From assembly GCF_000236585.1 (NCBI RefSeq), contig NC_017278.1:1364001-1428000 (forward strand): a DNA stretch of 64,000 nt. Reading direction: 5' to 3'. This document shows, piece after piece, positions 1 through 64,000 of the stretch. Within the stretch, counting starts at the first letter, position 1. The number at the start of each line of letters is the position of its first letter. The position numbers and the translations under genes are program-made. This DNA is from Thermus sp. CCB_US3_UF1. GTDB taxonomy: Bacteria; Deinococcota; Deinococci; Deinococcales; Thermaceae. Below the pieces are notes generated by a model that ran no database searches, was not told the DNA's origin, and was given only the letters and a program-made list of their open reading frames with translations.

Positions 1-282
1 CTTGGCGGTCTCCACCGCCCCCTTGAGCAGGTTGCCCTTGGCCTCCTTGAGCTTCTCCTCAAAGCGCTCCAAAAGGGCCAGGGCATCGGCCACGCCACCG
101 GCGAAGCCCACCAGGACCCCCTCCCCCACCTCCAGCTTGCGCACCTTCACCGCCCCCCGCTTGAGGACGGTCTGGCCGAAGGTGACCTGGCCATCCCCCG
201 CCAAGGCGGTCACGCCGTCCTTGCGCACGGCCAGGATGGTGGTTCCATGGATCTCCACGCCGCCAAGATACCGCCTAGGCAT
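1..282 (-). CDS. hslV: HslV (ClpQ) protease subunit, 5' part only
   Basis: Peptidase subunit of the two-component HslUV ATP-dependent protease of the cytosol. The first 94 codons are present; the gene runs off the left edge. The protein starts [13 protein letters not shown] followed by [10 protein letters not shown], so a 13-residue propeptide would be removed to expose the catalytic N-terminal threonine (T14). The [10 protein letters not shown] and GFAGGVADA segments are typical of HslV. The partner hslU is not visible. A TAGGCT hexamer on the minus strand (295-300) is a possible -10 element. It is divergent from the AAA+ gene at 350. Confidence 0.93.
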
Positions 283-337
283 GAGAACGGCGTTAGCCTA
301 AGAGGGGCCGCGCACACTCCTAGGGTGCAGGCTCCCC

Positions 338-343
338 TAGACT
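338..343 (+). promoter_or_regulatory. Candidate -10 element (TAGACT) for the AAA+/VWA operon
   Basis: TAGACT ends 6 bases before the GTG at 350, which predicts a leaderless transcript. No convincing -35 is visible. Confidence 0.5.
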
Positions 344-349
344 GAAAGG

Positions 350-1744
350 GTGAAGGCCAAGACCCTAGGCGAGCTGCGCCGTACCTACCCCCTGGAAAGG
401 CTACGGCGCACGGTGAAGGAGGAGGCCCGGGAGAACCTCCGGGAGAAGCTCCGCCGGGGGGAGCGGCTTTTCCCCGGCATCCACGGTTACGAGGACACGG
501 TGATCCCCGCCTTGGTCCAGGCCATCCTGGCCAAGCAGAACTTCATCCTCCTGGGTACCCGGGGCCAGGCCAAAAGCCGGATCCTGCGCAGCCTGGTCAG
601 CCTCCTGGACGAAGCCATCCCCGCCCTGCCCACGGAGCTGCGCGACAACCCCCTTTCCCCCATCTCCCCTGAGGGGAAGCGGCTTTTGGAGGAGGCAGGG
701 GACGAGGCCCCCATCGTCTGGGTGGAGCGGGAGGAGCGGTACGTGGAGAAGCTGGCCACCCCCGACACCACCGTGGCCGACCTCCTGGGGGACATGGACC
801 CCATCAAGGCGGCCCGGCGGGGCACGGGCATGGCGGACCTGGAGAGCATCCACTTTGGCCTCCTGCCGCGGGCCAACCGGGGGATCTTCGCCGTGAACGA
901 GCTGGCCGACCTGGCCCCCAAGGTCCAGGTGGCCCTGTTCAACATCCTCGAGGAAGGCGATGTCCAGATCCGCGGCTACCCCATCAGGCTGCCCCTGGAC
1001 GTCTGGCTGGTCTTCACCGCCAACCCCCAGGACTACACCGCCCGGGGCCGGATCGTGACCCCCCTGAAGGACCGCATCGGCAGCGAGATCCGCACCCACT
1101 ACCCGAGGAGCCTGGAAGAGGGCTTGCGCATCAGCGCCCAGGAGGCCTACGTGCCCCAAGGGGTCCTGGTGCCCGAGTGGGTGCGGCTTTCCGTGGAGGC
1201 GGTGGCCTTCGCCGCCCGGGAGGACCGCCGGGTGGACCAGACCGCCGGGGTTTCCCAGCGCCTGGCCATCAGCCTCCTGGAGCTGGTGGCGGCCTCGGCG
1301 GAAAGGCGGGCCCTTCTCCAGGGCCTCCGCCCCGTGGCCCGGCCCCTGGACCTCTACGCCGGCCTCCCCGCCATCACCGGCAAGCTGGAGCTGGAGTACG
1401 AGGGGGAGCTGCAGGGGGCGGAGCGGGTGGCCAAGGAGGTGGTGCAACGGGCCTTCGGCCTGGTCCTCCCCCGCTACCGCCTGAGGACCGAGCCCATCGT
1501 GGCCCACTTTGAGGCGGGCAACCTCCTCACCCTGCCCGAGGCGGGCCCCCAAGAAGCCCTGGAGGCCATGGCCGAGGTGCCGGGGCTCCTGGAGGCCGCC
1601 CGCACCCTGGCGGGGAGCGAGGAGGCCGAGCTCCTCCTTTCGGCGGGGGAGTTCATCCTGGAAGGCCTGGTGGGGCGGCGCAAACTCTCCCGGGGGGAGG
1701 CCAGCTACCAGGCCGCGGACCGGAGCCGGAGCTACGGCAACTAG
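350..1744 (+). CDS. MoxR/Mg-chelatase-like AAA+ ATPase
   Basis: A 464-residue AAA+ ATPase of the MoxR/ChlI-like group, expected to act as a remodelling chaperone with a VWA partner. The Walker A motif is GTRGQAKS (residues 69-76). The Walker B region [11 protein letters not shown] (178-188) carries Asn-Glu instead of Asp-Glu, and sensor 1 is [12 protein letters not shown] (about 222-233). The start is GTG, chosen because a -10 lies 6 bases upstream. The next gene, a VWA protein, follows after 9 bases, so the two are cotranscribed. True magnesium chelatase is unlikely because no chlorophyll or cobalamin genes are nearby. Substrate unknown. Confidence 0.85.
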
Positions 1745-1753
1745 GAGGGAGGC

Positions 1754-2977
1754 GTGAAGGCCATCCGCTACGCCCGCTACGAAGGAGGCCTGGAGGAGCT
1801 CAGCCCCGAGGAGATCCTCTCCCTCCTGGAGGACTTCCTCCTGGACTCGGGCTTCTCCGACCCCTTCCAGCGCTACGATCCCGACCCCGAGCGCCAGCCA
1901 ACCCTGGAAGACCTCTATGACGCCCTCCTCCAGGCCCTGTTGCGCAACGAGCTGGTACCCGAGGACTGGCTACGGGAGGCCCGCTTCGCCGAGCGCAAGG
2001 AGGAAACCCGGCTCTACCAGGCCATCCAGCAGATGATCCAGAAGCTTAGGGAGGCCGGCTACCTGCGCCTTCCCGAGGAAGACCCCACCCAGCCCGCCTC
2101 CGGCGGGTACCGGGGGGAGGCTGGGGAAGCCCGCCTGGAACTCACGGAAAAGGCCTCGGACTTCCTGGGCCTGAAAAGCCTGCGGGAGCTTCTGGGGGCC
2201 CTAGGGCGCAACGCCCCCGGCCTCCACCCCACCCCCCACCACGCCCCGGGGGTGGAGAAGACGGGGGAAACCCGGCCCTGGGCCTGGGGGGACCCTTTGG
2301 AGCTCAACGTGCCGGAAACCCTGAAGAAGGCCGCGGCCAAGGGGCTGGCCCACCTAAGCCACGAGGACCTGATCATCGATCTGGCCGAGTACACCGCCAG
2401 CATGAGCACCGTGGTCCTCCTGGACTGCTCCCACTCCATGATCCTCTACGGGGAGGACCGCTTCACCCCGGCCAAGAAGGTGGCCCTGGCCCTGGCCCAC
2501 CTCATCCGCACCCAGTACCCGGGGGACCGGGTGCGCTTCGTCCTCTTCCACGACACCGCGGAGGAGATCCCCTTGGCCAAGCTGCCCCTGGCCCAGGTGG
2601 GCCCCTACCACACCAACACCAAGGCCGGGCTGGAGCTGGCCCGGACCCTGCTGCGCAAGATGGGGGGGGAGATGAAGCAGATCATCCTCATCACCGACGG
2701 CAAGCCCTCGGCCCTCACCCTGCCCAGCGGGGAGGTCTACAAAAACGCCTGGGGCCTGGACCCCCTCATCCTGGCGGAAACCCTCAAGGAGGCCACCCTG
2801 GCCCGGCGGGAGGGGATCCCCATCCACACCTTCATGCTGGCCCGGGAGCCGGAACTTCTGGCCTTCGTGAAGAAGCTTTCCCAGATCACCCGGGGAAAGG
2901 CCTACCTGACCCACCCCCGGAACATCGGCAAGTACCTCCTCCTGGACTTCCTCAACAAGAAGGTCCGGGCCAACTGA
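1754..2977 (+). CDS. VWA-domain protein, partner of the AAA+ ATPase
   Basis: A 407-residue soluble protein with a C-terminal von Willebrand A domain (about 215-400). The metal-binding MIDAS motif is DCSHS (D224, S226, S228), with a later Thr in HTNTKAG and Asp in ITDGKPS. The first 200 residues are helical and charged, without a domain I recognise. The GTG start follows a strong GGAGG site. MoxR-VWA pairs typically work as a metal-dependent chaperone unit that matures or regulates another complex. Its target is not evident here. Confidence 0.85.
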
Positions 2978-2981
2978 AGCC

Positions 2982-3224
2982 ATGGGCAAGGCCCCCCCAC
3001 CCAAGACCGCCCTGGCCCTTCGGCTGAGCCTCCTGCTGGAAAGGCTGCGCCACCCTAGGCTCCACCCCAAACCCCCGCCGGCCCTGGTACGGGCCCACCT
3101 CGAGGCCCACACCCCCTTGCGCCTGGACCTCCCCTACTACGCCGCCCAAGGGGAAAAGGGGTATACCCTGGTGCCCTGGGACCCCTACATGGCGGAGGCG
3201 GAGGAAACCCTGGCCGGGCTGTAG
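2982..3224 (+). CDS. Small conserved-context protein downstream of AAA+/VWA pair
   Basis: An 80-residue basic N-terminal/acidic C-terminal protein with no signal peptide or membrane segment. The ATG lies 4 bases after the stop of the VWA gene, and codon use matches the neighbours, so it is probably the third gene of the operon. I do not recognise a family. The Pro-rich centre (HPKPPPALV) and the DLPYYAAQGEKGYTLVPWD segment suggest a small folded unit rather than a spurious frame. Confidence 0.6.
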   Translation: MGKAPPPKTALALRLSLLLERLRHPRLHPKPPPALVRAHLEAHTPLRLDLPYYAAQGEKGYTLVPWDPYMAEAEETLAGL

Positions 3225-3266
3225 GGGCCGTGTGCGCCCGTCACCCCTGGCGGCCTCGAGGGGTGC

Positions 3267-3272
3267 AAGACT
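3267..3272 (+). promoter_or_regulatory. Candidate -10 element (AAGACT) for the secreted protein gene
   Basis: AAGACT is followed by 6 bases and the ATG at 3279, the leaderless arrangement seen repeatedly in this window. Confidence 0.4.
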
Positions 3273-3278
3273 AAGGGC

Positions 3279-3779
3279 ATGGCCAGCTGGACAGGGCCCA
3301 AGGCTTTCCTCACCGGCCTCCTCCTGGCCCTCCCCTGGGGCCTGGCCCAGGAATGGCGCCTCACCCGCAGCCAAAGCCTCACCGCAGGCGGGGCCCAGGC
3401 CTGGCGTTACACCCTTTCCCCCACGGGCAAGGAAGCCCAGGCCCTCTGGCGCGCCCTCGCCCAGGGGTACCAGGCCCAGCTGCGCTCGGGGTACCGGGTG
3501 GACCTGGGCGCCTGGCGGACCTATTTCCTCGGGGGGAGGCTTAGGGTAGAGCCCCACTGCCCCAGGGTCAACGCCGCCTGCTTTTCCTTCATCGCCCTTC
3601 CCTGGGACAAGGCCCGGCTGGACCGGTTCCTTTTGGAGCTCTCCGCCCTCCTGGACCAGGCCCTGGCCCAGGCGCGGCACACGGGGGGCGTGGTGGTGCT
3701 GACGCGGCTTTTCCGCCTGGAGCTTTCCAAGGGAAGCCCACCCCCTTACCCGGCCACGCCCTCGGGATGGCGGCCCTAG
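3279..3779 (+). CDS. Secreted protein of unknown function
   Basis: A 166-residue protein with an N-terminal signal peptide: hydrophobic FLTGLLLALPWG, then a likely cleavage after GLAQ (about residue 24). Two cysteines (HCPRVNAACF) could form a disulfide outside the cytoplasm. The rest has no motif I recognise. It stands alone between the AAA+/VWA operon and bshA, with its own probable leaderless promoter. Confidence 0.65.
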   Translation: MASWTGPKAFLTGLLLALPWGLAQEWRLTRSQSLTAGGAQAWRYTLSPTGKEAQALWRALAQGYQAQLRSGYRVDLGAWRTYFLGGRLRVEPHCPRVNAACFSFIALPWDKARLDRFLLELSALLDQALAQARHTGGVVVLTRLFRLELSKGSPPPYPATPSGWRP

Positions 3780-3782
3780 GGC

Positions 3783-3788
3783 TAGACT
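3783..3788 (+). promoter_or_regulatory. Candidate -10 element (TAGACT) upstream of bshA
   Basis: TAGACT sits 6 bases before the ATG at 3795, which opens a 27-codon frame rather than bshA itself. The bshA transcript would then have a leader of about 68 bases. Confidence 0.45.
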
Positions 3789-3794
3789 AGGGGC

Positions 3795-3878
3795 ATGGCC
3801 TGGGTGCAGCGGCGGACAAGGCGGCAAGGCCCGGCCAGGAGGCCTGGGCATCCCCAAAGGGCATGGGCTTGGACGTGA
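3795..3878 (+). CDS. Possible 27-codon upstream ORF overlapping bshA start
   Basis: ATG 3795 opens a short Arg-rich frame (MAWVQRRTRRQG...) that ends at TGA 3876-3878. The stop overlaps an in-frame GTG of bshA (3875) as GTGA, a typical coupling arrangement. The position relative to the TAGACT element makes it the first codon of a leaderless mRNA. Nothing shows that the peptide has a function of its own; a translational coupling or regulatory role is inference. Confidence 0.3.
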   Translation: MAWVQRRTRRQGPARRPGHPQRAWAWT

Positions 3879-4969
3879 GGGGGCTCCATCTGGGCCTGGT
3901 GGCCTACCCGGGCCTGGGGGGAAGCGGCATCGTGGCCACGGAGCTGGCGGACCGGCTGGCCAGGGCCGGCCACCGGGTCTACCTTTTCGCCACGGAAAGG
4001 CCCTTCCGCCTGCCCAAGGAGAGCCCCGTGGCCTTCGTGCCCGTGGACCTGCCCTTCTACCCCGTCTTCCCGGGGCCGCTTTACACCCTTTCCCTGGCGG
4101 GGGTACTGGAACGGGAAGCGCAAAGGCTGGGGCTGGACCTGGTCCACACCCACTACGCCATCCCCCACGCCGCCGCCGCCTACCTGGCCTTTGGGGAAGG
4201 CTTTCCCCTGGTCCATACCCTGCACGGCACCGACGTTTCCGTCCTGGGCATGGACCCGGCCTTCCACGGCCCCACCCGCCGGGCCCTCATGGCGGCCCGG
4301 GCCACCACCGCGGTGAGCCGGGCCCTGGCCCTGGAGGCGGAGCGGGCCTTTGGCATAAGGCCGCGGGTCATCCACAACGCCGTGGACCCCGAGCGGTTTC
4401 GCCCGCGGCCCGAACGCAAGCGGCTTTACGCCGAGGAAGGGGAGTGGCTTTTGGTCCACGCCTCCAACTTCCGCCCCATCAAGCGGGTGCCGGACCTGGT
4501 AAGGGCCTTCGCCAAGGTGCGGCGCCGGGTAAGGGCGCGGCTCCTCCTCCTGGGCAAGGGGCCCGAGGAGGCGGAGGTCCGCCGGGTAGCGGAGGAGCTA
4601 GGGGTCTCCCCCTACGTGGCCTTCCACCCCCCCACCCCCCACCCCGAGGCGGTCCTGGGGGCGGCGGACCTCTTCCTCCTGGCCTCGGAGGAGGAGTCCT
4701 TTGGCCAGGCGGCCCTCGAGGCCCTGGCCTGCGGGGTGCCGGTGGTGGCCACCGCGGTGGGCGGGGTGACGGAGCTGGTGCGGCCCGAGGTGGGGCGGCT
4801 GGTGGAGCTGGGGGACCTGGAGGGCTTGGCCGAGGCGGTGCTGGAGCTCCTCTATAGCCCCGAGCGGGAACGGATGCGGCGGCGGGCCCGGGAGTACGCG
4901 ATAGCCGAGTACCACCCGGACAAGATCACCGCCCAGTACCTCCAGGTGTACGAGGAAGCCCTAGGCTAG
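3863..4969 (+). CDS. bshA: N-acetylglucosaminyl malate synthase, bacillithiol pathway
   Basis: A GT4-family retaining glycosyltransferase (368 residues) that transfers GlcNAc from UDP-GlcNAc to L-malate, the first step of bacillithiol synthesis. The N-terminal [20 protein letters not shown] matches the BshA signature, and [12 protein letters not shown] and the EX7E-type [18 protein letters not shown] complete the GT-B core. It may start at ATG 3863 or at GTG 3875, four residues later, where it would be coupled to the upstream 27-codon frame. Its stop shares CTAG with the stop of lon on the other strand. Confidence 0.88.
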
Positions 4970-7392
4970 GCCCGGGCCACCACCTCCTTCTTGGCCTTCC
5001 GGGTGGAGCGCTTGGCCTTCGGGTGGGCGGCGCGGGCCTCGAGGGCCCCCAACCCCCCCACCAAGGCCAGGTCCAGCACCTCGTCCAGCCCTTCCACGAA
5101 GTGGAAGGTCATGTTCTGGCGCAGGGGCTTGGGGATGTCGGAGAGGTCGGGCTCGTTGGCCTTGGGGAGGATCACCTCGCGGATGCCGGCCCGCCTGGCC
5201 CCCAGGACCTTCTCCTTGACCCCGCCAATGGGCAAGACCCGGCCCGTGAGGGTGATCTCCCCGGTCATGGCGATGTCGTGGCGCACGGGCACCCCCGTGA
5301 GGGCGGAGACCAGGGCGCTTACCAGGGCCACCCCGGCGGAAGGCCCCTCCTTGGGAATGGCCCCCGCGGGCACGTGGATGTGGATGTCCGAGGCCTCAAA
5401 CCGCTCCAGGGGGATGCCGAAGCGCTCGGCGTTCCGCTTGGCGTAGGAGAGGGCCGCCCGGGCCGACTCCTTCATCACGTCCCCCAGCTGCCCGGTGAGG
5501 ATCAGGTTGCCCTTGCCGGGCATGACGCTCACCTCCACGAACATGATGTCCCCCCCCACCGGGGTGTAGTACATCCCCGTGGCCACCCCCACCTGGGGCT
5601 CCCGGGCCTCGGTCTCGGGGAGGTGGCGGGGCGGGCCCAGGTAGCGCTCCAGGTCCTTTTCCGTGATACGCACCCGCTTCTTGCCCTCCTCCAGGATCTG
5701 CCGCGCCGCCTTGCGCAACAGGGCCCCGATCTCCCGCTCCAGCTGCCGCACCCCCGCCTCCCGGGTGTAGTGGGTGATGAGGCGCATCAAGGCGGCTTCC
5801 GTCACCACCACCTGCCCCTCGGCAAGGCCCGTTTCCCGCATCTGCCGGGGCAGGAGGTAGCGCTTGGCGATCTCCAGCTTCTCCTGCTCAATGTAGCTGG
5901 TGAACTCGATGGCCTCCATCCGGTCCCAGAGGGGGGCGGGGATGTTCTGGGGGAAGTTGGCGGTGCAGATGAACATCACCTCGGAAAGGTCAAAGGGCAC
6001 CCCCAGGTAGTGGTCCACAAACTCCTTGTTCTGGGCGGGGTCCAAGACCTCCAGGAGGGCCGCGGCCGGATCCCCCTGGTAGGAGATGCCCAGCTTGTCC
6101 ACCTCGTCCAGGAGGAAGACGGGGTTCTTGGTGCCCGCCTGCCGCAGGCCCTGGATGATGCGGCCCGGCATGGCCCCGATGTAGGTGCGGCGGTGGCCCC
6201 GGATGTCGGACTCGTCCCTCACCCCGCCTAAGGAGATGCGCACGTACTTGCGGCCCAAGGCCTCGGCGATGCTCTTGGCGATGGAGGTCTTCCCCACCCC
6301 CGGGGGCCCCACGAAGAGGAGGATGGGGCCCTTGTTCACCTCCTCGGGAGGGATCTCCCCCCGCTTGGCCCGCTCCACCTTGAGCTTGCGCACCGCCAGG
6401 AACTCCAAGACCCGGTCCTTCACCTTATCCAGGCCGTAGTGGTCCCGCTCCAGGATCTCCTTGGCCCGGGCCAGGTCCAGGTTATCCTCGGTGCGCCGGT
6501 TCCAGGGAAGGTGGACGATCCAGTCCAGGTAGGTGCGGATGACGCTGGCCTCGGCGGAATCGGGGTGCATGCGGGCGAAGCGGTTGAGTTCCCGCTCCAC
6601 CTCCTGGCGCACCACCGGGGGGAGGTCCAGCTCCTCCACCTTTTTGCGGAACTCCTCCACCTCCTCCGCCCCTTCCTCCCCGTGGAGCTCCCGCTGGATG
6701 GCCTTCATCTGCTCCCGGAGGAAGTATTCCCGTTGGTTGCGGTCAATCTCCTCCTTGACCTGCTGCTGGATGCGGCGCTGGGTTTCCACCAGGTCCAGCT
6801 CCGCCTGCAACAGGACCAGGACCCGCCGCAGCCGCTCGGCCACGTCGGCGGTTTCCAGGATCCTCTGCTTGTCCTCCAGGCGGAAGTCCATGTGGAAGGC
6901 GATGTAGTCGGCCAGCTGGCTGGGGTCCTCGAGGTTCAGGATGAACTGGGAGGCCTCGGGGGCCAGGTACTTCCCCTCCTTCAGGAGGGCTTGGAACTTG
7001 TCCTTGACCTCCCGCACCAGGGCCTTGACCAAGGTGGCCTCCCCTGGCAGGTCGGCCACCACCTCCCCCTTGGCCTCGAGGTGGTCGTGAAGGTCCAGCC
7101 ACTCCTTCACCCGCACCCGGGCGAAGGCTTGGACCAGCACCTGGACGGAGCCGTCCGGGTTTTTGCGCATCTTGAGGATGTTGCAGGCGGTGCCCACCTC
7201 GTAGAGGTCGGAGGGCTTGGGGACCTCCACCTCCTTGTCCCGCTGGCTGACGATGAGGAGCACCCGCTCCCGCGCCAGGGCCTCGTCGATGGCCCGGATG
7301 GAGATGGGCCGGCTGGCGTCGATGGGCATGACCATGGTGGGGTAAATGACCGACCCCCGCACAGGGCAGACGGGCAAGGTTTCCGGCAGCAT
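4966..7392 (-). CDS. lon: ATP-dependent protease Lon
   Basis: Cytosolic AAA+ serine protease that degrades damaged and regulatory proteins (808 residues). It has an N-terminal LON substrate-binding domain ([18 protein letters not shown]), the Walker A motif GPPGVGKTS, Walker [12 protein letters not shown], and a C-terminal protease domain with the Ser-Lys dyad in PKEGPSAG and [11 protein letters not shown] chose ATG 7392 because AGGAGG lies 6 bases upstream; the in-frame ATG at 7422 overlaps the probable -10. The stop is interlocked with that of bshA. Confidence 0.96.
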
Positions 7393-7398
7393 GGTTTC

Positions 7399-7427
7399 CC
7401 TCCTTTCGCTTCTTTCGTCCATATCTA
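7399..7427 (-). promoter_or_regulatory. lon ribosome binding site and candidate -10
   Basis: On the minus strand, TAGATA (7422-7427) is a plausible -10, and AGGAGG (7399-7404) is 6 bases before ATG 7392. This decides the start. A -35 or heat-shock operator could not be identified with confidence. Confidence 0.5.
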
Positions 7428-7489
7428 AGCCTACCTTTATCAAGTTTACTGCGAAATCTTGTTTAGCGCAAAGGCCTAGAGCCCGGGCG

Positions 7490-7495
7490 TATGCT
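7490..7495 (+). promoter_or_regulatory. Candidate -10 element (TATGCT) for DUF1517 gene
   Basis: TATGCT overlaps an in-frame ATG at 7491 and lies 7 bases before ATG 7503, so 7503 is the likely leaderless start. Confidence 0.5.
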
Positions 7496-7502
7496 AAGGG
7501 GC

Positions 7503-10213
<2,711 letters not shown>

Positions 10214-10238
10214 GCGAGGGGGTGCTGGTCTCCTTTCC

Positions 10239-10877
10239 GTGGCGGCCCTCGAGGCCCTCCTCTCCGGGGACAACGCCATGGTCCTGGCGGTGATGGTCCG
10301 CCCCTTGCCCCCAGCCTTGCGGCGCAAGGCCCTCCTCTACGGGGTGTTGGGGGCCTACCTCCTCCGGGGCCTGGCCCTCCTTTTCGCCGTCTACCTGGTC
10401 CCGCTCTGGTGGGTCCAGGTCCTGGGGGGGCTTTACCTCCTCTACCTGATGCGCCAGCACTTCCGGGACCAGGGGGCCAAGGCCCCACCCAGGGCCCAGG
10501 CCCATGGGTTCTGGCGGGTGGTCCTTCTCCTCAACCTGGTGGACCTGGCCTTCGCCGTGGACTCCATCCTGGCGGTGGTGGCCTTCTCCCAGGAGTTCCT
10601 CTGGGTCTTCCTCGGGGTCGCCCTGGGCGTCCTCTTCATCCGCCTCCTGGCGGGCTCGGTGGTGGCCTGGATGGAGGGCCACCCCGGACTGGAACGGGTG
10701 GCCTACGCCCTGGTGGGCTGGGCGGGGCTCAAGCTCCTCCTGGAAGGGGAAAACGCCCTGGCCCACCTCCTCCACCGGGCTGACCTGGCCTTCCACCTGC
10801 CCAAGCCCCTCTTTTGGGCGGGGACCCTCCTCATCCTCGTGGGAGGCGGCTTCCTCGCCTTGCGCAGGCATGCCTAG
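10239..10877 (+). CDS. TerC-family integral membrane protein, 5' end probably frameshifted
   Basis: A polytopic membrane protein (212 residues from GTG 10239) of the TerC family, linked to metal-ion export or tellurite resistance. The family motifs EALLSGDNAMVLAV and NLVDLAFAVDSILAV place acidic residues in membrane helices. The frame has no ribosome site at 10239. An ideal start (GTG 10210, GGGGGAGG before it, GTGA overlap with the esterase) reads SEGVLVSF in another frame, which would continue naturally into VAALEALLSGDNA if one base were added near 10235-10238. A sequencing error or real mutation is likely. Confidence 0.78.
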   Translation: MAALEALLSGDNAMVLAVMVRPLPPALRRKALLYGVLGAYLLRGLALLFAVYLVPLWWVQVLGGLYLLYLMRQHFRDQGAKAPPRAQAHGFWRVVLLLNLVDLAFAVDSILAVVAFSQEFLWVFLGVALGVLFIRLLAGSVVAWMEGHPGLERVAYALVGWAGLKLLLEGENALAHLLHRADLAFHLPKPLFWAGTLLILVGGGFLALRRHA

Positions 10878-11406
10878 GGACTGGGACGCCTTCTACCGCA
10901 GGGCCCCTACGCCGGGGCCTCCCGCCTTCGTGGTGCGGGCCTTTGGCCCCTTTCTGCCCCCAGGGAGGGTGCTGGACCTGGCGGGAGGGCTTGGGCGCAA
11001 CGCCCGCTACTTCCGGGAGCGGGGCCACCTGGTGGTGCTGGTGGAGCGGAGCCGGGAGGCCCTGCGCCAGCTCGCCGGCACCCCGGGCCTCACCCTCCTG
11101 GAGGCCGACCTCGAGGCCCCAGGGGCCCTGGCCCACCTCCCCCCGGGCCCCTTTGCCGGGATCGTCCTGAGCTACTACGTGAACCGCCCCCTCCTCCAGG
11201 CCCTCCCGCCCCTCCTGGCCCCCGGGGGGCTCCTGCTGGTGGAAGGGTTTAGCCGCCGGGAGGCCGAGAGGCGGGGCCGGCCGGAAAGCCCCTTTTACTG
11301 GGAGCCATGGGAACTCCTCACCCCTCCCTTGGGCCTGGCCCTCCGGGCCTTCGGGGAGGGGTGGATGGAGGGCTACCGGGCCTTCGCCGTCTACGGCAAG
11401 CCCTAG
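10870..11406 (+). CDS. Class I SAM-dependent methyltransferase
   Basis: A 178-residue methyltransferase. Motif I is VLDLAGGLGRNARYF, followed by an acidic residue in VLVERS, EADLEAP, and an LSYYVNRPLLQ segment. Such small enzymes next to TerC-type proteins resemble TehB-like methyltransferases, but substrate specificity cannot be read. ATG 10870 overlaps the terC stop by 8 bases, so the two are translationally coupled. Its stop forms CTAG with the stop of the convergent Fe-S oxidoreductase. Confidence 0.82.
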   Translation: MPRDWDAFYRRAPTPGPPAFVVRAFGPFLPPGRVLDLAGGLGRNARYFRERGHLVVLVERSREALRQLAGTPGLTLLEADLEAPGALAHLPPGPFAGIVLSYYVNRPLLQALPPLLAPGGLLLVEGFSRREAERRGRPESPFYWEPWELLTPPLGLALRAFGEGWMEGYRAFAVYGKP

Positions 11407-13388
11407 GCCTTGAGGGAGCGGGCCACCAGCTCGGCCAGGTCCAGCACCTCCGGGGGGGCTTGGTCCTGGGCCACCTCCACGTTCATCATGGCCATGCAGA
11501 AGGGGCAACCCGTGGCGATCACCTCGGCCCCAGTGGCCTTCAGCTCCCGGTAACGGTTCTCGGAAACCCGCATGGCCCCGGGTTCCTCCTCCTTCCAGAA
11601 CTGGGCCCCACCCGCCCCGCAGCAGAAGCTTCCCTCCCGGTTCCGCGGGGGCTCGGCCAGCTTCAGGCCCACCCCCTTCAGCACCTCCCGGGGGGCCTCG
11701 TAGACGCCGTTATGCCGGCCCAGGTAGCAGGGATCGTGGAAGACCACCTTGCGGGTCTCCTCCGAAACCCTTAGCCGGCCCGTGCGCAGGAGCTCGGCGA
11801 TGAACTCCGAGTGGTGCACCACCCGGTAGGACCCGCCGAAGGCCTGGTACTCGTTGCCCAGGGTGTGGAAGCAGTGGGGGCAGGTGGTGACGATGGTCTT
11901 GGGGGCCACCCCGTTCAGGGTTTCCACGTTTTCCGTGGCCAGCTGGAAGAACAGGTACTCGTTCCCCGCACGCCGGGCGGCATCCCCGGTGCACTTCTCC
12001 CGCCTGCCCAGCACCGCCCAGTCCACCCCGGCGGCGTTCAGGATCTCCACCATGCTCCGGGCGATCCTCTGGGCCCGGGGGTCGTAGCTGGGGGCGCAGC
12101 CCACCCAGTAGAGGACCTCGGGGTGGGGCTTCTCCTCCACCGTGGGCACGGCCAGCCCCTCGGCCCAGTCCAGGCGCTTGTCCTGGCCGATGCCCCAGGG
12201 GTTGCCGGAGCGCTCCATGCCGCGGAAGGCGTTGTTCAGCTCCTGGGGGAACTCCCCTTCCATGAGCACCTTGGCCCGGCGCACGTCCAGGATGTGGAGC
12301 ATCTGCTCGTTGCCCACGGGGCAGACCTCCACGCAGGCCATGCAGGTGGTGCAGGCCCAAAGGGCCTCCTCGTTGAGGGCGAAGTCCATGAGGGGCCTGG
12401 GGCTTTCCGCCCCGCCGGCAAAGGCGGGAAGGATATCGTTCAGCTCGTAGCGCTCGGAGATGAGGATGGCCGCGGGGGAAAGGGCCTTGCCCGTGGTGTA
12501 GGCCGGGCAGACCTCCTGGCAGCGGTTGCACATGATACAGGCGTAGGCATCCAAAAGCCGTTTCCAGGAAAGGTCTTCCAGCTTCTCCGCCCCGAATTTC
12601 TCCTCCTCCTTCTCGAGGTCCAGGGGCAGGAGCGCCCCGGGCTTTTCGCTGCGGAAGGCCAGGTTGATGGGCCCCATCAGGAGGTGGATGTGCTTGGAGC
12701 GGGGGAAGTAGGGCAGGAAGAGGAGGATGGAGCCCAAGGCACCCCACCAGAAGAAGTGCTCCAGGAAGACCAGGGTCCCCGGGGAAGCCCCGGCCAAGGC
12801 CCCGGCCAGCAGGCTGGCCACGGGCTGGAAGGGATCCGGCTCGGTCTGGGCCAGGTGGGCGGACTTGGAGAGGAGGCGGCTGCCCACGTGGAAGGTGATG
12901 AAGGCCCCCACGATGGCCGAGTCCCGGGGAATGCCCTGGCGGACCCGCTCGTGCAGGGGCACCTTGGGGTTCCAGGTGAAGTCGTGGGGGGCGGCCAGGT
13001 AACGGCGCACCATCAGGCCCAGGATCCCCACCAGGATGGCCGCGGTGAGGAGATCCGCCACCAGATTGTAAGGGTTCCAAAGCCCCCCTCGGGCGTGCAG
13101 GGGGAAGAAGCCCTCCAGGAGGTCCACCAGGTTGACCAGGAGGTAGTAGACGAAGCCGTAAAACACGAAGGCGTGCAGGAGGGAAACCAAGGGCCTGCGC
13201 TTGAAGACGGTCTTCTGGGTCAGGGTGAGCCAGATGGCCCGGCCTATCCGCTCCGGCAAGCGGTCAAAGCGGTCCTCGGGCCGGCCGCGGCGGATGGCCA
13301 AGTAGACGCGGCGGAAGCCGGTGTAGGCGAAGTAAAGGCTTCCCGCCATGAGCAGGATGAAGAGGATTTTTTCCGGTAGGGTCAGCAT
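11403..13388 (-). CDS. Membrane Fe-S oxidoreductase, EtfD/FadF-like
   Basis: A 661-residue membrane protein. The N-terminal part has several hydrophobic helices resembling a NarI-type haem domain. Two [4Fe-4S] ferredoxin motifs follow (CIMCNRCQEVCP and CTTCMACVEVCP), then two CCG-type cysteine-rich domains (CPHCFHTLGNEY, CCGAGG, CPFCMAMM) as in heterodisulfide reductase HdrD. This architecture matches EtfD/FadF proteins that pass electrons from electron-transfer flavoprotein, hence from fatty-acid oxidation, to quinone. No etfAB genes are in view. RBS AGGAGG precedes the ATG, and a palindrome covers the promoter. Confidence 0.85.
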   Translation of the reverse strand: MLTLPEKILFILLMAGSLYFAYTGFRRVYLAIRRGRPEDRFDRLPERIGRAIWLTLTQKTVFKRRPLVSLLHAFVFYGFVYYLLVNLVDLLEGFFPLHARGGLWNPYNLVADLLTAAILVGILGLMVRRYLAAPHDFTWNPKVPLHERVRQGIPRDSAIVGAFITFHVGSRLLSKSAHLAQTEPDPFQPVASLLAGALAGASPGTLVFLEHFFWWGALGSILLFLPYFPRSKHIHLLMGPINLAFRSEKPGALLPLDLEKEEEKFGAEKLEDLSWKRLLDAYACIMCNRCQEVCPAYTTGKALSPAAILISERYELNDILPAFAGGAESPRPLMDFALNEEALWACTTCMACVEVCPVGNEQMLHILDVRRAKVLMEGEFPQELNNAFRGMERSGNPWGIGQDKRLDWAEGLAVPTVEEKPHPEVLYWVGCAPSYDPRAQRIARSMVEILNAAGVDWAVLGRREKCTGDAARRAGNEYLFFQLATENVETLNGVAPKTIVTTCPHCFHTLGNEYQAFGGSYRVVHHSEFIAELLRTGRLRVSEETRKVVFHDPCYLGRHNGVYEAPREVLKGVGLKLAEPPRNREGSFCCGAGGAQFWKEEEPGAMRVSENRYRELKATGAEVIATGCPFCMAMMNVEVAQDQAPPEVLDLAELVARSLKA

Positions 13389-13409
13389 GGATGCGCCCTC
13401 CTTATACTC

Positions 13410-13443
13410 GGTAAAAGTTTACCCCACTTCCCCACCCAAGCAA
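13410..13443 (-). promoter_or_regulatory. Promoter of the EtfD-like gene with a palindromic operator
   Basis: Minus strand: -35 TTGCTT (13438-13443), a 16-base spacer, then -10 TAAACT (13416-13421). The -10 lies inside the perfect inverted repeat GGTAAA-AG-TTTACC (13410-13423), a likely repressor site. The regulator is unknown; TetR-type fatty-acid regulators are one possibility. Confidence 0.5.
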
Positions 13444-13448
13444 GAGCG

Positions 13449-13454
13449 TACAAT
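13449..13454 (+). promoter_or_regulatory. Candidate -10 element (TACAAT) for small membrane protein
   Basis: TACAAT lies 8 bases before GTG 13463, divergent from the EtfD-like gene. Confidence 0.45.
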
Positions 13455-13462
13455 GGCCCCTT

Positions 13463-13663
13463 GTGGAAACCGTAGCCCTGGCCGTTCTGCTCCTATTTGG
13501 GCTTCTCAACCTCTACGCCTTCCACCGCTTCCGCAAGCCCCTCCTTCCCCTCGTCCTGGCCCTTTTCCTGAGCTTCTTCGTCTTCTTCCTTTCCCCGGCC
13601 CTGGGGCTTCTGGTCTTCCTGGTGGGCCAGACCCTGGCCTTTTACGCCGCCGGGAAGAGGTGA
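13463..13663 (+). CDS. Small two-helix membrane protein
   Basis: A 66-residue protein made almost entirely of hydrophobic helices (VALAVLLLFGLLNLYAF, LVLALFLSFFVFFLSPALG, LLVFLVGQTLAFYAA), with basic residues (HRFRKP) between the first two and a GKR tail. There is no domain I recognise. It starts with GTG behind a TACAAT -10. Its 3' end overlaps the convergent YuiD-like gene by 22 bp. Confidence 0.6.
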   Translation: METVALAVLLLFGLLNLYAFHRFRKPLLPLVLALFLSFFVFFLSPALGLLVFLVGQTLAFYAAGKR

Positions 13664-14097
13664 AAGCTGAGGAGGGCCACCAAGGCCCCCAGGAGGGCCC
13701 CCACCAGGACCTCGAGGTAGGTGTGGCCCAGAAGCTCTTTCAGGGGCTCAGGGGCCGGGCCCTTCTCCAGCACCTTCTGCAATTCCTGCACCAGCTGGTT
13801 CAGGAGCTGGGCGTGGAGCCCCGCGGCCCGGCGGATGCCGGTGGCGTCGTACATGACGATCAGGGCGAAGACCGCGGCCACGGCGAAAAGGGAGGAGCCA
13901 AAACCCTCCTCCAGCCCCACCCCTATGGCCAGGGCGCTCACCGTGGCCGAGTGGGAGCTGGGCATCCCCCCGGTTTCCAGGAAGCGCTCCCATTGAAAGC
14001 GGCCCTCGAGGACGTAGTAGATGAAAAGCTTCAGGGTCTGGGCCAGGAAGTTGGCCAGGAGGGCTGTCCAGAAGATCTGGTTAGCGAGGAGGTCCAT
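13642..14097 (-). CDS. YuiD/DUF212 family membrane protein (PAP2-related)
   Basis: A 151-residue integral membrane protein of the divergent PAP2 (YuiD) family, related to acid phosphatases. The characteristic GGMPSSHSATVSALAIGVG carries the Ser-His catalytic pair, and MYDATGIRRAAGLHAQLLN is the second conserved block. The likely substrate is a lipid phosphate, but this has not been shown for the family to my knowledge. It overlaps folD by 17 bp and is the last gene of the efp-acc-nusB-folD run. Confidence 0.82.
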   Translation of the reverse strand: MDLLANQIFWTALLANFLAQTLKLFIYYVLEGRFQWERFLETGGMPSSHSATVSALAIGVGLEEGFGSSLFAVAAVFALIVMYDATGIRRAAGLHAQLLNQLVQELQKVLEKGPAPEPLKELLGHTYLEVLVGALLGALVALLSFHLFPAA

Positions 14098-14932
14098 GCC
14101 GCCTGCGGATCGCCGCCTTTACCGTGTTGGCCATGAGCATGGCCACGGTCATGGGCCCCACGCCCCCCGGGACCGGGGTGAGGGCGGAAGCCACCTCCGC
14201 CACCTCGGGGTGCACGTCCCCCACCAGCCTGCCCTCCACCCGGTTCACCCCCACGTCCACCACCACGGCCCCGGGGCGGACCCAGTCCTTGCGCACCAGG
14301 TGGGGACGGCCCACGGCCACCACCAGCACCTCGGCCCGGCGGGCCACCTGGGGCAGGTCCTGGGTACGGGAATGGGCCACGGTCACCGTGGCGTCCTCCC
14401 GCAGGAGGAGGCCGGCTAGGGGTTTGCCCACGATGTTGGAGCGGCCGATGACCACCACCTCCTTCCCCCGAAGCCCCACCCCATGGTGCTGCAGGAGGCG
14501 GAGGATCCCCAAGGGGGTGCAGGGGAAAAGCCCCTCCCCCCCGCTCCATAACTGGCCCACGTTCACCGGGTGAAACCCGTCCACGTCCTTGGCGGGGGAG
14601 ATGGCCTCCAAGACCCGTTCCGCCCGGATGTGGGGCGGCAAGGGCAGCTGGACCAGGATCCCGTCCACCTCCGGGTCCTGGTTCAGCTCCCCAATGCGCT
14701 CCAGAAGGGCCTCTTCCGGCGTGTCCTCGGGGTAGACCTCCACCTGGCTCCTAAGCCCCAGCTCCCGGGCCCTTTTGTCCTTCAGGCGTACGTAGGAAAC
14801 CGAAGCCGGGTCCTCCCCCAGGCGGATCACCCGCAGGGAGGGCACGAAGGAGAGGGCCTTCAGGGTCTCGCGGAGCTCGCGGTAGACGGCCTCCGCCACC
14901 TCGTGGCCGGAAAGGGTGCGGGCCAAGGTCAT
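14081..14932 (-). CDS. folD: Methylenetetrahydrofolate dehydrogenase/cyclohydrolase
   Basis: Bifunctional cytosolic enzyme of one-carbon metabolism that interconverts 5,10-methylene- and 10-formyl-tetrahydrofolate (283 residues). The active-site block SYVRLKDKR contains the Tyr-Lys pair. VDGILVQLPLP, VVVIGRSNIVGKPLA (NADP binding) and TPVPGGVGPMTVAML are the family signatures. One base separates its ATG from the nusB stop, so it is part of the same transcript. Confidence 0.95.
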   Translation of the reverse strand: MTLARTLSGHEVAEAVYRELRETLKALSFVPSLRVIRLGEDPASVSYVRLKDKRARELGLRSQVEVYPEDTPEEALLERIGELNQDPEVDGILVQLPLPPHIRAERVLEAISPAKDVDGFHPVNVGQLWSGGEGLFPCTPLGILRLLQHHGVGLRGKEVVVIGRSNIVGKPLAGLLLREDATVTVAHSRTQDLPQVARRAEVLVVAVGRPHLVRKDWVRPGAVVVDVGVNRVEGRLVGDVHPEVAEVASALTPVPGGVGPMTVAMLMANTVKAAIRRRHGPPR

Positions 14933-14933
14933 C

Positions 14934-15389
14934 TCAGGCCTCCTTGGGTACGGTGGTCAACTCCCCCTCCTGGATGCGCCGGAAAAGGCGCCCCAGGACC
15001 CCGTTCACAAAAGCCCCCGAGTGTTCCCCGCCGTAGCGGTTGGCGATCTTCACCGCCACCTCGATGAGGGGGGCGAAGGGGGTGGGCTCGTAGAGCATCT
15101 CGTAGGCGGCCAGGCGCAGCACGGTGAGGTCGGTCTTGGACATCTGGCCAAAGTCCCAGCCCTCCACCGTCTCCCTAAGCGCCCGGTCCACCTCCTCCTG
15201 GCGGGCCTTATAGCCTTCCAGAAGCCGCCTGGCGAAGGCCACCCCTTCCTCGTCCAAGGGGTCGCCGTAGGGGTCATCCTCCCCGCCCATCTCCTCCAGG
15301 GTGTGGCGGAAGGCCTCCTCCAGGGGCACGCCCCCTTGGGTGTGGGCGAAGAGGGCCCGCATGGCCAGCTCCCGGGCGCGCCTAAGCAT
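14934..15389 (-). CDS. nusB: Transcription antitermination factor NusB
   Basis: A 151-residue all-helical RNA-binding protein that joins NusE (S10) on boxA RNA for rRNA antitermination. It begins with the basic RRARELAMRALFAHTQGG typical of NusB and contains SKTDLTVLRLAAYEMLY and EVAVKIANRYGGEHSGAFVNGVL. It overlaps the Asp23-type gene by 8 bp and is followed directly by folD. Confidence 0.94.
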   Translation of the reverse strand: MLRRARELAMRALFAHTQGGVPLEEAFRHTLEEMGGEDDPYGDPLDEEGVAFARRLLEGYKARQEEVDRALRETVEGWDFGQMSKTDLTVLRLAAYEMLYEPTPFAPLIEVAVKIANRYGGEHSGAFVNGVLGRLFRRIQEGELTTVPKEA

Positions 15390-15714
15390 GGGCCTCCTTG
15401 CGGTACTCCACCTGGGCCACGGTGAGGTTCACCGCCCGCACCTTTTCCCCGGTGGCCAGGAAAAGGGCCTCGGCCACCGCCTTTTGCACCGCCTGGGCCA
15501 GCTCGGGGATGGCCACCCCGTAGTCCACGGAAAGGAGCAGGTCCACGGCGAGGCCCTCGGGGGTCCGCTCCACCTTGATGGGTTTGGCGCGCCGGAACAC
15601 CTCCCCCAGGGAGCGGGGGGCGGTTTCCAGAAGGCGCACGCCCTCGAGGCCCGAAAGGGCATGGGCCACCAGGCCCTCGAGGGCGTGGTCGCTGATCTCA
15701 TAGTCCACCATCAC
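15382..15714 (-). CDS. Asp23/Gls24 family protein
   Basis: A 110-residue protein of the alkaline-shock Asp23 family, common beside nusB and the acc genes in many bacteria. The VDLLLSVDYGVAIPELAQAVQKAV segment is diagnostic. It has no membrane segment; the family is thought to take part in envelope homeostasis. GTG 15714 or ATG 15711 can be the start; the TAGACT -10 lies 6 bases before the GTG and 9 before the ATG. Confidence 0.85.
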   Translation of the reverse strand: MMVDYEISDHALEGLVAHALSGLEGVRLLETAPRSLGEVFRRAKPIKVERTPEGLAVDLLLSVDYGVAIPELAQAVQKAVAEALFLATGEKVRAVNLTVAQVEYRKEAHA

Positions 15715-15720
15715 ACGCCC

Positions 15721-15726
15721 AGTCTA
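15721..15726 (-). promoter_or_regulatory. Candidate -10 (TAGACT) overlapping the accC stop codon
   Basis: The accC stop TAG (15724-15726) forms the first half of TAGACT, 6 bases before the Asp23-type gene's GTG. It would give the nusB-folD part of the cluster its own leaderless transcript. Confidence 0.45.
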
Positions 15727-17061
15727 CAACTCCATGCGCCGGGCCACGAAGTTGGTGTAGACCGCCCCCCGGCGGAAGAAGGCGTTTTGCAGGACCTTCT
15801 GGTGGAAGGGGATGGTGGTCTTGAGCCCCGGCCCCTCGATCACCGTCTCGGAAAGGGCCCGCTCCATCCGCCGTATGGCCTCCTCCCGGGTGGGGGCCCA
15901 GGCGATGACCTTGGCGATGAGGCTGTCGTAGTGGGGCGGGATCTGGTAGCCCGCGTAGAGGTGGCTGTCCACCCGGATGCCGGGGCCACCCGGGAAAAGC
16001 AGGGTCTCCACCTTGCCGATGGAGGGCCTAAAGCCCTTCTCTGGGTCCTCGGCGTTGATGCGCACCTCAATGGCGTGGCCCCGGACCCCGATATCCTCCT
16101 GCTTGAGCCAAAGCTTCTCCCCCTGGGCGATGCGGAACTGGGCCTGGACCAGGTCCACGCCGGTGATCATCTCCGTGATGGGGTGCTCCACCTGGATGCG
16201 GGTGTTCATCTCGATGAAGTAGAAGTTCCCCTCCTTGTCCACCAAGAACTCCAGGGTGCCCGCGGACACGTAGCCCACGTGCCGGGCCAGGCGGGCCGCG
16301 GCCTCGGCGATGGCCTTGCGGGTTTCCAAGGGGAGGACGCTGGGGGCTTCCTCCAAGAGCTTCTGGTGCCGCCTTTGGATGGAGCAGTCCCGCTCCCAAA
16401 GGTGGATGACGTTCTCCCCATCCCCCAGGACCTGGATCTCGATGTGCTTGGGCTCCTCAATGTACTTCTCCAGGTAGACCGCGGGGTTGCCAAAGGCGGC
16501 CCGGGCCTCCTCCTGGGCCTGCTGGATGGCCCGCTCCAACTCCTCCTCGGTGTGCACCACCCGCATCCCCCGGCCCCCACCCCCGGCGGAAGCCTTGAGG
16601 ATCACGGGGTAGCCGATCTCCGCGGCCGCCCGCTTGGCCTCCTCCACGCCCTGAAGCTCGTCCGTGCCCGGCACCGTGGGCACCCCGGCCTCCCGGGCCA
16701 CCTTCCGGGCCGTGGCCTTGTCGCCCAGGGCCCGCATGTTCTCCGGGGTAGGACCGATGAAGGTGATGCCGTGCTCGCGGCACATCTCGGCGAAGGTGGC
16801 GTTTTCCGCCAGGAAGCCGTAGCCGGGGTGGATGGCGTCCGCCCCGGTCACGATGGCCGCGGAAAGGAGGTTGGGGATGTTGAGGTAGCTCTGCCCCGAA
16901 GGGGGCGGCCCGATGCAGATGGCCTCGTCCGCCAGGAGGACGGGCAGGCTCTTCTCGTCGGCGGTGGAGTGGGCCACCACGGTTTTGAGGCCCAGTTCCT
17001 TGGCGGCCCGGATGATCCTGAGGGCGATCTCGCCGCGGTTGGCAATCAGGACCTTCCTCAT
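15724..17061 (-). CDS. accC: Biotin carboxylase subunit of acetyl-CoA carboxylase
   Basis: ATP-grasp enzyme (445 residues) that carboxylates biotin on AccB for malonyl-CoA synthesis. It has the N-terminal [19 protein letters not shown], the glycine-rich lid [33 protein letters not shown] and [16 protein letters not shown]. The open frame extends upstream, but the canonical start MRKVL at 17061 overlaps the accB stop as ATGA. The carboxyltransferase genes accA/accD are not in the window. Confidence 0.96.
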
Positions 17062-17504
17062 AGGGGCTGGATCAGGAAGAGGGGCTGGCCGTACTCCACC
17101 GGCTCCCCGTTTTGCACCAGGATCTTCTTCACGACGCCCGAAACCTCGGACTCGATCTCGTTCATCAGCTTCATGGCCTCGATGATGCAAAGGACCTGGC
17201 CCTTCTCCACCCGGTCCCCCTCTTTGACGTAGGGGGGGGCATCGGGGGCTGGGGCGCGGTAGAAGGTGCCCACGATGGGGGCCTTGACCTCCACGCACCC
17301 GGCGCACTCCTCCTCGGCCCGCTCCCTCTTGGGGGGCTCGGCTGGGGCGGGGGGCGGGGCGGCCACCACCTGGGGCACGGCCACCACCTGGACCTCGCCC
17401 CCCCGGCGGACGGTGAGCTTGTAGTCGGGGGTTTCCAGGGTAAGCTCGTTCACCCCGTGCTCCACCAAAGCCTGCAGGATCTGTTTTAGCTCCTTGGGCG
17501 TCAT
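17058..17504 (-). CDS. accB: Biotin carboxyl carrier protein
   Basis: A 148-residue carrier with an N-terminal helical part, an Ala/Pro linker (about 52-70) and a C-terminal biotinyl domain. The biotinylated lysine is in EAMKLMNE. Start ATG 17504 ([10 protein letters not shown]) is preferred over the longer frame because it gives the usual BCCP N-terminus, with AGG-type bases 6-12 bases upstream. It is read together with accC. Confidence 0.95.
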
Positions 17505-17568
17505 AGGCCTACCTCGTGGCATAAAGCTTACCCCAAAAGCCAAAGGGCGGGGCTTCTTTGGACTTGGT

Positions 17569-17603
17569 AAAAACCAGGGGGCCCAGGCGCACCTGGGCCC
17601 CCT
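17569..17603 (-). terminator. Intrinsic terminator of efp
   Basis: Perfect 12-bp stem (17576-17587 with 17592-17603), CGCA/TGCG loop, followed on the minus strand by GG and five T. It separates efp from accB. Confidence 0.85.
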
Positions 17604-17615
17604 CGGTCCCTCCGC

Positions 17616-18170
17616 CTAGGCCCGGCCCACGTACTGGCCGGTGCGGGTATCCACCTTGATGACCTCCCCCGGCTCCACGAAGAGGGGCACCTGCACCACC
17701 GCCCCCGTTTCCAGGGTGGCGGGCTTGGAGCCGCCGGAAACCGTGTCCCCCCGGACCCCGGGCGGGGTGTCCACCACCTTGAGCTCCACCACCGTGGGCG
17801 GGGTGATCTTCAGGGGCCGGCCCTCGTACATGTCCCCCAGGACGGTCATGCCTTCCTTGAGGAAGCGGGCCGCCTCCACCTGGTCCTTGGGCAGGTGGAA
17901 CTGCTCGTAGGTTTCCAGGTCCATGAAGACCAGGTCCTCCCCCTCGGCGTAGAGGTACTGGAGCTCCCGGGTCTCCACGTAAATGTCCTCCAGCTTTTCC
18001 CCGGAGTTGAAGGTGCGCTCAATGGTGGCCCCGGTTTCCAGGTTCTTGAACTTGGCCACCACCTTGGCGCCGCCGCGGCCGATCTTCTGGTGCTGGTACT
18101 CCACGCACTCCCACAGGCCGCCTTCCATCCTTACCTTGGTGCCGGGCCGTAGATCGGTCACGCTGATCAT
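17616..18170 (-). CDS. efp: Elongation factor P
   Basis: A 184-residue translation factor that rescues ribosomes stalled at polyproline. It has the three-domain EF-P layout; the tip loop reads GRGGA with arginine at position 32, as in EF-P forms that do not use lysine modification. No EarP or EpmA gene is visible nearby. Many genes in this window encode Pro-rich stretches. Its ATG overlaps the stop of the upstream gene (ATGA), and a strong terminator follows. Confidence 0.96.
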   Translation of the reverse strand: MISVTDLRPGTKVRMEGGLWECVEYQHQKIGRGGAKVVAKFKNLETGATIERTFNSGEKLEDIYVETRELQYLYAEGEDLVFMDLETYEQFHLPKDQVEAARFLKEGMTVLGDMYEGRPLKITPPTVVELKVVDTPPGVRGDTVSGGSKPATLETGAVVQVPLFVEPGEVIKVDTRTGQYVGRA

Positions 18171-19069
18171 GCTGCCTCCTCGAGGTCCAGGACCTGGGGC
18201 CTGAGCCCTAAGAGGTCAATATACCGGAGGTAGTCCTCTTCCCCAAGCTCCCTCCCCGCCAGGGCCACCAAGAGGGCCTCCATAACGTTGGTGCCGAAGC
18301 TGCGCCCACCCAGGCGGGGGGTGGTGGTGATGAGCCGCTTAGCCCCCCGCGCCTTGAGGAAGGCCACGTCCTCGAGGGTGGTGGTGTTGGTGAGGACCGT
18401 CTTCCCCTCCATCCTCTCGGGCATGTACCGCTTCAGGTAGTGCCAGTCCCCCGCCACCACGTCGGCCCAGAGGTAGTAGCGGCTCCGCCAGTCCACCACC
18501 CGCTTCTCCTGCTCCTTCCCCGTGGGGTAGAGGAGGTGGAAGGGGAGCTGGGTGAGAAGGGGCAGGAGCAAAAAGGCCAGCTTCTGCAAGAAGGAGAGGC
18601 TATAGAGGGGAATGGGGAGGCCCAGGGCAAAGATAAAGTCCCCGTAGAGCACCCGGGCCCCGGCCTCGGCCAGGGCCTCGGCCAGGCCGAAGCGGTCCAC
18701 AGCCGAGGGCAGGAGCACCCGGGTATCCTTCCAGGGAACCAGGCCGGCCAGCTCAGCCACCGCCCGACGCTCCAGGGTGTGCTTGAGGCCCGAGCCGTCC
18801 ACCACCGGGGTCAGCCTGGCCGCCTTCTTGAGGCGCAGGGCGTCGCGGATGGCGTAGCGGCGTCCCCCTGCCCAGAGGTAGAGGTCTATCCCCCCCAGGC
18901 CGATGGCGTCCACCTTTCCGTCCAGCTCCCCGATGAGGGCCAGGGCCTTGGCGAAATCCCCATCCGTCCCCCGCCGCTCCAAGACCACCCGCTCCCCTAA
19001 AAGCTCCACCTCGGCCACGGAATCGCGGCGGCTGGAGCCTAGGGAGACCGAAACCACGCGCTTGGCCAC
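18167..19069 (-). CDS. Conserved protein of unknown function upstream of efp
   Basis: A 300-residue protein beginning VVSVSLGSSRRDSVAEVELLGERVVLERRGTDGD, with GLGGIDLYLW and a hydrophobic stretch near residues 148-182 (FIFALGLPIPLYSLSF... LLLPLLTQLPF). The C-terminal part has TNTTTLEDVAFLKARGAKRLITTTPRLGG. As far as I recall, related proteins carry the name quinate 5-dehydrogenase in databases; I see no Rossmann GxGxxG motif that would support it. It is coupled to efp by an ATGA overlap. Confidence 0.7.
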   Translation of the reverse strand: MAKRVVSVSLGSSRRDSVAEVELLGERVVLERRGTDGDFAKALALIGELDGKVDAIGLGGIDLYLWAGGRRYAIRDALRLKKAARLTPVVDGSGLKHTLERRAVAELAGLVPWKDTRVLLPSAVDRFGLAEALAEAGARVLYGDFIFALGLPIPLYSLSFLQKLAFLLLPLLTQLPFHLLYPTGKEQEKRVVDWRSRYYLWADVVAGDWHYLKRYMPERMEGKTVLTNTTTLEDVAFLKARGAKRLITTTPRLGGRSFGTNVMEALLVALAGRELGEEDYLRYIDLLGLRPQVLDLEEAA

Positions 19070-19075
19070 GAGGGG

Positions 19076-19240
19076 CTATTTTAGCCCGAAAAAAAGGCCA
19101 AGGGCCAAGAAGAGGGCGGCGAGGAGGAAGAAGGGCCAGGCCTGGCGTACCCCCAGGAGGCGGGCCAGGAGGCCGAAGACCAGGCTGCCGAAGGCCAGGG
19201 CCAGGAAGAGGGCCTCGAGGTTGGCGAGAAACGCCCGCAT
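19076..19240 (-). CDS. 54-residue two-helix membrane protein
   Basis: A small frame: MRAFLANLEALFLALAFGS, then LVFGLLARLLGVRQAWP, then a hydrophobic FFLLAALFLALGLFFGLK tail. Two transmembrane segments flank a basic loop (ARLLGVRQ). It lies exactly between the hydrolase stop and the 18167-19069 gene, in the same direction, with codon use like its neighbours. The TAGCCT -10 is 8 bases before the ATG. No family recognised. Confidence 0.6.
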   Translation of the reverse strand: MRAFLANLEALFLALAFGSLVFGLLARLLGVRQAWPFFLLAALFLALGLFFGLK

Positions 19241-19248
19241 ACCCCCCT

Positions 19249-19254
19249 AGGCTA
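19249..19254 (-). promoter_or_regulatory. Candidate -10 (TAGCCT) overlapping the hydrolase stop codon
   Basis: The hydrolase stop TAG (19252-19254) is the first half of TAGCCT. It is followed by A, six G, T and the ATG of the 54-residue gene. Confidence 0.4.
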
Positions 19255-20145
19255 GCGCAACACCCGTCCCAAGAAGGCCAAGACCCGCTCGCGAAACCGC
19301 CTCTCGGCCTCCCCGCGGAAGAGGTGGCCCGCCGGGTAGCTGAAGCACTCCACGGGCTTGCCCAGGGCCTTGAGCCTCCGGCAGAGCTCCCAGGACCACT
19401 CCGGGGGAACCTGGGCGTCCTGGGTACCGTGGTGGACGCTAAAGGGCAAGGAGAGCTCCCCCAGGTAGGTCCAGGCCGAGGCCTGTTCCAGGACCTTAGG
19501 GGGCAAGGTCAAAAGCTCCCCTCCCCGCCTGCCCTGGGACCAGAAGCGGATCTGCTCCAGGTTCCGCCGCTCGTCCCCGCTCATGCTCCCGTAAAGGACC
19601 ACCCCCTTTAGCCCCCGGTCCACCAGGGCCACCACCTGGGCCACCCCGCCCCCCATGGAGTGGCCAAACAGGGCGATGCGCGAGGGGTCGGCCTGGGGGA
19701 AGGCCCCTTGGCGCACCTCGGCCAGGAGGTGGAGCACGTCCACGGCGTAGGCGTGGCGCAGGCCCGAGGCCGGCTCCCCTTGGGATGGGGGGTGGCCCCG
19801 GTAGTTGGGGTGGAGGGCCAAAAAGCCCCGCTCCGCCAGGAAGTCGGCGTAGGGGGTGGTGTAGGCGAGGAGGCGGTAGCGGCTCGGCTCCACGTAGCCG
19901 TGGAGGACCACCACCACGGGAAAGGGCCCCCGGCCCTTGGGGAGGTTGGCGAAGCCGTGGACCCGGAGGCCGTCGGAAAGGTAGGAGAACTGGACCCGGG
20001 TGAAGCGAGGCCCCTCCCCAAGCCCCCGCTCCACCCGGAAGCCCCCTTCCCCGTACGTCCTGGTCCTCAGCTCGGGCAGGGTGAGGACCTGGGCCAGGGC
20101 GGGAAGGAGAAGAAGGCCGAGAAAGGCCAAGCCCCTTAGCCCCAT
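19252..20145 (-). CDS. Secreted alpha/beta hydrolase
   Basis: A 297-residue hydrolase of the prolyl-oligopeptidase/dienelactone-hydrolase type with a signal peptide (MGLRGLAFLGLLLLPALAQ). HGYVEPS is the oxyanion region, GHSMGG the nucleophile elbow, TQDAQVP holds the likely catalytic Asp and AGHLF the His. It is probably exported and active on esters or peptides in the periplasm. The TAAGCT -10 lies 6 bases before ATG 20145. Confidence 0.82.
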   Translation of the reverse strand: MGLRGLAFLGLLLLPALAQVLTLPELRTRTYGEGGFRVERGLGEGPRFTRVQFSYLSDGLRVHGFANLPKGRGPFPVVVVLHGYVEPSRYRLLAYTTPYADFLAERGFLALHPNYRGHPPSQGEPASGLRHAYAVDVLHLLAEVRQGAFPQADPSRIALFGHSMGGGVAQVVALVDRGLKGVVLYGSMSGDERRNLEQIRFWSQGRRGGELLTLPPKVLEQASAWTYLGELSLPFSVHHGTQDAQVPPEWSWELCRRLKALGKPVECFSYPAGHLFRGEAERRFRERVLAFLGRVLR

Positions 20146-20151
20146 GGCCCA

Positions 20152-20157
20152 AGCTTA
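20152..20157 (-). promoter_or_regulatory. Candidate -10 element (TAAGCT) of the hydrolase gene
   Basis: TAAGCT, 6 bases, then ATG 20145: leaderless arrangement. Confidence 0.45.
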
Positions 20158-20173
20158 GGGGACCGCCCTCGGT

Positions 20174-21049
20174 CTAGGTGTGCTCCCGCACCAACCAGCC
20201 CGCCTGCAAGCCCTTGAGGCCGATGGCGTGGTAGACCAGCTGGGCCGCGGTCATCTCCGCGTGGAACTGGCCGTTGGGGGAAAGCTCCACAAAGTCCATC
20301 CCCACCACCTCCTTCTCGGCGAAGACCGCCTCGAGGAGGTCCACGGCCTGGCGGTAGGAAAGCCCCCCGGGCAGAGGGGTGCCCACGCTGGGCATCACCG
20401 AGGGGTCCAAGGCGTCAAAGTCAAAGCTGATGTAGACCCGCCTTCCCAAAGCGGCCAGGATCTCCCTAAGGGGCAGCCCTTCCCGGTGGAGGCGGTGGGC
20501 CGGGAAGAGGGCCACCCCCCTTTCCCGCACCAGGGCCAAGGAGTCCCGGTCCATGGCCCGGATCCCCACCTGCACCAGTTGGAAGCCCTCCCCCAAAAGG
20601 CGGTGGAAGGGGGAGGCGTGGGAGTAGGCCGAGCCCTGCCACTCGGGGTAGAGGTCCCCGTGGGCGTCAATGTGCAGGAGGGAAAACTCCCCCAAGGCCT
20701 CCCGGTGGGCCTGGACCAGGGGATGGACGATGGAGTGGTCCCCCCCTAGGCTCACCAGGAACTTTCCCGCCCGCAGGTGGCGCAGGGCCTCCTCCCGGAT
20801 GAGGGCGTGGCTTTCCTGGGCAGACCCCGCCACCCAGGGAACGGGCTCGGCCCCGTGGATCCCCACAGCCTCCGGGGCCACCCCCAGCTCCAAGGAGAAG
20901 GGCTCCAGTTCCCGGCTGGCCAGGAGGATGGCCTCAGGGCCCCGCCTGGCCCCGGGAAGGAAGGAAAGGGAAAGGTCGTAGGGCACGGGCAGGACCACCA
21001 CCCGCGCCTCCGCGTAAGGGGTATCGTGCTCGCCAAAAGGCAGGCGCAT
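20174..21049 (-). CDS. speB: Agmatinase-family ureohydrolase
   Basis: Mn-dependent ureohydrolase (291 residues). Metal-binding motifs are GGDHS, DAHGDL, SFDFDALDP and the Glu in DFVELSP. In Thermus this family removes urea from N1-aminopropylagmatine in the pathway to spermidine and longer polyamines, so that activity is as likely as agmatinase. ATG 21049 is chosen because a TAGGCT -10 lies 8 bases upstream; a TTG three codons earlier overlaps that element. Confidence 0.9.
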   Translation of the reverse strand: MRLPFGEHDTPYAEARVVVLPVPYDLSLSFLPGARRGPEAILLASRELEPFSLELGVAPEAVGIHGAEPVPWVAGSAQESHALIREEALRHLRAGKFLVSLGGDHSIVHPLVQAHREALGEFSLLHIDAHGDLYPEWQGSAYSHASPFHRLLGEGFQLVQVGIRAMDRDSLALVRERGVALFPAHRLHREGLPLREILAALGRRVYISFDFDALDPSVMPSVGTPLPGGLSYRQAVDLLEAVFAEKEVVGMDFVELSPNGQFHAEMTAAQLVYHAIGLKGLQAGWLVREHT

Positions 21050-21057
21050 ACCCCCCA

Positions 21058-21063
21058 AGCCTA
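21058..21063 (-). promoter_or_regulatory. Candidate -10 element (TAGGCT) of speB
   Basis: TAGGCT, then T, six G, T and ATG. The spacer closely resembles that in front of the 54-residue gene at 19240. Confidence 0.45.
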
Positions 21064-21076
21064 GCAGAAGCCCGGC

Positions 21077-22402
21077 CTAGCGGCCCAGGAAGAAGAGCTC
21101 CAATAGGCGTAGAATGGCCAGGGTGCCCCGCTCAAAATCCCCGATGCGGATGTGCTCGTTGGGGCTATGGACCCGGCTTCCCGGGTACCCCACCCCCAGG
21201 CCCACCGCCGGGGCCTTGAGGTGGTGGAGGAAGGGGTGCATGGGACCCGAGCCCGCCATGTTGGGGTAGAGGACGGCCTTGCGCCCATGGGCCTCCTCCA
21301 AGGCCTTCCGGGCCAGGGCCACGAAGGGGTGGGAGAGGTCGGAGCGGGCCGGGCGCTCCCCCTTCTCCAAGACCACCACCTCCACGTCGTGGAAGCCCTG
21401 GGCCTCGAGGTGGCGCTTGAGGAGCCCAGGCACCTCCTCAGGGTCCTGCTCGGGCACCAGGCGGAAGTCCAGCTTGGCCCGGGCCTCGGCGGGCAGGACC
21501 GTCTTGGAACCCGGCCCGCCATAGCCCGCGTGGAAGCCGTTGAAGTTCACGCAGGGCTCGGTGTAAAGGCGCTGGTTGAACTCCAGGTTCCGGGCCCCAC
21601 CCAGGAAGTCCCGCACCCCAAAGGCCTCCTTGAGGGCGGCGGACTCGTCGGGAATCTCCGCCAGCACCTCCATCTCCAAGGGGGTGAGGGGGCGGACCCG
21701 GTCGTAAAACCCTGGGATGAGGACCCGACCCTCCTCGTCCCGCAGGGAGGCCAGGGCCCGGCTCAGGCGGTAGATGGGGTTTTCCACCACCGCCCCGTAG
21801 GAGGAGTGGAGGTCAAAGGCAGCGGTACGCACCCTAAGCTCCAGGGCCACAATGCCCTTCAGGCCGGCGTAGAGGTAGGGACGGCCCTGGGCGTCCACCC
21901 CCCCCGCCTCCCAGAGGATGGCCTGGGCCTGAAGGCGGTGGGCCTGGGCGGCCACGTAGCCTTCCAGGTGGGGGCTACCCACCTCCTCCTCCCCCTCCAC
22001 CACGAACTTCACCCGGGGGAGGAAGCCGTGCTTTTCTCGGAAAAGCCGCAGGGCCACCACCCGGGCCACCAGCTCCCCCTTGTCGTCGTGGACCCCCCGG
22101 CCGTACCAGGCCCCATCCCGCTCCGTGAGGGTGAAGGGATCCGTCTGCCAAAGCTCCAAGGGGTCTGGAGGCTGTACGTCGTAATGGTTGTAGAAGAGAA
22201 GGGTCTTCTCCCCCTCCCCCCCCTCGGCGTAGACCACCGGCGGCCCGTACCCCGGGTGGAGCTCGGCCTTCAGGCCCAAACCCTCCAGGACCTCGGCCAC
22301 CTTGGCCGCCCCGGCCTCGAGGGCCCGGCCCTCGGCGCTCACCGTGGGCAGGGCCACCAGTTCCGCCAAAAGCCCCTTGGCCTCTTCCAAAAAGCCCGCC
22401 AT
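21077..22402 (-). CDS. M20-family metallopeptidase
   Basis: A 441-residue zinc aminoacylase/dipeptidase-type enzyme. Metal ligands are visible in FYNHYDVQPP, the catalytic Glu pair and ligand in VEGEEEVGSPHL, and the late His in VHSPNEHIRIGDF. The DLHSSYGAVVENP segment belongs to the lid domain. No signal peptide, so it acts on peptides or N-acyl amino acids in the cytosol. It is divergent from mglB with 17 bp between the starts. Confidence 0.88.
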   Translation of the reverse strand: MAGFLEEAKGLLAELVALPTVSAEGRALEAGAAKVAEVLEGLGLKAELHPGYGPPVVYAEGGEGEKTLLFYNHYDVQPPDPLELWQTDPFTLTERDGAWYGRGVHDDKGELVARVVALRLFREKHGFLPRVKFVVEGEEEVGSPHLEGYVAAQAHRLQAQAILWEAGGVDAQGRPYLYAGLKGIVALELRVRTAAFDLHSSYGAVVENPIYRLSRALASLRDEEGRVLIPGFYDRVRPLTPLEMEVLAEIPDESAALKEAFGVRDFLGGARNLEFNQRLYTEPCVNFNGFHAGYGGPGSKTVLPAEARAKLDFRLVPEQDPEEVPGLLKRHLEAQGFHDVEVVVLEKGERPARSDLSHPFVALARKALEEAHGRKAVLYPNMAGSGPMHPFLHHLKAPAVGLGVGYPGSRVHSPNEHIRIGDFERGTLAILRLLELFFLGR

Positions 22403-22404
22403 GG

Positions 22405-22417
22405 TAGGATGAGCATA
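22405..22417. promoter_or_regulatory. Divergent -10 elements between the M20 peptidase and mglB
   Basis: Plus: TAGGAT (22405-22410), 9 bases, ATG 22420. Minus: TATGCT (22412-22417), 9 bases, ATG 22402. The two hexamers are one base apart in a 17-bp gap. Confidence 0.45.
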
Positions 22418-22419
22418 CT

Positions 22420-22911
22420 ATGGTGGAACCCTCCTTGGTCCTCTACGGGAGCCTGTACGAACGGGCCATGGACCTCCTGGAGGAAACCCTGCGGGAAACG
22501 GGAGCCCGCTACGGCCTCCTCATCGACCGCAAGGGCTTCGTCCTGGCCCATAAGGAGGCCCTATGGGCCCCCAAGCCCCCGCCCTTGGACTCCCTGGCCA
22601 CCCTGGTGGCGGGCAACGCCGCCGCCACCCAGGCCCTGGCCAAGCTCCTGGGAGAGGTTCGCTTCCAGGAGCTGGTCCACCAGGGGGAGCGGATGGGCCT
22701 CTACGTGGATGAGGCCGGCGACCATGCCCTCCTCCTCCTGGTCTTTGACGAGAACGCCCCCTTGGGCAAGGTCAAGCTCTACGGCAAACGGGCCGCCGAG
22801 GCCCTGGCCCGGCTGGCCGAGGAGGCTTTAGCCAACCCGCCCAAACTCAACCTGGACACCCAGTACCGCGAGGAAGCCAAAGCCCTTCTGGACGAACTCT
22901 TCGGCAACTAG
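22420..22911 (+). CDS. mglB: MglB, roadblock-domain GTPase-activating protein
   Basis: A 163-residue roadblock/LC7 protein that activates GTP hydrolysis by MglA and sets cell polarity for type IV pilus motility. The roadblock core runs from about 15 to 125 ([60 protein letters not shown]), with a helical C-terminal tail. It is followed one base later by mglA. The Thermus MglA-MglB pair is the structural model for this system. Confidence 0.93.
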
Positions 22912-22912
22912 C

Positions 22913-23503
<591 letters not shown>

Positions 23504-23517
23504 AAGGCAGGCCTTCG

Positions 23518-23546
23518 GGCCGGGGGAAAAGTCCCCCGGCCTTTTT
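23518..23546 (+). terminator. Intrinsic terminator of mglBA
   Basis: A 10-bp stem (23518-23527 with 23532-23541), loop AAAG, followed by five T. Confidence 0.9.
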
Positions 23547-23677
23547 ATACCCATCTGGGGTATATGAGAGGCCCTTAGAAAACGCCCGGGGTTAGGGACA
23601 AATGTACTTCATCCTTTTCCTCACCTTTGGCTAACATAACCCCCGTATACGGCAAACCGCCGTGAGGAGGGAAAGCT

Positions 23678-23782
23678 ATGGAGGAAAAGCCGGTCGGTGC
23701 CATGGGAGTGATTGTGGTTCTCACCCTCACCATCCTGATCTTCTGGCTGGGGGTATACGCCATCTTCTTCGCAAGGGGGTAA
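23678..23782 (+). CDS. cbaD: Cytochrome ba3 oxidase subunit IIa
   Basis: A 34-residue single-helix subunit, MEEKPVGAMGVIVV... LTILIFWLGVYAIFFARG, almost identical in size and pattern to the CbaD peptide found in the crystal structure of Thermus ba3 oxidase. The helix packs against subunit II. GAGGAGG precedes the ATG. First gene of cbaDBA. The 131-bp gap before it holds an A/T-richer segment with a small hairpin (ACGGC/GCCGT, 23649-23663) but no clear promoter. Confidence 0.95.
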   Translation: MEEKPVGAMGVIVVLTLTILIFWLGVYAIFFARG

Positions 23783-23785
23783 GCC

Positions 23786-24292
23786 ATGGTGGACGAACAC
23801 AAGGCCCACAAAGCCATCCTCGCCTATGAAAAGGGTTGGTTGGCCTTCTCCTTGGCCATGGTCCTGGTCTTCATCGCCCTCATCGCCTACACCCTGGCCA
23901 CCCACACCGCAGGGGTCATCCCCGCGGGCCAGCTGGAGCGGGTAGACCCCACCAAGGTGCGCACGGAAGGCCCCTGGGCGGACCCGGCCCAGGCGGTGGT
24001 GCAGACCGGCCCCAACCAGTACACGGTCCACGTCCTGGCCTACGCCTTCGGCTACCAGCCCAACCCCATTGAGGTGCCCAAGGGGGCGGAGATCATCTTC
24101 AAGATCACCAGCCCCGATGTCATCCACGGCTTCCACGTGGAGGGCACCAACATCAACGTGGAGGTTCTCCCCGGCGACGTCTCCACCGTGCGCTACACCT
24201 TCAAGAAGGCGGGCGAGTACCGCATCATCTGCAACCAGTACTGCGGCCTCGGCCATCAGAACATGTTCGGCAAGATCGTGGTGAAGGAGTGA
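23786..24292 (+). CDS. cbaB: Cytochrome ba3 oxidase subunit II (CuA)
   Basis: A 168-residue subunit with one N-terminal membrane helix (about 17-37) and a periplasmic cupredoxin domain holding the binuclear CuA centre. Ligands are visible as His114 (DVIHGF), Cys149 and Cys153 (CNQYCGLGHQNM), His157 and Met160. It accepts electrons from cytochrome c552. Three bases separate it from cbaD and from cbaA. Confidence 0.97.
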   Translation: MVDEHKAHKAILAYEKGWLAFSLAMVLVFIALIAYTLATHTAGVIPAGQLERVDPTKVRTEGPWADPAQAVVQTGPNQYTVHVLAYAFGYQPNPIEVPKGAEIIFKITSPDVIHGFHVEGTNINVEVLPGDVSTVRYTFKKAGEYRIICNQYCGLGHQNMFGKIVVKE

Positions 24293-24295
24293 GCC

Positions 24296-25981
24296 ATGGC
24301 GGTGCGTGTAGCTGAAAGCCGCATTTATGAGGCCCATCCGGAGAAAAAGGCCACCCTCTACTTCCTGGTCCTGGGCTTCATCGCCGTCATCATCGGCAGC
24401 CTCTTCGGCCCCTTCCAGGCCCTGAACTACGGCAATGTGGACGCCTACCCCCTGCTGAAGCGCCTTCTGCCCTTCGTCCAGTCCTACTACCAGGGCCTGA
24501 CCCTGCACGGGGTCCTGAACGCCATCGTCTTCACCCAGCTCTTCGCCCAGGCCATCATGGTCTACCTGCCCGCCCGGGAGCTGAACCTTAGGCCCAACAT
24601 GGGCCTCCTGTGGCTCTCCTGGTGGATGGCCTTCATCGGCCTGGTGATGGCCGCCTTGCCCCTTCTGGCCAACGAGGCCACGGTCCTCTACACCTTCTAC
24701 CCGCCCCTCCAGGGCCACTGGGCCTTCTACCTGGGGGCCAGCATCTTCGTCCTCTCCACCTGGGTGAGCATCTACATCGTCCTGGACCTGTGGCGGCGCT
24801 GGAGGGCCCAGAACCCCGGCAAGGTGACGCCCCTGGTCACCTACATGGCCGTGGTCTACTGGCTCATGTGGTTCATCGCCTCCATCGGGCTGGTGCTGGA
24901 GGCCGTCCTCTTCTTGCTCCCCTGGTCCTTCGGCCTCATCAAGGGCGTGGACCCCTTGATCGCCCGTACCCTCTTCTGGTGGACGGGCCACCCCATCGTC
25001 TACTTCTGGCTCCTTCCGGCCTACGCCATCATCTACGCCGTCCTGCCCAAGCAGGCGGGGGGGAAGTTGGTCTCCGACCCCATGGCCCGCCTGGCCTTCC
25101 TCCTCTTCCTCCTCCTCTCCACCCCGGTGGGCTTCCACCATCAGTTCGCCGACCCGGGCATCGACCCCACCTGGAAGATGATCCACTCCATCCTCACCAT
25201 GTTCGTGGCGGTGCCCAGCCTCATGACCGCCTTCACCGTGGCCGCCAGCCTGGAGTTTGCCGGGAGGATGCGGGGAGGCAAGGGCCTGCTGGGCTGGATC
25301 AAGGCCCTGCCCTGGGATAACCCCGCCTTCGTGGCCCCGGTGCTGGGCCTCATCGGCTTCATCCCCGGCGGGGCGGGGGGGATAGTGAACGCCAGCTTCA
25401 CCCTGGACTACGTTGTGCACAACACCATCTGGATCGCCGGCCACTTCCACCTGCAGGTAGCCAGCCTGGTGACCCTGACCGCCATGGGCTCCCTATGGTG
25501 GCTGATCCCCAACCTGACGGGCAAGCCCATCTCCGACGCCCAAAGGCGGCTTGGCCTGGGGGTGGTATGGCTCTGGTTCATCGGGATGATGGTCATGGCC
25601 CTAGGCCTCCACTGGCAGGGCCTCCTCAACGTGCCCCGGCGGGCCTACATCGCCCAGGTACCCGACGCCTACGCCCACAGCGCCCTCCCCATGGTCTTCA
25701 ACATCCTGGCGGGCATCATCCTCCTGGTGGCCCTCCTCCTCTTCATCTACGGCCTCTTCAGCGTCCTGTTGGGCCGGGAGCGGAGGCCGGAGCTGGCCGA
25801 AGCCCCCGTGCCCTTCGCCGAGGTGCTTTCCGGGCCTGAGGACCAGCCCCTGGTCCGGGCCATGGACCGAATCGGCTTCTGGTTCGCCGTGGCGGTGATC
25901 CTGGTGGTCCTGTCCTACGGCCCCACCCTGGTCCAGCTCTTCAGTAACGTCAACCTGGTGCCTGGGTTGCGGCTCTGGTAA
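24296..25981 (+). CDS. cbaA: Cytochrome ba3 oxidase subunit I
   Basis: A 561-residue haem-copper oxidase of the B family that reduces O2 and pumps protons, an oxidase with high oxygen affinity. It has 13 predicted helices; CuB/haem ligands are seen in LHGVLNAIVF, WWTGHPIVYFWLLPAY (His and cross-linked Tyr), STPVGFHHQFADPG and WIAGHFHLQV. A terminator follows, but two more membrane genes read on in the same direction. Confidence 0.97.
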   Translation: MAVRVAESRIYEAHPEKKATLYFLVLGFIAVIIGSLFGPFQALNYGNVDAYPLLKRLLPFVQSYYQGLTLHGVLNAIVFTQLFAQAIMVYLPARELNLRPNMGLLWLSWWMAFIGLVMAALPLLANEATVLYTFYPPLQGHWAFYLGASIFVLSTWVSIYIVLDLWRRWRAQNPGKVTPLVTYMAVVYWLMWFIASIGLVLEAVLFLLPWSFGLIKGVDPLIARTLFWWTGHPIVYFWLLPAYAIIYAVLPKQAGGKLVSDPMARLAFLLFLLLSTPVGFHHQFADPGIDPTWKMIHSILTMFVAVPSLMTAFTVAASLEFAGRMRGGKGLLGWIKALPWDNPAFVAPVLGLIGFIPGGAGGIVNASFTLDYVVHNTIWIAGHFHLQVASLVTLTAMGSLWWLIPNLTGKPISDAQRRLGLGVVWLWFIGMMVMALGLHWQGLLNVPRRAYIAQVPDAYAHSALPMVFNILAGIILLVALLLFIYGLFSVLLGRERRPELAEAPVPFAEVLSGPEDQPLVRAMDRIGFWFAVAVILVVLSYGPTLVQLFSNVNLVPGLRLW

Positions 25982-25993
25982 GGGGGCTTAGGC

Positions 25994-26027
25994 TCAAGGG
26001 CCGGGGCTTCCGGCCCTTGACCTTTTT
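25994..26027 (+). terminator. Intrinsic terminator after cbaA
   Basis: An 11-bp stem (25994-26004 with 26010-26020), 5-base loop, then CC and five T. Read-through would feed the two following genes. Confidence 0.8.
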
Positions 26028-26046
26028 CCGGGATAGGGGCAAGGCT

Positions 26047-26532
26047 ATGGGGGTGGGCTTTGTCTCGGGCCGCGGCCTCCACGGGGTGGTGGGGCTAACC
26101 CTTCTCCCCTTTTTCCTTCAGTTCCTGGGCCTAGGGCTCGGCGGGGTGCTGGGCCAAGGGCTTTGCGGCAGCGCCTTAGGGGTTTCCGAGGTGGAAGCCG
26201 TGAGGTACGGCTTGGTGAGCGAGTACTACCTGTACGGCCAGCTCTTCCTGGCCCTTTTGGCCCTTAAGGTCACCTACGCCCTGGTCCTCATCAGCCTGCG
26301 CTTCATGTACCCGGAAAAGGACCCTCCCTTCGCCCCCCTGGTCTGGAGGGTGGGCGTGGGGCTTTCCGGGGTTTTCCTGGCCCTTTTCCTCCTCACCCGG
26401 ACCCTGCCCCTCCCCTTCGCCACCCCCTTGGGGCCTGCCCTGCTTTCCCCGGCCCCCCTGGATCCCCTCTCCCTCCTCATGGTCCTTCCCGAGCCCGCCC
26501 TGCTTTGGCTTTACCTCCGCTACCGGCCATGA
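26047..26532 (+). CDS. Membrane protein downstream of ba3 oxidase, candidate CbaX
   Basis: A 161-residue hydrophobic protein with about four membrane segments (VVGLTLLPFFLQFLGLGLGG, LFLALLALKVTYALVLI, VGVGLSGVFLALFLLT, LLMVLPEPALLWLYL). Its place directly after cbaA matches cbaX, described in Thermus thermophilus as a haem a insertion factor cotranscribed with the ba3 locus. I infer this from position and hydrophobicity only. ATG 26047 is preferred to the earlier in-frame start inside the terminator. It overlaps the next gene by ATGA. Confidence 0.55.
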   Translation: MGVGFVSGRGLHGVVGLTLLPFFLQFLGLGLGGVLGQGLCGSALGVSEVEAVRYGLVSEYYLYGQLFLALLALKVTYALVLISLRFMYPEKDPPFAPLVWRVGVGLSGVFLALFLLTRTLPLPFATPLGPALLSPAPLDPLSLLMVLPEPALLWLYLRYRP

Positions 26533-27686
26533 AGCTCTCCCCCCTGGTCTACCTGTTGGGCACGGTCAGTTTCCTCATGGACGTGGCCAGCGAGATGGTC
26601 TATCCCCTTCTGCCCCTCTTCCTGGCGAGCCTGGGAGCCGGCACCGGCACCATCGGGCTGGTGGAAGGGGTGGCGGAGGCCACGGCCAGCCTCTTCAAGG
26701 TGGTGGGGGGCAGGCTCTCTGACCGCATGGGGGCGCGGAAGCCCCTCCTCCTTTTGGGGTATGGCCTGCCGGGCCTCCTCCGCCCCCTCCTGGCCTTGGC
26801 CACCGGTCCTGGACAGGTTCTCCTCTACCGCTTCCTGGACCGGGTGGGCAAAGGCCTGCGCACCGCCCCCCGGGACGCCCTCCTGGCGGAGAGCGTCCCC
26901 CAGGAGGCCTTGGGCCGGGCCTACGGCCTGCACCGGGGCATGGACACCCTGGGGGCCACGGTGGGCCCCCTCCTGGCCTTCCTCCTCCTGCCCCACCTCG
27001 GGGTGCGGGGGGTGTTCTGGGCCTCGGCGGTACCCGCGCTTTTGGCCCTGTTGGTCCTCCTGGGGCTGCGGGAGGGGAGGCGGGCCTCCTCGAGGCCCAC
27101 CCCCCTCCCCCCCCTCCGCCCCTCGGCCATGCCCCCCGCCTACCGCCGCTTCCTCCTGGTGTCCTCGGTGTTTGCCTTGGCCCTTTCCTCCAACGCCTTC
27201 CTCCTCCTGCGGCTGAAGGACCTAGGCCTTTCCGAAGGGGAGGTCACCCTGGCCTACACCGCCTACAACCTCCTGTATGCCCTCCTCTCCTACCCCCTGG
27301 GTAGCCTGGCCGACCGGATCGGCCTTCGGCGGGTGGTGGCCCTGGGGTTTGCCCTTTACGCCCTGGTCTACCTGGGCTTCGCCTGGGCCTATAGCCCCCT
27401 CTTGGGTGTGGCCTTTCTCCTGCTTTATGCCCTCTATTCCGCCGCCTTTGAGGGGGCAAGCCGGGCCTACCTGGCCACTTTGGTGCCCCAAGAGGCCAAG
27501 GCCAGCGCCATCGGGCTGTACCACACCGTGGTGGGGATCCTCCTCCTCCCCGCCAGCCTCCTCTTTGGCCTCCTCTGGGAGCACGGGAGCGCTCCCTTGG
27601 CCTTTGCCGCCGGGGCTGGCCTAGCCCTTTTGGCCCTCTTCCTCTTCCTCCTTGACGGGAAGAAGCCCCCGGCCTATCCTGGGTGA
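26529..27686 (+). CDS. Major facilitator superfamily transporter
   Basis: A 385-residue MFS protein with about 12 helices. The loop motif [13 protein letters not shown] lies between helices 2 and 3, and its repeat [11 protein letters not shown] is in the second half. [18 protein letters not shown] is a conserved loop of a subfamily of uncharacterised permeases. The start is coupled to the upstream gene by ATGA. Being in the ba3 locus, copper or haem handling is possible, but no metal-binding motif is evident. Confidence 0.85.
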
Positions 27687-27760
27687 GGCCCCACGGGGCT
27701 TTGAGGAGGAAGGGGCAGAAAGCGCCTTCCCCCCTGACGGAGGAAAACATGCCCATCAGC
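27687..27760 (+). promoter_or_regulatory. rpsO leader, candidate S15 autoregulatory RNA
   Basis: The 62 bases before rpsO can fold: GCCCC/GGGGC near 27688-27699 and GGAAGG/CCTTCC (27708-27713 with 27725-27730) with two more pairs. The ribosome site GGAGG is at 27739-27743. In T. thermophilus S15 represses its own mRNA through an rRNA-like fold; equivalence here is inferred from position. Confidence 0.45.
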
Positions 27761-28018
27761 AAGGAAGAGAAGCAGAAGGTCATTCAGGAGTTCGCCCGCT
27801 TCCCTGGGGACACAGGGAGCACCGAGGTGCAGGTGGCCCTCCTTACCCTGCGCATCAACCGGCTTTCCGAGCACCTGAAGGAGCACAAGCACGACCACCA
27901 CTCCCACCGCGGCCTGCTGATGCTGGTGGGGCAAAGGCGGCGGCTTTTGCGTTACCTGGAGCGGGAAGACCCCGAGCGGTACCAGGCCCTGGTTGAGAAG
28001 CTGGGCCTTAGGAAGTAA
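27749..28018 (+). CDS. rpsO: 30S ribosomal protein S15
   Basis: An 89-residue primary 16S rRNA-binding protein of the central domain. It begins [15 protein letters not shown] and has [17 protein letters not shown] and [21 protein letters not shown] 27749 is fixed by GGAGG 5 bases upstream, although the frame is open earlier. It is followed by a hairpin and pnp, the widely conserved rpsO-pnp order. Confidence 0.97.
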
Positions 28019-28036
28019 ACTAAGCTCAAGGTCGGG

Positions 28037-28065
28037 GGCGGGGCCGTGGGGCCCCGCCTTTCCTT
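28037..28065 (+). terminator. rpsO-pnp intercistronic hairpin, possible attenuator
   Basis: A 9-bp GC stem (28037-28045 with 28050-28058) and a TTTCCTTT tail. In other bacteria the equivalent site is a leaky terminator that also controls pnp. Confidence 0.6.
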
Positions 28066-28076
28066 TGAGGAGCGCC

Positions 28077-30221
28077 ATGCCAGAAGCCACGCCCAATTCC
28101 CCCCAAGCCTTTCGGTACGAGACCCAGGTGGCCGGACGTCCCCTGGTCCTGGAAACCGGCAAGTACGCCAAACAAGCCTCGGGCGCCGTTTTGGTGCGCT
28201 ATGGGGAAACCGTGGTCCTGGCCACGGCCCAAGCCTCGGAAACCCCCATTGAGGCCGACTTCCTCCCCCTTACCGTGGAGTTTGAGGAGCGGCACTACGC
28301 GGTGGGCAAGATCCCGGGAAGCTTCATGCGCCGGGAGGGGCGGCCTGGGGAGAAGGCCATCCTCTCCGCCCGGATGACCGACCGGCCCATCCGCCCCCTC
28401 TTCCCCAAGGGCTTCCGCCACGAGGTCCAGGTCATCGTCACCGTGCTCTCGGCGGACCAGAAAAACCCCCCGGACATCCTGGGGCCCACGGCGGCCAGCG
28501 CCGCCCTCCTCCTCTCCGACATCCCCTGGGAGGGCCCGGTGGCTGCGGTGCGGGTGGGGCTTATTGGGGGCCAGTTGGTCCTGAACCCCACCCTGCAGGA
28601 GCTGGAGGAAAGCGCCCTGGACCTGGTGGTGGCGGGAAGCCGGGAGGCCATCCTCATGGTGGAGGCGGGGGCCCAGGAGGTGGACGAGGAAACCCTGGTG
28701 CAGGCCCTGGAGTTCGCCCACCGGGAGATGCAGCCCATCCTGGACCTGCAGGAGGCCATGGCCCGGGCCCTGGGCAAGCCCAAGATGGCCTGGACCCCTC
28801 CGGAAACCCTCTCCGAGGAGGAGAAGGAAGCCTTCTACCGCCTGGCGGTGGCGCGGGGGCTTTCTCAGGTCCTGCAGACCGCCAGCAAAGGGGAAAGGAG
28901 CCGGGCCCTCGAGGCCTTTGCGGAAGCCCTCATCCTCGAGGCCCTGCCCAAGGGGGAGGACGGCACCCCCGAGGAGGCCAAAAAACCCCTCTACCAAAGC
29001 GCCTTCGGCGAGGTGGTGCGCCGGGAGCTCCGCCGCCTGGTGCTGGAGGAAGGGAAGCGGGCGGACGGACGGGGTCCTAGGGACCTGAGGCCCATCTGGA
29101 TTGAGGTGGACGTCCTGCCCCGGGCCCACGGCTCGGCGGTCTTCACCCGGGGGGAGACCCAGGTGCTGGGCACGGTGACCCTGGGAACGGGCCGGGACGA
29201 GCAGATCATCGACGACCTGGGCATTGACGAGACGGAGAAGTTCCTGGTCCACTACAACTTCCCCCCCTTCTCCACCGGGGAGGTGAAGCGCCTCCGGGGG
29301 GTTTCCCGCCGGGAGGTGGGGCACGGCAACCTGGCCAAGCGGGCCCTGAAGGCGGTGATGCCCAAGGAGGCGGACTTCCCCTACACGGTGCGGGTGGTGG
29401 GGGATGTGCTGGAGTCCAACGGCTCCAGCTCCATGGCCACGGTCTGCGCCGGATGCCTGGCCCTGATGGACGCCGGAGTGCCCCTCAAGGCCCCCGTGGC
29501 CGGGGTGGCCATGGGGCTGGTGTGGGAAGGGGAACGGGCGGTGATCCTCACGGACATCCTGGGCCTCGAGGACGCCCTGGGGGACATGGACTTCAAGGTG
29601 GCGGGTAGCCGCAAGGGGGTCACCGCCTTGCAGATGGACAACAAGGTGGGGGGCCTTCCCCGGGAGGTGCTCAAGGAAGCCCTCCTCCAGGCCAAGGAGG
29701 CCCGCTTGCGGATCCTGGACCTGATGGAAAGCGTCCTCCCCGGCCCCCGGCCCGAGCTCAAGCCCCACGCCCCCCGCATCCTCTCCCTCAAGGTGCCCGT
29801 GGAGAAGATCGGCCTGGTCATCGGCCCCGGGGGCAAGAACGTGCGGGCCTTGGAGGAGCTTGGGGTGGAGGTGGACATCGAGGAAGACGGGACGGTGCGC
29901 ATCTACTCCAGCGACATGGAGGCGGCCCAGAAGGCCAAAAAGCGCGTGGAGGAGCTCACCATGGAGGCCAAGGTGGGGGAGGTTTACGAGGGCACCGTCA
30001 CCAAAATCACCCCCTTCGGGGCCTTCATCAGCCTCTTCCCCGGCACGGAAGGCCTCTTGCACATCAGCCAGATCGCCCCAGGCCGGGTGGAGCGGGTGGA
30101 GGACCACCTCAAGGTGGGGGACGTGATCAAGGTCAAGGTCCACCGCATTGACGAGCGGGGGAAGATCGACCTGATCCGCCCCGAGCTGGAGGGCAAGATC
30201 CCCCCCAGGCGGCGCGGCTAG
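28077..30221 (+). CDS. pnp: Polynucleotide phosphorylase
   Basis: A 714-residue 3'-5' phosphorolytic exoribonuclease. It has two RNase PH-like domains ([28 protein letters not shown] in the first; catalytic [13 protein letters not shown] and [11 protein letters not shown] in the second), a KH domain ([18 protein letters not shown], about 579-596) and a C-terminal S1 domain ([17 protein letters not shown]). Start ATG 28077 follows GAGGAG. Confidence 0.97.
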
Positions 30222-30277
30222 CCCCCTGGGGGGTTCCCTAGGACGCATCCCGGCCCTACCGGGAAGATGGGAGGTTT

Positions 30278-32008
30278 ATGGAAAACCAAGAACGTAAGCC
30301 CAGAAGGAGGCGGCGCCGCAAACCCCAGGAGGGGGCTTTGGGAGGGGGCCAGGACCTCCAGGACTTCGTGGAGATCATCCCCTTGGGGGGGATGGGGGAG
30401 ATCGGCAAGAACATCACCGCCTTCCGCTACCGGGACGAAATCTTCGTGCTGGACGGGGGACTGGCCTTTCCCGACGAGGGGATGCCCGGGGTGGACCTCC
30501 TCATCCCCCGGGTGGACTACCTCCTGGAGCACCGCCACCTCATCAAGGCCTGGGTGCTCACCCACGGCCACGAGGACCACATCGGGGGCTTGCCCTTTCT
30601 CCTGCCCATGGTCTTCGGCAAGGAGAGCCCGGTGCCCATCTACGGGGCCCGGCTCACCCTGGGCCTCCTCAAGGGCAAGCTGGAGGAGTTCGGCCTACGG
30701 CCCGGGGCCTTCAACCTCAAGGAGGTCTCCCCCGACGACCGGATCCAGGTGGGGCGGTACTTCACCCTGGACCTCTTCCGCATGACCCACTCCATCCCCG
30801 ACAACTCCGGGGTGGTCATCCGCACCCCCGTGGGCACCATCGTCCACACCGGGGACTTCAAGCTGGACCCCACGCCCATCGACGGCAAGGTCTCCCACCT
30901 GGCCAAGGTGGCCCAGGCCGGGGCGGAAGGGGTTTTGCTCCTCATCGCCGACGCCACCAACGCCGAGCGCCCCGGCTACACCCCAAGCGAGATGGAGATC
31001 GCCAAGGAGCTGGACCGGGTGATCGCCCGGGCCCCGGGGAGGGTTTTCGTCACCACCTTCGCCAGCCACATCCACCGCATCCAGTCGGTGATCTGGGCGG
31101 CGGAGAAGTACGGGCGCAAGGTGGCCATGGAGGGGCGGAGCATGCTGAAGTTCAGCCGCATCGCCCTGGACCTGGGCTACCTGAAGGTGAAGGACCGCCT
31201 TTACACCCTGGAGGAGGTCAAGGACCTCCCCGACCACCAGGTCCTGATCCTGGCCACGGGCAGCCAGGGCCAGCCCATGTCCGTCCTCTCCCGCCTGGCC
31301 TTTGAGGGGCACGCCAAGATGGCCATCAAGCCGGGGGACACGGTGATCCTCTCCTCCAGCCCCATCCCCGGGAACGAGGAGGCGGTGAACCGGGTCATCA
31401 ACCGCCTCTACGCCCTGGGGGCCTACGTCCTCTACCCCCCCACCTACAAGGTCCACGCCTCCGGCCACGCCTCCCAGGAGGAGCTGAAGCTGATCCTCAA
31501 CCTCACCACCCCCCGCTTCTTCCTCCCCTGGCACGGGGAGGTGCGCCACCAGACCAACCTCAAATGGCTGGCCGAGGGGATGAGCCGGCCCCCGGAGAAG
31601 ACCCTGATCGGGGAGAACGGGGCCGTGTACCGGCTGAGCCGGAACGGCTTTGAGAAGGCGGGGGAGGTGGCCCATGGGGTGCTCTACGTGGATGGCCTGG
31701 GGGTGGGGGACATCACCGAGGAGATCCTGGCCGACCGCCGCCACATGGCCGAGGAGGGGCTGGTGGTCATCACCGCCTTGGCCGGCCAGGACCCGGTGGT
31801 GGAGGTGGTCTCCCGGGGCTTCGTGAAAGCGGGGGAGAAACTTTTGGGGGAGGTGCGCCGCATGGCCCTCGAGGCCCTACAAAACGGCGTGCGGGAGAAA
31901 AAGCCTCTGGAGCGCATCCGGGACGATATCTACTACCCGGTAAAGAAGTTTTTGAAAAAGGCCACGGGCCGCGACCCCATGATCCTGCCCGTGGTCATTG
32001 AGGGGTGA
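30278..32008 (+). CDS. rnj: Ribonuclease J
   Basis: A 576-residue metallo-beta-lactamase/beta-CASP RNase with endonuclease and 5'-3' exonuclease activity. The zinc motif is HGHEDHIGG; further ligands are in HTGDFKLDP, and the beta-CASP region has VFVTTFASHIHRIQS and KVHASGHASQEEL. The N-terminus carries an extra basic stretch (KPRRRRRRKP) that may bind RNA or partners. GGGAGG precedes the ATG. The order rpsO-pnp-rnj puts two RNA decay enzymes in one operon. Confidence 0.95.
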   Translation: MENQERKPRRRRRRKPQEGALGGGQDLQDFVEIIPLGGMGEIGKNITAFRYRDEIFVLDGGLAFPDEGMPGVDLLIPRVDYLLEHRHLIKAWVLTHGHEDHIGGLPFLLPMVFGKESPVPIYGARLTLGLLKGKLEEFGLRPGAFNLKEVSPDDRIQVGRYFTLDLFRMTHSIPDNSGVVIRTPVGTIVHTGDFKLDPTPIDGKVSHLAKVAQAGAEGVLLLIADATNAERPGYTPSEMEIAKELDRVIARAPGRVFVTTFASHIHRIQSVIWAAEKYGRKVAMEGRSMLKFSRIALDLGYLKVKDRLYTLEEVKDLPDHQVLILATGSQGQPMSVLSRLAFEGHAKMAIKPGDTVILSSSPIPGNEEAVNRVINRLYALGAYVLYPPTYKVHASGHASQEELKLILNLTTPRFFLPWHGEVRHQTNLKWLAEGMSRPPEKTLIGENGAVYRLSRNGFEKAGEVAHGVLYVDGLGVGDITEEILADRRHMAEEGLVVITALAGQDPVVEVVSRGFVKAGEKLLGEVRRMALEALQNGVREKKPLERIRDDIYYPVKKFLKKATGRDPMILPVVIEG

Positions 32009-32011
32009 GCC

Positions 32012-32452
32012 ATGTACAAGAGCCTGCTCCTGCCCACGGACGGCAGCGAGGCCGCGGAGAAGGGGGTAAGGGAGGGCCTCCGCCTGGCCAAGGCCCTGGG
32101 GGCCCGGGTGGCCTTCCTCCATGCCCTAGAACCCCTGGGGCCTAGGCTCCTCCTGGGACCGGAAACCCTCCCCTACTACCAGGCCCTCCTGGAGGATCTG
32201 CGCCGGGCGGGCCTCCAGGCCCTGGACCGGGCCACCCGCCTGGCCGAGGAACTGGGGGTGCCCTTTGAGGCCCACCTCCTGGAAGGGCGGGCGGCGGAGG
32301 CCATCCTCGAGGCCGCCCAGAGGCACGACCTTATCGTCATGGGCAGCCACGGGCGCACGGGCCTGGACCAGGTGCTCCTGGGCAGCGTGGCCCTGGAGGT
32401 GGTCCGCCGCTCGGCCAAGCCCGTCCTGGTGGTGCCTTACCGCAGGCTGTAA
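32012..32452 (+). CDS. Universal stress protein
   Basis: A 146-residue UspA-family protein. It starts MYKSLLLPTDGSEAAEK and has the ATP-binding motif GSHGRTG-x9-GSVA near its C-terminus (about 111-129), so it is probably an ATP-binding type. It follows RNase J by three bases and overlaps the convergent CaCA gene by 16 bp. Confidence 0.92.
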   Translation: MYKSLLLPTDGSEAAEKGVREGLRLAKALGARVAFLHALEPLGPRLLLGPETLPYYQALLEDLRRAGLQALDRATRLAEELGVPFEAHLLEGRAAEAILEAAQRHDLIVMGSHGRTGLDQVLLGSVALEVVRRSAKPVLVVPYRRL

Positions 32453-33414
32453 AGCCAGAGGAGGCCCAGGAGGTACAGGCCCAGAAGGGCCAGGGTGTCC
32501 CAGGAGAGGACCGCCAGCTTCCGCAGGGCCTGGTAGCTCATCCCCAGGAGGACCACCCCGTACATGGCCAAGGCCACCAGCACCGCCGCCAGGTGGCTTT
32601 CGTGGGCGGCAGGGAAGAAGGCCCCGGGGTAGAGGAGGTCGTCCCAGGCCAGGATGAGGGCGTTGAAGAGGTTGCTCCCCAGGAGGTTCCCCACCGCCAG
32701 GTCAAAGGCCCCCAGCCGGGCGGCGCTCAGGGTGACCGCCACCTCGGGCAAGGAGGTGACGGCCCCCACCAGGGCCGTGCCCACGAAGCTGGCCCCCAGG
32801 CCGGTCTCCTCCGCCAGGCGCTCGGCCAGGGTGGGCAGGAGGCTGGCCCCCAGGACCACCAAGGCGCCAAACCCCACGTACCCCCGCGCGGCCTGGGCCA
32901 GGGAGAGGCGCTCGTAAAGCCTTTCCAGCCGCTCCGCCTCCGCCTGGGGGCGCCGCCTCTCGTAGAGGAAGGTCAGGCGGGTGGCCAGGAGGTAAAGGGC
33001 CAGGGCCAAGGGGCTATACCACCCCACGGGGCCCCATACCGGCCCCCCCCAGAAGAGGGCCGCCCCCTGGAGGGAGAGGAAGAGGAGGGCAAAGCCCACC
33101 GCCAGGGCGTGCCCGGCGTGGAGCCGCCCCAAGAGGGGCACCCTTCCCCCCACGGCGTCCAGAAGGGAGAGGATGAGGAGGTTGAAGAGGGTGCTTCCCA
33201 GGACGTCGCCCACGGCGATGTCCACCAGGCCCTGCAGGGCGGCGCTGGTGCCGGTGAGGAGCTCGGGCAGGCTGGTGGTGGCCGCCACCAGGATGAGGCC
33301 CACCCAGGCCCGGCCCCAGCCCTTCTTCTCCGCTAGGGCGTCCCCGTAATAGGCCACCCGCTGGCCCGCCAGGACCACCAGGAGGGCCACGCCCAGGAAG
33401 GCCAGCCAGGTCAT
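32437..33414 (-). CDS. CaCA-family Na+(H+)/Ca2+ exchanger
   Basis: A 325-residue cation antiporter with two inverted alpha repeats. The first has AATTSLPELLTG and VGDVLGSTLFN; the second has GAVTSLPEVAVTLSA and VGNLLGSNLFN, holding the Glu/Asn/Ser residues that bind Ca2+. About ten membrane helices. It is the last gene of an operon with a CBS protein (ATGA overlap) and a P-type Ca2+-ATPase, suggesting a role in Ca2+ efflux. Confidence 0.88.
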   Translation of the reverse strand: MTWLAFLGVALLVVLAGQRVAYYGDALAEKKGWGRAWVGLILVAATTSLPELLTGTSAALQGLVDIAVGDVLGSTLFNLLILSLLDAVGGRVPLLGRLHAGHALAVGFALLFLSLQGAALFWGGPVWGPVGWYSPLALALYLLATRLTFLYERRRPQAEAERLERLYERLSLAQAARGYVGFGALVVLGASLLPTLAERLAEETGLGASFVGTALVGAVTSLPEVAVTLSAARLGAFDLAVGNLLGSNLFNALILAWDDLLYPGAFFPAAHESHLAAVLVALAMYGVVLLGMSYQALRKLAVLSWDTLALLGLYLLGLLWLYSLR

Positions 33415-33856
33415 ACCCGCTGGCGCAACAGCCTGAGGAGGTCAAAGCGGGAGATGATTCCCAAAGGCCTTTGTTCCTCGTCCACCACGGGGACGTGGTT
33501 GATGTCGTAGGCCAGCATCCGTTCCAGGACCTGGGCTAAGGGGTCCTCGAGGCCCACGGCGTGCACCGGGGCGCTCATGATCTCCTCCACCCGGGTGGAC
33601 CGGGCCTCCTCCAAAAGGCGCTCCAGCCCCTCCCCGCCCAGGAAGCGCCCCAGGAGCATGGGGGCGCGGAAGGTGGAAAAGGGGATACCCCGCTCCTTGA
33701 GAAAGTCGCTTTCGGTCACGATGCCGGCCAAGCGCCCCTCCTTGTCCACCACCAGGACGCTCCCGATGCGCTTTTCCACCATGAGCCGGGCCACCTGGTC
33801 CAAGGTGGTGCCTAGGGGCACGGCCACCACCGGGCTCACCATGACCTCCTTGGCCT

Positions 33857-33860
<4 letters not shown>
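33411..33860 (-). CDS. Two-CBS-domain protein
   Basis: A 149-residue protein made of two CBS domains (MVSPVVAVPLGTTLDQVARLM... and IMSAPVHAVGLEDPLAQVLERM...), a Bateman module that usually binds adenine nucleotides. GTG 33860 is chosen: AAGGAGGT lies upstream and GTGA overlaps the ATPase stop. A longer form from ATG 33881 is less likely. It lies between two Ca2+ transport genes and may sense energy charge for them (inference). Confidence 0.85.
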
Positions 33861-36910
<3,050 letters not shown>

Positions 36911-36924
36911 CCCCCGGCCCGCCT

Positions 36925-36959
36925 CCCCCGCCAGGAAGGGTATACTGGCGGGGGTTTTT
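36925..36959 (+). terminator. Intrinsic terminator of the redoxin gene
   Basis: A perfect 10-bp stem (36925-36934 with 36945-36954), 10-base loop, five T (36955-36959). The galE -10 lies in its loop and right arm. Confidence 0.85.
36941..36946 (+). promoter_or_regulatory. Candidate -10 element (TATACT) of the epimerase gene
   Basis: TATACT is a good -10; initiation about 7 bases later leaves a leader of roughly 20 bases with GGAGG at 36960-36964. It is embedded in the redoxin terminator hairpin. Confidence 0.5.
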
Positions 36960-36970
36960 GGAGGTTGCCC

Positions 36971-37921
36971 ATGCGCGTCTTGGTCACGGGTGGAGCGGGG
37001 TTCATCGGCAGCCATATCGTGGACAGCCTGCTGGCCGAGGGGGTGGAGGTGGCCGTTTTGGACAACCTCTCCACCGGCAAGCGGGAAAACGTGCCCCAAG
37101 GGATCTACTTCTACAAGGTGGACCTGAGGGATCGGGAGGGGGTGGAGCGGGTCTTCCGCGAGTTCCGCCCCACCCACGTTTCCCACCAGGCGGCCCAGGC
37201 CTCGGTGAAGGTGAGCGTGGAAAACCCCTTCCTGGACTTTGAGGTGAACCTTTTAGGGGGGCTTCACCTCCTGGAGGCCTGCCGCAAATGGGGGGTGGAG
37301 AAGCTCCTTTTCGCCTCCACCGGCGGGGCCATCTACGGGGAGGTGCCGGAAGGAGAGGCGGCGGAGGAGACCTGGCCGCCCAAGCCCAAAAGCCCCTACG
37401 CCGCCAGCAAGGCCGGCTTTGAGGGATACCTCTCGGCCTACGGGCAGAACTACGGGCTCAAGTGGGTTTCCCTGCGCTACGCCAACGTCTACGGCCCCCG
37501 GCAGGACCCCCACGGGGAGGCAGGGGTGGTGGCCATCTTCGCCGAGCGGGTCCTGAAGGGGGAGGCCGTCACCCTTTACGCCCGCAAGACCCCCGGGGAC
37601 GAGGGGTGCGTGCGGGACTACATCTACGTGGAAGACGTGGTGCGGGCCCACAACCTGGCCCTCAAGGGCCTCGAGGGGATCTACAACGTGGGCACCGGGG
37701 AGGGGCACACCACCTTGGAGGTCCTGGAGGGGGTGGCGGAGGCAGCCGGGAAGGCGCCCCTGGTCCACCCCGCCCCCCCGCGCCCGGGGGACCTGGAGCG
37801 GAGCGTCCTCTCCCCCCTCAAGCTCATGGCCCACGGCTGGCGGCCTGAGGTGGGTTTCAAGGAGGGGATCCGGCGCACGGTGGAATACTTCCGCGCCCGC
37901 CAGGATACCCCCTCGGCTTAG
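36971..37921 (+). CDS. galE: NAD-dependent sugar-nucleotide epimerase (GalE-type)
   Basis: A 316-residue short-chain-dehydrogenase-type epimerase, probably UDP-glucose 4-epimerase. It has the Rossmann motif MRVLVTGGAGFIGSH, the catalytic Ser region FASTGGAIYGE, and YAASKAG with the Tyr-Lys pair; LRYANVYGPRQDPHGEAGVV and RDYIYVEDVV are sugar-nucleotide-binding blocks. GGAGG fixes ATG 36971. No glycan gene cluster is adjacent, so the exact sugar is uncertain. Its stop overlaps the argH-type stop (TTAG). Confidence 0.85.
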   Translation: MRVLVTGGAGFIGSHIVDSLLAEGVEVAVLDNLSTGKRENVPQGIYFYKVDLRDREGVERVFREFRPTHVSHQAAQASVKVSVENPFLDFEVNLLGGLHLLEACRKWGVEKLLFASTGGAIYGEVPEGEAAEETWPPKPKSPYAASKAGFEGYLSAYGQNYGLKWVSLRYANVYGPRQDPHGEAGVVAIFAERVLKGEAVTLYARKTPGDEGCVRDYIYVEDVVRAHNLALKGLEGIYNVGTGEGHTTLEVLEGVAEAAGKAPLVHPAPPRPGDLERSVLSPLKLMAHGWRPEVGFKEGIRRTVEYFRARQDTPSA

Positions 37922-39306
37922 GGGGCCTTCGGGCCCTCCGGCACCGGGAGGCCCTGGACCAGGAAGCGCCGGGCCAGTCGCACCCGGGCGCGAAGGGCGT
38001 TTAGGGCCTTTCGCTCCTCCCGAAGCCGCCCTAAGGCCCTTTTCAGGGCCTCGGCCCGGGCCTTGGGCCCCACGCCCCCTAGGACCTCGCGGCGGGCGAA
38101 GAAGCCCTCGAGGCTCACCCAAAGGGCCAGCTCCCCCGCCTCCACCCCCAAGGCCCCGGGCTTAAGCCCGGGAAGGGCTTCTTGGACCCGGCGGTAGGCC
38201 TCCGCGAGGGGGACCCCCTTGCGCACCAGGAGGTCCACCGCCTCAGAGGCCAGGACCCCGGGGGTAAACCCCTCCAGGAGGAGCTCGGGGACAAAACGGC
38301 TCTCCTCCAAGGCCACCCGGGTTAGGGCCAAGGCCGCTTCCGCCTGCCCCAACACCTGGGCCAGGGGTTCCAGCACCCCGGTGGAGTGGTCGTTGAGGTC
38401 GGTGAAGGGAGTGTTGTGGTTGAGGTGGGCCAGGAGGCCAATCCCCCCCAGAAGGCCCGCGGCGTGGATGCGGGCGTGCTCCAGCACCACCGGGTTCCGC
38501 TTCTGGGGCATGAAGCTGGAACCCTGGGCCAGGCTTTCCCCCACCACGAAGCCTCCCCGCTCCGCCCAGAGGAGGAGATCCGTGAGGAAGCGGGAAAGGC
38601 TAGCCCCCAAGCCCGCCAAGGCCATGGCTAGCTCCAGGGCGTAGTCCCCGGCGGCCACCGCGTCCAGGGTGTTCTCCACGGGGCCGGCGAAGCCCAGAAG
38701 GGCGGCCAGCCGCTCCCGGCTCACCGGGTAGGGGCTTCCCGCCAGGGCGCTGGCCCCCAAGGGGGAACGGTCCAGGGTGCCCAGGGCCTGGAGGAGGCGC
38801 TGGTAGTCCCGCCCCAGAAGGGCCTCCACCCCCAGGAGGTAGTGGTCCAGGGTGGAGGGCTGGGCCGGTTGGTGGTGGGTGCGCAAGAGGATGGGCACCC
38901 CCCGGTGGGCCTCCGCCTGGCGCACCACCGCCCGCCTCAGGCGCCAGAAATCCCCCAGAACCGCCAGGACCCGGTCCTTGAGGTAGGCGCGGAACACCGT
39001 CAGGTCCAGGTCGTTGCGGGAAAGCCCCCGCCGCACCGCCCCCGCCACCTCCTCCCCCCAGTGCTCGGCCAGCTGGGCCTGGATGGAAAAAAAGACATCC
39101 TCCACCTCCCCGGTGAAGCTGGGCAGGGGCAGGGTGCGCAGCTCCCGCAGGGCGGCCACGGCCTCCCCAGCCCGAGGAACCCCCAGGCGGGCCAGCTCCA
39201 GGGCGTAGGCGGTGAGGGCATCAAAGAAGTGGGGCACTAGGGCCTCGCGGGCAAAGCGGTAGTGGCGGCCCAGGACGAAGCGGCGGTACACCCCGTGCCA
39301 GCGCAT
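37918..39306 (-). CDS. Argininosuccinate lyase-like protein of the fumarase superfamily
   Basis: A 462-residue lyase. The superfamily signature GSSFMPQKRNP carries the catalytic Ser; SRNDLDLTVFRAYLKD, THHQPAQPSTLDHYLLG (catalytic His) and SPLGASALAGSPYPVSRE correspond to ArgH blocks SRND, THLQ-AQP and SPLGAGALAG. It has departures from typical ArgH (THHQ for THLQ, KRNP for KKNP) and no argG neighbour, so it could act on a related substrate. The TAGGAT -10 is 6 bases before the ATG. Confidence 0.75.
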   Translation of the reverse strand: MRWHGVYRRFVLGRHYRFAREALVPHFFDALTAYALELARLGVPRAGEAVAALRELRTLPLPSFTGEVEDVFFSIQAQLAEHWGEEVAGAVRRGLSRNDLDLTVFRAYLKDRVLAVLGDFWRLRRAVVRQAEAHRGVPILLRTHHQPAQPSTLDHYLLGVEALLGRDYQRLLQALGTLDRSPLGASALAGSPYPVSRERLAALLGFAGPVENTLDAVAAGDYALELAMALAGLGASLSRFLTDLLLWAERGGFVVGESLAQGSSFMPQKRNPVVLEHARIHAAGLLGGIGLLAHLNHNTPFTDLNDHSTGVLEPLAQVLGQAEAALALTRVALEESRFVPELLLEGFTPGVLASEAVDLLVRKGVPLAEAYRRVQEALPGLKPGALGVEAGELALWVSLEGFFARREVLGGVGPKARAEALKRALGRLREERKALNALRARVRLARRFLVQGLPVPEGPKAP

Positions 39307-39312
39307 GCCTCC

Positions 39313-39318
39313 ATCCTA
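39313..39318 (-). promoter_or_regulatory. Candidate -10 element (TAGGAT) of the lyase gene
   Basis: TAGGAT, then GGAGGC, then ATG 39306. The spacer could also serve as a ribosome site if the mRNA began earlier. Confidence 0.45.
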
Positions 39319-39327
39319 GTTTGGGGA

Positions 39328-39356
39328 CTTGCCGGGGCAAGGGTGGCGTGTTATCT
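39328..39356 (+). promoter_or_regulatory. Promoter of the importer operon with palindromic operator
   Basis: -35 TTGCCG (39329-39334), a 16-base spacer, -10 TTATCT (39351-39356). The -35 is inside the perfect inverted repeat CTTGCC-GG-GGCAAG (39328-39341), a probable regulator site. The mRNA would have a leader of about 26 bases with AAAGGAGG. Confidence 0.55.
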
Positions 39357-39388
39357 TTGGCCCAAGCACAACCCGAAAGGAGGCTGCC

Positions 39389-40573
39389 ATGAAACGCAGG
39401 GAGTTTTTGAAGAAGCTAGGCGTAGGTTCTTTGGCGGCGGTGGGGATGCCCTACATCGCCACCGCCCAGGCCAGGCCGGTGAAGCTGGCCACCCTCCTGC
39501 CCCTCACCGGCCCCTTCGCCTTCGCCGGCAACGCGGGACGGGAAGGCTTCGTGGACGGGGTGGACTACGTCAACGAGGTGCTGGGCGGCATCGGCGGAAG
39601 GCGACTGGAGCTCATCGTGGAGGACACGGGCTACGACGTGGCCCGGGGCACCGCGGCCTTCAACCGCGTGATCTCCCGCGAGCGGGCCGATGAGCTCCTT
39701 TTCGTCTACGGGGACTCCACCGGCCTCTCCAAGGCCCTGGCCCCGGAGATCGCCCGCATCGGCCTCCCCTACTCGGCCACCAGCTTCGCCAACGAGCTGG
39801 CCGACCCCAAGACCTACCCCACCATCTTCGTCTTCGGCCCCACCTACAACGACATGGTGGAGGCCCTGCTGCGGCAGATCCGCCTGCAGAAGGGCCGGGC
39901 CAAGATCGCCCTGGTCTACTCCAACACCGAGTTTGGCCGCGACCCCATCCCTTACGCCAAGGAACGGGCCAAGGCCTTGGGGATGGAGGTGGTCCACGAG
40001 GAGGTCACGCCCCCCGCCTTCACCGACGCTACCCCGGTGGTGCTGAACCTGCGCCGGGCCAACCCGGACTTCGTCATCCTCCAAGGCTACGCCCTCTCCG
40101 TGGAGCCCCTCATCCTGCGGGCGGCCCGGGAACAGGGCCTGCAGGCCCAGTTCATGGGCACCTACTACTCGGCGGAGCTGGCCCTCATCCAGCGGGCAGG
40201 GCCCGCAGCCGAGGGGTTCACCGTCACCTACCATAACGCCTACTGGTACGACACCCTGGTGCCCGCGGTGGACGAGATGCGCAAGTTCCGCCAGCGCAAG
40301 GGCCGGGACGCCTCCTACCGCCCCACCTACTACATGGGGAGCCTGGCGGTGGCCCTGGCCTTGGCCGAGGCCATGCGCCGGGCCGCGGCCGCGGGCAAGC
40401 TCACCCGGGCCGGGGTGGTGGAGTACCTGGAGAAGCTGGGGGACTACAACGGCCTCGGCCTGCAGCGGAGCTACGAGTTCGTGAACCACCGCCTGCCCTA
40501 CACCAAGCTCTACCGGGCTAGCGTCAAGGACGGGCGCTTCAACGCCATCAGCGACTGGATCAAGCTGGCCTAG
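39389..40573 (+). CDS. ABC importer substrate-binding protein, LIV type, Tat exported
   Basis: A 394-residue periplasmic binding protein of the branched-chain amino acid (Peripla_BP_6) family. The N-terminus MKRREFLKKLGVGSLAAVGMP is a twin-arginine signal with cleavage after about TAQA. The mature part starts VKLATLLPLTGPFAFAGNAGREG, the usual two-lobed fold. ATG 39389 follows AAAGGAGG. First gene of a six-gene operon that contains an acyl-CoA synthetase, so the ligand may be a carboxylic acid rather than leucine or valine (inference). Confidence 0.9.
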   Translation: MKRREFLKKLGVGSLAAVGMPYIATAQARPVKLATLLPLTGPFAFAGNAGREGFVDGVDYVNEVLGGIGGRRLELIVEDTGYDVARGTAAFNRVISRERADELLFVYGDSTGLSKALAPEIARIGLPYSATSFANELADPKTYPTIFVFGPTYNDMVEALLRQIRLQKGRAKIALVYSNTEFGRDPIPYAKERAKALGMEVVHEEVTPPAFTDATPVVLNLRRANPDFVILQGYALSVEPLILRAAREQGLQAQFMGTYYSAELALIQRAGPAAEGFTVTYHNAYWYDTLVPAVDEMRKFRQRKGRDASYRPTYYMGSLAVALALAEAMRRAAAAGKLTRAGVVEYLEKLGDYNGLGLQRSYEFVNHRLPYTKLYRASVKDGRFNAISDWIKLA

Positions 40574-40585
40574 AAACCCCTCGCT

Positions 40586-40611
40586 CCCGGGCCGGCAGGG
40601 GCCGGCCCGGG
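40586..40611 (+). promoter_or_regulatory. Strong intercistronic hairpin after the binding-protein gene
   Basis: Perfect 11-bp GC stem (40586-40596 with 40601-40611), 4-base loop, no T run. It probably protects the upstream mRNA so that the binding protein is made in excess over the membrane subunits. Confidence 0.55.
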
Positions 40612-40627
40612 GCTCACCGGAGGCAGC

Positions 40628-41503
40628 GTGTCCGACCTCTTGCCCTACCTGATTGGCGGCCTGGCCAACGGGGCCCTTTACGGCCTTCTGGCCCTGGGGT
40701 TCGTCCTCGTCTACCGGGCCACCAGCGTGGTGAACTTCGCCATCGGGGAGTTTCTTCTGGTGGGGGCCTACCTCACCTACTCCTTCGCCCTGTTCCTTCC
40801 CTTGGCCCTGGCCATCCTGGCCGCCTTGCCCCTGGCCTTCCTCTTCGGGGTCCTGGTGGAACGGGGGTTTGTCCGGCCCCTTCTGGGGCGGAACGTGGTG
40901 GCGGTGATCATGGCCACCATCGGCCTGGCCGCGGCCCTGGACGGAGGGGTGCAGCTCCTCTGGGGGCCCGACCTCAAGTACCTCTCGGGAAGCCTGCCGG
41001 ACCTGGGCTTCCAGGCCGGGGGGGTCTTCGTCTCCTCCCGGGCGGTGTGGAACCTGCTCCTGGCCCTCTCCTTGGGCCTAGGCCTCCTTTGGCTCTTGCG
41101 CCGGAGCCGCTACGGCATCCTGGTGCGGGCCATTTCCGAGCGGGAGGTGGCCGCCTTGGCCCTGGGCATCCCCACCGCCCGCCTGCTGGCGGGGGTCTGG
41201 GGAATCTCCGCCCTTTTGGCCACCTTGGCCGGGGCCCTTTTGGCGGTGGCCAGCGGGGTAGGGCACAACCTGGTCTTCTTCGGCATGAAGGTCTTCCCCG
41301 TGGCCATCCTGGGGGGGCTGGACTCCGTGGGCGGGGCCCTCCTCGCCGGGTTTCTGCTGGGGGCCCTCGAGGCCCTCTCCCAACGCTACCTGGAGCCCTT
41401 CCTTCCCGGGTTCACCGAGGCCCTGCCCTTCCTGGTGGTCCTCCTGGTCCTCCTGGTGCGGCCCTACGGCCTTTTGGGCGAGCGGCAGATTGAGAGGGTC
41501 TGA
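40628..41503 (+). CDS. ABC importer permease, LivH type
   Basis: A 291-residue inner-membrane permease with eight or so helices. It starts MSDLLPYLIGGLANGALYGLLALGFVL and has NFAIGEFLLVGAY and the ATPase-contact loop ISEREVAALALGIPTARLLAGVWGISA. GTG 40628 follows GGAGG. The stop overlaps the ATG of the next gene by one base (TGATG). Together with the LivM-type permease it forms the channel. Confidence 0.9.
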   Translation: MSDLLPYLIGGLANGALYGLLALGFVLVYRATSVVNFAIGEFLLVGAYLTYSFALFLPLALAILAALPLAFLFGVLVERGFVRPLLGRNVVAVIMATIGLAAALDGGVQLLWGPDLKYLSGSLPDLGFQAGGVFVSSRAVWNLLLALSLGLGLLWLLRRSRYGILVRAISEREVAALALGIPTARLLAGVWGISALLATLAGALLAVASGVGHNLVFFGMKVFPVAILGGLDSVGGALLAGFLLGALEALSQRYLEPFLPGFTEALPFLVVLLVLLVRPYGLLGERQIERV

Positions 41504-42279
41504 TGCTTTCCGTAGCCAACCTCAAGGTGGTCTACCGGGGGGTGATCCTGGCCCTGGACGGGGTCTCCCTGGAGGTGAGGGACGGGGAGGCGGTGGCCCT
41601 TCTGGGCCCCAACGGGGCGGGGAAAAGCTCCTTGGTGCGGGCCTTGGCCGGGCTTCTGCCCAAGTTTGAGGGACGGGTGCTGGACGGGCACATCCACCTC
41701 TTCGGCCAGGAAACCACCCACCTGGACCCGGTGCGCATCTCCCGCCTGGGCCTCACCGCCGTCCTCGAGGGCCGCCCCCTTTTCCGCTACCTCACGCCCG
41801 TGGAGAACCTGGTGGCCGCCGGCCACCGCCTCCCGCCAAGGGAGCTCAAGGAGGGCATGGAGGAGGTCTTCGCCCGCTTTCCCCGGCTCTACGAGCGCCG
41901 GCACGAGCAGGCGGGCTACCTCTCCGGGGGGGAGCAGCAGATGCTCCTTCTGGGCATGGCCCTCCTCACCCGGCCCAAGGTCCTGGTGGTGGACGAGCCC
42001 TCCTTGGGCCTGGCCCCCAGGCTGGTGGAAGAGGTGATGCGCACCCTGGATGCCCTGCGGCGGGAAAAGGGGCTCTCCCTCCTCCTGGTGGAGCAAAACG
42101 CCCGGGCCGCCCTAGCCGTGGTGGACCGGGTCTACGTGCTGGAGCGGGGCCGGGTGGTGTTTGAAGGGGACGCCAAGGCCGCCCAGGAGGACCAGGACGT
42201 GATGGAGTTCTACCTGGGCAAGGAGGAGGTGGGCTTCCGCCAGGCCCGGCGGTACCGCAGGCGGAAGCGCTGGGTCTAA
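41503..42279 (+). CDS. ABC importer ATPase, LivF type
   Basis: A 258-residue ATPase. Walker A is GPNGAGKSS, the signature is LSGGEQQMLLLGMAL, and Walker B is VLVVDEPSLGLAP, all intact. The C-terminal tail is unusually basic (RQARRYRRRKRW). It is translationally coupled to the permease. It would pair with the LivG-type ATPase encoded next. Confidence 0.9.
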   Translation: MLSVANLKVVYRGVILALDGVSLEVRDGEAVALLGPNGAGKSSLVRALAGLLPKFEGRVLDGHIHLFGQETTHLDPVRISRLGLTAVLEGRPLFRYLTPVENLVAAGHRLPPRELKEGMEEVFARFPRLYERRHEQAGYLSGGEQQMLLLGMALLTRPKVLVVDEPSLGLAPRLVEEVMRTLDALRREKGLSLLLVEQNARAALAVVDRVYVLERGRVVFEGDAKAAQEDQDVMEFYLGKEEVGFRQARRYRRRKRWV

Positions 42280-42289
42280 AGGGGGACAC

Positions 42290-43039
42290 ATGGAACCAAT
42301 CCTGGAAACCAGGAACCTCCACCTCTCCTTCAAGGGGGTCAAGGCCCTGACAGGGGTGGAGTTCGCCGTGCACAAAGGGGAGTTCTTCGCCGTCATCGGG
42401 CCCAACGGGGCGGGCAAGACCACCTTGCTCAACGTCCTTTCCGGGGTGTACGAGCCGGAGCGGGGGGAGGTCTTCTTCTTGGGGCAAAGCCTCAAGGGGA
42501 AAAGCCCCCAAGAAAGGGCCCGCATGGGCCTGGGACGCACCTTCCAGGGCCTGGAGATCTTCCGCGGGATGAGCGTCTTGGACAACGTGAAGCTGGGGGC
42601 GGAGCTGGCCCTGCCCGCCTACCCCCTGGCCCTTCCCCGGCGGGAACGGGAGGAAAGGCTCCGGGCCTGGGCCGAGGAGGTCCTGGACTACCTCCACCTT
42701 TCCCCCTTCCGCCACCTGCCCGCGGGGATGCTCCCCTACGGCCTGCAAAAGCGGGTGGAGGTGGCCCGGGCCTTGGCCGGGCGGCCCCAGCTCCTCCTCC
42801 TGGACGAGCCCATGGCCGGGCTTTCCCTGGAGGAAAAGCAGGACCTGGCCCGCTTCCTCCTGGACGCCCGAGAGGAGTGGGGTGTGACCCTGCTTTGGGT
42901 GGAGCACGACCTCCGGGCCGTTCTGGAGCTTTCCGACCGGGTCCTGGTCCTCTCCTACGGGGAAGCCCTCTACTACGGACCCCCCGAGGGGGTGCGCCGG
43001 GACCCCAAGGTGGTGGAAGCCTACCTGGGCCATGCGTGA
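42290..43039 (+). CDS. ABC importer ATPase, LivG type
   Basis: A 249-residue ATPase. Walker A is GPNGAGKTT, Walker B LLLLDEPMAGLS. The signature region PAGMLPYGLQKRVEVARALA has the LivG-like LPYGLQKR in place of LSGGQ. The Q-loop is GRTFQGLEIF. GGGGG before the ATG serves as the ribosome site. Six bases separate it from the acyl-CoA synthetase gene. Confidence 0.9.
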   Translation: MEPILETRNLHLSFKGVKALTGVEFAVHKGEFFAVIGPNGAGKTTLLNVLSGVYEPERGEVFFLGQSLKGKSPQERARMGLGRTFQGLEIFRGMSVLDNVKLGAELALPAYPLALPRREREERLRAWAEEVLDYLHLSPFRHLPAGMLPYGLQKRVEVARALAGRPQLLLLDEPMAGLSLEEKQDLARFLLDAREEWGVTLLWVEHDLRAVLELSDRVLVLSYGEALYYGPPEGVRRDPKVVEAYLGHA

Positions 43040-43045
43040 GGGAAG

Positions 43046-44899
43046 ATGAAAGGAACCCTGCTGGAACACCTGTACCGCCACGCCAAGGAGCGCCCCGAGG
43101 CCCCGGCCCTCCGGGTAAAGCGGCTTGGGGTGTGGCAGAAAACCTCCTGGAAGGACCTGCTGGACCGCGTCCTCCGCCTGGCGGGGGGCCTCCAGGCCCT
43201 GGGGCTCAAGGAGGGGGAGGTCCTGGCCATCCTGGGCCACAACGCCCCCGAGTGGGTGGAGGCCGAGCTGGCCGCCCAAGCCCTGGGGGCCTTGCCCATG
43301 GGCATCTACGCCGACGCCATGCCCGAGGAGGTGGGCTACTTCCTGGAGTTCACCGGGGCCAGGGGCATCGTGGTCTCCGACGAGGAGCAGCTGGATAAGG
43401 TCTACCCCCACCTGCACCTTTTGGACTTCGTCCTGGTGTGGGAGGAGGCGGGCATGACCCGGCACTTCCGCGGCAAGGTGCGGCGCTTCAGCGAGGCCCT
43501 GGGCGACCCCCGGGTGGGGGAGGAGGCCCTGAAGCGGCGCCGCCCCGAGGAAACCGCCCTCCTGGCCCCCACCTCGGGCACCACGGGCCGGAGCAAGCTG
43601 GCCATGCTCTCCCACCGCAACCTCCTGGCGGGGCACGAGGCCGTGGGCCGGGCCCTGGGCTTCCAGAAGGGGGCCTGGGTCTTCAGCTACCTCCCCCTGC
43701 CCTGGATCGGGGAGCAGATGCTCACCGTGGTGCAAAGCCTGGTGGAGGGCTCCACCGTCCATTTCCCCGAGGACCCCACCACCCTGCGGGAGGACCTGAA
43801 GGAGGTCCAGCCCGATTTCTTCCTGGCCCCGCCCAGGCTCTGGGAGGATATGGCCAGCCTCATCCAAAGCCGCATGGCCGACGCCGACTTCCTCAAGGCC
43901 TTCTTCTTTCGGGTGGGGATGGGCGCCCTGCTGGAGGGGGCGCAGCGGGAGTTCCGGGGGGAGAAGGTGGGCCTGTGGCTGGACCTCAAACGGGCCCTTT
44001 TCTACCCCCTCATCGCCCGGCCCCTGCGGGCCCGGCTGGGCCTGGCCGCTTGCCGCATTGCCGTCACCGGCGGGGCCCCCTTGGGGGGGGAGGTCTTCAC
44101 CTTCTTCCGCGCCCTGGGCCTGGACATCCGCCAGGTCTACGGCCAGTCGGAAACCGCCGCCGCCACCACCGCCCACGCCACTGGGGACGCCCCCCCGGAG
44201 ACCGTGGGCCCGCCCCTACCCGGAACCGAGGTTCGCCTGAGCGAGGAAGGGGAGATCCTGGTCCGGGGGCCCCAGGTCTTCCAGGGCTACTTCCGCCAGG
44301 AAAAGGCCACGGCGGAAAGCTTCACCGAGGATGGCTTCTTCCGCACGGGGGACGCCGGCTTCTTTGACGAGCGGGGCCACCTGGTGATCCTGGGCCGGGT
44401 GAAGGAGGTGGGGGCCCTTCTGGACGGCACCCGCTTCGCCCCGCAGTTCCTGGAAAACCGCCTCAAGTACTCCCCCTACATCCGCGAGGCCGTGGTCCTG
44501 GGCCACGGAAAGCCCTTCGTGAGCGCCCTCATTGAACTGGACCCGGAAAACGTGCAGAACTGGGCCCGCAAGCGGGGCATCCCCTTCACCACCTACCTCT
44601 CCCTCACCGAGCGCCCCGAGGTCAAGGCCCTCATCGCCGAGGAGATCCGCATGGTCAACCGGACCCTGCCCGAAAAGCTTCGCATCCAGCGCTTCGCCCT
44701 CTTGCCCAAGGAACTCCACCCCGACGACGAGGAGATCACCCGCACCCGCAAGGTGCGCCGCCAGGTGGTGGAAACCCGCTACGGCCCGGTGATCCAGGCC
44801 CTCTACGGGGAAGGGGGGCGGGTGGAGCTCACCCTGCCCATCCGCTACCTGGAGGGGGAAGGGCGGCTTTCCGCCAGCCTGGAAGTGCAGGAGGTGTGA
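43046..44899 (+). CDS. AMP-forming acyl-CoA synthetase (long-chain type) inside importer operon
   Basis: A 617-residue adenylate-forming enzyme that would activate a carboxylic acid with ATP and CoA. The P-loop is TSGTTGRSKLAMLSH, the A5 motif YGQSETAAA, the A7-A8 region YFRTGDAGFFDERGHLVILGRVKE in parts, and the C-terminal Lys region TRTRKVRR. The length and architecture fit FadD15-type long-chain acyl-CoA synthetases. It sits between the ATPase and LivM-type genes, with the same spacing as the other operon members, so it is an integral member. Substrate not known. Confidence 0.88.
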   Translation: MKGTLLEHLYRHAKERPEAPALRVKRLGVWQKTSWKDLLDRVLRLAGGLQALGLKEGEVLAILGHNAPEWVEAELAAQALGALPMGIYADAMPEEVGYFLEFTGARGIVVSDEEQLDKVYPHLHLLDFVLVWEEAGMTRHFRGKVRRFSEALGDPRVGEEALKRRRPEETALLAPTSGTTGRSKLAMLSHRNLLAGHEAVGRALGFQKGAWVFSYLPLPWIGEQMLTVVQSLVEGSTVHFPEDPTTLREDLKEVQPDFFLAPPRLWEDMASLIQSRMADADFLKAFFFRVGMGALLEGAQREFRGEKVGLWLDLKRALFYPLIARPLRARLGLAACRIAVTGGAPLGGEVFTFFRALGLDIRQVYGQSETAAATTAHATGDAPPETVGPPLPGTEVRLSEEGEILVRGPQVFQGYFRQEKATAESFTEDGFFRTGDAGFFDERGHLVILGRVKEVGALLDGTRFAPQFLENRLKYSPYIREAVVLGHGKPFVSALIELDPENVQNWARKRGIPFTTYLSLTERPEVKALIAEEIRMVNRTLPEKLRIQRFALLPKELHPDDEEITRTRKVRRQVVETRYGPVIQALYGEGGRVELTLPIRYLEGEGRLSASLEVQEV

Positions 44900-44900
44900 G

Positions 44901-45968
44901 GTGTACGCCCTGGCCAAGCACCTGGCCGATGCCTTCAGCCGCCGCTACGCCCGGGCGGTGCGGGAAACCTACCGGGAGGACGAGGCCTACGCCAGCACCC
45001 CCCTGGGCCGGGTGGCCCTTTTCCTCTTCCTGGTCCTCCTCTTCCTCCTGCCCCTCTTCCTGGGGCCTTACCCCATGTACGTGGCCACCCTGGTGGGGAT
45101 CGGGGCCCTTTCCGCCCTGGGCCTCCACCTCCTGGTGGGGGGGGCGGGGCAGATCTCCTTGGGGCATGCGGCCTTCATGGGGGTGGGGGCCTACGCCGCC
45201 AGCCACCTCTTCGGCCCCTTGGCCCCCTTGGGCATCCTGCTGGGCGGGGGGATCGCTGCCCTACTGGGGCTGGTCCTCGCCCTTCCCTCCTTGCGCATCA
45301 AGGGGGTCTACCTGGCCATCGCCACCTTAGCCTTCCAGTTCCTGGCGGACTACGTCTTCAAGAACTGGGAGGCGGTGACCGGGGGGATCCGGGGCCGCAC
45401 CCTGCCACCGCCCGAGCTTTTGGGCCTTCCCTTGGACTCCCCAGAGCGGCTTTGGTACCTCCTCCTCCTCTTCGCCCTGCCCCTTTTCTTCTATGGCAAG
45501 CGCCTCCTCATGACCCGGGCCGGGCGGGCCTTCATGGCCGTGCGGGACAACGACCTCTCCGCCCGGGTGGCGGGGGTGGACCTCACCCGGGTGAAGCTTC
45601 TGGCCTTCGCCCTGTCCGCCTTTTACGCTGGGGTGGCCGGGGGGCTTTTGGCCCAGCTCTACAAGGCGGTGACCCCGGAGTACTTCCCCCTTTCCGTGAG
45701 CATCCAGTACCTGGCCATGGTGATCGTGGGCGGGGCGGGGACGGTCCTGGGGGCGGTGCTGGGGGCTTTCTTCGTCCTCCTCATCCCCGAGGTGCTCAAC
45801 AGCTACGTGGGGGCCCTGGGCCCCCAGTACGCCGCCGCCCTGGCCGCCTGGCGCAACGTGATCTTCGGCCTCCTCATCCTCTTCTTCCTCATCCTCGAGC
45901 CCCTGGGGCTGGTGGGGCTATGGGGCCGGATCCGCAACTACTTCCGCACCTGGCCCCTGCCCTACTAG
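44901..45968 (+). CDS. ABC importer permease, LivM type
   Basis: A 355-residue membrane permease, with a longer N-terminal cytosolic extension (about 35 residues, RRYARAVRETYREDEAYAS) before the first helix than I expect for LivM. Conserved blocks are LLVGGAGQISLGHAAFMGVGAY, GVYLAIATLAF and AVRDNDLSARVAGVDLTRVKLLAF. GTG 44901 begins one base after the synthetase stop. Its TAG interlocks with the plsY stop (CTAG). Confidence 0.9.
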   Translation: MYALAKHLADAFSRRYARAVRETYREDEAYASTPLGRVALFLFLVLLFLLPLFLGPYPMYVATLVGIGALSALGLHLLVGGAGQISLGHAAFMGVGAYAASHLFGPLAPLGILLGGGIAALLGLVLALPSLRIKGVYLAIATLAFQFLADYVFKNWEAVTGGIRGRTLPPPELLGLPLDSPERLWYLLLLFALPLFFYGKRLLMTRAGRAFMAVRDNDLSARVAGVDLTRVKLLAFALSAFYAGVAGGLLAQLYKAVTPEYFPLSVSIQYLAMVIVGGAGTVLGAVLGAFFVLLIPEVLNSYVGALGPQYAAALAAWRNVIFGLLILFFLILEPLGLVGLWGRIRNYFRTWPLPY

Positions 45969-46507
45969 CGGTCCCAGTCCTTGAGGTGGCGCAGGGCCAC
46001 GGGAAGCCCTACCCCAAGGCCAAAGAGGAGGTGGGGAAGGGCGTGGCCCAGGAGGGTGGAAAGCAGGGGCAGGGCCAGGGCCACGGCCAGGGCCGAGCGG
46101 TAGGGCCGGCGGGAAAGGAGGTAAAGGAGGGCGAAAAGGAGGAGGGCCAGGAGGAGGATCCGGGGGTCCACGGCCAGCAATACCCCCGCCCCCGTGGCCA
46201 GGGCCTTGCCCCCACGGAAAAGGAGCCAGGGGGAAAAAGCGTGCCCCCAGACCGCCCCCACCCCGCCCAGAAGCCCCCCCAGGGGGCTTCCCGCTGCCCC
46301 TTCCCCCAGGGCCACGGCCAGGAGGCCCTTGAAGAGGTCCAGGAAGAGGACCATGAGGCCGGGCACCGGGCCCAGAAGGCGGTAGGCGTTCAGGGCCCCA
46401 GGGTTGCCGGAGCCCTCCCTTAGGACGTTCCGCCCCCTTAGGGCCCCGAACCAGTAGGCCACGGGGAAGCTGCCCAGGAAGTAGCCGAGAAGGAGGGCCA
46501 GGAACAT
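45965..46507 (-). CDS. plsY: Acyl-phosphate:glycerol-3-phosphate acyltransferase
   Basis: A 180-residue membrane enzyme that makes lysophosphatidic acid, the first step of phospholipid synthesis. Its motifs are GSFPVAYWFG with EGSGNPGALNAYR (motif 1), LDLFKGLLAV (motif 2) and GHAFSPWLLFRGGKALATGAG (motif 3). The ATG overlaps the sufE stop by one base (TGATG). Confidence 0.94.
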   Translation of the reverse strand: MFLALLLGYFLGSFPVAYWFGALRGRNVLREGSGNPGALNAYRLLGPVPGLMVLFLDLFKGLLAVALGEGAAGSPLGGLLGGVGAVWGHAFSPWLLFRGGKALATGAGVLLAVDPRILLLALLLFALLYLLSRRPYRSALAVALALPLLSTLLGHALPHLLFGLGVGLPVALRHLKDWDR

Positions 46508-46914
46508 CAGAGGCTCTTGCGCACCTGTTCCTGGAGGCGGAGGAGAGCCGCCTCGAGGCCCCTAAGCCGCAAGGGGGTGAGGAGGTCCTCCAGCCCTGCC
46601 CCCCGGTAGAAGCCCGGAGGGACGGCCAGGACGGCCTCCGGAGGCTCCCCTTCCAGGCCCTCCTTGAGGAGGCCGGCAAAGGCCTTCACCGTGGGGGCCT
46701 CGTCGGGGACGAAGAAGTGGAGGCGCACCCTCCCCTCCTCCACCCAGGCCTTGAGGAAGAAGGGGGTCTGGCACTCGTGCACCCGCTCCAGCTCCACCTC
46801 CTTGGGAGGGGTGGGGACCTTTTTGGCGTAGTCCAGGAGGACCTGGGTCTTGAGCTCCTTGGGCATGGCCCGGAGGAGGTCCAAGGCCGCTTGGAGTTTG
46901 GGGGGAAGGGCCAT
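46507..46914 (-). CDS. sufE: SufE-family cysteine desulfurase activator
   Basis: A 135-residue sulfur acceptor that takes persulfide from SufS for Fe-S cluster assembly. The acceptor cysteine is in RVHECQTPFFL, equivalent to the family GCQS motif. ATG 46914 is preferred to an upstream TTG because the TAGGCT -10 lies 6 bases before it. No sufBCDS genes are in view. Confidence 0.88.
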   Translation of the reverse strand: MALPPKLQAALDLLRAMPKELKTQVLLDYAKKVPTPPKEVELERVHECQTPFFLKAWVEEGRVRLHFFVPDEAPTVKAFAGLLKEGLEGEPPEAVLAVPPGFYRGAGLEDLLTPLRLRGLEAALLRLQEQVRKSL

Positions 46915-46920
46915 GGCCAA

Positions 46921-46926
46921 AGCCTA
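46921..46926 (-). promoter_or_regulatory. Candidate -10 (TAGGCT) overlapping the SDR stop codon
   Basis: The SDR stop TAG (46924-46926) forms the first half of TAGGCT, 6 bases before the sufE ATG. Confidence 0.45.
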
Positions 46927-47616
46927 CCCTCCCTTGGCGGGAACCTGGGTGGGCCGGAGTTCCATTTCGCTCACCAAGGCCCTTTCCGGCATCTCCAGGG
47001 CGAAGAGGACCGCCTGGGCCACATCCTCTGGGGCGAGCTTCCAGGAAGCCCCGGGGGTGTTGCCGGCAAAGCCGGTGTCCACCGAGCCCGGAAGCAGGTT
47101 CACCACCCGCACCCCCTTCTCCCTCAGCTCCAGCAGGGCCGCCCCCATGAGGCCCAGGAGGCCGAACTTGCTGGCGTTGTAGGCCCCCCCGCCCTTGAAG
47201 GGGTGCTTGCCCGCCAGGCTGGCCACGTTCACCACCACCCCCCGGGAGGCCAGGAGGGCAGGCAGGGCCGCCTTGAGGCCCAGGAAGGGGCCTAAGAGGT
47301 TCACCTCCAAGACCTCGCGGAACTCGGCCTCGGAAAGCTCCTCCAGGGGCTTCATGATGCCGATGCCGGCGTTGTTCACCAGGGCGTCCAGCCGGCCAAA
47401 GGCCTCGAGGACCCGGGCCACCGCCCTTTCCCAGTCCCCCAGGCGGCGCACATCCCCGGGGAGGGGCAAGGCCCCTTCCCCCAGCTCCGCCGCCAGGGCA
47501 CCAAGCCGCTCCCCATCCCGGGCCAGGAGGCCCACCCGGTAGCCGCGGGCGTGGAGGTGCCGGGCGATGGCCTCCCCGATCCCCCGGCTGGCACCCGAAA
47601 CCAAGGCCACGCGCAT
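46924..47616 (-). CDS. Short-chain dehydrogenase/reductase
   Basis: A 230-residue classical SDR. Cofactor motif [18 protein letters not shown], catalytic Ser in [11 protein letters not shown], and the Tyr-Lys pair in YNASKFG; the tail after PGSVDTGF is substrate-specific. The basic residue after the glycine motif (LLARDGERL) suggests NADP. Substrate unknown. The TAAGGT -10 is 6 bases before ATG 47616. Confidence 0.87.
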
Positions 47617-47620
47617 GGCC

Positions 47621-48226
47621 CTACCTTACCCCAAACCGGGCCCGGATGTCGGAAAGGATCTCCCTTAGGCCGGCCTCGAGGTCCTCCAGGCTCCCCGTGT
47701 TCTCCAGGACCCAGGTGGCCCGCTTCCGCTTCTCCTCCTCGGGCATCTGGGCCCGCTCCCGGGCCAGGACCTCCTCCCGGGAAAGGCCCGAGCGGGCCAT
47801 GGCCCGCTCCAGGCGCACCTCCAGGGGGGCGGCCACCAGGAGGGTCCCCGCCAGCCTCCCCTCCCACCCCTTTTCAAAGAGAAGGGGGATTTCCAGAAAG
47901 AGGAGGGGGGCCTCGAGGCGGGCCACCTCCTCCTCCAGGAGGCGGCGGATCTCGGGGTGGAGGACCGCCTCCAGGGCCTGTAGCCTCTTGGGGTCGGCGA
48001 AGACCTCCTGGGCCAGGGCCCTGCGGTCCAGCTCCTCCCCCCGGAAGGCCCCGGGGAAAAGGCGCTTCAGCTCCTCCTTCCGCCTCTCCCGCGCCCGTTC
48101 CGCCAGCCCATCCAGGTCCAGGACCGGGTAGCCCCAGGCCCGGAGGAAGCGGGCTACGGTGCTTTTGCCGCTGCCGATGTTCCCGGTGATGCCGATAATG
48201 ATGGGGTGCTTCGCCTCATCGCCCAT
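47621..48226 (-). CDS. coaE: Dephospho-CoA kinase
   Basis: A 201-residue kinase for the last step of CoA synthesis. The P-loop is [11 protein letters not shown], followed by [11 protein letters not shown] and [14 protein letters not shown], typical of CoaE. ATG 48226 is preceded by AAGGGG and a TATAAA -10 (48240-48245). The longer open frame is antisense to the next gene. Its first 21 bases overlap the first 21 bases of the divergent nucleotidyltransferase gene. Confidence 0.93.
47623..47628 (-). promoter_or_regulatory. Candidate -10 element (TAAGGT) of the SDR gene
   Basis: TAAGGT lies over the last coaE codons and includes the first base of its stop (47621-47623); ATG 47616 follows after 6 bases. 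Confidence 0.4.
48194..48199 (+). promoter_or_regulatory. Candidate -10 (GATAAT) of the nucleotidyltransferase gene, inside coaE
   Basis: GATAAT is followed by 6 bases and GTG 48206. The element lies within coaE codons on the other strand. Confidence 0.45.
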
Positions 48227-49501
48227 CTTGACTTCCCCTTTTATACCCCCAAGGGGGCCTACCCCGTGGGGGGCGCGGTGCGGGACCTTCTCCTCGGGCG
48301 GCGGCCCAAGGACCTGGACTTCGCCGCCCAAGACCCCTTGCGGGCCGCAGAGGAAGCCCAAAGGCGCCTGGGAGGAAGCCTTTTTCCCCTGGATGAGGCC
48401 CGGGGCCAGTACCGCCTGGTGGTGGGGAGCAGCACCCTGGACTTCGCCCCCGTGGAGGGCACCCTCGAGGAGGACCTGAGCCGGCGGGACTTCCGCCTCA
48501 ACGCCCTGCTTTGGCGCCGGGGGCGGGTCTTCGGCCTGGCCGGGGTGGAGGAGGACCTGGCAAAACGCCTCCTCCGGCCCGTGGCCGAGGAAAACCTGTA
48601 CCAGGACCACCTGCGGAGCCTTAGGGCCGTCCGCCTGGCGGCCACTTTGGGCCTGGGCCTGCCCCGGGCCACCCGGGAGGCCCTCCGCCGCCACGCCCGC
48701 TTTCTCCTTGCCCACCCCGAAGCCCTCCCCGCCCGGGAACGGGTGCGGGAGGAGCTGGCCCGCCTTCTCCTCTCCCCCCGGGCGGCCTGGGGGTTCCACA
48801 CCTTAGGGGAAACCGGGCTCCTGGAGGTCTACCTGCCGGAACTCAAGCCCCTTTGGGGCCTGCACCAGGGCGGGGTGCACCACCTGGACGGCTGGCGGCA
48901 CACCCTTTCCGTCCTCTTCCACCTGGGGTGGCTCTGGCCCGAAGCCCCCCTAAGGGCCCGCCTGGCCGCCCTCTACCACGATGTGGGCAAACCCCTGACC
49001 CGCCGCTTTGACCCCGAGGTGGGGCGGTTCCGCTTCCTGGGCCACGCCGAGGTGGGGGCGGAGGTGGCCCACGCCAGCCTCCTGTGGCTCCGCTTTCCCA
49101 AGGAGGTGGCCGAGGGGGTGCGGGAGCTGGTGCGCCGCCACATGGACCACCCCCCGGAAGAGGCCAGGGCCCTGCGCCGCTTTTACCTGCGGCGCAAGGG
49201 GCTTCTGCCCGACCTCCCCTACCTCATGGCCGCCGACCGCCTGGCCGCCCGGGGGGTGGAGGGGGAGGCCTGGACCCTTCTAGAGGACTACCAAGAGGCC
49301 CTGGCCGAACCCCTGCCCGAGCGCCCCCTCCTCTCCGGGGAGGAGGCCATGGCCCTCTTGGGGCTGAAGCCCGGGCCCGAGGTGGGCCAGGCCCTGGAGG
49401 CCCTCCTCCTGGCCCAGGCGGAAGGGCGGGTGCGGAACCGGGAGGAGGCGGCGGCTTTCCTCCTATATTGGAAAGGTGGAAGGGAAGCTACGGCTACGTG
49501 A
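48206..49501 (+). CDS. HD-domain tRNA nucleotidyltransferase/poly(A) polymerase family protein
   Basis: A 431-residue class II nucleotidyltransferase. The head has GGAVRDLLLGRRPKDLDF with the two metal-binding Asp residues and RRDFRLNALLW; the middle part is the tRNA-binding helical region; an HD domain follows (HHLDGWRHTLSVL... ALYHDVGKP). It could be a CCA-adding, A-adding or CC-adding enzyme; in Deinococcus-Thermus relatives these activities can be split, so I do not name it cca. GTG 48206 is supported by the -10. Confidence 0.85.
   Translation: MLRLIAHLDFPFYTPKGAYPVGGAVRDLLLGRRPKDLDFAAQDPLRAAEEAQRRLGGSLFPLDEARGQYRLVVGSSTLDFAPVEGTLEEDLSRRDFRLNALLWRRGRVFGLAGVEEDLAKRLLRPVAEENLYQDHLRSLRAVRLAATLGLGLPRATREALRRHARFLLAHPEALPARERVREELARLLLSPRAAWGFHTLGETGLLEVYLPELKPLWGLHQGGVHHLDGWRHTLSVLFHLGWLWPEAPLRARLAALYHDVGKPLTRRFDPEVGRFRFLGHAEVGAEVAHASLLWLRFPKEVAEGVRELVRRHMDHPPEEARALRRFYLRRKGLLPDLPYLMAADRLAARGVEGEAWTLLEDYQEALAEPLPERPLLSGEEAMALLGLKPGPEVGQALEALLLAQAEGRVRNREEAAAFLLYWKGGREATAT
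48240..48245 (-). promoter_or_regulatory. Candidate -10 element (TATAAA) of coaE
   Basis: Minus-strand TATAAA lies 13 bases before ATG 48226, within the first codons of the divergent nucleotidyltransferase gene; AAGGGG in the spacer can act as the ribosome site. Confidence 0.45.
49464..49469 (+). promoter_or_regulatory. Candidate -10 element (TATATT) of the MEMO gene
   Basis: TATATT, 6 bases (GGAAAG), GTG 49476; it lies inside the 3' end of the nucleotidyltransferase gene. Confidence 0.5.
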
Positions 49502-50588
49502 ACCCCAGATCGCCCGGGTGGAGGGGGGGTTCATCCTCACCGACCCTTACGGCGTCTTCCCGAAGCCCCTGGCCCTCACCGAGGGGGGGCTTTTCCTCCT
49601 CTCCCTGATGGAGGGGAGGACCCTGCGGGAGGTGCAGGAGGAGGTCTTCAGGGCCCATGGGGTCTTGGTGCCCATGGAGGAGCTGGAGGGCCTGGCCCGG
49701 GCCCTGGAGGAGGCGGGCCTTCTCCTCACCGAGGGGGTGGAGCAAAGGCTCAAGGAGGAGGAAGAAAAGCTCAAGCGGGAGCGGCCCATGCGCCTGGCGG
49801 GGATTTCCTACCCCGAAGGGGAGGGGGAAGCCCGGGCCTTTTTGGAAGCCTTCCGGGCCAGCTTCACCGGGGAAGGGGTAGGGGCCGAGGTCCTCCTCCT
49901 GCCCCACCTGGAGCCCAGCCGGGTGCCCGAGGCCTATGGGGCGGCCCTGGCGGCCCTGGAGAAGACCCCGCCCCCGGAACGGGTCTACCTGGTGGGGGTG
50001 GCCCACCGCCCCCTGAAGGAGCGGGCCGCGGCCCTGCCCGTGCCCTTCCAGACCCCCTTCGGCCCCGCCCTACCCGACCTGGAAGCCCTCCAGGCCCTGG
50101 ACGCCCTCCTGCCCTTTGAGCTTTTCAATACCCCCCTGGCCTTCCGGGAGGAGCACAGCCTGGAACTGCCCCTTCTTTTCCTCAAGGGGGCCTACCCTGA
50201 AGCCCGGTTCCTTCCCCTTTTGGTGGGAAGGCGGAGCCCCGAGCTGGGGGAGGCCCTCAAGGTGGTCCTGCGGGACTACCCCGGGCTTTTGGTCCTGGCC
50301 GTGGACCTCTCCCACGTGGGGCCCCGCTTTGGGGACCCGCCCCTTTCCCGCTCCCTGGCCGAGGAGGCCCGGAAGCGGGACCTGGGCTTTCTGGAAGGGC
50401 TGGCCCAAGGGGAGCCCGAGGCAGCCCTGGCCCGCTTGGGGGCCAACCCCACCCGCCTAGACGCCACGGAGGTGGTGGCAAGCCTGGCCCCCCTCCTCAG
50501 GGGGCGCCGGGGGCAGGTGCTGGCCTACCGCCTGGACCTGGAAGCCGCCACCCTCTCCGCCGTGGGGGCGGGTACCCTGGCCTTCTAA
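49476..50588 (+). CDS. MEMO-family protein with N-terminal PqqD-like domain
   Basis: A 370-residue protein. The C-terminal part (about 105-370) belongs to the MEMO1/AmmeMemoRadiSam protein B family: VGVAHRPL, EEHSLELPLLFL and AVDLSHVGPRFG carry the three conserved His positions. The first 95 residues look like a PqqD-type winged helix (ALTEGGLFLLSLMEGRTLREVQEEV... EELEGLARALEEAGLLL). The radical-SAM and AMMECR1 partners of the AmmeMemoRadiSam set are absent from the window. Function unknown. It overlaps the upstream gene by 26 bp. Confidence 0.82.
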   Translation: MEGKLRLREPQIARVEGGFILTDPYGVFPKPLALTEGGLFLLSLMEGRTLREVQEEVFRAHGVLVPMEELEGLARALEEAGLLLTEGVEQRLKEEEEKLKRERPMRLAGISYPEGEGEARAFLEAFRASFTGEGVGAEVLLLPHLEPSRVPEAYGAALAALEKTPPPERVYLVGVAHRPLKERAAALPVPFQTPFGPALPDLEALQALDALLPFELFNTPLAFREEHSLELPLLFLKGAYPEARFLPLLVGRRSPELGEALKVVLRDYPGLLVLAVDLSHVGPRFGDPPLSRSLAEEARKRDLGFLEGLAQGEPEAALARLGANPTRLDATEVVASLAPLLRGRRGQVLAYRLDLEAATLSAVGAGTLAF

Positions 50589-50597
50589 AGGCCAGCC

Positions 50598-50635
50598 CCA
50601 AAACAAAAACAAACCGCGGCCCCCCAGGGGGCCGC
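50598..50635 (-). terminator. Terminator downstream of the CRISPR array (minus strand)
   Basis: A 9-bp stem (50616-50624 with 50627-50635), then on the minus strand GGTTTGTTTTTGTTTT. The T-rich side faces away from the array, so it would end a leftward pre-crRNA transcript; the plus-strand side lacks a T run. Confidence 0.6.
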
Positions 50636-50649
50636 TCTGCGTTTGGGGT

Positions 50650-51585
50650 ACCGCAATCCCCTTACGGGGAAGCCACTTTTGCAACATCCGGTTCATCAGG
50701 CCGAGGGCCGCCACCATCCCGGAGCCGTCGCAATCCCCTTACGGGGAAGCCACTTTTGCAACCCATGAAGAAACTCAACTTGGCGGCCATCGTGTGTCGC
50801 AATCCCCTTACGGGGAAGCCACTTTTGCAACCCGGATGGTGGCTTCGCTACACCATCCAAAATGGAGGGGTCGCAATCCCCTTACGGGGAAGCCACTTTT
50901 GCAACGGCACGATACGCCCTCCTGCGGGGGGAGCGGGAGTGGTCGCAATCCCCTTACGGGGAAGCCACTTTTGCAACCCCGGTCCGACGGGGCATGTGGG
51001 CGAATACCACATCATGGTCGCAATCCCCTTACGGGGAAGCCACTTTTGCAACTAGTAGTGATGGTAGAGATAGGCAGGCGGATAAGGGAGCTGTCGCAAT
51101 CCCCTTACGGGGAAGCCACTTTTGCAACCGGCGAGGTAAGGGTGGGGTCGTTTTCCGGCCCCACCGGCTAGTCGCAATCCCCTTACGGGGAAGCCACTTT
51201 TGCAACCGGCGCCTCCTCAAGGTCCCCCTTCCCCCCACGCGCTACGAGTCGCAATCCCCTTACGGGGAAGCCACTTTTGCAACAGGTAGGGGAGAAGGCC
51301 GGAAACCTGGAGGCTACGCCTGCCGTCGCAATCCCCTTACGGGGAAGCCACTTTTGCAACCTGTTCCACAGAAGAAGGGGGCCCCCGCTAAGGGGAAGGA
51401 GTCGCAATCCCCTTACGGGGAAGCCACTTTTGCAACTTGTCCACGCTCCTGAGCCTGGGATGGGGCCGGGGTGGGTCGCAATCCCCTTACGGGGAAGCCA
51501 CTTTTGCAACCAAGGGCAAGCTGGGGTGGATCGTGAGAGGGAGGGCCTCGTCGCAATCCCCTTACGGGGAAGCCACTTTTGCAAC
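50650..51585 (-). CRISPR. CRISPR array, 13 repeats of 36 bp, 12 spacers
   Basis: Repeats start at 50650, 50727, 50796, 50870, 50942, 51017, 51093, 51171, 51248, 51325, 51401, 51475 and 51550. Spacers are 33-42 bp. On the minus strand the repeat begins GTTGCAAAAGTGGCTT, has a CCCC-GTAA-GGGG hairpin and ends ATTGCGAC, the 8-base handle of Thermus type III crRNAs. Only the repeat at 50650 is altered (last two bases GT instead of AC), which marks the old end; the leader is therefore at the high-coordinate side and transcription runs leftward. No cas gene lies in the window. Confidence 0.97.
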
Positions 51586-51950
51586 GGTACCCCTCTCATA
51601 ATCCCGTCCAGGACGGGGTTCTTAGAGGGGGGGTTTGTGAGAAAGATGAAGCTTGGAATATACACACGCCGTATAACGGGGGTTTTGCGGGGTTTGGGCC
51701 GTTGGCAAGCCGCAGGAGAAGGGGCCGATAAGAACTCTAAAGCGCATATTGCCCTTGGGTAAGGCAAGAACTGCTTGTCAAGATGCCCGCCTGGGCTTCC
51801 AGGCACCCCTATTCTACCACCTTACTGGAACGGTATACCAGGTACAAGTTTGCCCCTTCAGCTCCCTTTGGGACATCGCTTCGCTTTGGTAAAGCGAGAA
51901 AAGTGCCTGTTCCGTCAAAAAAGGCGTTTGGGTATAGCAACGAGCAAAAA
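51586..51950 (-). other. CRISPR leader region, no gene
   Basis: About 365 bp, clearly richer in A+T than the rest of the window, adjoining the newest repeat. No frame in it looks coding. It holds an inverted repeat CCCGTCC-A-GGACGGG 17 bp from the first repeat (51603-51617), a minus-strand TATATT (51657-51662), a TTGACA (51776-51781) and two small hairpins (51789-51804, 51882-51896). A definite promoter could not be assigned. Confidence 0.7.
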
Positions 51951-51987
51951 GCAAAAGAAAAACCTCCTAGAGGCAAACTAGCAGGTT
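51951..51987 (-). terminator. Intrinsic terminator of rnr
   Basis: A 10-position stem with one mismatch (51961-51970 with 51978-51987), 7-base loop, followed on the minus strand by TTTTCTTTT. It insulates the CRISPR leader from the upstream operon. Confidence 0.7.
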
Positions 51988-52005
51988 CAGGCGTAATTTT
52001 TCCGC

Positions 52006-54267
52006 TTAGCGCCGCCTGCGGCGCCGCTTAGGCCGGGTGGGCGCGGGCTCCGTCCGGCGCTCTTCCTTGGGCTGCCACTCCCCGAAGTACACGGTGTGCA
52101 CCGTGGCCCGCTCCGGGCGGTCGTCCCGGTGTCGCTCCTTGGGCGGTCCTACCACCTTGCGCATGCCTACCTCCTTCCTCCCCCTCTTGGCGGGGGGTTG
52201 TTCCTTTGCGGGTCCCTCGGCGTAAGCGGGTTTTTCCTCTTCCCTGAAGGGCACAAAATCCACCTGCCGAAGCCTGGGGTTGGCCCCGGCCACCACCACC
52301 TCCAGCTCGTCCCCCAAGCGGATGCGCCGCCCCTTGGGGCCCAGAAGGGCCATGGCCTCCTCGCTGTAGGTGTAAGGCCCCAGGGCCTCGAGGCGCACCA
52401 GCCCCTCCACCCCGTTTTTCAGCATCACGAAAGCCCCAAAGCTGGCCACCCCCGTCACGTTGCCCGTGAAGCGCTGCCCCAGGTGCAGCTCGGCCCAGCG
52501 GGCCATGTAGTACTTGGTGAGCTCCCGCTCGGCGGCCTCGGCCTTGCGCTCCCTTTCGGAGGCGTGCTCGGCCACGCTGGGGAAAGTTTCCAGCCAGCGG
52601 GCCTTCTTGGCCGGGGTAAGGGTGCGCCTGAGGGCGGCCTTCAGCACCCGGTGCACCACCAGGTCTGGGTAGCGGCGGATGGGGCTGGTGAAGTGGAGGT
52701 AGTGCTCCATGGCCAGGCCGAAGTGGCCCAGGTTCTCGGCGGCGTAGCGGGCGAGGCGCAGGGAACGCAGGACCAACCCCGCCACCACCGGCTCCTCGGG
52801 CCGGCCCTTAGCCTCCAGCAACACCCCCTGCAGGGCCTTGGGGGAAAGCGCTTCCGGGAGGCTGTAGCCCAGCCGGGCCAGGGCCTGGCGGAGCTTGGCG
52901 TAGGCCTCCTCCAGGGGCTCCTCGTGCACGCGGAAGAGGGCGGGAAGGCCCTTCTTCACCAGATGTTCGGCCACGGCCCGGTTGGCAAGCAGCATGAGCT
53001 CCTCAATGAGGCTCCGGGCCCGGGGCTCCTGCTGGGGGATGAGGTGAAGGGTGCCGTCCTCCACCTCCACCTTCACCTCGGGGAAGCTGAAGTCTAGGGC
53101 CCCGGCCTCGAGGCGCTTTTGCCGCAGCCTGGCCGTGAGGTCCAGAAGGAGGGAGAGGTCCTCGGCCAAAAAGGCGTGCGCTTCGGGGAGGCCAAACCCC
53201 TCGGCGAAGGCCTCCACCTCGGTGTAGGTCAGGCGGGCCACGCTGCGGATGACCCCCTCAACGAAGCGCACCCGCTTCACCTTAAGGTCCTCCCCCAGCT
53301 CAAAGAGGGCGGAGAGCACCAGGCGGTCCTCCCCGGGCTTCAGGGAGCAGACGCCGTTGGAAAGGCGCTCGGGGAGCATGGGCAAGACCCTTCCCGGCAG
53401 GTAGACGCTGGTCCCCCGCAAGAAGGCCTCCTGGTCCAAGGGGCTTCCCTCCCGCACGTAGTGGGAAACGTCGGCGATGTGGACCCCTACGCGGAAGCCC
53501 TTGGGGAGGCGCTCAATGTGGATGGCGTCGTCAAAGTCCTTGGCGTCCACCCCGTCTATGGTGAAGACCCTAAGGGCGCGGAAGTCCTCCCGCCGCCCAA
53601 GCTCCTCCTCGGGGATTTCCAGGGGGATGGCCTCGGCCTCCTTCAGCACCTCCTCAGGGAAGGCGGCCCGCAGGCCGTACTTGGCGATGACCGCCTCGGT
53701 CTCCGTCTCCGGGGCCTCCCCCTTGCCCAGGTACTCCAGGAACTCCCCGTAGGGGCGCTTCCCGTAGTGGACCCGCACCAGGATGCGGCTTCCCCGCTCC
53801 AGGCCCTCCAGGCCCTCGGGAAGGAGCCTGAGCTCGGGCAGGCCGGGCTCGTCGGGGAGGAGGAGGGCGTAGCCCCGGCGGAAGTCCAGGGTGCCCACCA
53901 CCCGTTCCCGGGCCCGCCGCACCACCCGCTCCACCGCGCCCCAGGGCCTCCCGTCCCGGCCTGGGGGCATGAGGCGGGCCTCCACCACGTCCTCGGGCCA
54001 GGCGTCTAGGGTGTAGCCCGGGGGGATGAAGAGGTCCCCCTCGGGGAGGCGTACGAAGCCGTACCCGTCCCGGTGGAGGCTGATGGGCCCCTGGACCTTG
54101 GCGGGGAGGAAGTACTGGCTCCCCTTTTTCTCCAGAAGGCCCTCCCGCACCAGGGCCTTCAGGTAGGCCTTGGCCTCCCGTTTCTCCAAGCCGAAGCGCC
54201 GGAGGATCTCCTCCAGGCGGTGGGGTTTGCCGGTCTTCTTGAAAAACTCCAGTAAGGTTTCCTGCAT
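52006..54267 (-). CDS. rnr: Ribonuclease R
   Basis: A 753-residue 3'-5' hydrolytic exoribonuclease able to degrade structured RNA. It has an N-terminal winged helix (about 1-55), two cold-shock domains, the RNB catalytic domain (TIDGVDAKDFDDAIHIERL with the metal-binding Asp cluster; HYLHFTSPIRRYPDLVVHR), an S1 domain (GNVTGVASFGAFVML) and a Lys/Arg-rich tail ending in six arginines. One base separates its start from the aminotransferase stop. Confidence 0.95.
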   Translation of the reverse strand: MQETLLEFFKKTGKPHRLEEILRRFGLEKREAKAYLKALVREGLLEKKGSQYFLPAKVQGPISLHRDGYGFVRLPEGDLFIPPGYTLDAWPEDVVEARLMPPGRDGRPWGAVERVVRRARERVVGTLDFRRGYALLLPDEPGLPELRLLPEGLEGLERGSRILVRVHYGKRPYGEFLEYLGKGEAPETETEAVIAKYGLRAAFPEEVLKEAEAIPLEIPEEELGRREDFRALRVFTIDGVDAKDFDDAIHIERLPKGFRVGVHIADVSHYVREGSPLDQEAFLRGTSVYLPGRVLPMLPERLSNGVCSLKPGEDRLVLSALFELGEDLKVKRVRFVEGVIRSVARLTYTEVEAFAEGFGLPEAHAFLAEDLSLLLDLTARLRQKRLEAGALDFSFPEVKVEVEDGTLHLIPQQEPRARSLIEELMLLANRAVAEHLVKKGLPALFRVHEEPLEEAYAKLRQALARLGYSLPEALSPKALQGVLLEAKGRPEEPVVAGLVLRSLRLARYAAENLGHFGLAMEHYLHFTSPIRRYPDLVVHRVLKAALRRTLTPAKKARWLETFPSVAEHASERERKAEAAERELTKYYMARWAELHLGQRFTGNVTGVASFGAFVMLKNGVEGLVRLEALGPYTYSEEAMALLGPKGRRIRLGDELEVVVAGANPRLRQVDFVPFREEEKPAYAEGPAKEQPPAKRGRKEVGMRKVVGPPKERHRDDRPERATVHTVYFGEWQPKEERRTEPAPTRPKRRRRRR

Positions 54268-54268
54268 T

Positions 54269-55507
54269 CTATCCTAGAAGGCCTTCCAGGGCCTTCTCCG
54301 TGGCCTTCAGGCTTTCGGAGAAGGCGGAAAGGGCCTCGTCCGCGTGCTCCCGGCCAATGATCAGGGGGGGCTCGAGGCGCACCACCTTGGGGTTGTTGAG
54401 GCCAAAGGCGGTGATGACCCCCCTTTCGGCCAGCTCGGCCACCACCAGGGCCCCGATGTCGGCATCGGTGAACTCCACCCCCAGCATCAGCCCCCGGCCC
54501 CGCACCTCCTGGATGAGGGCGGGGTGCTCCCTTTGCAGGCCCTTCAGGCCCTCCATCAGGTAGCCCCCCACCTCCAGGGCCCGCTCGGGCAGGCGCTCCT
54601 CCAGGGTAACCTCAATGGCCGCCAGGGCCGCCGCCGCCGCCAGGGGGTTGCCGCCGAAGGTGGAGGAGTGGTAGAGGGGGTTGGTCTTGAAGACCTCAAA
54701 GATCTCCCGCCGGCCCACGCAGGCCCCGATGGGCATCACCCCGCCCCCCAGGGCCTTGGCCAGGGTCATGAGGTCGGGGGCCACCCCTTCCCAGTCCACG
54801 CCGAAAAGCTTCCCGGTGCGGCCCAGGCCGGTCTGCACCTCGTCGGCGATCATCAGGACGCCCCGCCTCCGGGTCAGCTCCCGCACCCCCCGGAGGTAGC
54901 CTTCCGGGGGCACCCGGATCCCCCCTTCCCCCTGGATGGGCTCCACGATCACCGCGGCGGTCTGGTCGTCTATGGCCGCCTCCAGGGCCTCGAGGTCCCC
55001 GTAGGGCACGGCCTTCACCCCGGGCAGGAGGGGCCGGGCGGGGTCCTGGTACTCGGGCTTGGGGGTAAGGGAAAGGGCCCCCATGGTCTTCCCGTGGAAC
55101 CCCCCCTGGGTGGTGACGATCCCGGGCTTGCCCGTGTAGGCCCGGGCCAGCTTGATGGCCGCCTCCACCGCCTCGGCCCCGGAGTTGCCGAAGAAGACCA
55201 TCTCCAGGCCCTCGGGGGTGATCTCGGCCAGCCTGGCCGCCAGCCGGGCCGTGGGCTCGGAGACCAGGACCCGGACGGACATGGGCATGCGGTCCAGCTG
55301 CCGCTTCACCGCCTCCACCACCTTGGGGTGGCGGTGGCCCAGGTTCAGGGTGCCGTAGAGGCCTAGGAAGTCCAGGTAGCGCTTGCCCGTGGTGTCCCAG
55401 ACGTAGGGGCCTTCGGCGTGGGACTCCACCCGGTCCAGCCCCGTGAAGCGCAGAAGCCCAGCCAGCCCAGGGTTGACGTGGCGCTCAAAGAGGGTAAAGG
55501 GGTCCAT
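54269..55507 (-). CDS. Class III PLP aminotransferase, acetylornithine/putrescine type
   Basis: A 412-residue PLP enzyme. The cofactor lysine is in LMTLAKALGGG, the phosphate-binding stretch is FFGNSGAEAVEAAIKLARA, and IADEVQTGLGRTG is the family block. The N-terminal part (FTLFERHVNPGLAGLLRFTGLDRVESHAEG) resembles putrescine/ornithine aminotransferases rather than ArgD. ATG 55507 fits the TAGCAT -10; the GTG two codons earlier is only one base from that element. Confidence 0.85.
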   Translation of the reverse strand: MDPFTLFERHVNPGLAGLLRFTGLDRVESHAEGPYVWDTTGKRYLDFLGLYGTLNLGHRHPKVVEAVKRQLDRMPMSVRVLVSEPTARLAARLAEITPEGLEMVFFGNSGAEAVEAAIKLARAYTGKPGIVTTQGGFHGKTMGALSLTPKPEYQDPARPLLPGVKAVPYGDLEALEAAIDDQTAAVIVEPIQGEGGIRVPPEGYLRGVRELTRRRGVLMIADEVQTGLGRTGKLFGVDWEGVAPDLMTLAKALGGGVMPIGACVGRREIFEVFKTNPLYHSSTFGGNPLAAAAALAAIEVTLEERLPERALEVGGYLMEGLKGLQREHPALIQEVRGRGLMLGVEFTDADIGALVVAELAERGVITAFGLNNPKVVRLEPPLIIGREHADEALSAFSESLKATEKALEGLLG

Positions 55508-55514
55508 GCCCACA

Positions 55515-55520
55515 ATGCTA
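55515..55520 (-). promoter_or_regulatory. Candidate -10 (TAGCAT) overlapping the thioesterase stop codon
   Basis: The thioesterase stop TAG (55518-55520) is the first half of TAGCAT; ATG 55507 follows after 7 bases. Confidence 0.45.
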
Positions 55521-55916
55521 CCCTAAGTGTAGCACGCTCAAGGCTCTGTAGAGGTCTTCCGGCATGCGCCCCGCCCGCCCCCCCACCTGGCAGAGGTGGC
55601 GGGTGCGCCCCTCGGCCAGAAGCACCCCCTCCCGCTCCACCCGGTAGGCGAAGCTCAGGTCCCGCCAGGAAAGCCCGGCTAGGCGGGTGCGCACCAGGAC
55701 CTCCTCCCCGAAGCGGGCGGGGGCGCGGAAGGTGAGGGCCAGCTCCACCACGGGGAAGTACACCCCCCGGGCCTCCACGAGGTGGTAGGGCAGGCCCGCC
55801 TGCTCCAGGAAGTCCACCCGGGCGGCCTCGAGGTAGACGGGGTACACGGCGTGGTGGACCACCCCCATCTGGTCGGTTTCCGCGTAGCGGACCTTTATGC
55901 GGGTCAGGGTCTCCAC
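55518..55916 (-). CDS. Hotdog-fold acyl-CoA thioesterase
   Basis: A 132-residue thioesterase of the 4-hydroxybenzoyl-CoA thioesterase/YbgC group. The catalytic Asp is in RYAETDQMGVVHHAVYPVYLE (in part), followed by ARVDFLEQAG. It hydrolyses short or aromatic acyl-CoA; the natural substrate is not evident. GTG 55916 lies 13 bp inside the 3' end of rbfA, so it is coupled to it. Confidence 0.88.
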   Translation of the reverse strand: METLTRIKVRYAETDQMGVVHHAVYPVYLEAARVDFLEQAGLPYHLVEARGVYFPVVELALTFRAPARFGEEVLVRTRLAGLSWRDLSFAYRVEREGVLLAEGRTRHLCQVGGRAGRMPEDLYRALSVLHLG

Positions 55917-56179
55917 GGCAGGAACTCCAGCTCAGGCAGGCGGCGCAGGCGCACCCGCCGGGCCAGGGCAGCAAGAAGCCGCCCCTTGGCGTGGCCCAGG
56001 GCCTGGAGGGCCTTCGCCTCCTCCTGGAAGGCCTCCACGTAGGCCGTGAGCACCCGGCCATCCGGGGAGAGGCGCACCGCCTCCACGGTGAGGAGGAAGA
56101 GCCTGGGGTCCTCCAGGCCCTGGATGGCCTCGGCCAGGGCCCGCTTTAGGCGTTCTTCCAGGTGGGCCCTTCCGTACAT
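55904..56179 (-). CDS. rbfA: Ribosome-binding factor A
   Basis: A 91-residue KH-type factor for 30S maturation and cold adaptation. The sequence (YGRAHLEERLKRALAEAIQ, EDPRLFLLTVEAVRLS, LEFLPWRP) closely resembles T. thermophilus RbfA. The TAAGCT -10 lies 6 bases before the ATG and uses the glmM stop codon. Confidence 0.92.
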   Translation of the reverse strand: MYGRAHLEERLKRALAEAIQGLEDPRLFLLTVEAVRLSPDGRVLTAYVEAFQEEAKALQALGHAKGRLLAALARRVRLRRLPELEFLPWRP

Positions 56180-56185
56180 GCCCCA

Positions 56186-56191
56186 AGCTTA
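56186..56191 (-). promoter_or_regulatory. Candidate -10 (TAAGCT) overlapping the glmM stop codon
   Basis: The glmM stop TAA (56189-56191) is the first half of TAAGCT; ATG 56179 follows after 6 bases. Confidence 0.45.
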
Positions 56192-57490
56192 CTCCCGGTC
56201 CAGGGCCGCCACCAGGTGGGCCAGCTCCTGGGCCAGGGCCTCGGCCCCCTCCTCGGCCTCCACCATGACCCGCACCACGGGCTCGGTGCCCGAGGGGCGG
56301 ACGTTGACCCGGCCCCTTCCCCCAAGCCGGGCCTCCGCCTCCTCCAGGGCCTCCTTCAGCCGGGGGTGGGCCATGACCTTGGCCTTGTCGGCCACGCGCA
56401 CGTTGAGGAGGACCTGGGGAAACATGGGCAGGGCCTGGTACCAGTCGGCCAGGTCCCCCCCCAGGGCCTTCAGGGCCTTGAGGGTGAGGAGGGCGGTGAG
56501 GAGGCCGTCCCCGGTGGTGTGGTGGCGGCGGAAGATCACGTGCCCCGAGGGCTCCCCGCCCAGGGAAAGGTCCTGCGCCTTGAGGGTTTCCAGGACGTAC
56601 CGGTCCCCCACCGCCGCCCGGTGGAAGGCGATGCCCCGTTCCTTCAGGGCCACCTCGAGGCCCATGTTGCTCATCACCGTCCCCACCACGCCCCGCTCCC
56701 CGTAGGCCAAAGCGGCCAGGTAGAGGATATGGTCCCCATGGAAGAGGCGGCCCTTGCGGTCCAGGAACTGCACCCGGTCCCCGTCCCCGTCAAAGGCGAT
56801 GCCCAGGTCCAGGCCCAGCTCCACCACAAAGCGGGCCAGGGCCTCAGGATGGGTGGAGCCGCACCCCTTGTTGATGTTCCGCCCGTCCGGGGTGTTGAAG
56901 AAGGCCATGACCTCGGCCCCCGCCCGCTGGAAGAGCTTGGGGCCCAGGCGGTAGGTGGCCCCGTGGGCCAGGTCCAGCCCCAGGCGCAGGCCCGTGAGGT
57001 CGGGGGCGTGGGCCAGGAGGAAGTCCAGGTACATGCGCTCGGCCTCGCGGAAATCCCCCACGGTGCCGATGCCCCGGGTGGGGTGGGCCTCCTCCAAGAG
57101 GGCCTCCACCTCCGCCTCGGCCTCGTCGGGGAGCTTCTCCCCCGTGGGGCCGAAGAACTTGATGCCGTTGTCCTGGTAGGGGTTGTGGCTGGCGGAGATC
57201 ATGGCCCCGGCGGTGGCCCCCAGGGCCTTGGTGAGGTAGGCCACCCCGGGGGTGGGCAGGACCCCCAGGTGCTCCACCCGCACCCCTTGGGAGAGGAGGC
57301 CCGCCGCCAGGGCCGCTTCCAGGAGGTCCGAGGACTCGCGGGTGTCCTTGGCCAGGAGGACCACGGGCCTAGCCTCCTGCTTGCGGAAGTAGGCCCCCGC
57401 CGCCTGGCCCAGTTTCAGGACGAACTCTGGGGTGAGGGGGGGCTTCCCCGCCTCCCCCCGCACCCCGTCGGTGCCGAAGTAGCGCCTCAT
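56189..57490 (-). CDS. glmM: Phosphoglucosamine mutase
   Basis: A 433-residue enzyme that converts glucosamine-6-phosphate to glucosamine-1-phosphate for UDP-GlcNAc and peptidoglycan. It starts RRYFGTDGVRGEAGKPPLT; the phosphorylated Ser is in ISASHNPYQDNGIKFF, the Mg site is FDGDGDRVQF, and NVRPSGTEPVVRVMVE binds the sugar phosphate. ATG 57490 is used because the upstream GTG overlaps the TATAGT -10. The same UDP-GlcNAc pool feeds bshA. Confidence 0.95.
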   Translation of the reverse strand: MRRYFGTDGVRGEAGKPPLTPEFVLKLGQAAGAYFRKQEARPVVLLAKDTRESSDLLEAALAAGLLSQGVRVEHLGVLPTPGVAYLTKALGATAGAMISASHNPYQDNGIKFFGPTGEKLPDEAEAEVEALLEEAHPTRGIGTVGDFREAERMYLDFLLAHAPDLTGLRLGLDLAHGATYRLGPKLFQRAGAEVMAFFNTPDGRNINKGCGSTHPEALARFVVELGLDLGIAFDGDGDRVQFLDRKGRLFHGDHILYLAALAYGERGVVGTVMSNMGLEVALKERGIAFHRAAVGDRYVLETLKAQDLSLGGEPSGHVIFRRHHTTGDGLLTALLTLKALKALGGDLADWYQALPMFPQVLLNVRVADKAKVMAHPRLKEALEEAEARLGGRGRVNVRPSGTEPVVRVMVEAEEGAEALAQELAHLVAALDRE

Positions 57491-57497
57491 CCGCCGC

Positions 57498-57503
57498 ACT
57501 ATA
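57498..57503 (-). promoter_or_regulatory. Candidate -10 element (TATAGT) of glmM
   Basis: TATAGT, 7 bases, ATG 57490. Confidence 0.5.
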
Positions 57504-57514
57504 CCAGGCCAGCC

Positions 57515-60016
57515 CTAGCCCTTGGCGGCAAGCCAGTCCTCCCCTATCCCCACCTCCACCTCGAGGGGCACGGCCAGGGGCCAGACCCCCTCCATCACCT
57601 CCCGGGCCAGGCGGGCCACCTCCTCGGCCCGCTCCTTGGGGGCCTCCAAGAGGAGCTCGTCGTGGACCTGAAGGAGCATCCGGGCCCCCACCCCTGGCAG
57701 CAGGGGGAAGAGCCTCACCATGGCCAGCTTCATCAGGTCGGCGGCGGTGCCCTGCACGGGCATGTTGAAGGCCATGCGCTCCGCTGCCTCCCGCACGCTC
57801 TTCACCCGGGCGTTGAGGTCGGGGACGTAGCGCCTTCGGCCAAAAAGGGTTTCCACGTACCCGCGCCTCCGCCCTTCCTCCAGGGTCTTTTCAATCCAGG
57901 CCCGCACCTTGGGGTAGCTTTGGAAGTAGCGCTCAATGAAGGCCACCGCCTCCTCGTAGGGGATGGCCAGCTCCCCGGAAAGGCGGTGGGCGGACATGCC
58001 GTAGAGAACCCCGAAGTTGATGGTCTTGGCCGCCCGGCGCATGAGGGGGTCCACGGCCTCGGGGGGCACGCCGAACATCCAGCTGGCCGTCTGGGTGTGG
58101 ATGTCCCGCCCCTCCTGGAAGACCCGGATCAGGTTCTCGTCCCCCGAGAGGTGGGCCAGGACCCTCAGCTCAATCTGGCTGTAGTCCAGGGCCACCAGGA
58201 CCCAGCCCTCCTCGGCCACGAAGGCCCGGCGGATCCGCTGCCCCAAGGGGGTGCGCACGGGGATGTTCTGCAGGTTGGGGTCGGAGCTGGAAAGCCGCCC
58301 CGTGGCCGTGGCCGTCTGGTTGAAGCGGGTGTGCAGGCGGCCCGTCCTGGGGTGGACCAGGGCGGGGAGGGGGTCAATGTAGGTGCTCTTGAGCTTGGTG
58401 AGCTCCCGGTACTCCAGGATGCGGGCCACGATGGGGTGGGCCTCCCGCAAAAGCTCCAGGACCTGGGCGCTGGTGGAGCGCTTCCCCGTCTTCTCGGTCT
58501 TGCCGATGGCGGGGAGGCCCAGCTCGTCAAAGAGCACCTTTTCCAGTTGGTCGCGGGAGTTCAGGTTGAAGGGGTGGCCCGCCAGGCGGAAGACCTCCTC
58601 CTCCAGGCGGCGCACCTCCCCCTCCACCTCTAGGGCCAGGGCCTGCAGGTAGGCCACGTCCAGCCGGACCCCCGTGGCCTCCATCCGGGCCAGGACCCGG
58701 GAAAGGGGCTTTTCCACCTCCTCGTAAAGCCAGCGGAGCCTCTCCTCCCCCTCGAGGCGGGCCCAGAGGGCGGCCTGGAGCCTTTCGGCAAGGAGGGCCC
58801 GCTCCCCGGCCTCCTCCGCCCACTCCCCCCCGTAGCGGCGGGCCACCCCCTCGGGGGAGGTGTTGGAGGGGTCCAGGAGGTAGGCGAGGAGCATGGGGTC
58901 GTCCCCCGGGGGGATCTCCAGCCCCTCCCGCAGGGCCAACACCGCCAGGTCCTTGGCCAAAAGCCCCCGCACCTCCCCCAGGGCCCTCAGCCCCGCCAGG
59001 GCCTCCGGGGCCCGGTGGACCCGGCCCTCCTGGGCGGCGGCCAGGGCCAGGAGGTCGGCCCACATGGGCTCGGGGCGGGAAAGCACATAGCCCACGAACG
59101 CCCCTGGGGGCGGGGGCCAGGGGGCCTCCTCCGCGGCCTTGGGGCCTTCCAGGAGGCCGAACTCGTGGAGGAGGCTGCCGAACTCCAGCCGCTCCAAAAA
59201 GGCCCTAAGCCCCTCCCGGTCGGGCTCCCGCCGCCCGGCGAAGTCCACCTCTAGGGGCAGGTCGGTGCGCACCCGGGCAAGGTCCTGGGATAGCCTTAGG
59301 TCCTCCAGGTGGGCCTGGATCTTCTCCCGGATGGAGGGGGGCTTGACCCGGTCCAGGTTCTTAAGGAGGTTTTCCAGGCTTCCCCACTCCTGGAGGAGTT
59401 TGGCCGCGGTCTTCTCCCCGATGCCCTTGACCCCGGGGAGGTTGTCGGAAGGGTCGCCGGAGAGGGCGCGGTAGTCCACCCATTGCTCGGGGCGTAGACC
59501 GTACTTTTCCCAAAGCCACTGGGGGGTGATGGTGTGGCCTTCGGGGTGCAGGATGGAAACCCGCTCGGAAAGGAGCTGGTAGAGGTCCCGGTCGGCGGTG
59601 AGGATGCGCACCTCGTACCCCTCCCCCTCGGCCCGCCTGGCCAGGGTGGCCAGGACGTCGTCGGCCTCGTACCCGGGGACCTCGAGGCGCACCAGGCCCA
59701 GGAGGTCCACCAGCTCCTTGATGAGGGAAAGCTGCCGGGGAAAGTCCTCCGGGGTGGGGGCCCGCCCCGCCTTGTAGGCCCCGTAGGCCTGGTGGCGGAA
59801 GGAGGGGGCCTTGGCGTCAAAGACCACGATAACCCCATCCCCGTCCCCCTTAACCTCTTTGAGGGCCTTGAGGAGGGCCTTGGCGAAGCCATAAACCCCC
59901 TGCACCGGCTCCCCGCGGCTGGTGGTGAGGCCCTTAAGGGCGAAGAAGGTGCGGTAGGCCAGGTGGTGGCCGTCCACCAGGAGGATCCGGCCCTTGGGCG
60001 CGAAAAGGGGCAGCAT
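57515..60016 (-). CDS. polA: DNA polymerase I (Taq-type)
   Basis: An 833-residue family A polymerase. The 5' nuclease domain covers about 1-290 (VFDAKAPSFRHQ, GYEADDVLATLA, SDNLPGVKGIGEKTA). The middle domain lacks the DxE exonuclease motifs, so there is no proofreading, as in Taq. The polymerase motifs are DYSQIELRVLAHLSGDENL (A), RRAAKTINFGVLYGMSAHR (O helix) and QVHDELLLE (C). It starts MLPLF, without the MRG of Taq; an ATG further upstream is followed at once by a stop. TAGAAT lies 7 bases before the start. Confidence 0.98.
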   Translation of the reverse strand: MLPLFAPKGRILLVDGHHLAYRTFFALKGLTTSRGEPVQGVYGFAKALLKALKEVKGDGDGVIVVFDAKAPSFRHQAYGAYKAGRAPTPEDFPRQLSLIKELVDLLGLVRLEVPGYEADDVLATLARRAEGEGYEVRILTADRDLYQLLSERVSILHPEGHTITPQWLWEKYGLRPEQWVDYRALSGDPSDNLPGVKGIGEKTAAKLLQEWGSLENLLKNLDRVKPPSIREKIQAHLEDLRLSQDLARVRTDLPLEVDFAGRREPDREGLRAFLERLEFGSLLHEFGLLEGPKAAEEAPWPPPPGAFVGYVLSRPEPMWADLLALAAAQEGRVHRAPEALAGLRALGEVRGLLAKDLAVLALREGLEIPPGDDPMLLAYLLDPSNTSPEGVARRYGGEWAEEAGERALLAERLQAALWARLEGEERLRWLYEEVEKPLSRVLARMEATGVRLDVAYLQALALEVEGEVRRLEEEVFRLAGHPFNLNSRDQLEKVLFDELGLPAIGKTEKTGKRSTSAQVLELLREAHPIVARILEYRELTKLKSTYIDPLPALVHPRTGRLHTRFNQTATATGRLSSSDPNLQNIPVRTPLGQRIRRAFVAEEGWVLVALDYSQIELRVLAHLSGDENLIRVFQEGRDIHTQTASWMFGVPPEAVDPLMRRAAKTINFGVLYGMSAHRLSGELAIPYEEAVAFIERYFQSYPKVRAWIEKTLEEGRRRGYVETLFGRRRYVPDLNARVKSVREAAERMAFNMPVQGTAADLMKLAMVRLFPLLPGVGARMLLQVHDELLLEAPKERAEEVARLAREVMEGVWPLAVPLEVEVGIGEDWLAAKG

Positions 60017-60019
60017 CCC

Positions 60020-60592
60020 TCACATTCTACGGGCCTGGCCGCGGGTGGCCTCCCCCACGGCCCGCACCAGGGCCTCGGCCTGGGAATGGGGGACGAGGAA
60101 GGTGAGGAGCACCCCTTCGGGGGCGTAGGCCTCCGCCACCTCTAGGCCCCGCAGCACCCCGTAGGCCCGGCCCACCTGGGCAAAGGGCACCAGGAGGCGC
60201 ACGGCCACCCGCTCCACCAGGGGCACCTTGGGGGCCTGCCGCAAGGCCTCCGCCGCCACCCCGGCGTAGGCCCGCACCAGCCCCCCGGCCCCCAGCTTGA
60301 CCCCGCCGAAGTAGCGCACCACCAGGACCGCCACCCGGTCCAGGCTCTGGGCCTCTATGGCCTGCAGGACGGGCCGGCCCGCGGTGCCCGCGGGCTCGCC
60401 GTCGTCGCTAAAGCGGCTTCGAGGACCCAGCTTGTAGGCGTAGACGTTGTGGGTGGCCTCCGGCTTTCGGTGCCTTTGCAGGAAGGCCAGGGCCTCCTCC
60501 TCCGAGGCCACGGGGGCCACCTTGGCCAGGAAGCGGCTTTTCTGGATCAGCTTCTGGACCTCCCAAGGGGCGGCCAGGGTGAAGCGGGCCAC
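60020..60592 (-). CDS. IMPACT/YigZ family protein
   Basis: A 190-residue protein of the YigZ/IMPACT family. The N-terminal domain has KSRFLAKVAPVASEEEALAFL, then YKLGPRSRFSDDGEPAGTAGRPVL and VVRYFGGVKLGAGGLVRAY, all characteristic. The C-terminal ferredoxin-like domain follows. The role in bacteria is unclear; the eukaryotic relative affects translation control. GTG 60592 follows the aroE stop by three bases. Confidence 0.9.
   Translation of the reverse strand: MARFTLAAPWEVQKLIQKSRFLAKVAPVASEEEALAFLQRHRKPEATHNVYAYKLGPRSRFSDDGEPAGTAGRPVLQAIEAQSLDRVAVLVVRYFGGVKLGAGGLVRAYAGVAAEALRQAPKVPLVERVAVRLLVPFAQVGRAYGVLRGLEVAEAYAPEGVLLTFLVPHSQAEALVRAVGEATRGQARRM
60024..60029 (-). promoter_or_regulatory. 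Candidate -10 element (TAGAAT) of polA
   Basis: TAGAAT, 7 bases (GTGAGGG), ATG 60016; within the last codons of the IMPACT gene. Confidence 0.5.
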
Positions 60593-60595
60593 GGC

Positions 60596-61390
60596 CTAGT
60601 CCTCCCCCAGGGCCTTCAGGGCCACCCGCTCCATCCCGGCAGCGTCGGGCAGGAGGCCGGTCCAGATGCGGAAGGCCAGGGCCCCCTGCCAGGCCAGCAT
60701 GGGAAGCCCGGTCTGGACCTTCAGGCCCCGGGCCCTGGCCTCCCTGAGGAAGCGGGTCCACAAGGGGCGGTAGACCAGGTCCACCGCCGCCCCCTCCTGG
60801 GGGAAGAGCTCCGGGGGCAGGGGGGTGGCCTCGGGGTCTCCGAGGCCCACGGAGGTGGCGTTCACCAGGAGGCGGGCCTCTGGGGCCCGCTCCAGGGGGA
60901 CCGCCTCCAGGCCAAGGGCTTCCGCCAGGGCCTGGGCCCTCTCCGGGGTGCGGTTCCAGACCCAGACCCTTAGCCCCGCCCCCTTGAGGGCGTAGGCCAC
61001 GGCCCGGGCCGCCCCCCCCGCCCCCAGGACCAGGGCGGGGCCAACCAGGGGGATGCCCCCGGCCCGGAGGGCGGCCAGGAACCCTGGGGCGTCGGTGTTG
61101 AAGCCGAAGAGCCTGCCCTCCAGGGAGAGCACGGTGTTCACCGCCCCCATGGCCCGGGCCTCCGGGGCCACCCAGTCCAGAAGGGGCAGGGCCGCCTCCT
61201 TGAGGGGCAGGGTGAGGTTCACCCCGCGGAAGCCCTGCCGTACCTGGGCAAGCCGCTCGGGAAGGGCCTCCAAGGGGGTTTCCCAGGCCTCGTACCGCCC
61301 GGGAAGCCCCAGGCTCTCCAGGGCGTAGCGGTGCATGGCGGGGGAAAGGGAGTGGGCCACGGGATGGCCCAGCACGGCCAGGCGCAGCAT
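60596..61390 (-). CDS. aroE: Shikimate dehydrogenase
   Basis: A 264-residue NADP-dependent enzyme of aromatic amino acid synthesis (3-dehydroshikimate to shikimate). It begins MLRLAVLGHPVAHSLSPAMH, has the catalytic Lys in NLTLPLKEAAL, the Asp in GFNTDAPGF, the cofactor motif GAGGAARAV and NRTPERA (NADP-specific). ATG 61390 matches known Thermus AroE and lies 7 bases after a TATCCT. Confidence 0.95.
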   Translation of the reverse strand: MLRLAVLGHPVAHSLSPAMHRYALESLGLPGRYEAWETPLEALPERLAQVRQGFRGVNLTLPLKEAALPLLDWVAPEARAMGAVNTVLSLEGRLFGFNTDAPGFLAALRAGGIPLVGPALVLGAGGAARAVAYALKGAGLRVWVWNRTPERAQALAEALGLEAVPLERAPEARLLVNATSVGLGDPEATPLPPELFPQEGAAVDLVYRPLWTRFLREARARGLKVQTGLPMLAWQGALAFRIWTGLLPDAAGMERVALKALGED

Positions 61391-61396
61391 CCTTTC

Positions 61397-61402
61397 CAGG
61401 AT
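61397..61402 (-). promoter_or_regulatory. Candidate -10 element (TATCCT) of aroE
   Basis: TATCCT, then GGAAAGG, then ATG 61390. Confidence 0.45.
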
Positions 61403-61439
61403 ACCGTGCCCTAAGCCCCTCTTCCCCGGCAAAGCCTTA

Positions 61440-61445
61440 TAGAAT
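61440..61445 (+). promoter_or_regulatory. Candidate -10 element (TAGAAT) of nfeD
   Basis: TAGAAT overlaps the in-frame ATG at 61444 and lies 7 bases before GTG 61453, the same hexamer and spacing as polA. This moves the start to 61453. Confidence 0.5.
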
Positions 61446-61452
61446 GAGGGCG

Positions 61453-62712
61453 GTGAAAAGGCTCCTCGCCCTCTGGTTCCTCCTGGCCCTGGCCTGGGGC
61501 AAGACCTACCTGGTCCCCATCCAGGGGGAGATTGACCCGGCCCTGGCGGTCTTTGTGGAACAGGCCCTCTCCCGGGCAGAACGGGAAGGGGCGAGCGCCG
61601 TGGCCTTCCTCATAGATACCCCGGGGGGCCGGGTGGACGCCGCCATCCGCATCTCCGACCGCATCCTCCAGACCCCCTTGCCCACCCTGGCCGTGGTGCA
61701 AAACGCCTTCTCCGCCGGGGCCCTGATTGCCCTTTCCTGCCGCCAGATCGCCATGCTGCCCGGCTCGGAGATCGGGGCGGCCCTGCCCGTGGTGGCCCCG
61801 CCCCTGGGCCAGCCCCAGGCGGCGGACCAGAAGGTGATCTCCGCCCTCAAGGGCAAGTTCCGCGCGGTGGCCGAGGCCCGGGGGCGGCCCGTGGAGCTGG
61901 CCGAGGCCATGGTGGACCCGGCCAAGGAGATCCCCGGCCTCTCGGCCAAGGGGGAGCCCCTCACCCTCTCCGCGGACAAGGCGGTGGAGCTCAAGGTGGC
62001 GGACTTCCGCGCGGCCAGCCTGCCCGAGGCCCTGCGCCAGGCGGGCCTGAGCCCGGAGACGGAGCGCCTCGAGCCCGGCCCCCGGGTCCAGGTGGCCCGT
62101 TTCCTCACCAGCTCCACCGTGGCCGGCCTCCTCCTGGCCCTGGGGCTTCTCCTCTTGCTCCTGGAGCTCTTCACCCCCGGCTTTGGGGTCATGGGGGCCC
62201 TGGGCTTGGCCTTCTTGGCCCTCTACTTCGCTGGGGGTTGGCTGGCGGGGCTTTCTGGGGCCTTTGAGCTCCTCCTCTTCTTCCTGGGGGTGGCCCTCCT
62301 GCTGGCCGAGGCCTTCCTCTTCCCCGGCTTCGGCCTGGCCGGGGCCCTGGGGGTGGGGGCCATCCTGGCCTCGGTCTACTTCACCTTTGGGGAGAACGCC
62401 CTGGTGGTGATCGCCATCGCGGTGATCGCCCTGGGCCTAGGGCTTCTTCTCGTTTTCCGCTTCCTGCCCAGGACCCGCCCGGCCAGGGCCTTGGTGCTGG
62501 AGAGCGCCATCTCCGAGCACGCCACGGAGGAGGCGGTGGCCGTGGGTTCGGTGGGCACCGCCCTCACCGACCTGAGGCCGGGGGGCGTGGCCCGCTTTGG
62601 CGGGCGGCGCGTGGACGTGGTGGCCAACCGGGGCTTCATCCCCAAGGGCACCCCCATCCGGGTGGTGGAGGTGCGGGGGCCCACGGTGCTGGTGGAGGCA
62701 TTGGAGGAATAG
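61453..62712 (+). CDS. NfeD long-form membrane serine protease
   Basis: A 419-residue protein with a signal peptide ([16 protein letters not shown]), a ClpP-like protease domain ([14 protein letters not shown]; catalytic Ser in [12 protein letters not shown]; likely Lys in DQKVISAL), four or five membrane helices (about 205-345) and a C-terminal OB-fold domain ([21 protein letters not shown]). It is paired with the downstream flotillin, as usual for NfeD-SPFH operons, and probably processes membrane proteins in those domains. Confidence 0.9.
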
Positions 62713-62714
62713 GT

Positions 62715-63692
62715 ATGGAAGGACTCGGTGTGCTCTTTTTGGCCTTTATCGTTCTCATCCTGGTGTTTCTCTTCTTCAGCTTCATCCCCGTGGGCCTGTG
62801 GATCTCCGCCTGGGCCGCGGGGGTGCGGGTACCCCTCCTGACCCTGGTGGCCATGCGCCTAAGGCGCGTCCCCCCGGCCAGGATCATCTACCCCCTCATC
62901 AAGGCCACCAAGGCCGGGCTGGACGTGCGGCTGGACCGCCTCGAGGCCCACTACCTGGCGGGGGGGAATGTGGACCGGGTGGTGGACGCCCTGATCGCCG
63001 CCGACAAGGCGGGCATCAAGCTCACCTTTGACCGGGCGGCGGCCATTGACCTGGCGGGGCGGGACGTGCTGGAAGCGGTGCGGGTTTCCGTGAACCCCAA
63101 GGTGATCCAGACCCCCATGGTGGCCGCGGTGGCCAAGGACGGGATCCAGCTTTTGGCCACGGCCCGGGTGACGGTGCGGGCCAACATCGACCGCCTGGTG
63201 GGCGGGGCCGGGGAGGAGACCATCATCGCCCGGGTAGGCGAGGGCATCGTGACCACCATCGGCTCCGCCCTCTCCCACAAGGAAGTGCTGGAAAACCCCG
63301 ACCGCATCTCCAAAACGGTCCTGGAAAAGGGGCTGGACGCGGGCACCGCCTTTGAGATCCTTTCCGTGGACATCGCCGACGTGGACGTGGGCAAGAACAT
63401 CGGGGCCCAGCTGCAGATCGACCAGGCGGAGGCCGACAAGAAGATCGCCCAGGCCAAGGCGGAGGAACGCCGGGCCATGGCCGTGGCCGCGGAGCAGGAA
63501 AACCGGGCCCTGGTGGAGGCCATGCGGGCCAAGCTGGTGGAGGCCCAGGCCCAGGTGCCCCTGGCCCTGGCCGAGGCCCTGCGGGAGGGGAACCTGGGGG
63601 TTATGGACTACTACCGCCTGAAGAACATCGAGGCCGACACGGACATGCGGGAGTCCATCAGCCGGGCGGCCAAGCCCGAGGGTGAGGAATGA
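62715..63692 (+). CDS. floA: Flotillin-like protein FloA
   Basis: A 325-residue SPFH-domain protein. It has an N-terminal hydrophobic hairpin ([22 protein letters not shown]), the conserved [21 protein letters not shown], and a C-terminal Ala/Glu-rich coiled coil ([21 protein letters not shown]). It oligomerises into functional membrane microdomains. It starts two bases after nfeD and ends in ATGA with the next gene. Confidence 0.92.
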
Positions 63693-64000
63693 GCCTGGAC
63701 GACCTCCTGGGCCTCCTCTTCCTCCTCTTCTTCATCGTGATCCCCGCCCTTCAGGGCCTGACGCGGAAACCCCCCCCTGTCCCCCCGGGCTTCCCCGAGG
63801 ACCTGCCCCCCCCCGAGGCCCCGCCCCGCCCCCGGCCCAAGGCCCGGCCCAAAGCCAAGCCCAAACCCGCCCCACCCCCTCCCCCACCCGCCCCAGGCCG
63901 GGAGGGGGATAGCCTGGAGCGGCTGCCAAGCCCAGAGCGGACCCCCCTCGAGGTCCGCTTCCGGGAAACGCCTCCCGAGGAAGCCCCTCCCAAGGCCCGG
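63689..64000 (+). CDS. Membrane-anchored Pro-rich protein, cut by window end
   Basis: ATG 63689 overlaps the floA stop (ATGA). The 104 codons present encode one N-terminal membrane helix ([19 protein letters not shown]) and then a Pro/Lys/Arg-rich, disordered cytosolic stretch ([18 protein letters not shown]). The position after nfeD-floA suggests a third component of the same membrane domain system. No family recognised; the 3' end is missing. Confidence 0.75.

Follow-up and report, generated by a model that had tools for sequence, protein, structure and literature searches.

A LIV-type ABC importer operon with a built-in acyl-CoA synthetase in Thermus: a candidate importer of fatty-acid-like carboxylic acids

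In the vectorial acylation system of Escherichia coli, FadL/FadD, uptake is pulled by conversion to acyl-CoA. LIV-type transport proteins have been connected to CoA ligases in Rhodopseudomonas palustris, where the binding proteins RPA3723/3724 bind fatty and dicarboxylic acids and are encoded beside pimFABCDE, whose ligase PimA has a substrate profile that matches these ligands (PMC3223731). In the same organism, the p-coumarate binding protein RPA1789 is encoded near the coumarate-CoA ligase RPA1787, and few non-matching COG0683 proteins respond to Leu, Ile or Val (PMC3223731). In Thermus thermophilus HB8, TTHA0448 of the operon TTHA0447-0451 is annotated as a long-chain-fatty-acid-CoA ligase, and the operon is uncharacterised (PMC8465061).

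Here we describe an operon of Thermus sp. CCB_US3_UF1 (genome G000; 2.26 Mb, 99.96% complete) that lies in a stretch of 64,000 nucleotides, hereafter the window (G000:C2:1364001-1428000); positions given without a locus name are those of the window. We consider it moderately probable that this operon encodes an importer of the LIV/HAAT family for a fatty-acid-like carboxylic acid together with the synthetase that activates this acid.

Gene content and organization of the operon

Six genes on the + strand, livK, livH, livF, livG, an acyl-CoA synthetase gene and livM, form one compact operon. livK (39389-40573) encodes a LivK-type substrate-binding protein of 394 aa (Peripla_BP_6, PF13458, 188.8 bits) and is followed by genes for a LivH-type permease (livH, 40628-41503; BPD_transp_2, PF02653), a LivF-type ATPase (livF, 41503-42279; ABC_tran, PF00005, best curated match LivF), a LivG-type ATPase (livG, 42290-43039; PF00005 and BCA_ABC_TP_C, best curated match LivG), an AMP-forming acyl-CoA synthetase of the LIV-linked clade described below (617 aa, 43046-44899; AMP-binding, 219 bits, and AMP-binding_C_3) and a LivM-type permease (livM, 44901-45968; BPD_transp_2, PF02653). 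The coordinates and Pfam matches of all six genes agree with a first-pass annotation of the window, which had placed a binding protein, two permeases and two ATPases in one operon with the synthetase between livG and livM. The components of the LIV/HAAT ABC importer family (TC 3.A.1.4) were all present and above Pfam cut-offs, and by family the operon parts are assigned as an ATP-driven solute importer. A PlsY-type acyltransferase gene is the convergent neighbor, its 3' end overlapping that of livM.

The same annotation had given all gaps after the first as 1-10 bases. This holds for livF-livG (10 nt), livG-synthetase (6 nt) and synthetase-livM (1 nt), whereas livH and livF overlap by 1 nt (TGATG). 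The first gap, of 54 nt between livK and livH, contains a G+C hairpin with an 11-bp stem and a 4-nt loop (40586-40611, + strand; window z -1.44), and comparable hairpins of other sequence were found in two of four further Thermus genomes that were folded (L057, L058). An intrinsic terminator 3' of livK was ruled out, as the hairpin is without a T-run. Upstream of livK, we read from the sequence a probable operon promoter, TTGCCG and TATCTT separated by a 17-nt spacer (39329-39357, + strand); it scored under the threshold of a consensus scan. A TGnTATnnT box is similarly placed in the livK promoters of other Thermus orthologs.

All ANL motifs are intact in the synthetase, namely the P-loop TSGTTG..K, YGQSE, TGD and the C-terminal catalytic lysine, and residues T176-T180, K184, G366, E369, D436, R451 and the catalytic K569 were invariant among 18 aligned sequences. 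In the P-loop, TSGTTGRSKLAMLSH, Ser and Leu stand where Pro and Gly are usual, a substitution typical of the orthologs of the window operon (hereafter A operons). An AlphaFold2 model of the enzyme (pLDDT 90.9) matched the ANL fold; the matched proteins (luciferase, MatB, CAR, 4CL) are generic ANL enzymes and uninformative on chain length. The best curated model was FadD11 (NCBIfam NF038343), at 290 bits short of its cut-off of 950, and the earlier label "FadD15-like" is therefore apt as a broad class and too narrow as a closer assignment. In domain architecture the enzyme is of the long AMP-binding_C_3 form, unlike the benzoate or 4-coumarate ligase type. CoA thioester formation is its predicted activity, assigned by family.

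Conservation of the operon and of the synthetase clade

Orthologs of the synthetase (at least 63% identity) were found in 51 of 111 Deinococcota genomes. Almost every Thermus genome has one, as do the majority of the remaining genomes of the family and a small number from a second family. LivK orthologs (49/111) and LivM orthologs (50/111) occurred in the same genomes, and the mismatched genomes (G064, G042 and G012) are fragmented assemblies; all three proteins were jointly absent from G054, G028 and G034. The order K-H-F-G-ACS-M, in which ACS denotes the synthetase, was identical in ten of ten Thermaceae loci read outside the window. The operon is not a chance assembly, because its gene content and order are kept down to 63-70% identity. 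Together, conserved order and joint presence and absence across this divergence show, on comparative genomic grounds, that the transporter and the synthetase form one functional unit.

Three Thermus genomes (G051, G052 and G061) have the synthetase split into two frames (L056:7494-9343, L057:6953-9548 and L058:5607-8997). The breaks differ between them, and LivG (G052) and LivF (G061) are split as well, so that sequencing errors or decay explain these cases better than a programmed frameshift. Genome G069 carries two A-type livK copies with 88% and 81% identity (L186 and L188; G069:C1:214176-215354 and 168783-169961), the second with a different promoter, and a single A-type synthetase.

The synthetase tree was built from the best 80 of at least 482 matches together with fetched relatives, and its counts are not frequencies. 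In this tree the window synthetase falls in the starred clade (95), of which 49 of 50 rows are LIV-linked, and the LIV-linkage label changes twice on the tree compared to a mean of 30 changes when shuffled. Among these best 80 of at least 482 matches, the LIV-linked clade was found in Proteobacteria, Thermodesulfobacteriota, Bacillota, Bacteroidota and Deinococcota, and FadD15/FadD11-like relatives outside the clade were not LIV neighbors. Its members include Thermaceae and Deinococcus-like genomes, nearly every locus fetched was LIV-linked, and of 34 loci from other phyla, 31 have the synthetase adjoining LivG. The arrangement is neither unique to Thermus nor rare, because the clade is LIV-linked across several phyla. 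With these loci, and with two further LIV-plus-ligase operons in the same genome, the unusual arrangement implied by the first-pass annotation is not upheld; that annotation had itself remarked that LIV operons with AMP ligases occur elsewhere. Our search of the literature, which covered few subscription papers and is therefore weak evidence of absence, found no assigned LIV-plus-synthetase operon of this clade.

An open reading frame 3' of LivF recurs in many proteobacterial LIV-synthetase clusters (L092:17581-19134, with homologs in about 19 such loci); the one examined encodes a PaaK-type AMP ligase, giving two CoA ligases per transport operon. Some alphaproteobacterial LIV-synthetase loci (L085:17866-20648, L145:17575-20735 and L096) have genes for an acyl-CoA dehydrogenase and a carboxyl transferase nearby, a hint that branched or isoprenoid acids are degraded by these organisms.

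The two further LIV operons with a built-in ligase in the Thermus sp. CCB_US3_UF1 genome are found at L009 and L012. Paralog operon B (L009, C2:1681600-1688500) has the order G-ACS-H-M-K-F and a synthetase about 43% identical to that of the window; in T. thermophilus HB8 it corresponds to the orthologous operon TTHA0447-0451 (PMC8465061). The published TTHA0447 promoter sequence is present in L166, which marks genome G070 as T. thermophilus or a very near relative. The third operon (L012:9732-16184; G000:C2:114731-121183) has the order SBP-H-M-ligase-G-F, and its ligase, encoded between LivM and LivG, resembles FadD/PimA types. A LivM-ligase fusion in this operon (a 914-aa open frame) was ruled out, LivM and the ligase being in different frames. 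Just upstream of the window, a LIV operon (L011:3532-12331; G000:C2:1348531-1357330) adjoins KAS III-like and 3-oxoadipate enol-lactonase-like genes. Another LIV operon, L016 (L016:3325-8381; G000:C2:655324-660380), is without a synthetase.

FadR-like operators in front of LIV operons

Fatty acyl-CoA releases FadR from DNA. The published consensus of T. thermophilus FadR is TTRNACYNRGTNYAA, and the published regulon lists no LIV operon (PMC5597230); a link between FadR and a LIV operon is therefore new here. We tested a single hypothesis by scoring promoters against this consensus with positive and negative controls, and the counts come from promoters of related genomes, which are not independent. 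Sites with at most one mismatch were present in 20 of 21 fatty-acid-CoA ligase promoters, the positive control, and in none of 21 promoters of the synthetase-free LIV operon (L016), the negative control. Within Thermus, 7 of 24 A-operon promoters carried a site with at most one mismatch and 13 of 24 a site with at most two. All 13 sites overlap the -10/+1 region, at positions -30 to -34 relative to the start of livK; of 2519 permuted palindromes matched in composition, none performed as well. Outside the genus, 13 of 20 genomes carried TTGAACCGGGTACAC or a close variant with at most one mismatch, and 0 to 3 of 2519 permuted palindromes were as good. These operators differ in place from those of Thermus, being found immediately 5' of the -10 box (-71 to -86), and they vary only at the degenerate consensus positions 3, 4 and 8, a pattern favored by the choice of sites with at most one mismatch. 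Besides TTGAACCGGGTACAC, the candidate operators of A operons comprise TTGCACCGAGCACAA and the site in the window itself, TTGGCCCAAGCACAA (39357-39371, + strand), a degenerate FadR-like site with two mismatches, A5C and T11C, both at specified bases; with such a site, FadR may or may not control the window's own copy of the operon.

Among B-operon promoters, 8 of 21 had a site with at most one mismatch, including that of the window genome (one mismatch) at -103, with the operator TTAGACCCGGTACAC; this site lies towards rpmH and may serve the rpmH-side promoter. The third LIV-plus-ligase operon (L012) has no FadR-like site near its start. Genome-wide, sites with at most one mismatch showed no enrichment (27 compared to 25 for a reversed control pattern), and some of them directly precede fatty-acid genes, including the ligases at L009:2759 and L010:8542. 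Two further sites with one mismatch lie in the window. One (13402-13416) is found 14 bp before the gene of a 661-aa Fe-S protein with CCG domains, which resembles TTHA1117, a published FadR target (PMC5597230); the other (17558-17572) is upstream of a biotin carboxylase gene (15724-17307, - strand), where a FadR link to acyl-CoA carboxylation is possible.

FadR-type control could also serve lipid turnover. The synthetase might re-activate fatty acids from the cell's own lipids and be co-regulated with an unrelated importer, an operon partnership without flux coupling; consistent with this, the transporter and the synthetase share no fusion or domain, and the convergent neighbor plsY is an acyltransferase gene. 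We regard this explanation as improbable, because the transporter and the synthetase remain partnered across phyla and in several different gene orders, and disappear together.

The ligand, the proposed route and known systems

The leader of LivK, MKRREFLKK, is Tat-like when read by eye, with a twin arginine followed by a hydrophobic stretch; the arginine pair was conserved in ten of ten A orthologs aligned, in line with the Tat signal of the first-pass annotation, and the leader of the paralog LivK-B is Sec-like. The structure nearest to an AlphaFold2 model of LivK (pLDDT 90.4) was 3lkb, which superposes on the model over 359 residues with an rmsd of 2.3 (Z 44.0). 3lkb is the LivK-B ortholog from T. 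thermophilus (678 bits), and its title reads "with bound valine". The title of 3lkb and the LIV family membership of all transport parts would suit an importer of branched-chain amino acids or short branched acids, in which LivK would bind valine-like ligands and the synthetase would use branched acids that are unrelated to these or derived from them. We consider such an importer quite unlikely, as several observations speak against it. All curated branched-chain amino acid models scored far under their cut-offs (binding protein 76 vs 477 bits, LivH 90 vs 379, LivF 187 vs 441, LivG 214 vs 362 and LivM 129 vs 366). Furthermore, LivJ Glu226, the acidic residue that holds the amino group of the ligand, corresponds to Tyr259 in all A-type LivK orthologs. 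Of the genome's nine LIV-type binding proteins, only that of L016 keeps an acid (Asp) in this column; it alone keeps LivJ-like ligand residues, and its operon has neither a synthetase nor a FadR-like site; because of this residue, L016 is the probable true branched-chain amino acid importer. However, 3lkb, titled with valine, has His at the Glu226 position, so an acid there is not strictly required and the residue argument is suggestive. We used only the Glu226 column as ligand-residue evidence, because the columns of LivJ Ser79, Ala100 and Thr102 shift with the alignment.

LIV-fold binders with aromatic acids bound (4evs, 4f8j, 4eyo and 4q6w) were also close structural matches to LivK. Together with the p-coumarate protein RPA1789 and the PaaK-type ligase that follows LivF in proteobacterial LIV-synthetase operons, they make an importer of aromatic or aryl-alkanoic acids conceivable, whose LivK would bind acids resembling benzoate, phenylacetate or cinnamate and whose synthetase would make aryl-CoA. 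Aromatic catabolism genes are, however, absent from the operon and its flanks, the long form of the synthetase is not that of a benzoate or 4-coumarate ligase, and FadR-like operators favor fatty acids; we judge an aromatic ligand unlikely.

A carboxylic acid, proposed earlier as fatty, aromatic or isoprenoid, is still the best reading of the ligand as far as sequence evidence goes, and among these options a fatty acid is preferred because FadR-like operators precede the operon in relatives. The most likely ligand is a fatty acid of medium or long chain, perhaps iso-branched. Tat-exported LivK would catch the free acid in the periplasm, and LivH, LivM, LivG and LivF, by family, would carry it inward with ATP hydrolysis. 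In the cytoplasm the synthetase, by family and with its motifs present, would convert the acid via acyl-AMP to acyl-CoA, thereby trapping it, and the product could enter beta-oxidation or lipid synthesis, for which genes lie elsewhere in the genome. The genome encodes four thiolases and nine acyl-CoA dehydrogenases; no catabolic genes were found within the operon. The transporter and the synthetase would be coupled through their shared operon; transport would consume ATP, and activation would in addition convert ATP to AMP. In many Thermaceae, as judged from the operators of relatives and with the site degenerate here, FadR may repress the operon until substrate arrives. The ligand, the activity, trapping on entry and the coupling are thus what we infer for this locus.

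More tentatively, we suggest as a possibility that exogenous fatty acids enter Thermaceae via ATP-driven LIV importers with their own synthetase, FadR-repressed until the acyl-CoA product releases the repressor, and that the LIV-linked clade, present in several phyla, is the signature of a widely distributed, as yet unassigned group of acid importers that carry their own CoA-activating enzyme. If so, Thermaceae possess an ABC route dedicated to free fatty acids or similar acids, and the present label is wrong for a conserved operon class in several phyla, with a large set of LIV transporters probably mis-annotated. The A and B operons are candidate additions to the Thermus FadR regulon, and the FadR-like operators make an unassigned transporter directly testable.

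LIV importers paired with CoA ligases were already known from Rhodopseudomonas; new here are the FadR-like operators and the finding that synthetases of this type are LIV-linked across their clade. TTHA0447-0451 resembles the window operon in combining LIV importer genes and a same-clade synthetase in one operon, and differs in gene order, in its Sec-type rather than Tat-type binding protein and in the divergence of its synthetase noted above for operon B. RPA3723/3724 and PimA likewise pair a LIV-type binding protein with an acyl-CoA ligase alongside, but this ligase is of another subfamily and belongs to a neighboring catabolic operon that includes beta-oxidation enzymes, and no FadR link is known. 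RPA1789 and RPA1787, like the proposed reading of the window operon, join a LIV importer and a CoA ligase for one acid, in that case the aromatic substrate p-coumarate and with a hydratase/lyase in the cluster. The structure 4n03 from Thermomonospora curvata, titled fatty acid ABC transporter substrate-binding protein, shares the LIV fold with LivK (rank 2 in Foldseek and rank 5 in VIA-align against the LivK model) at 20-21% identity, and its place among the closest folds speaks for a fatty-acid ligand. Finally, FadL/FadD and the window operon would be alike in the pull exerted by acyl-CoA formation, whereas FadL/FadD works without an ABC importer and with other transport proteins.
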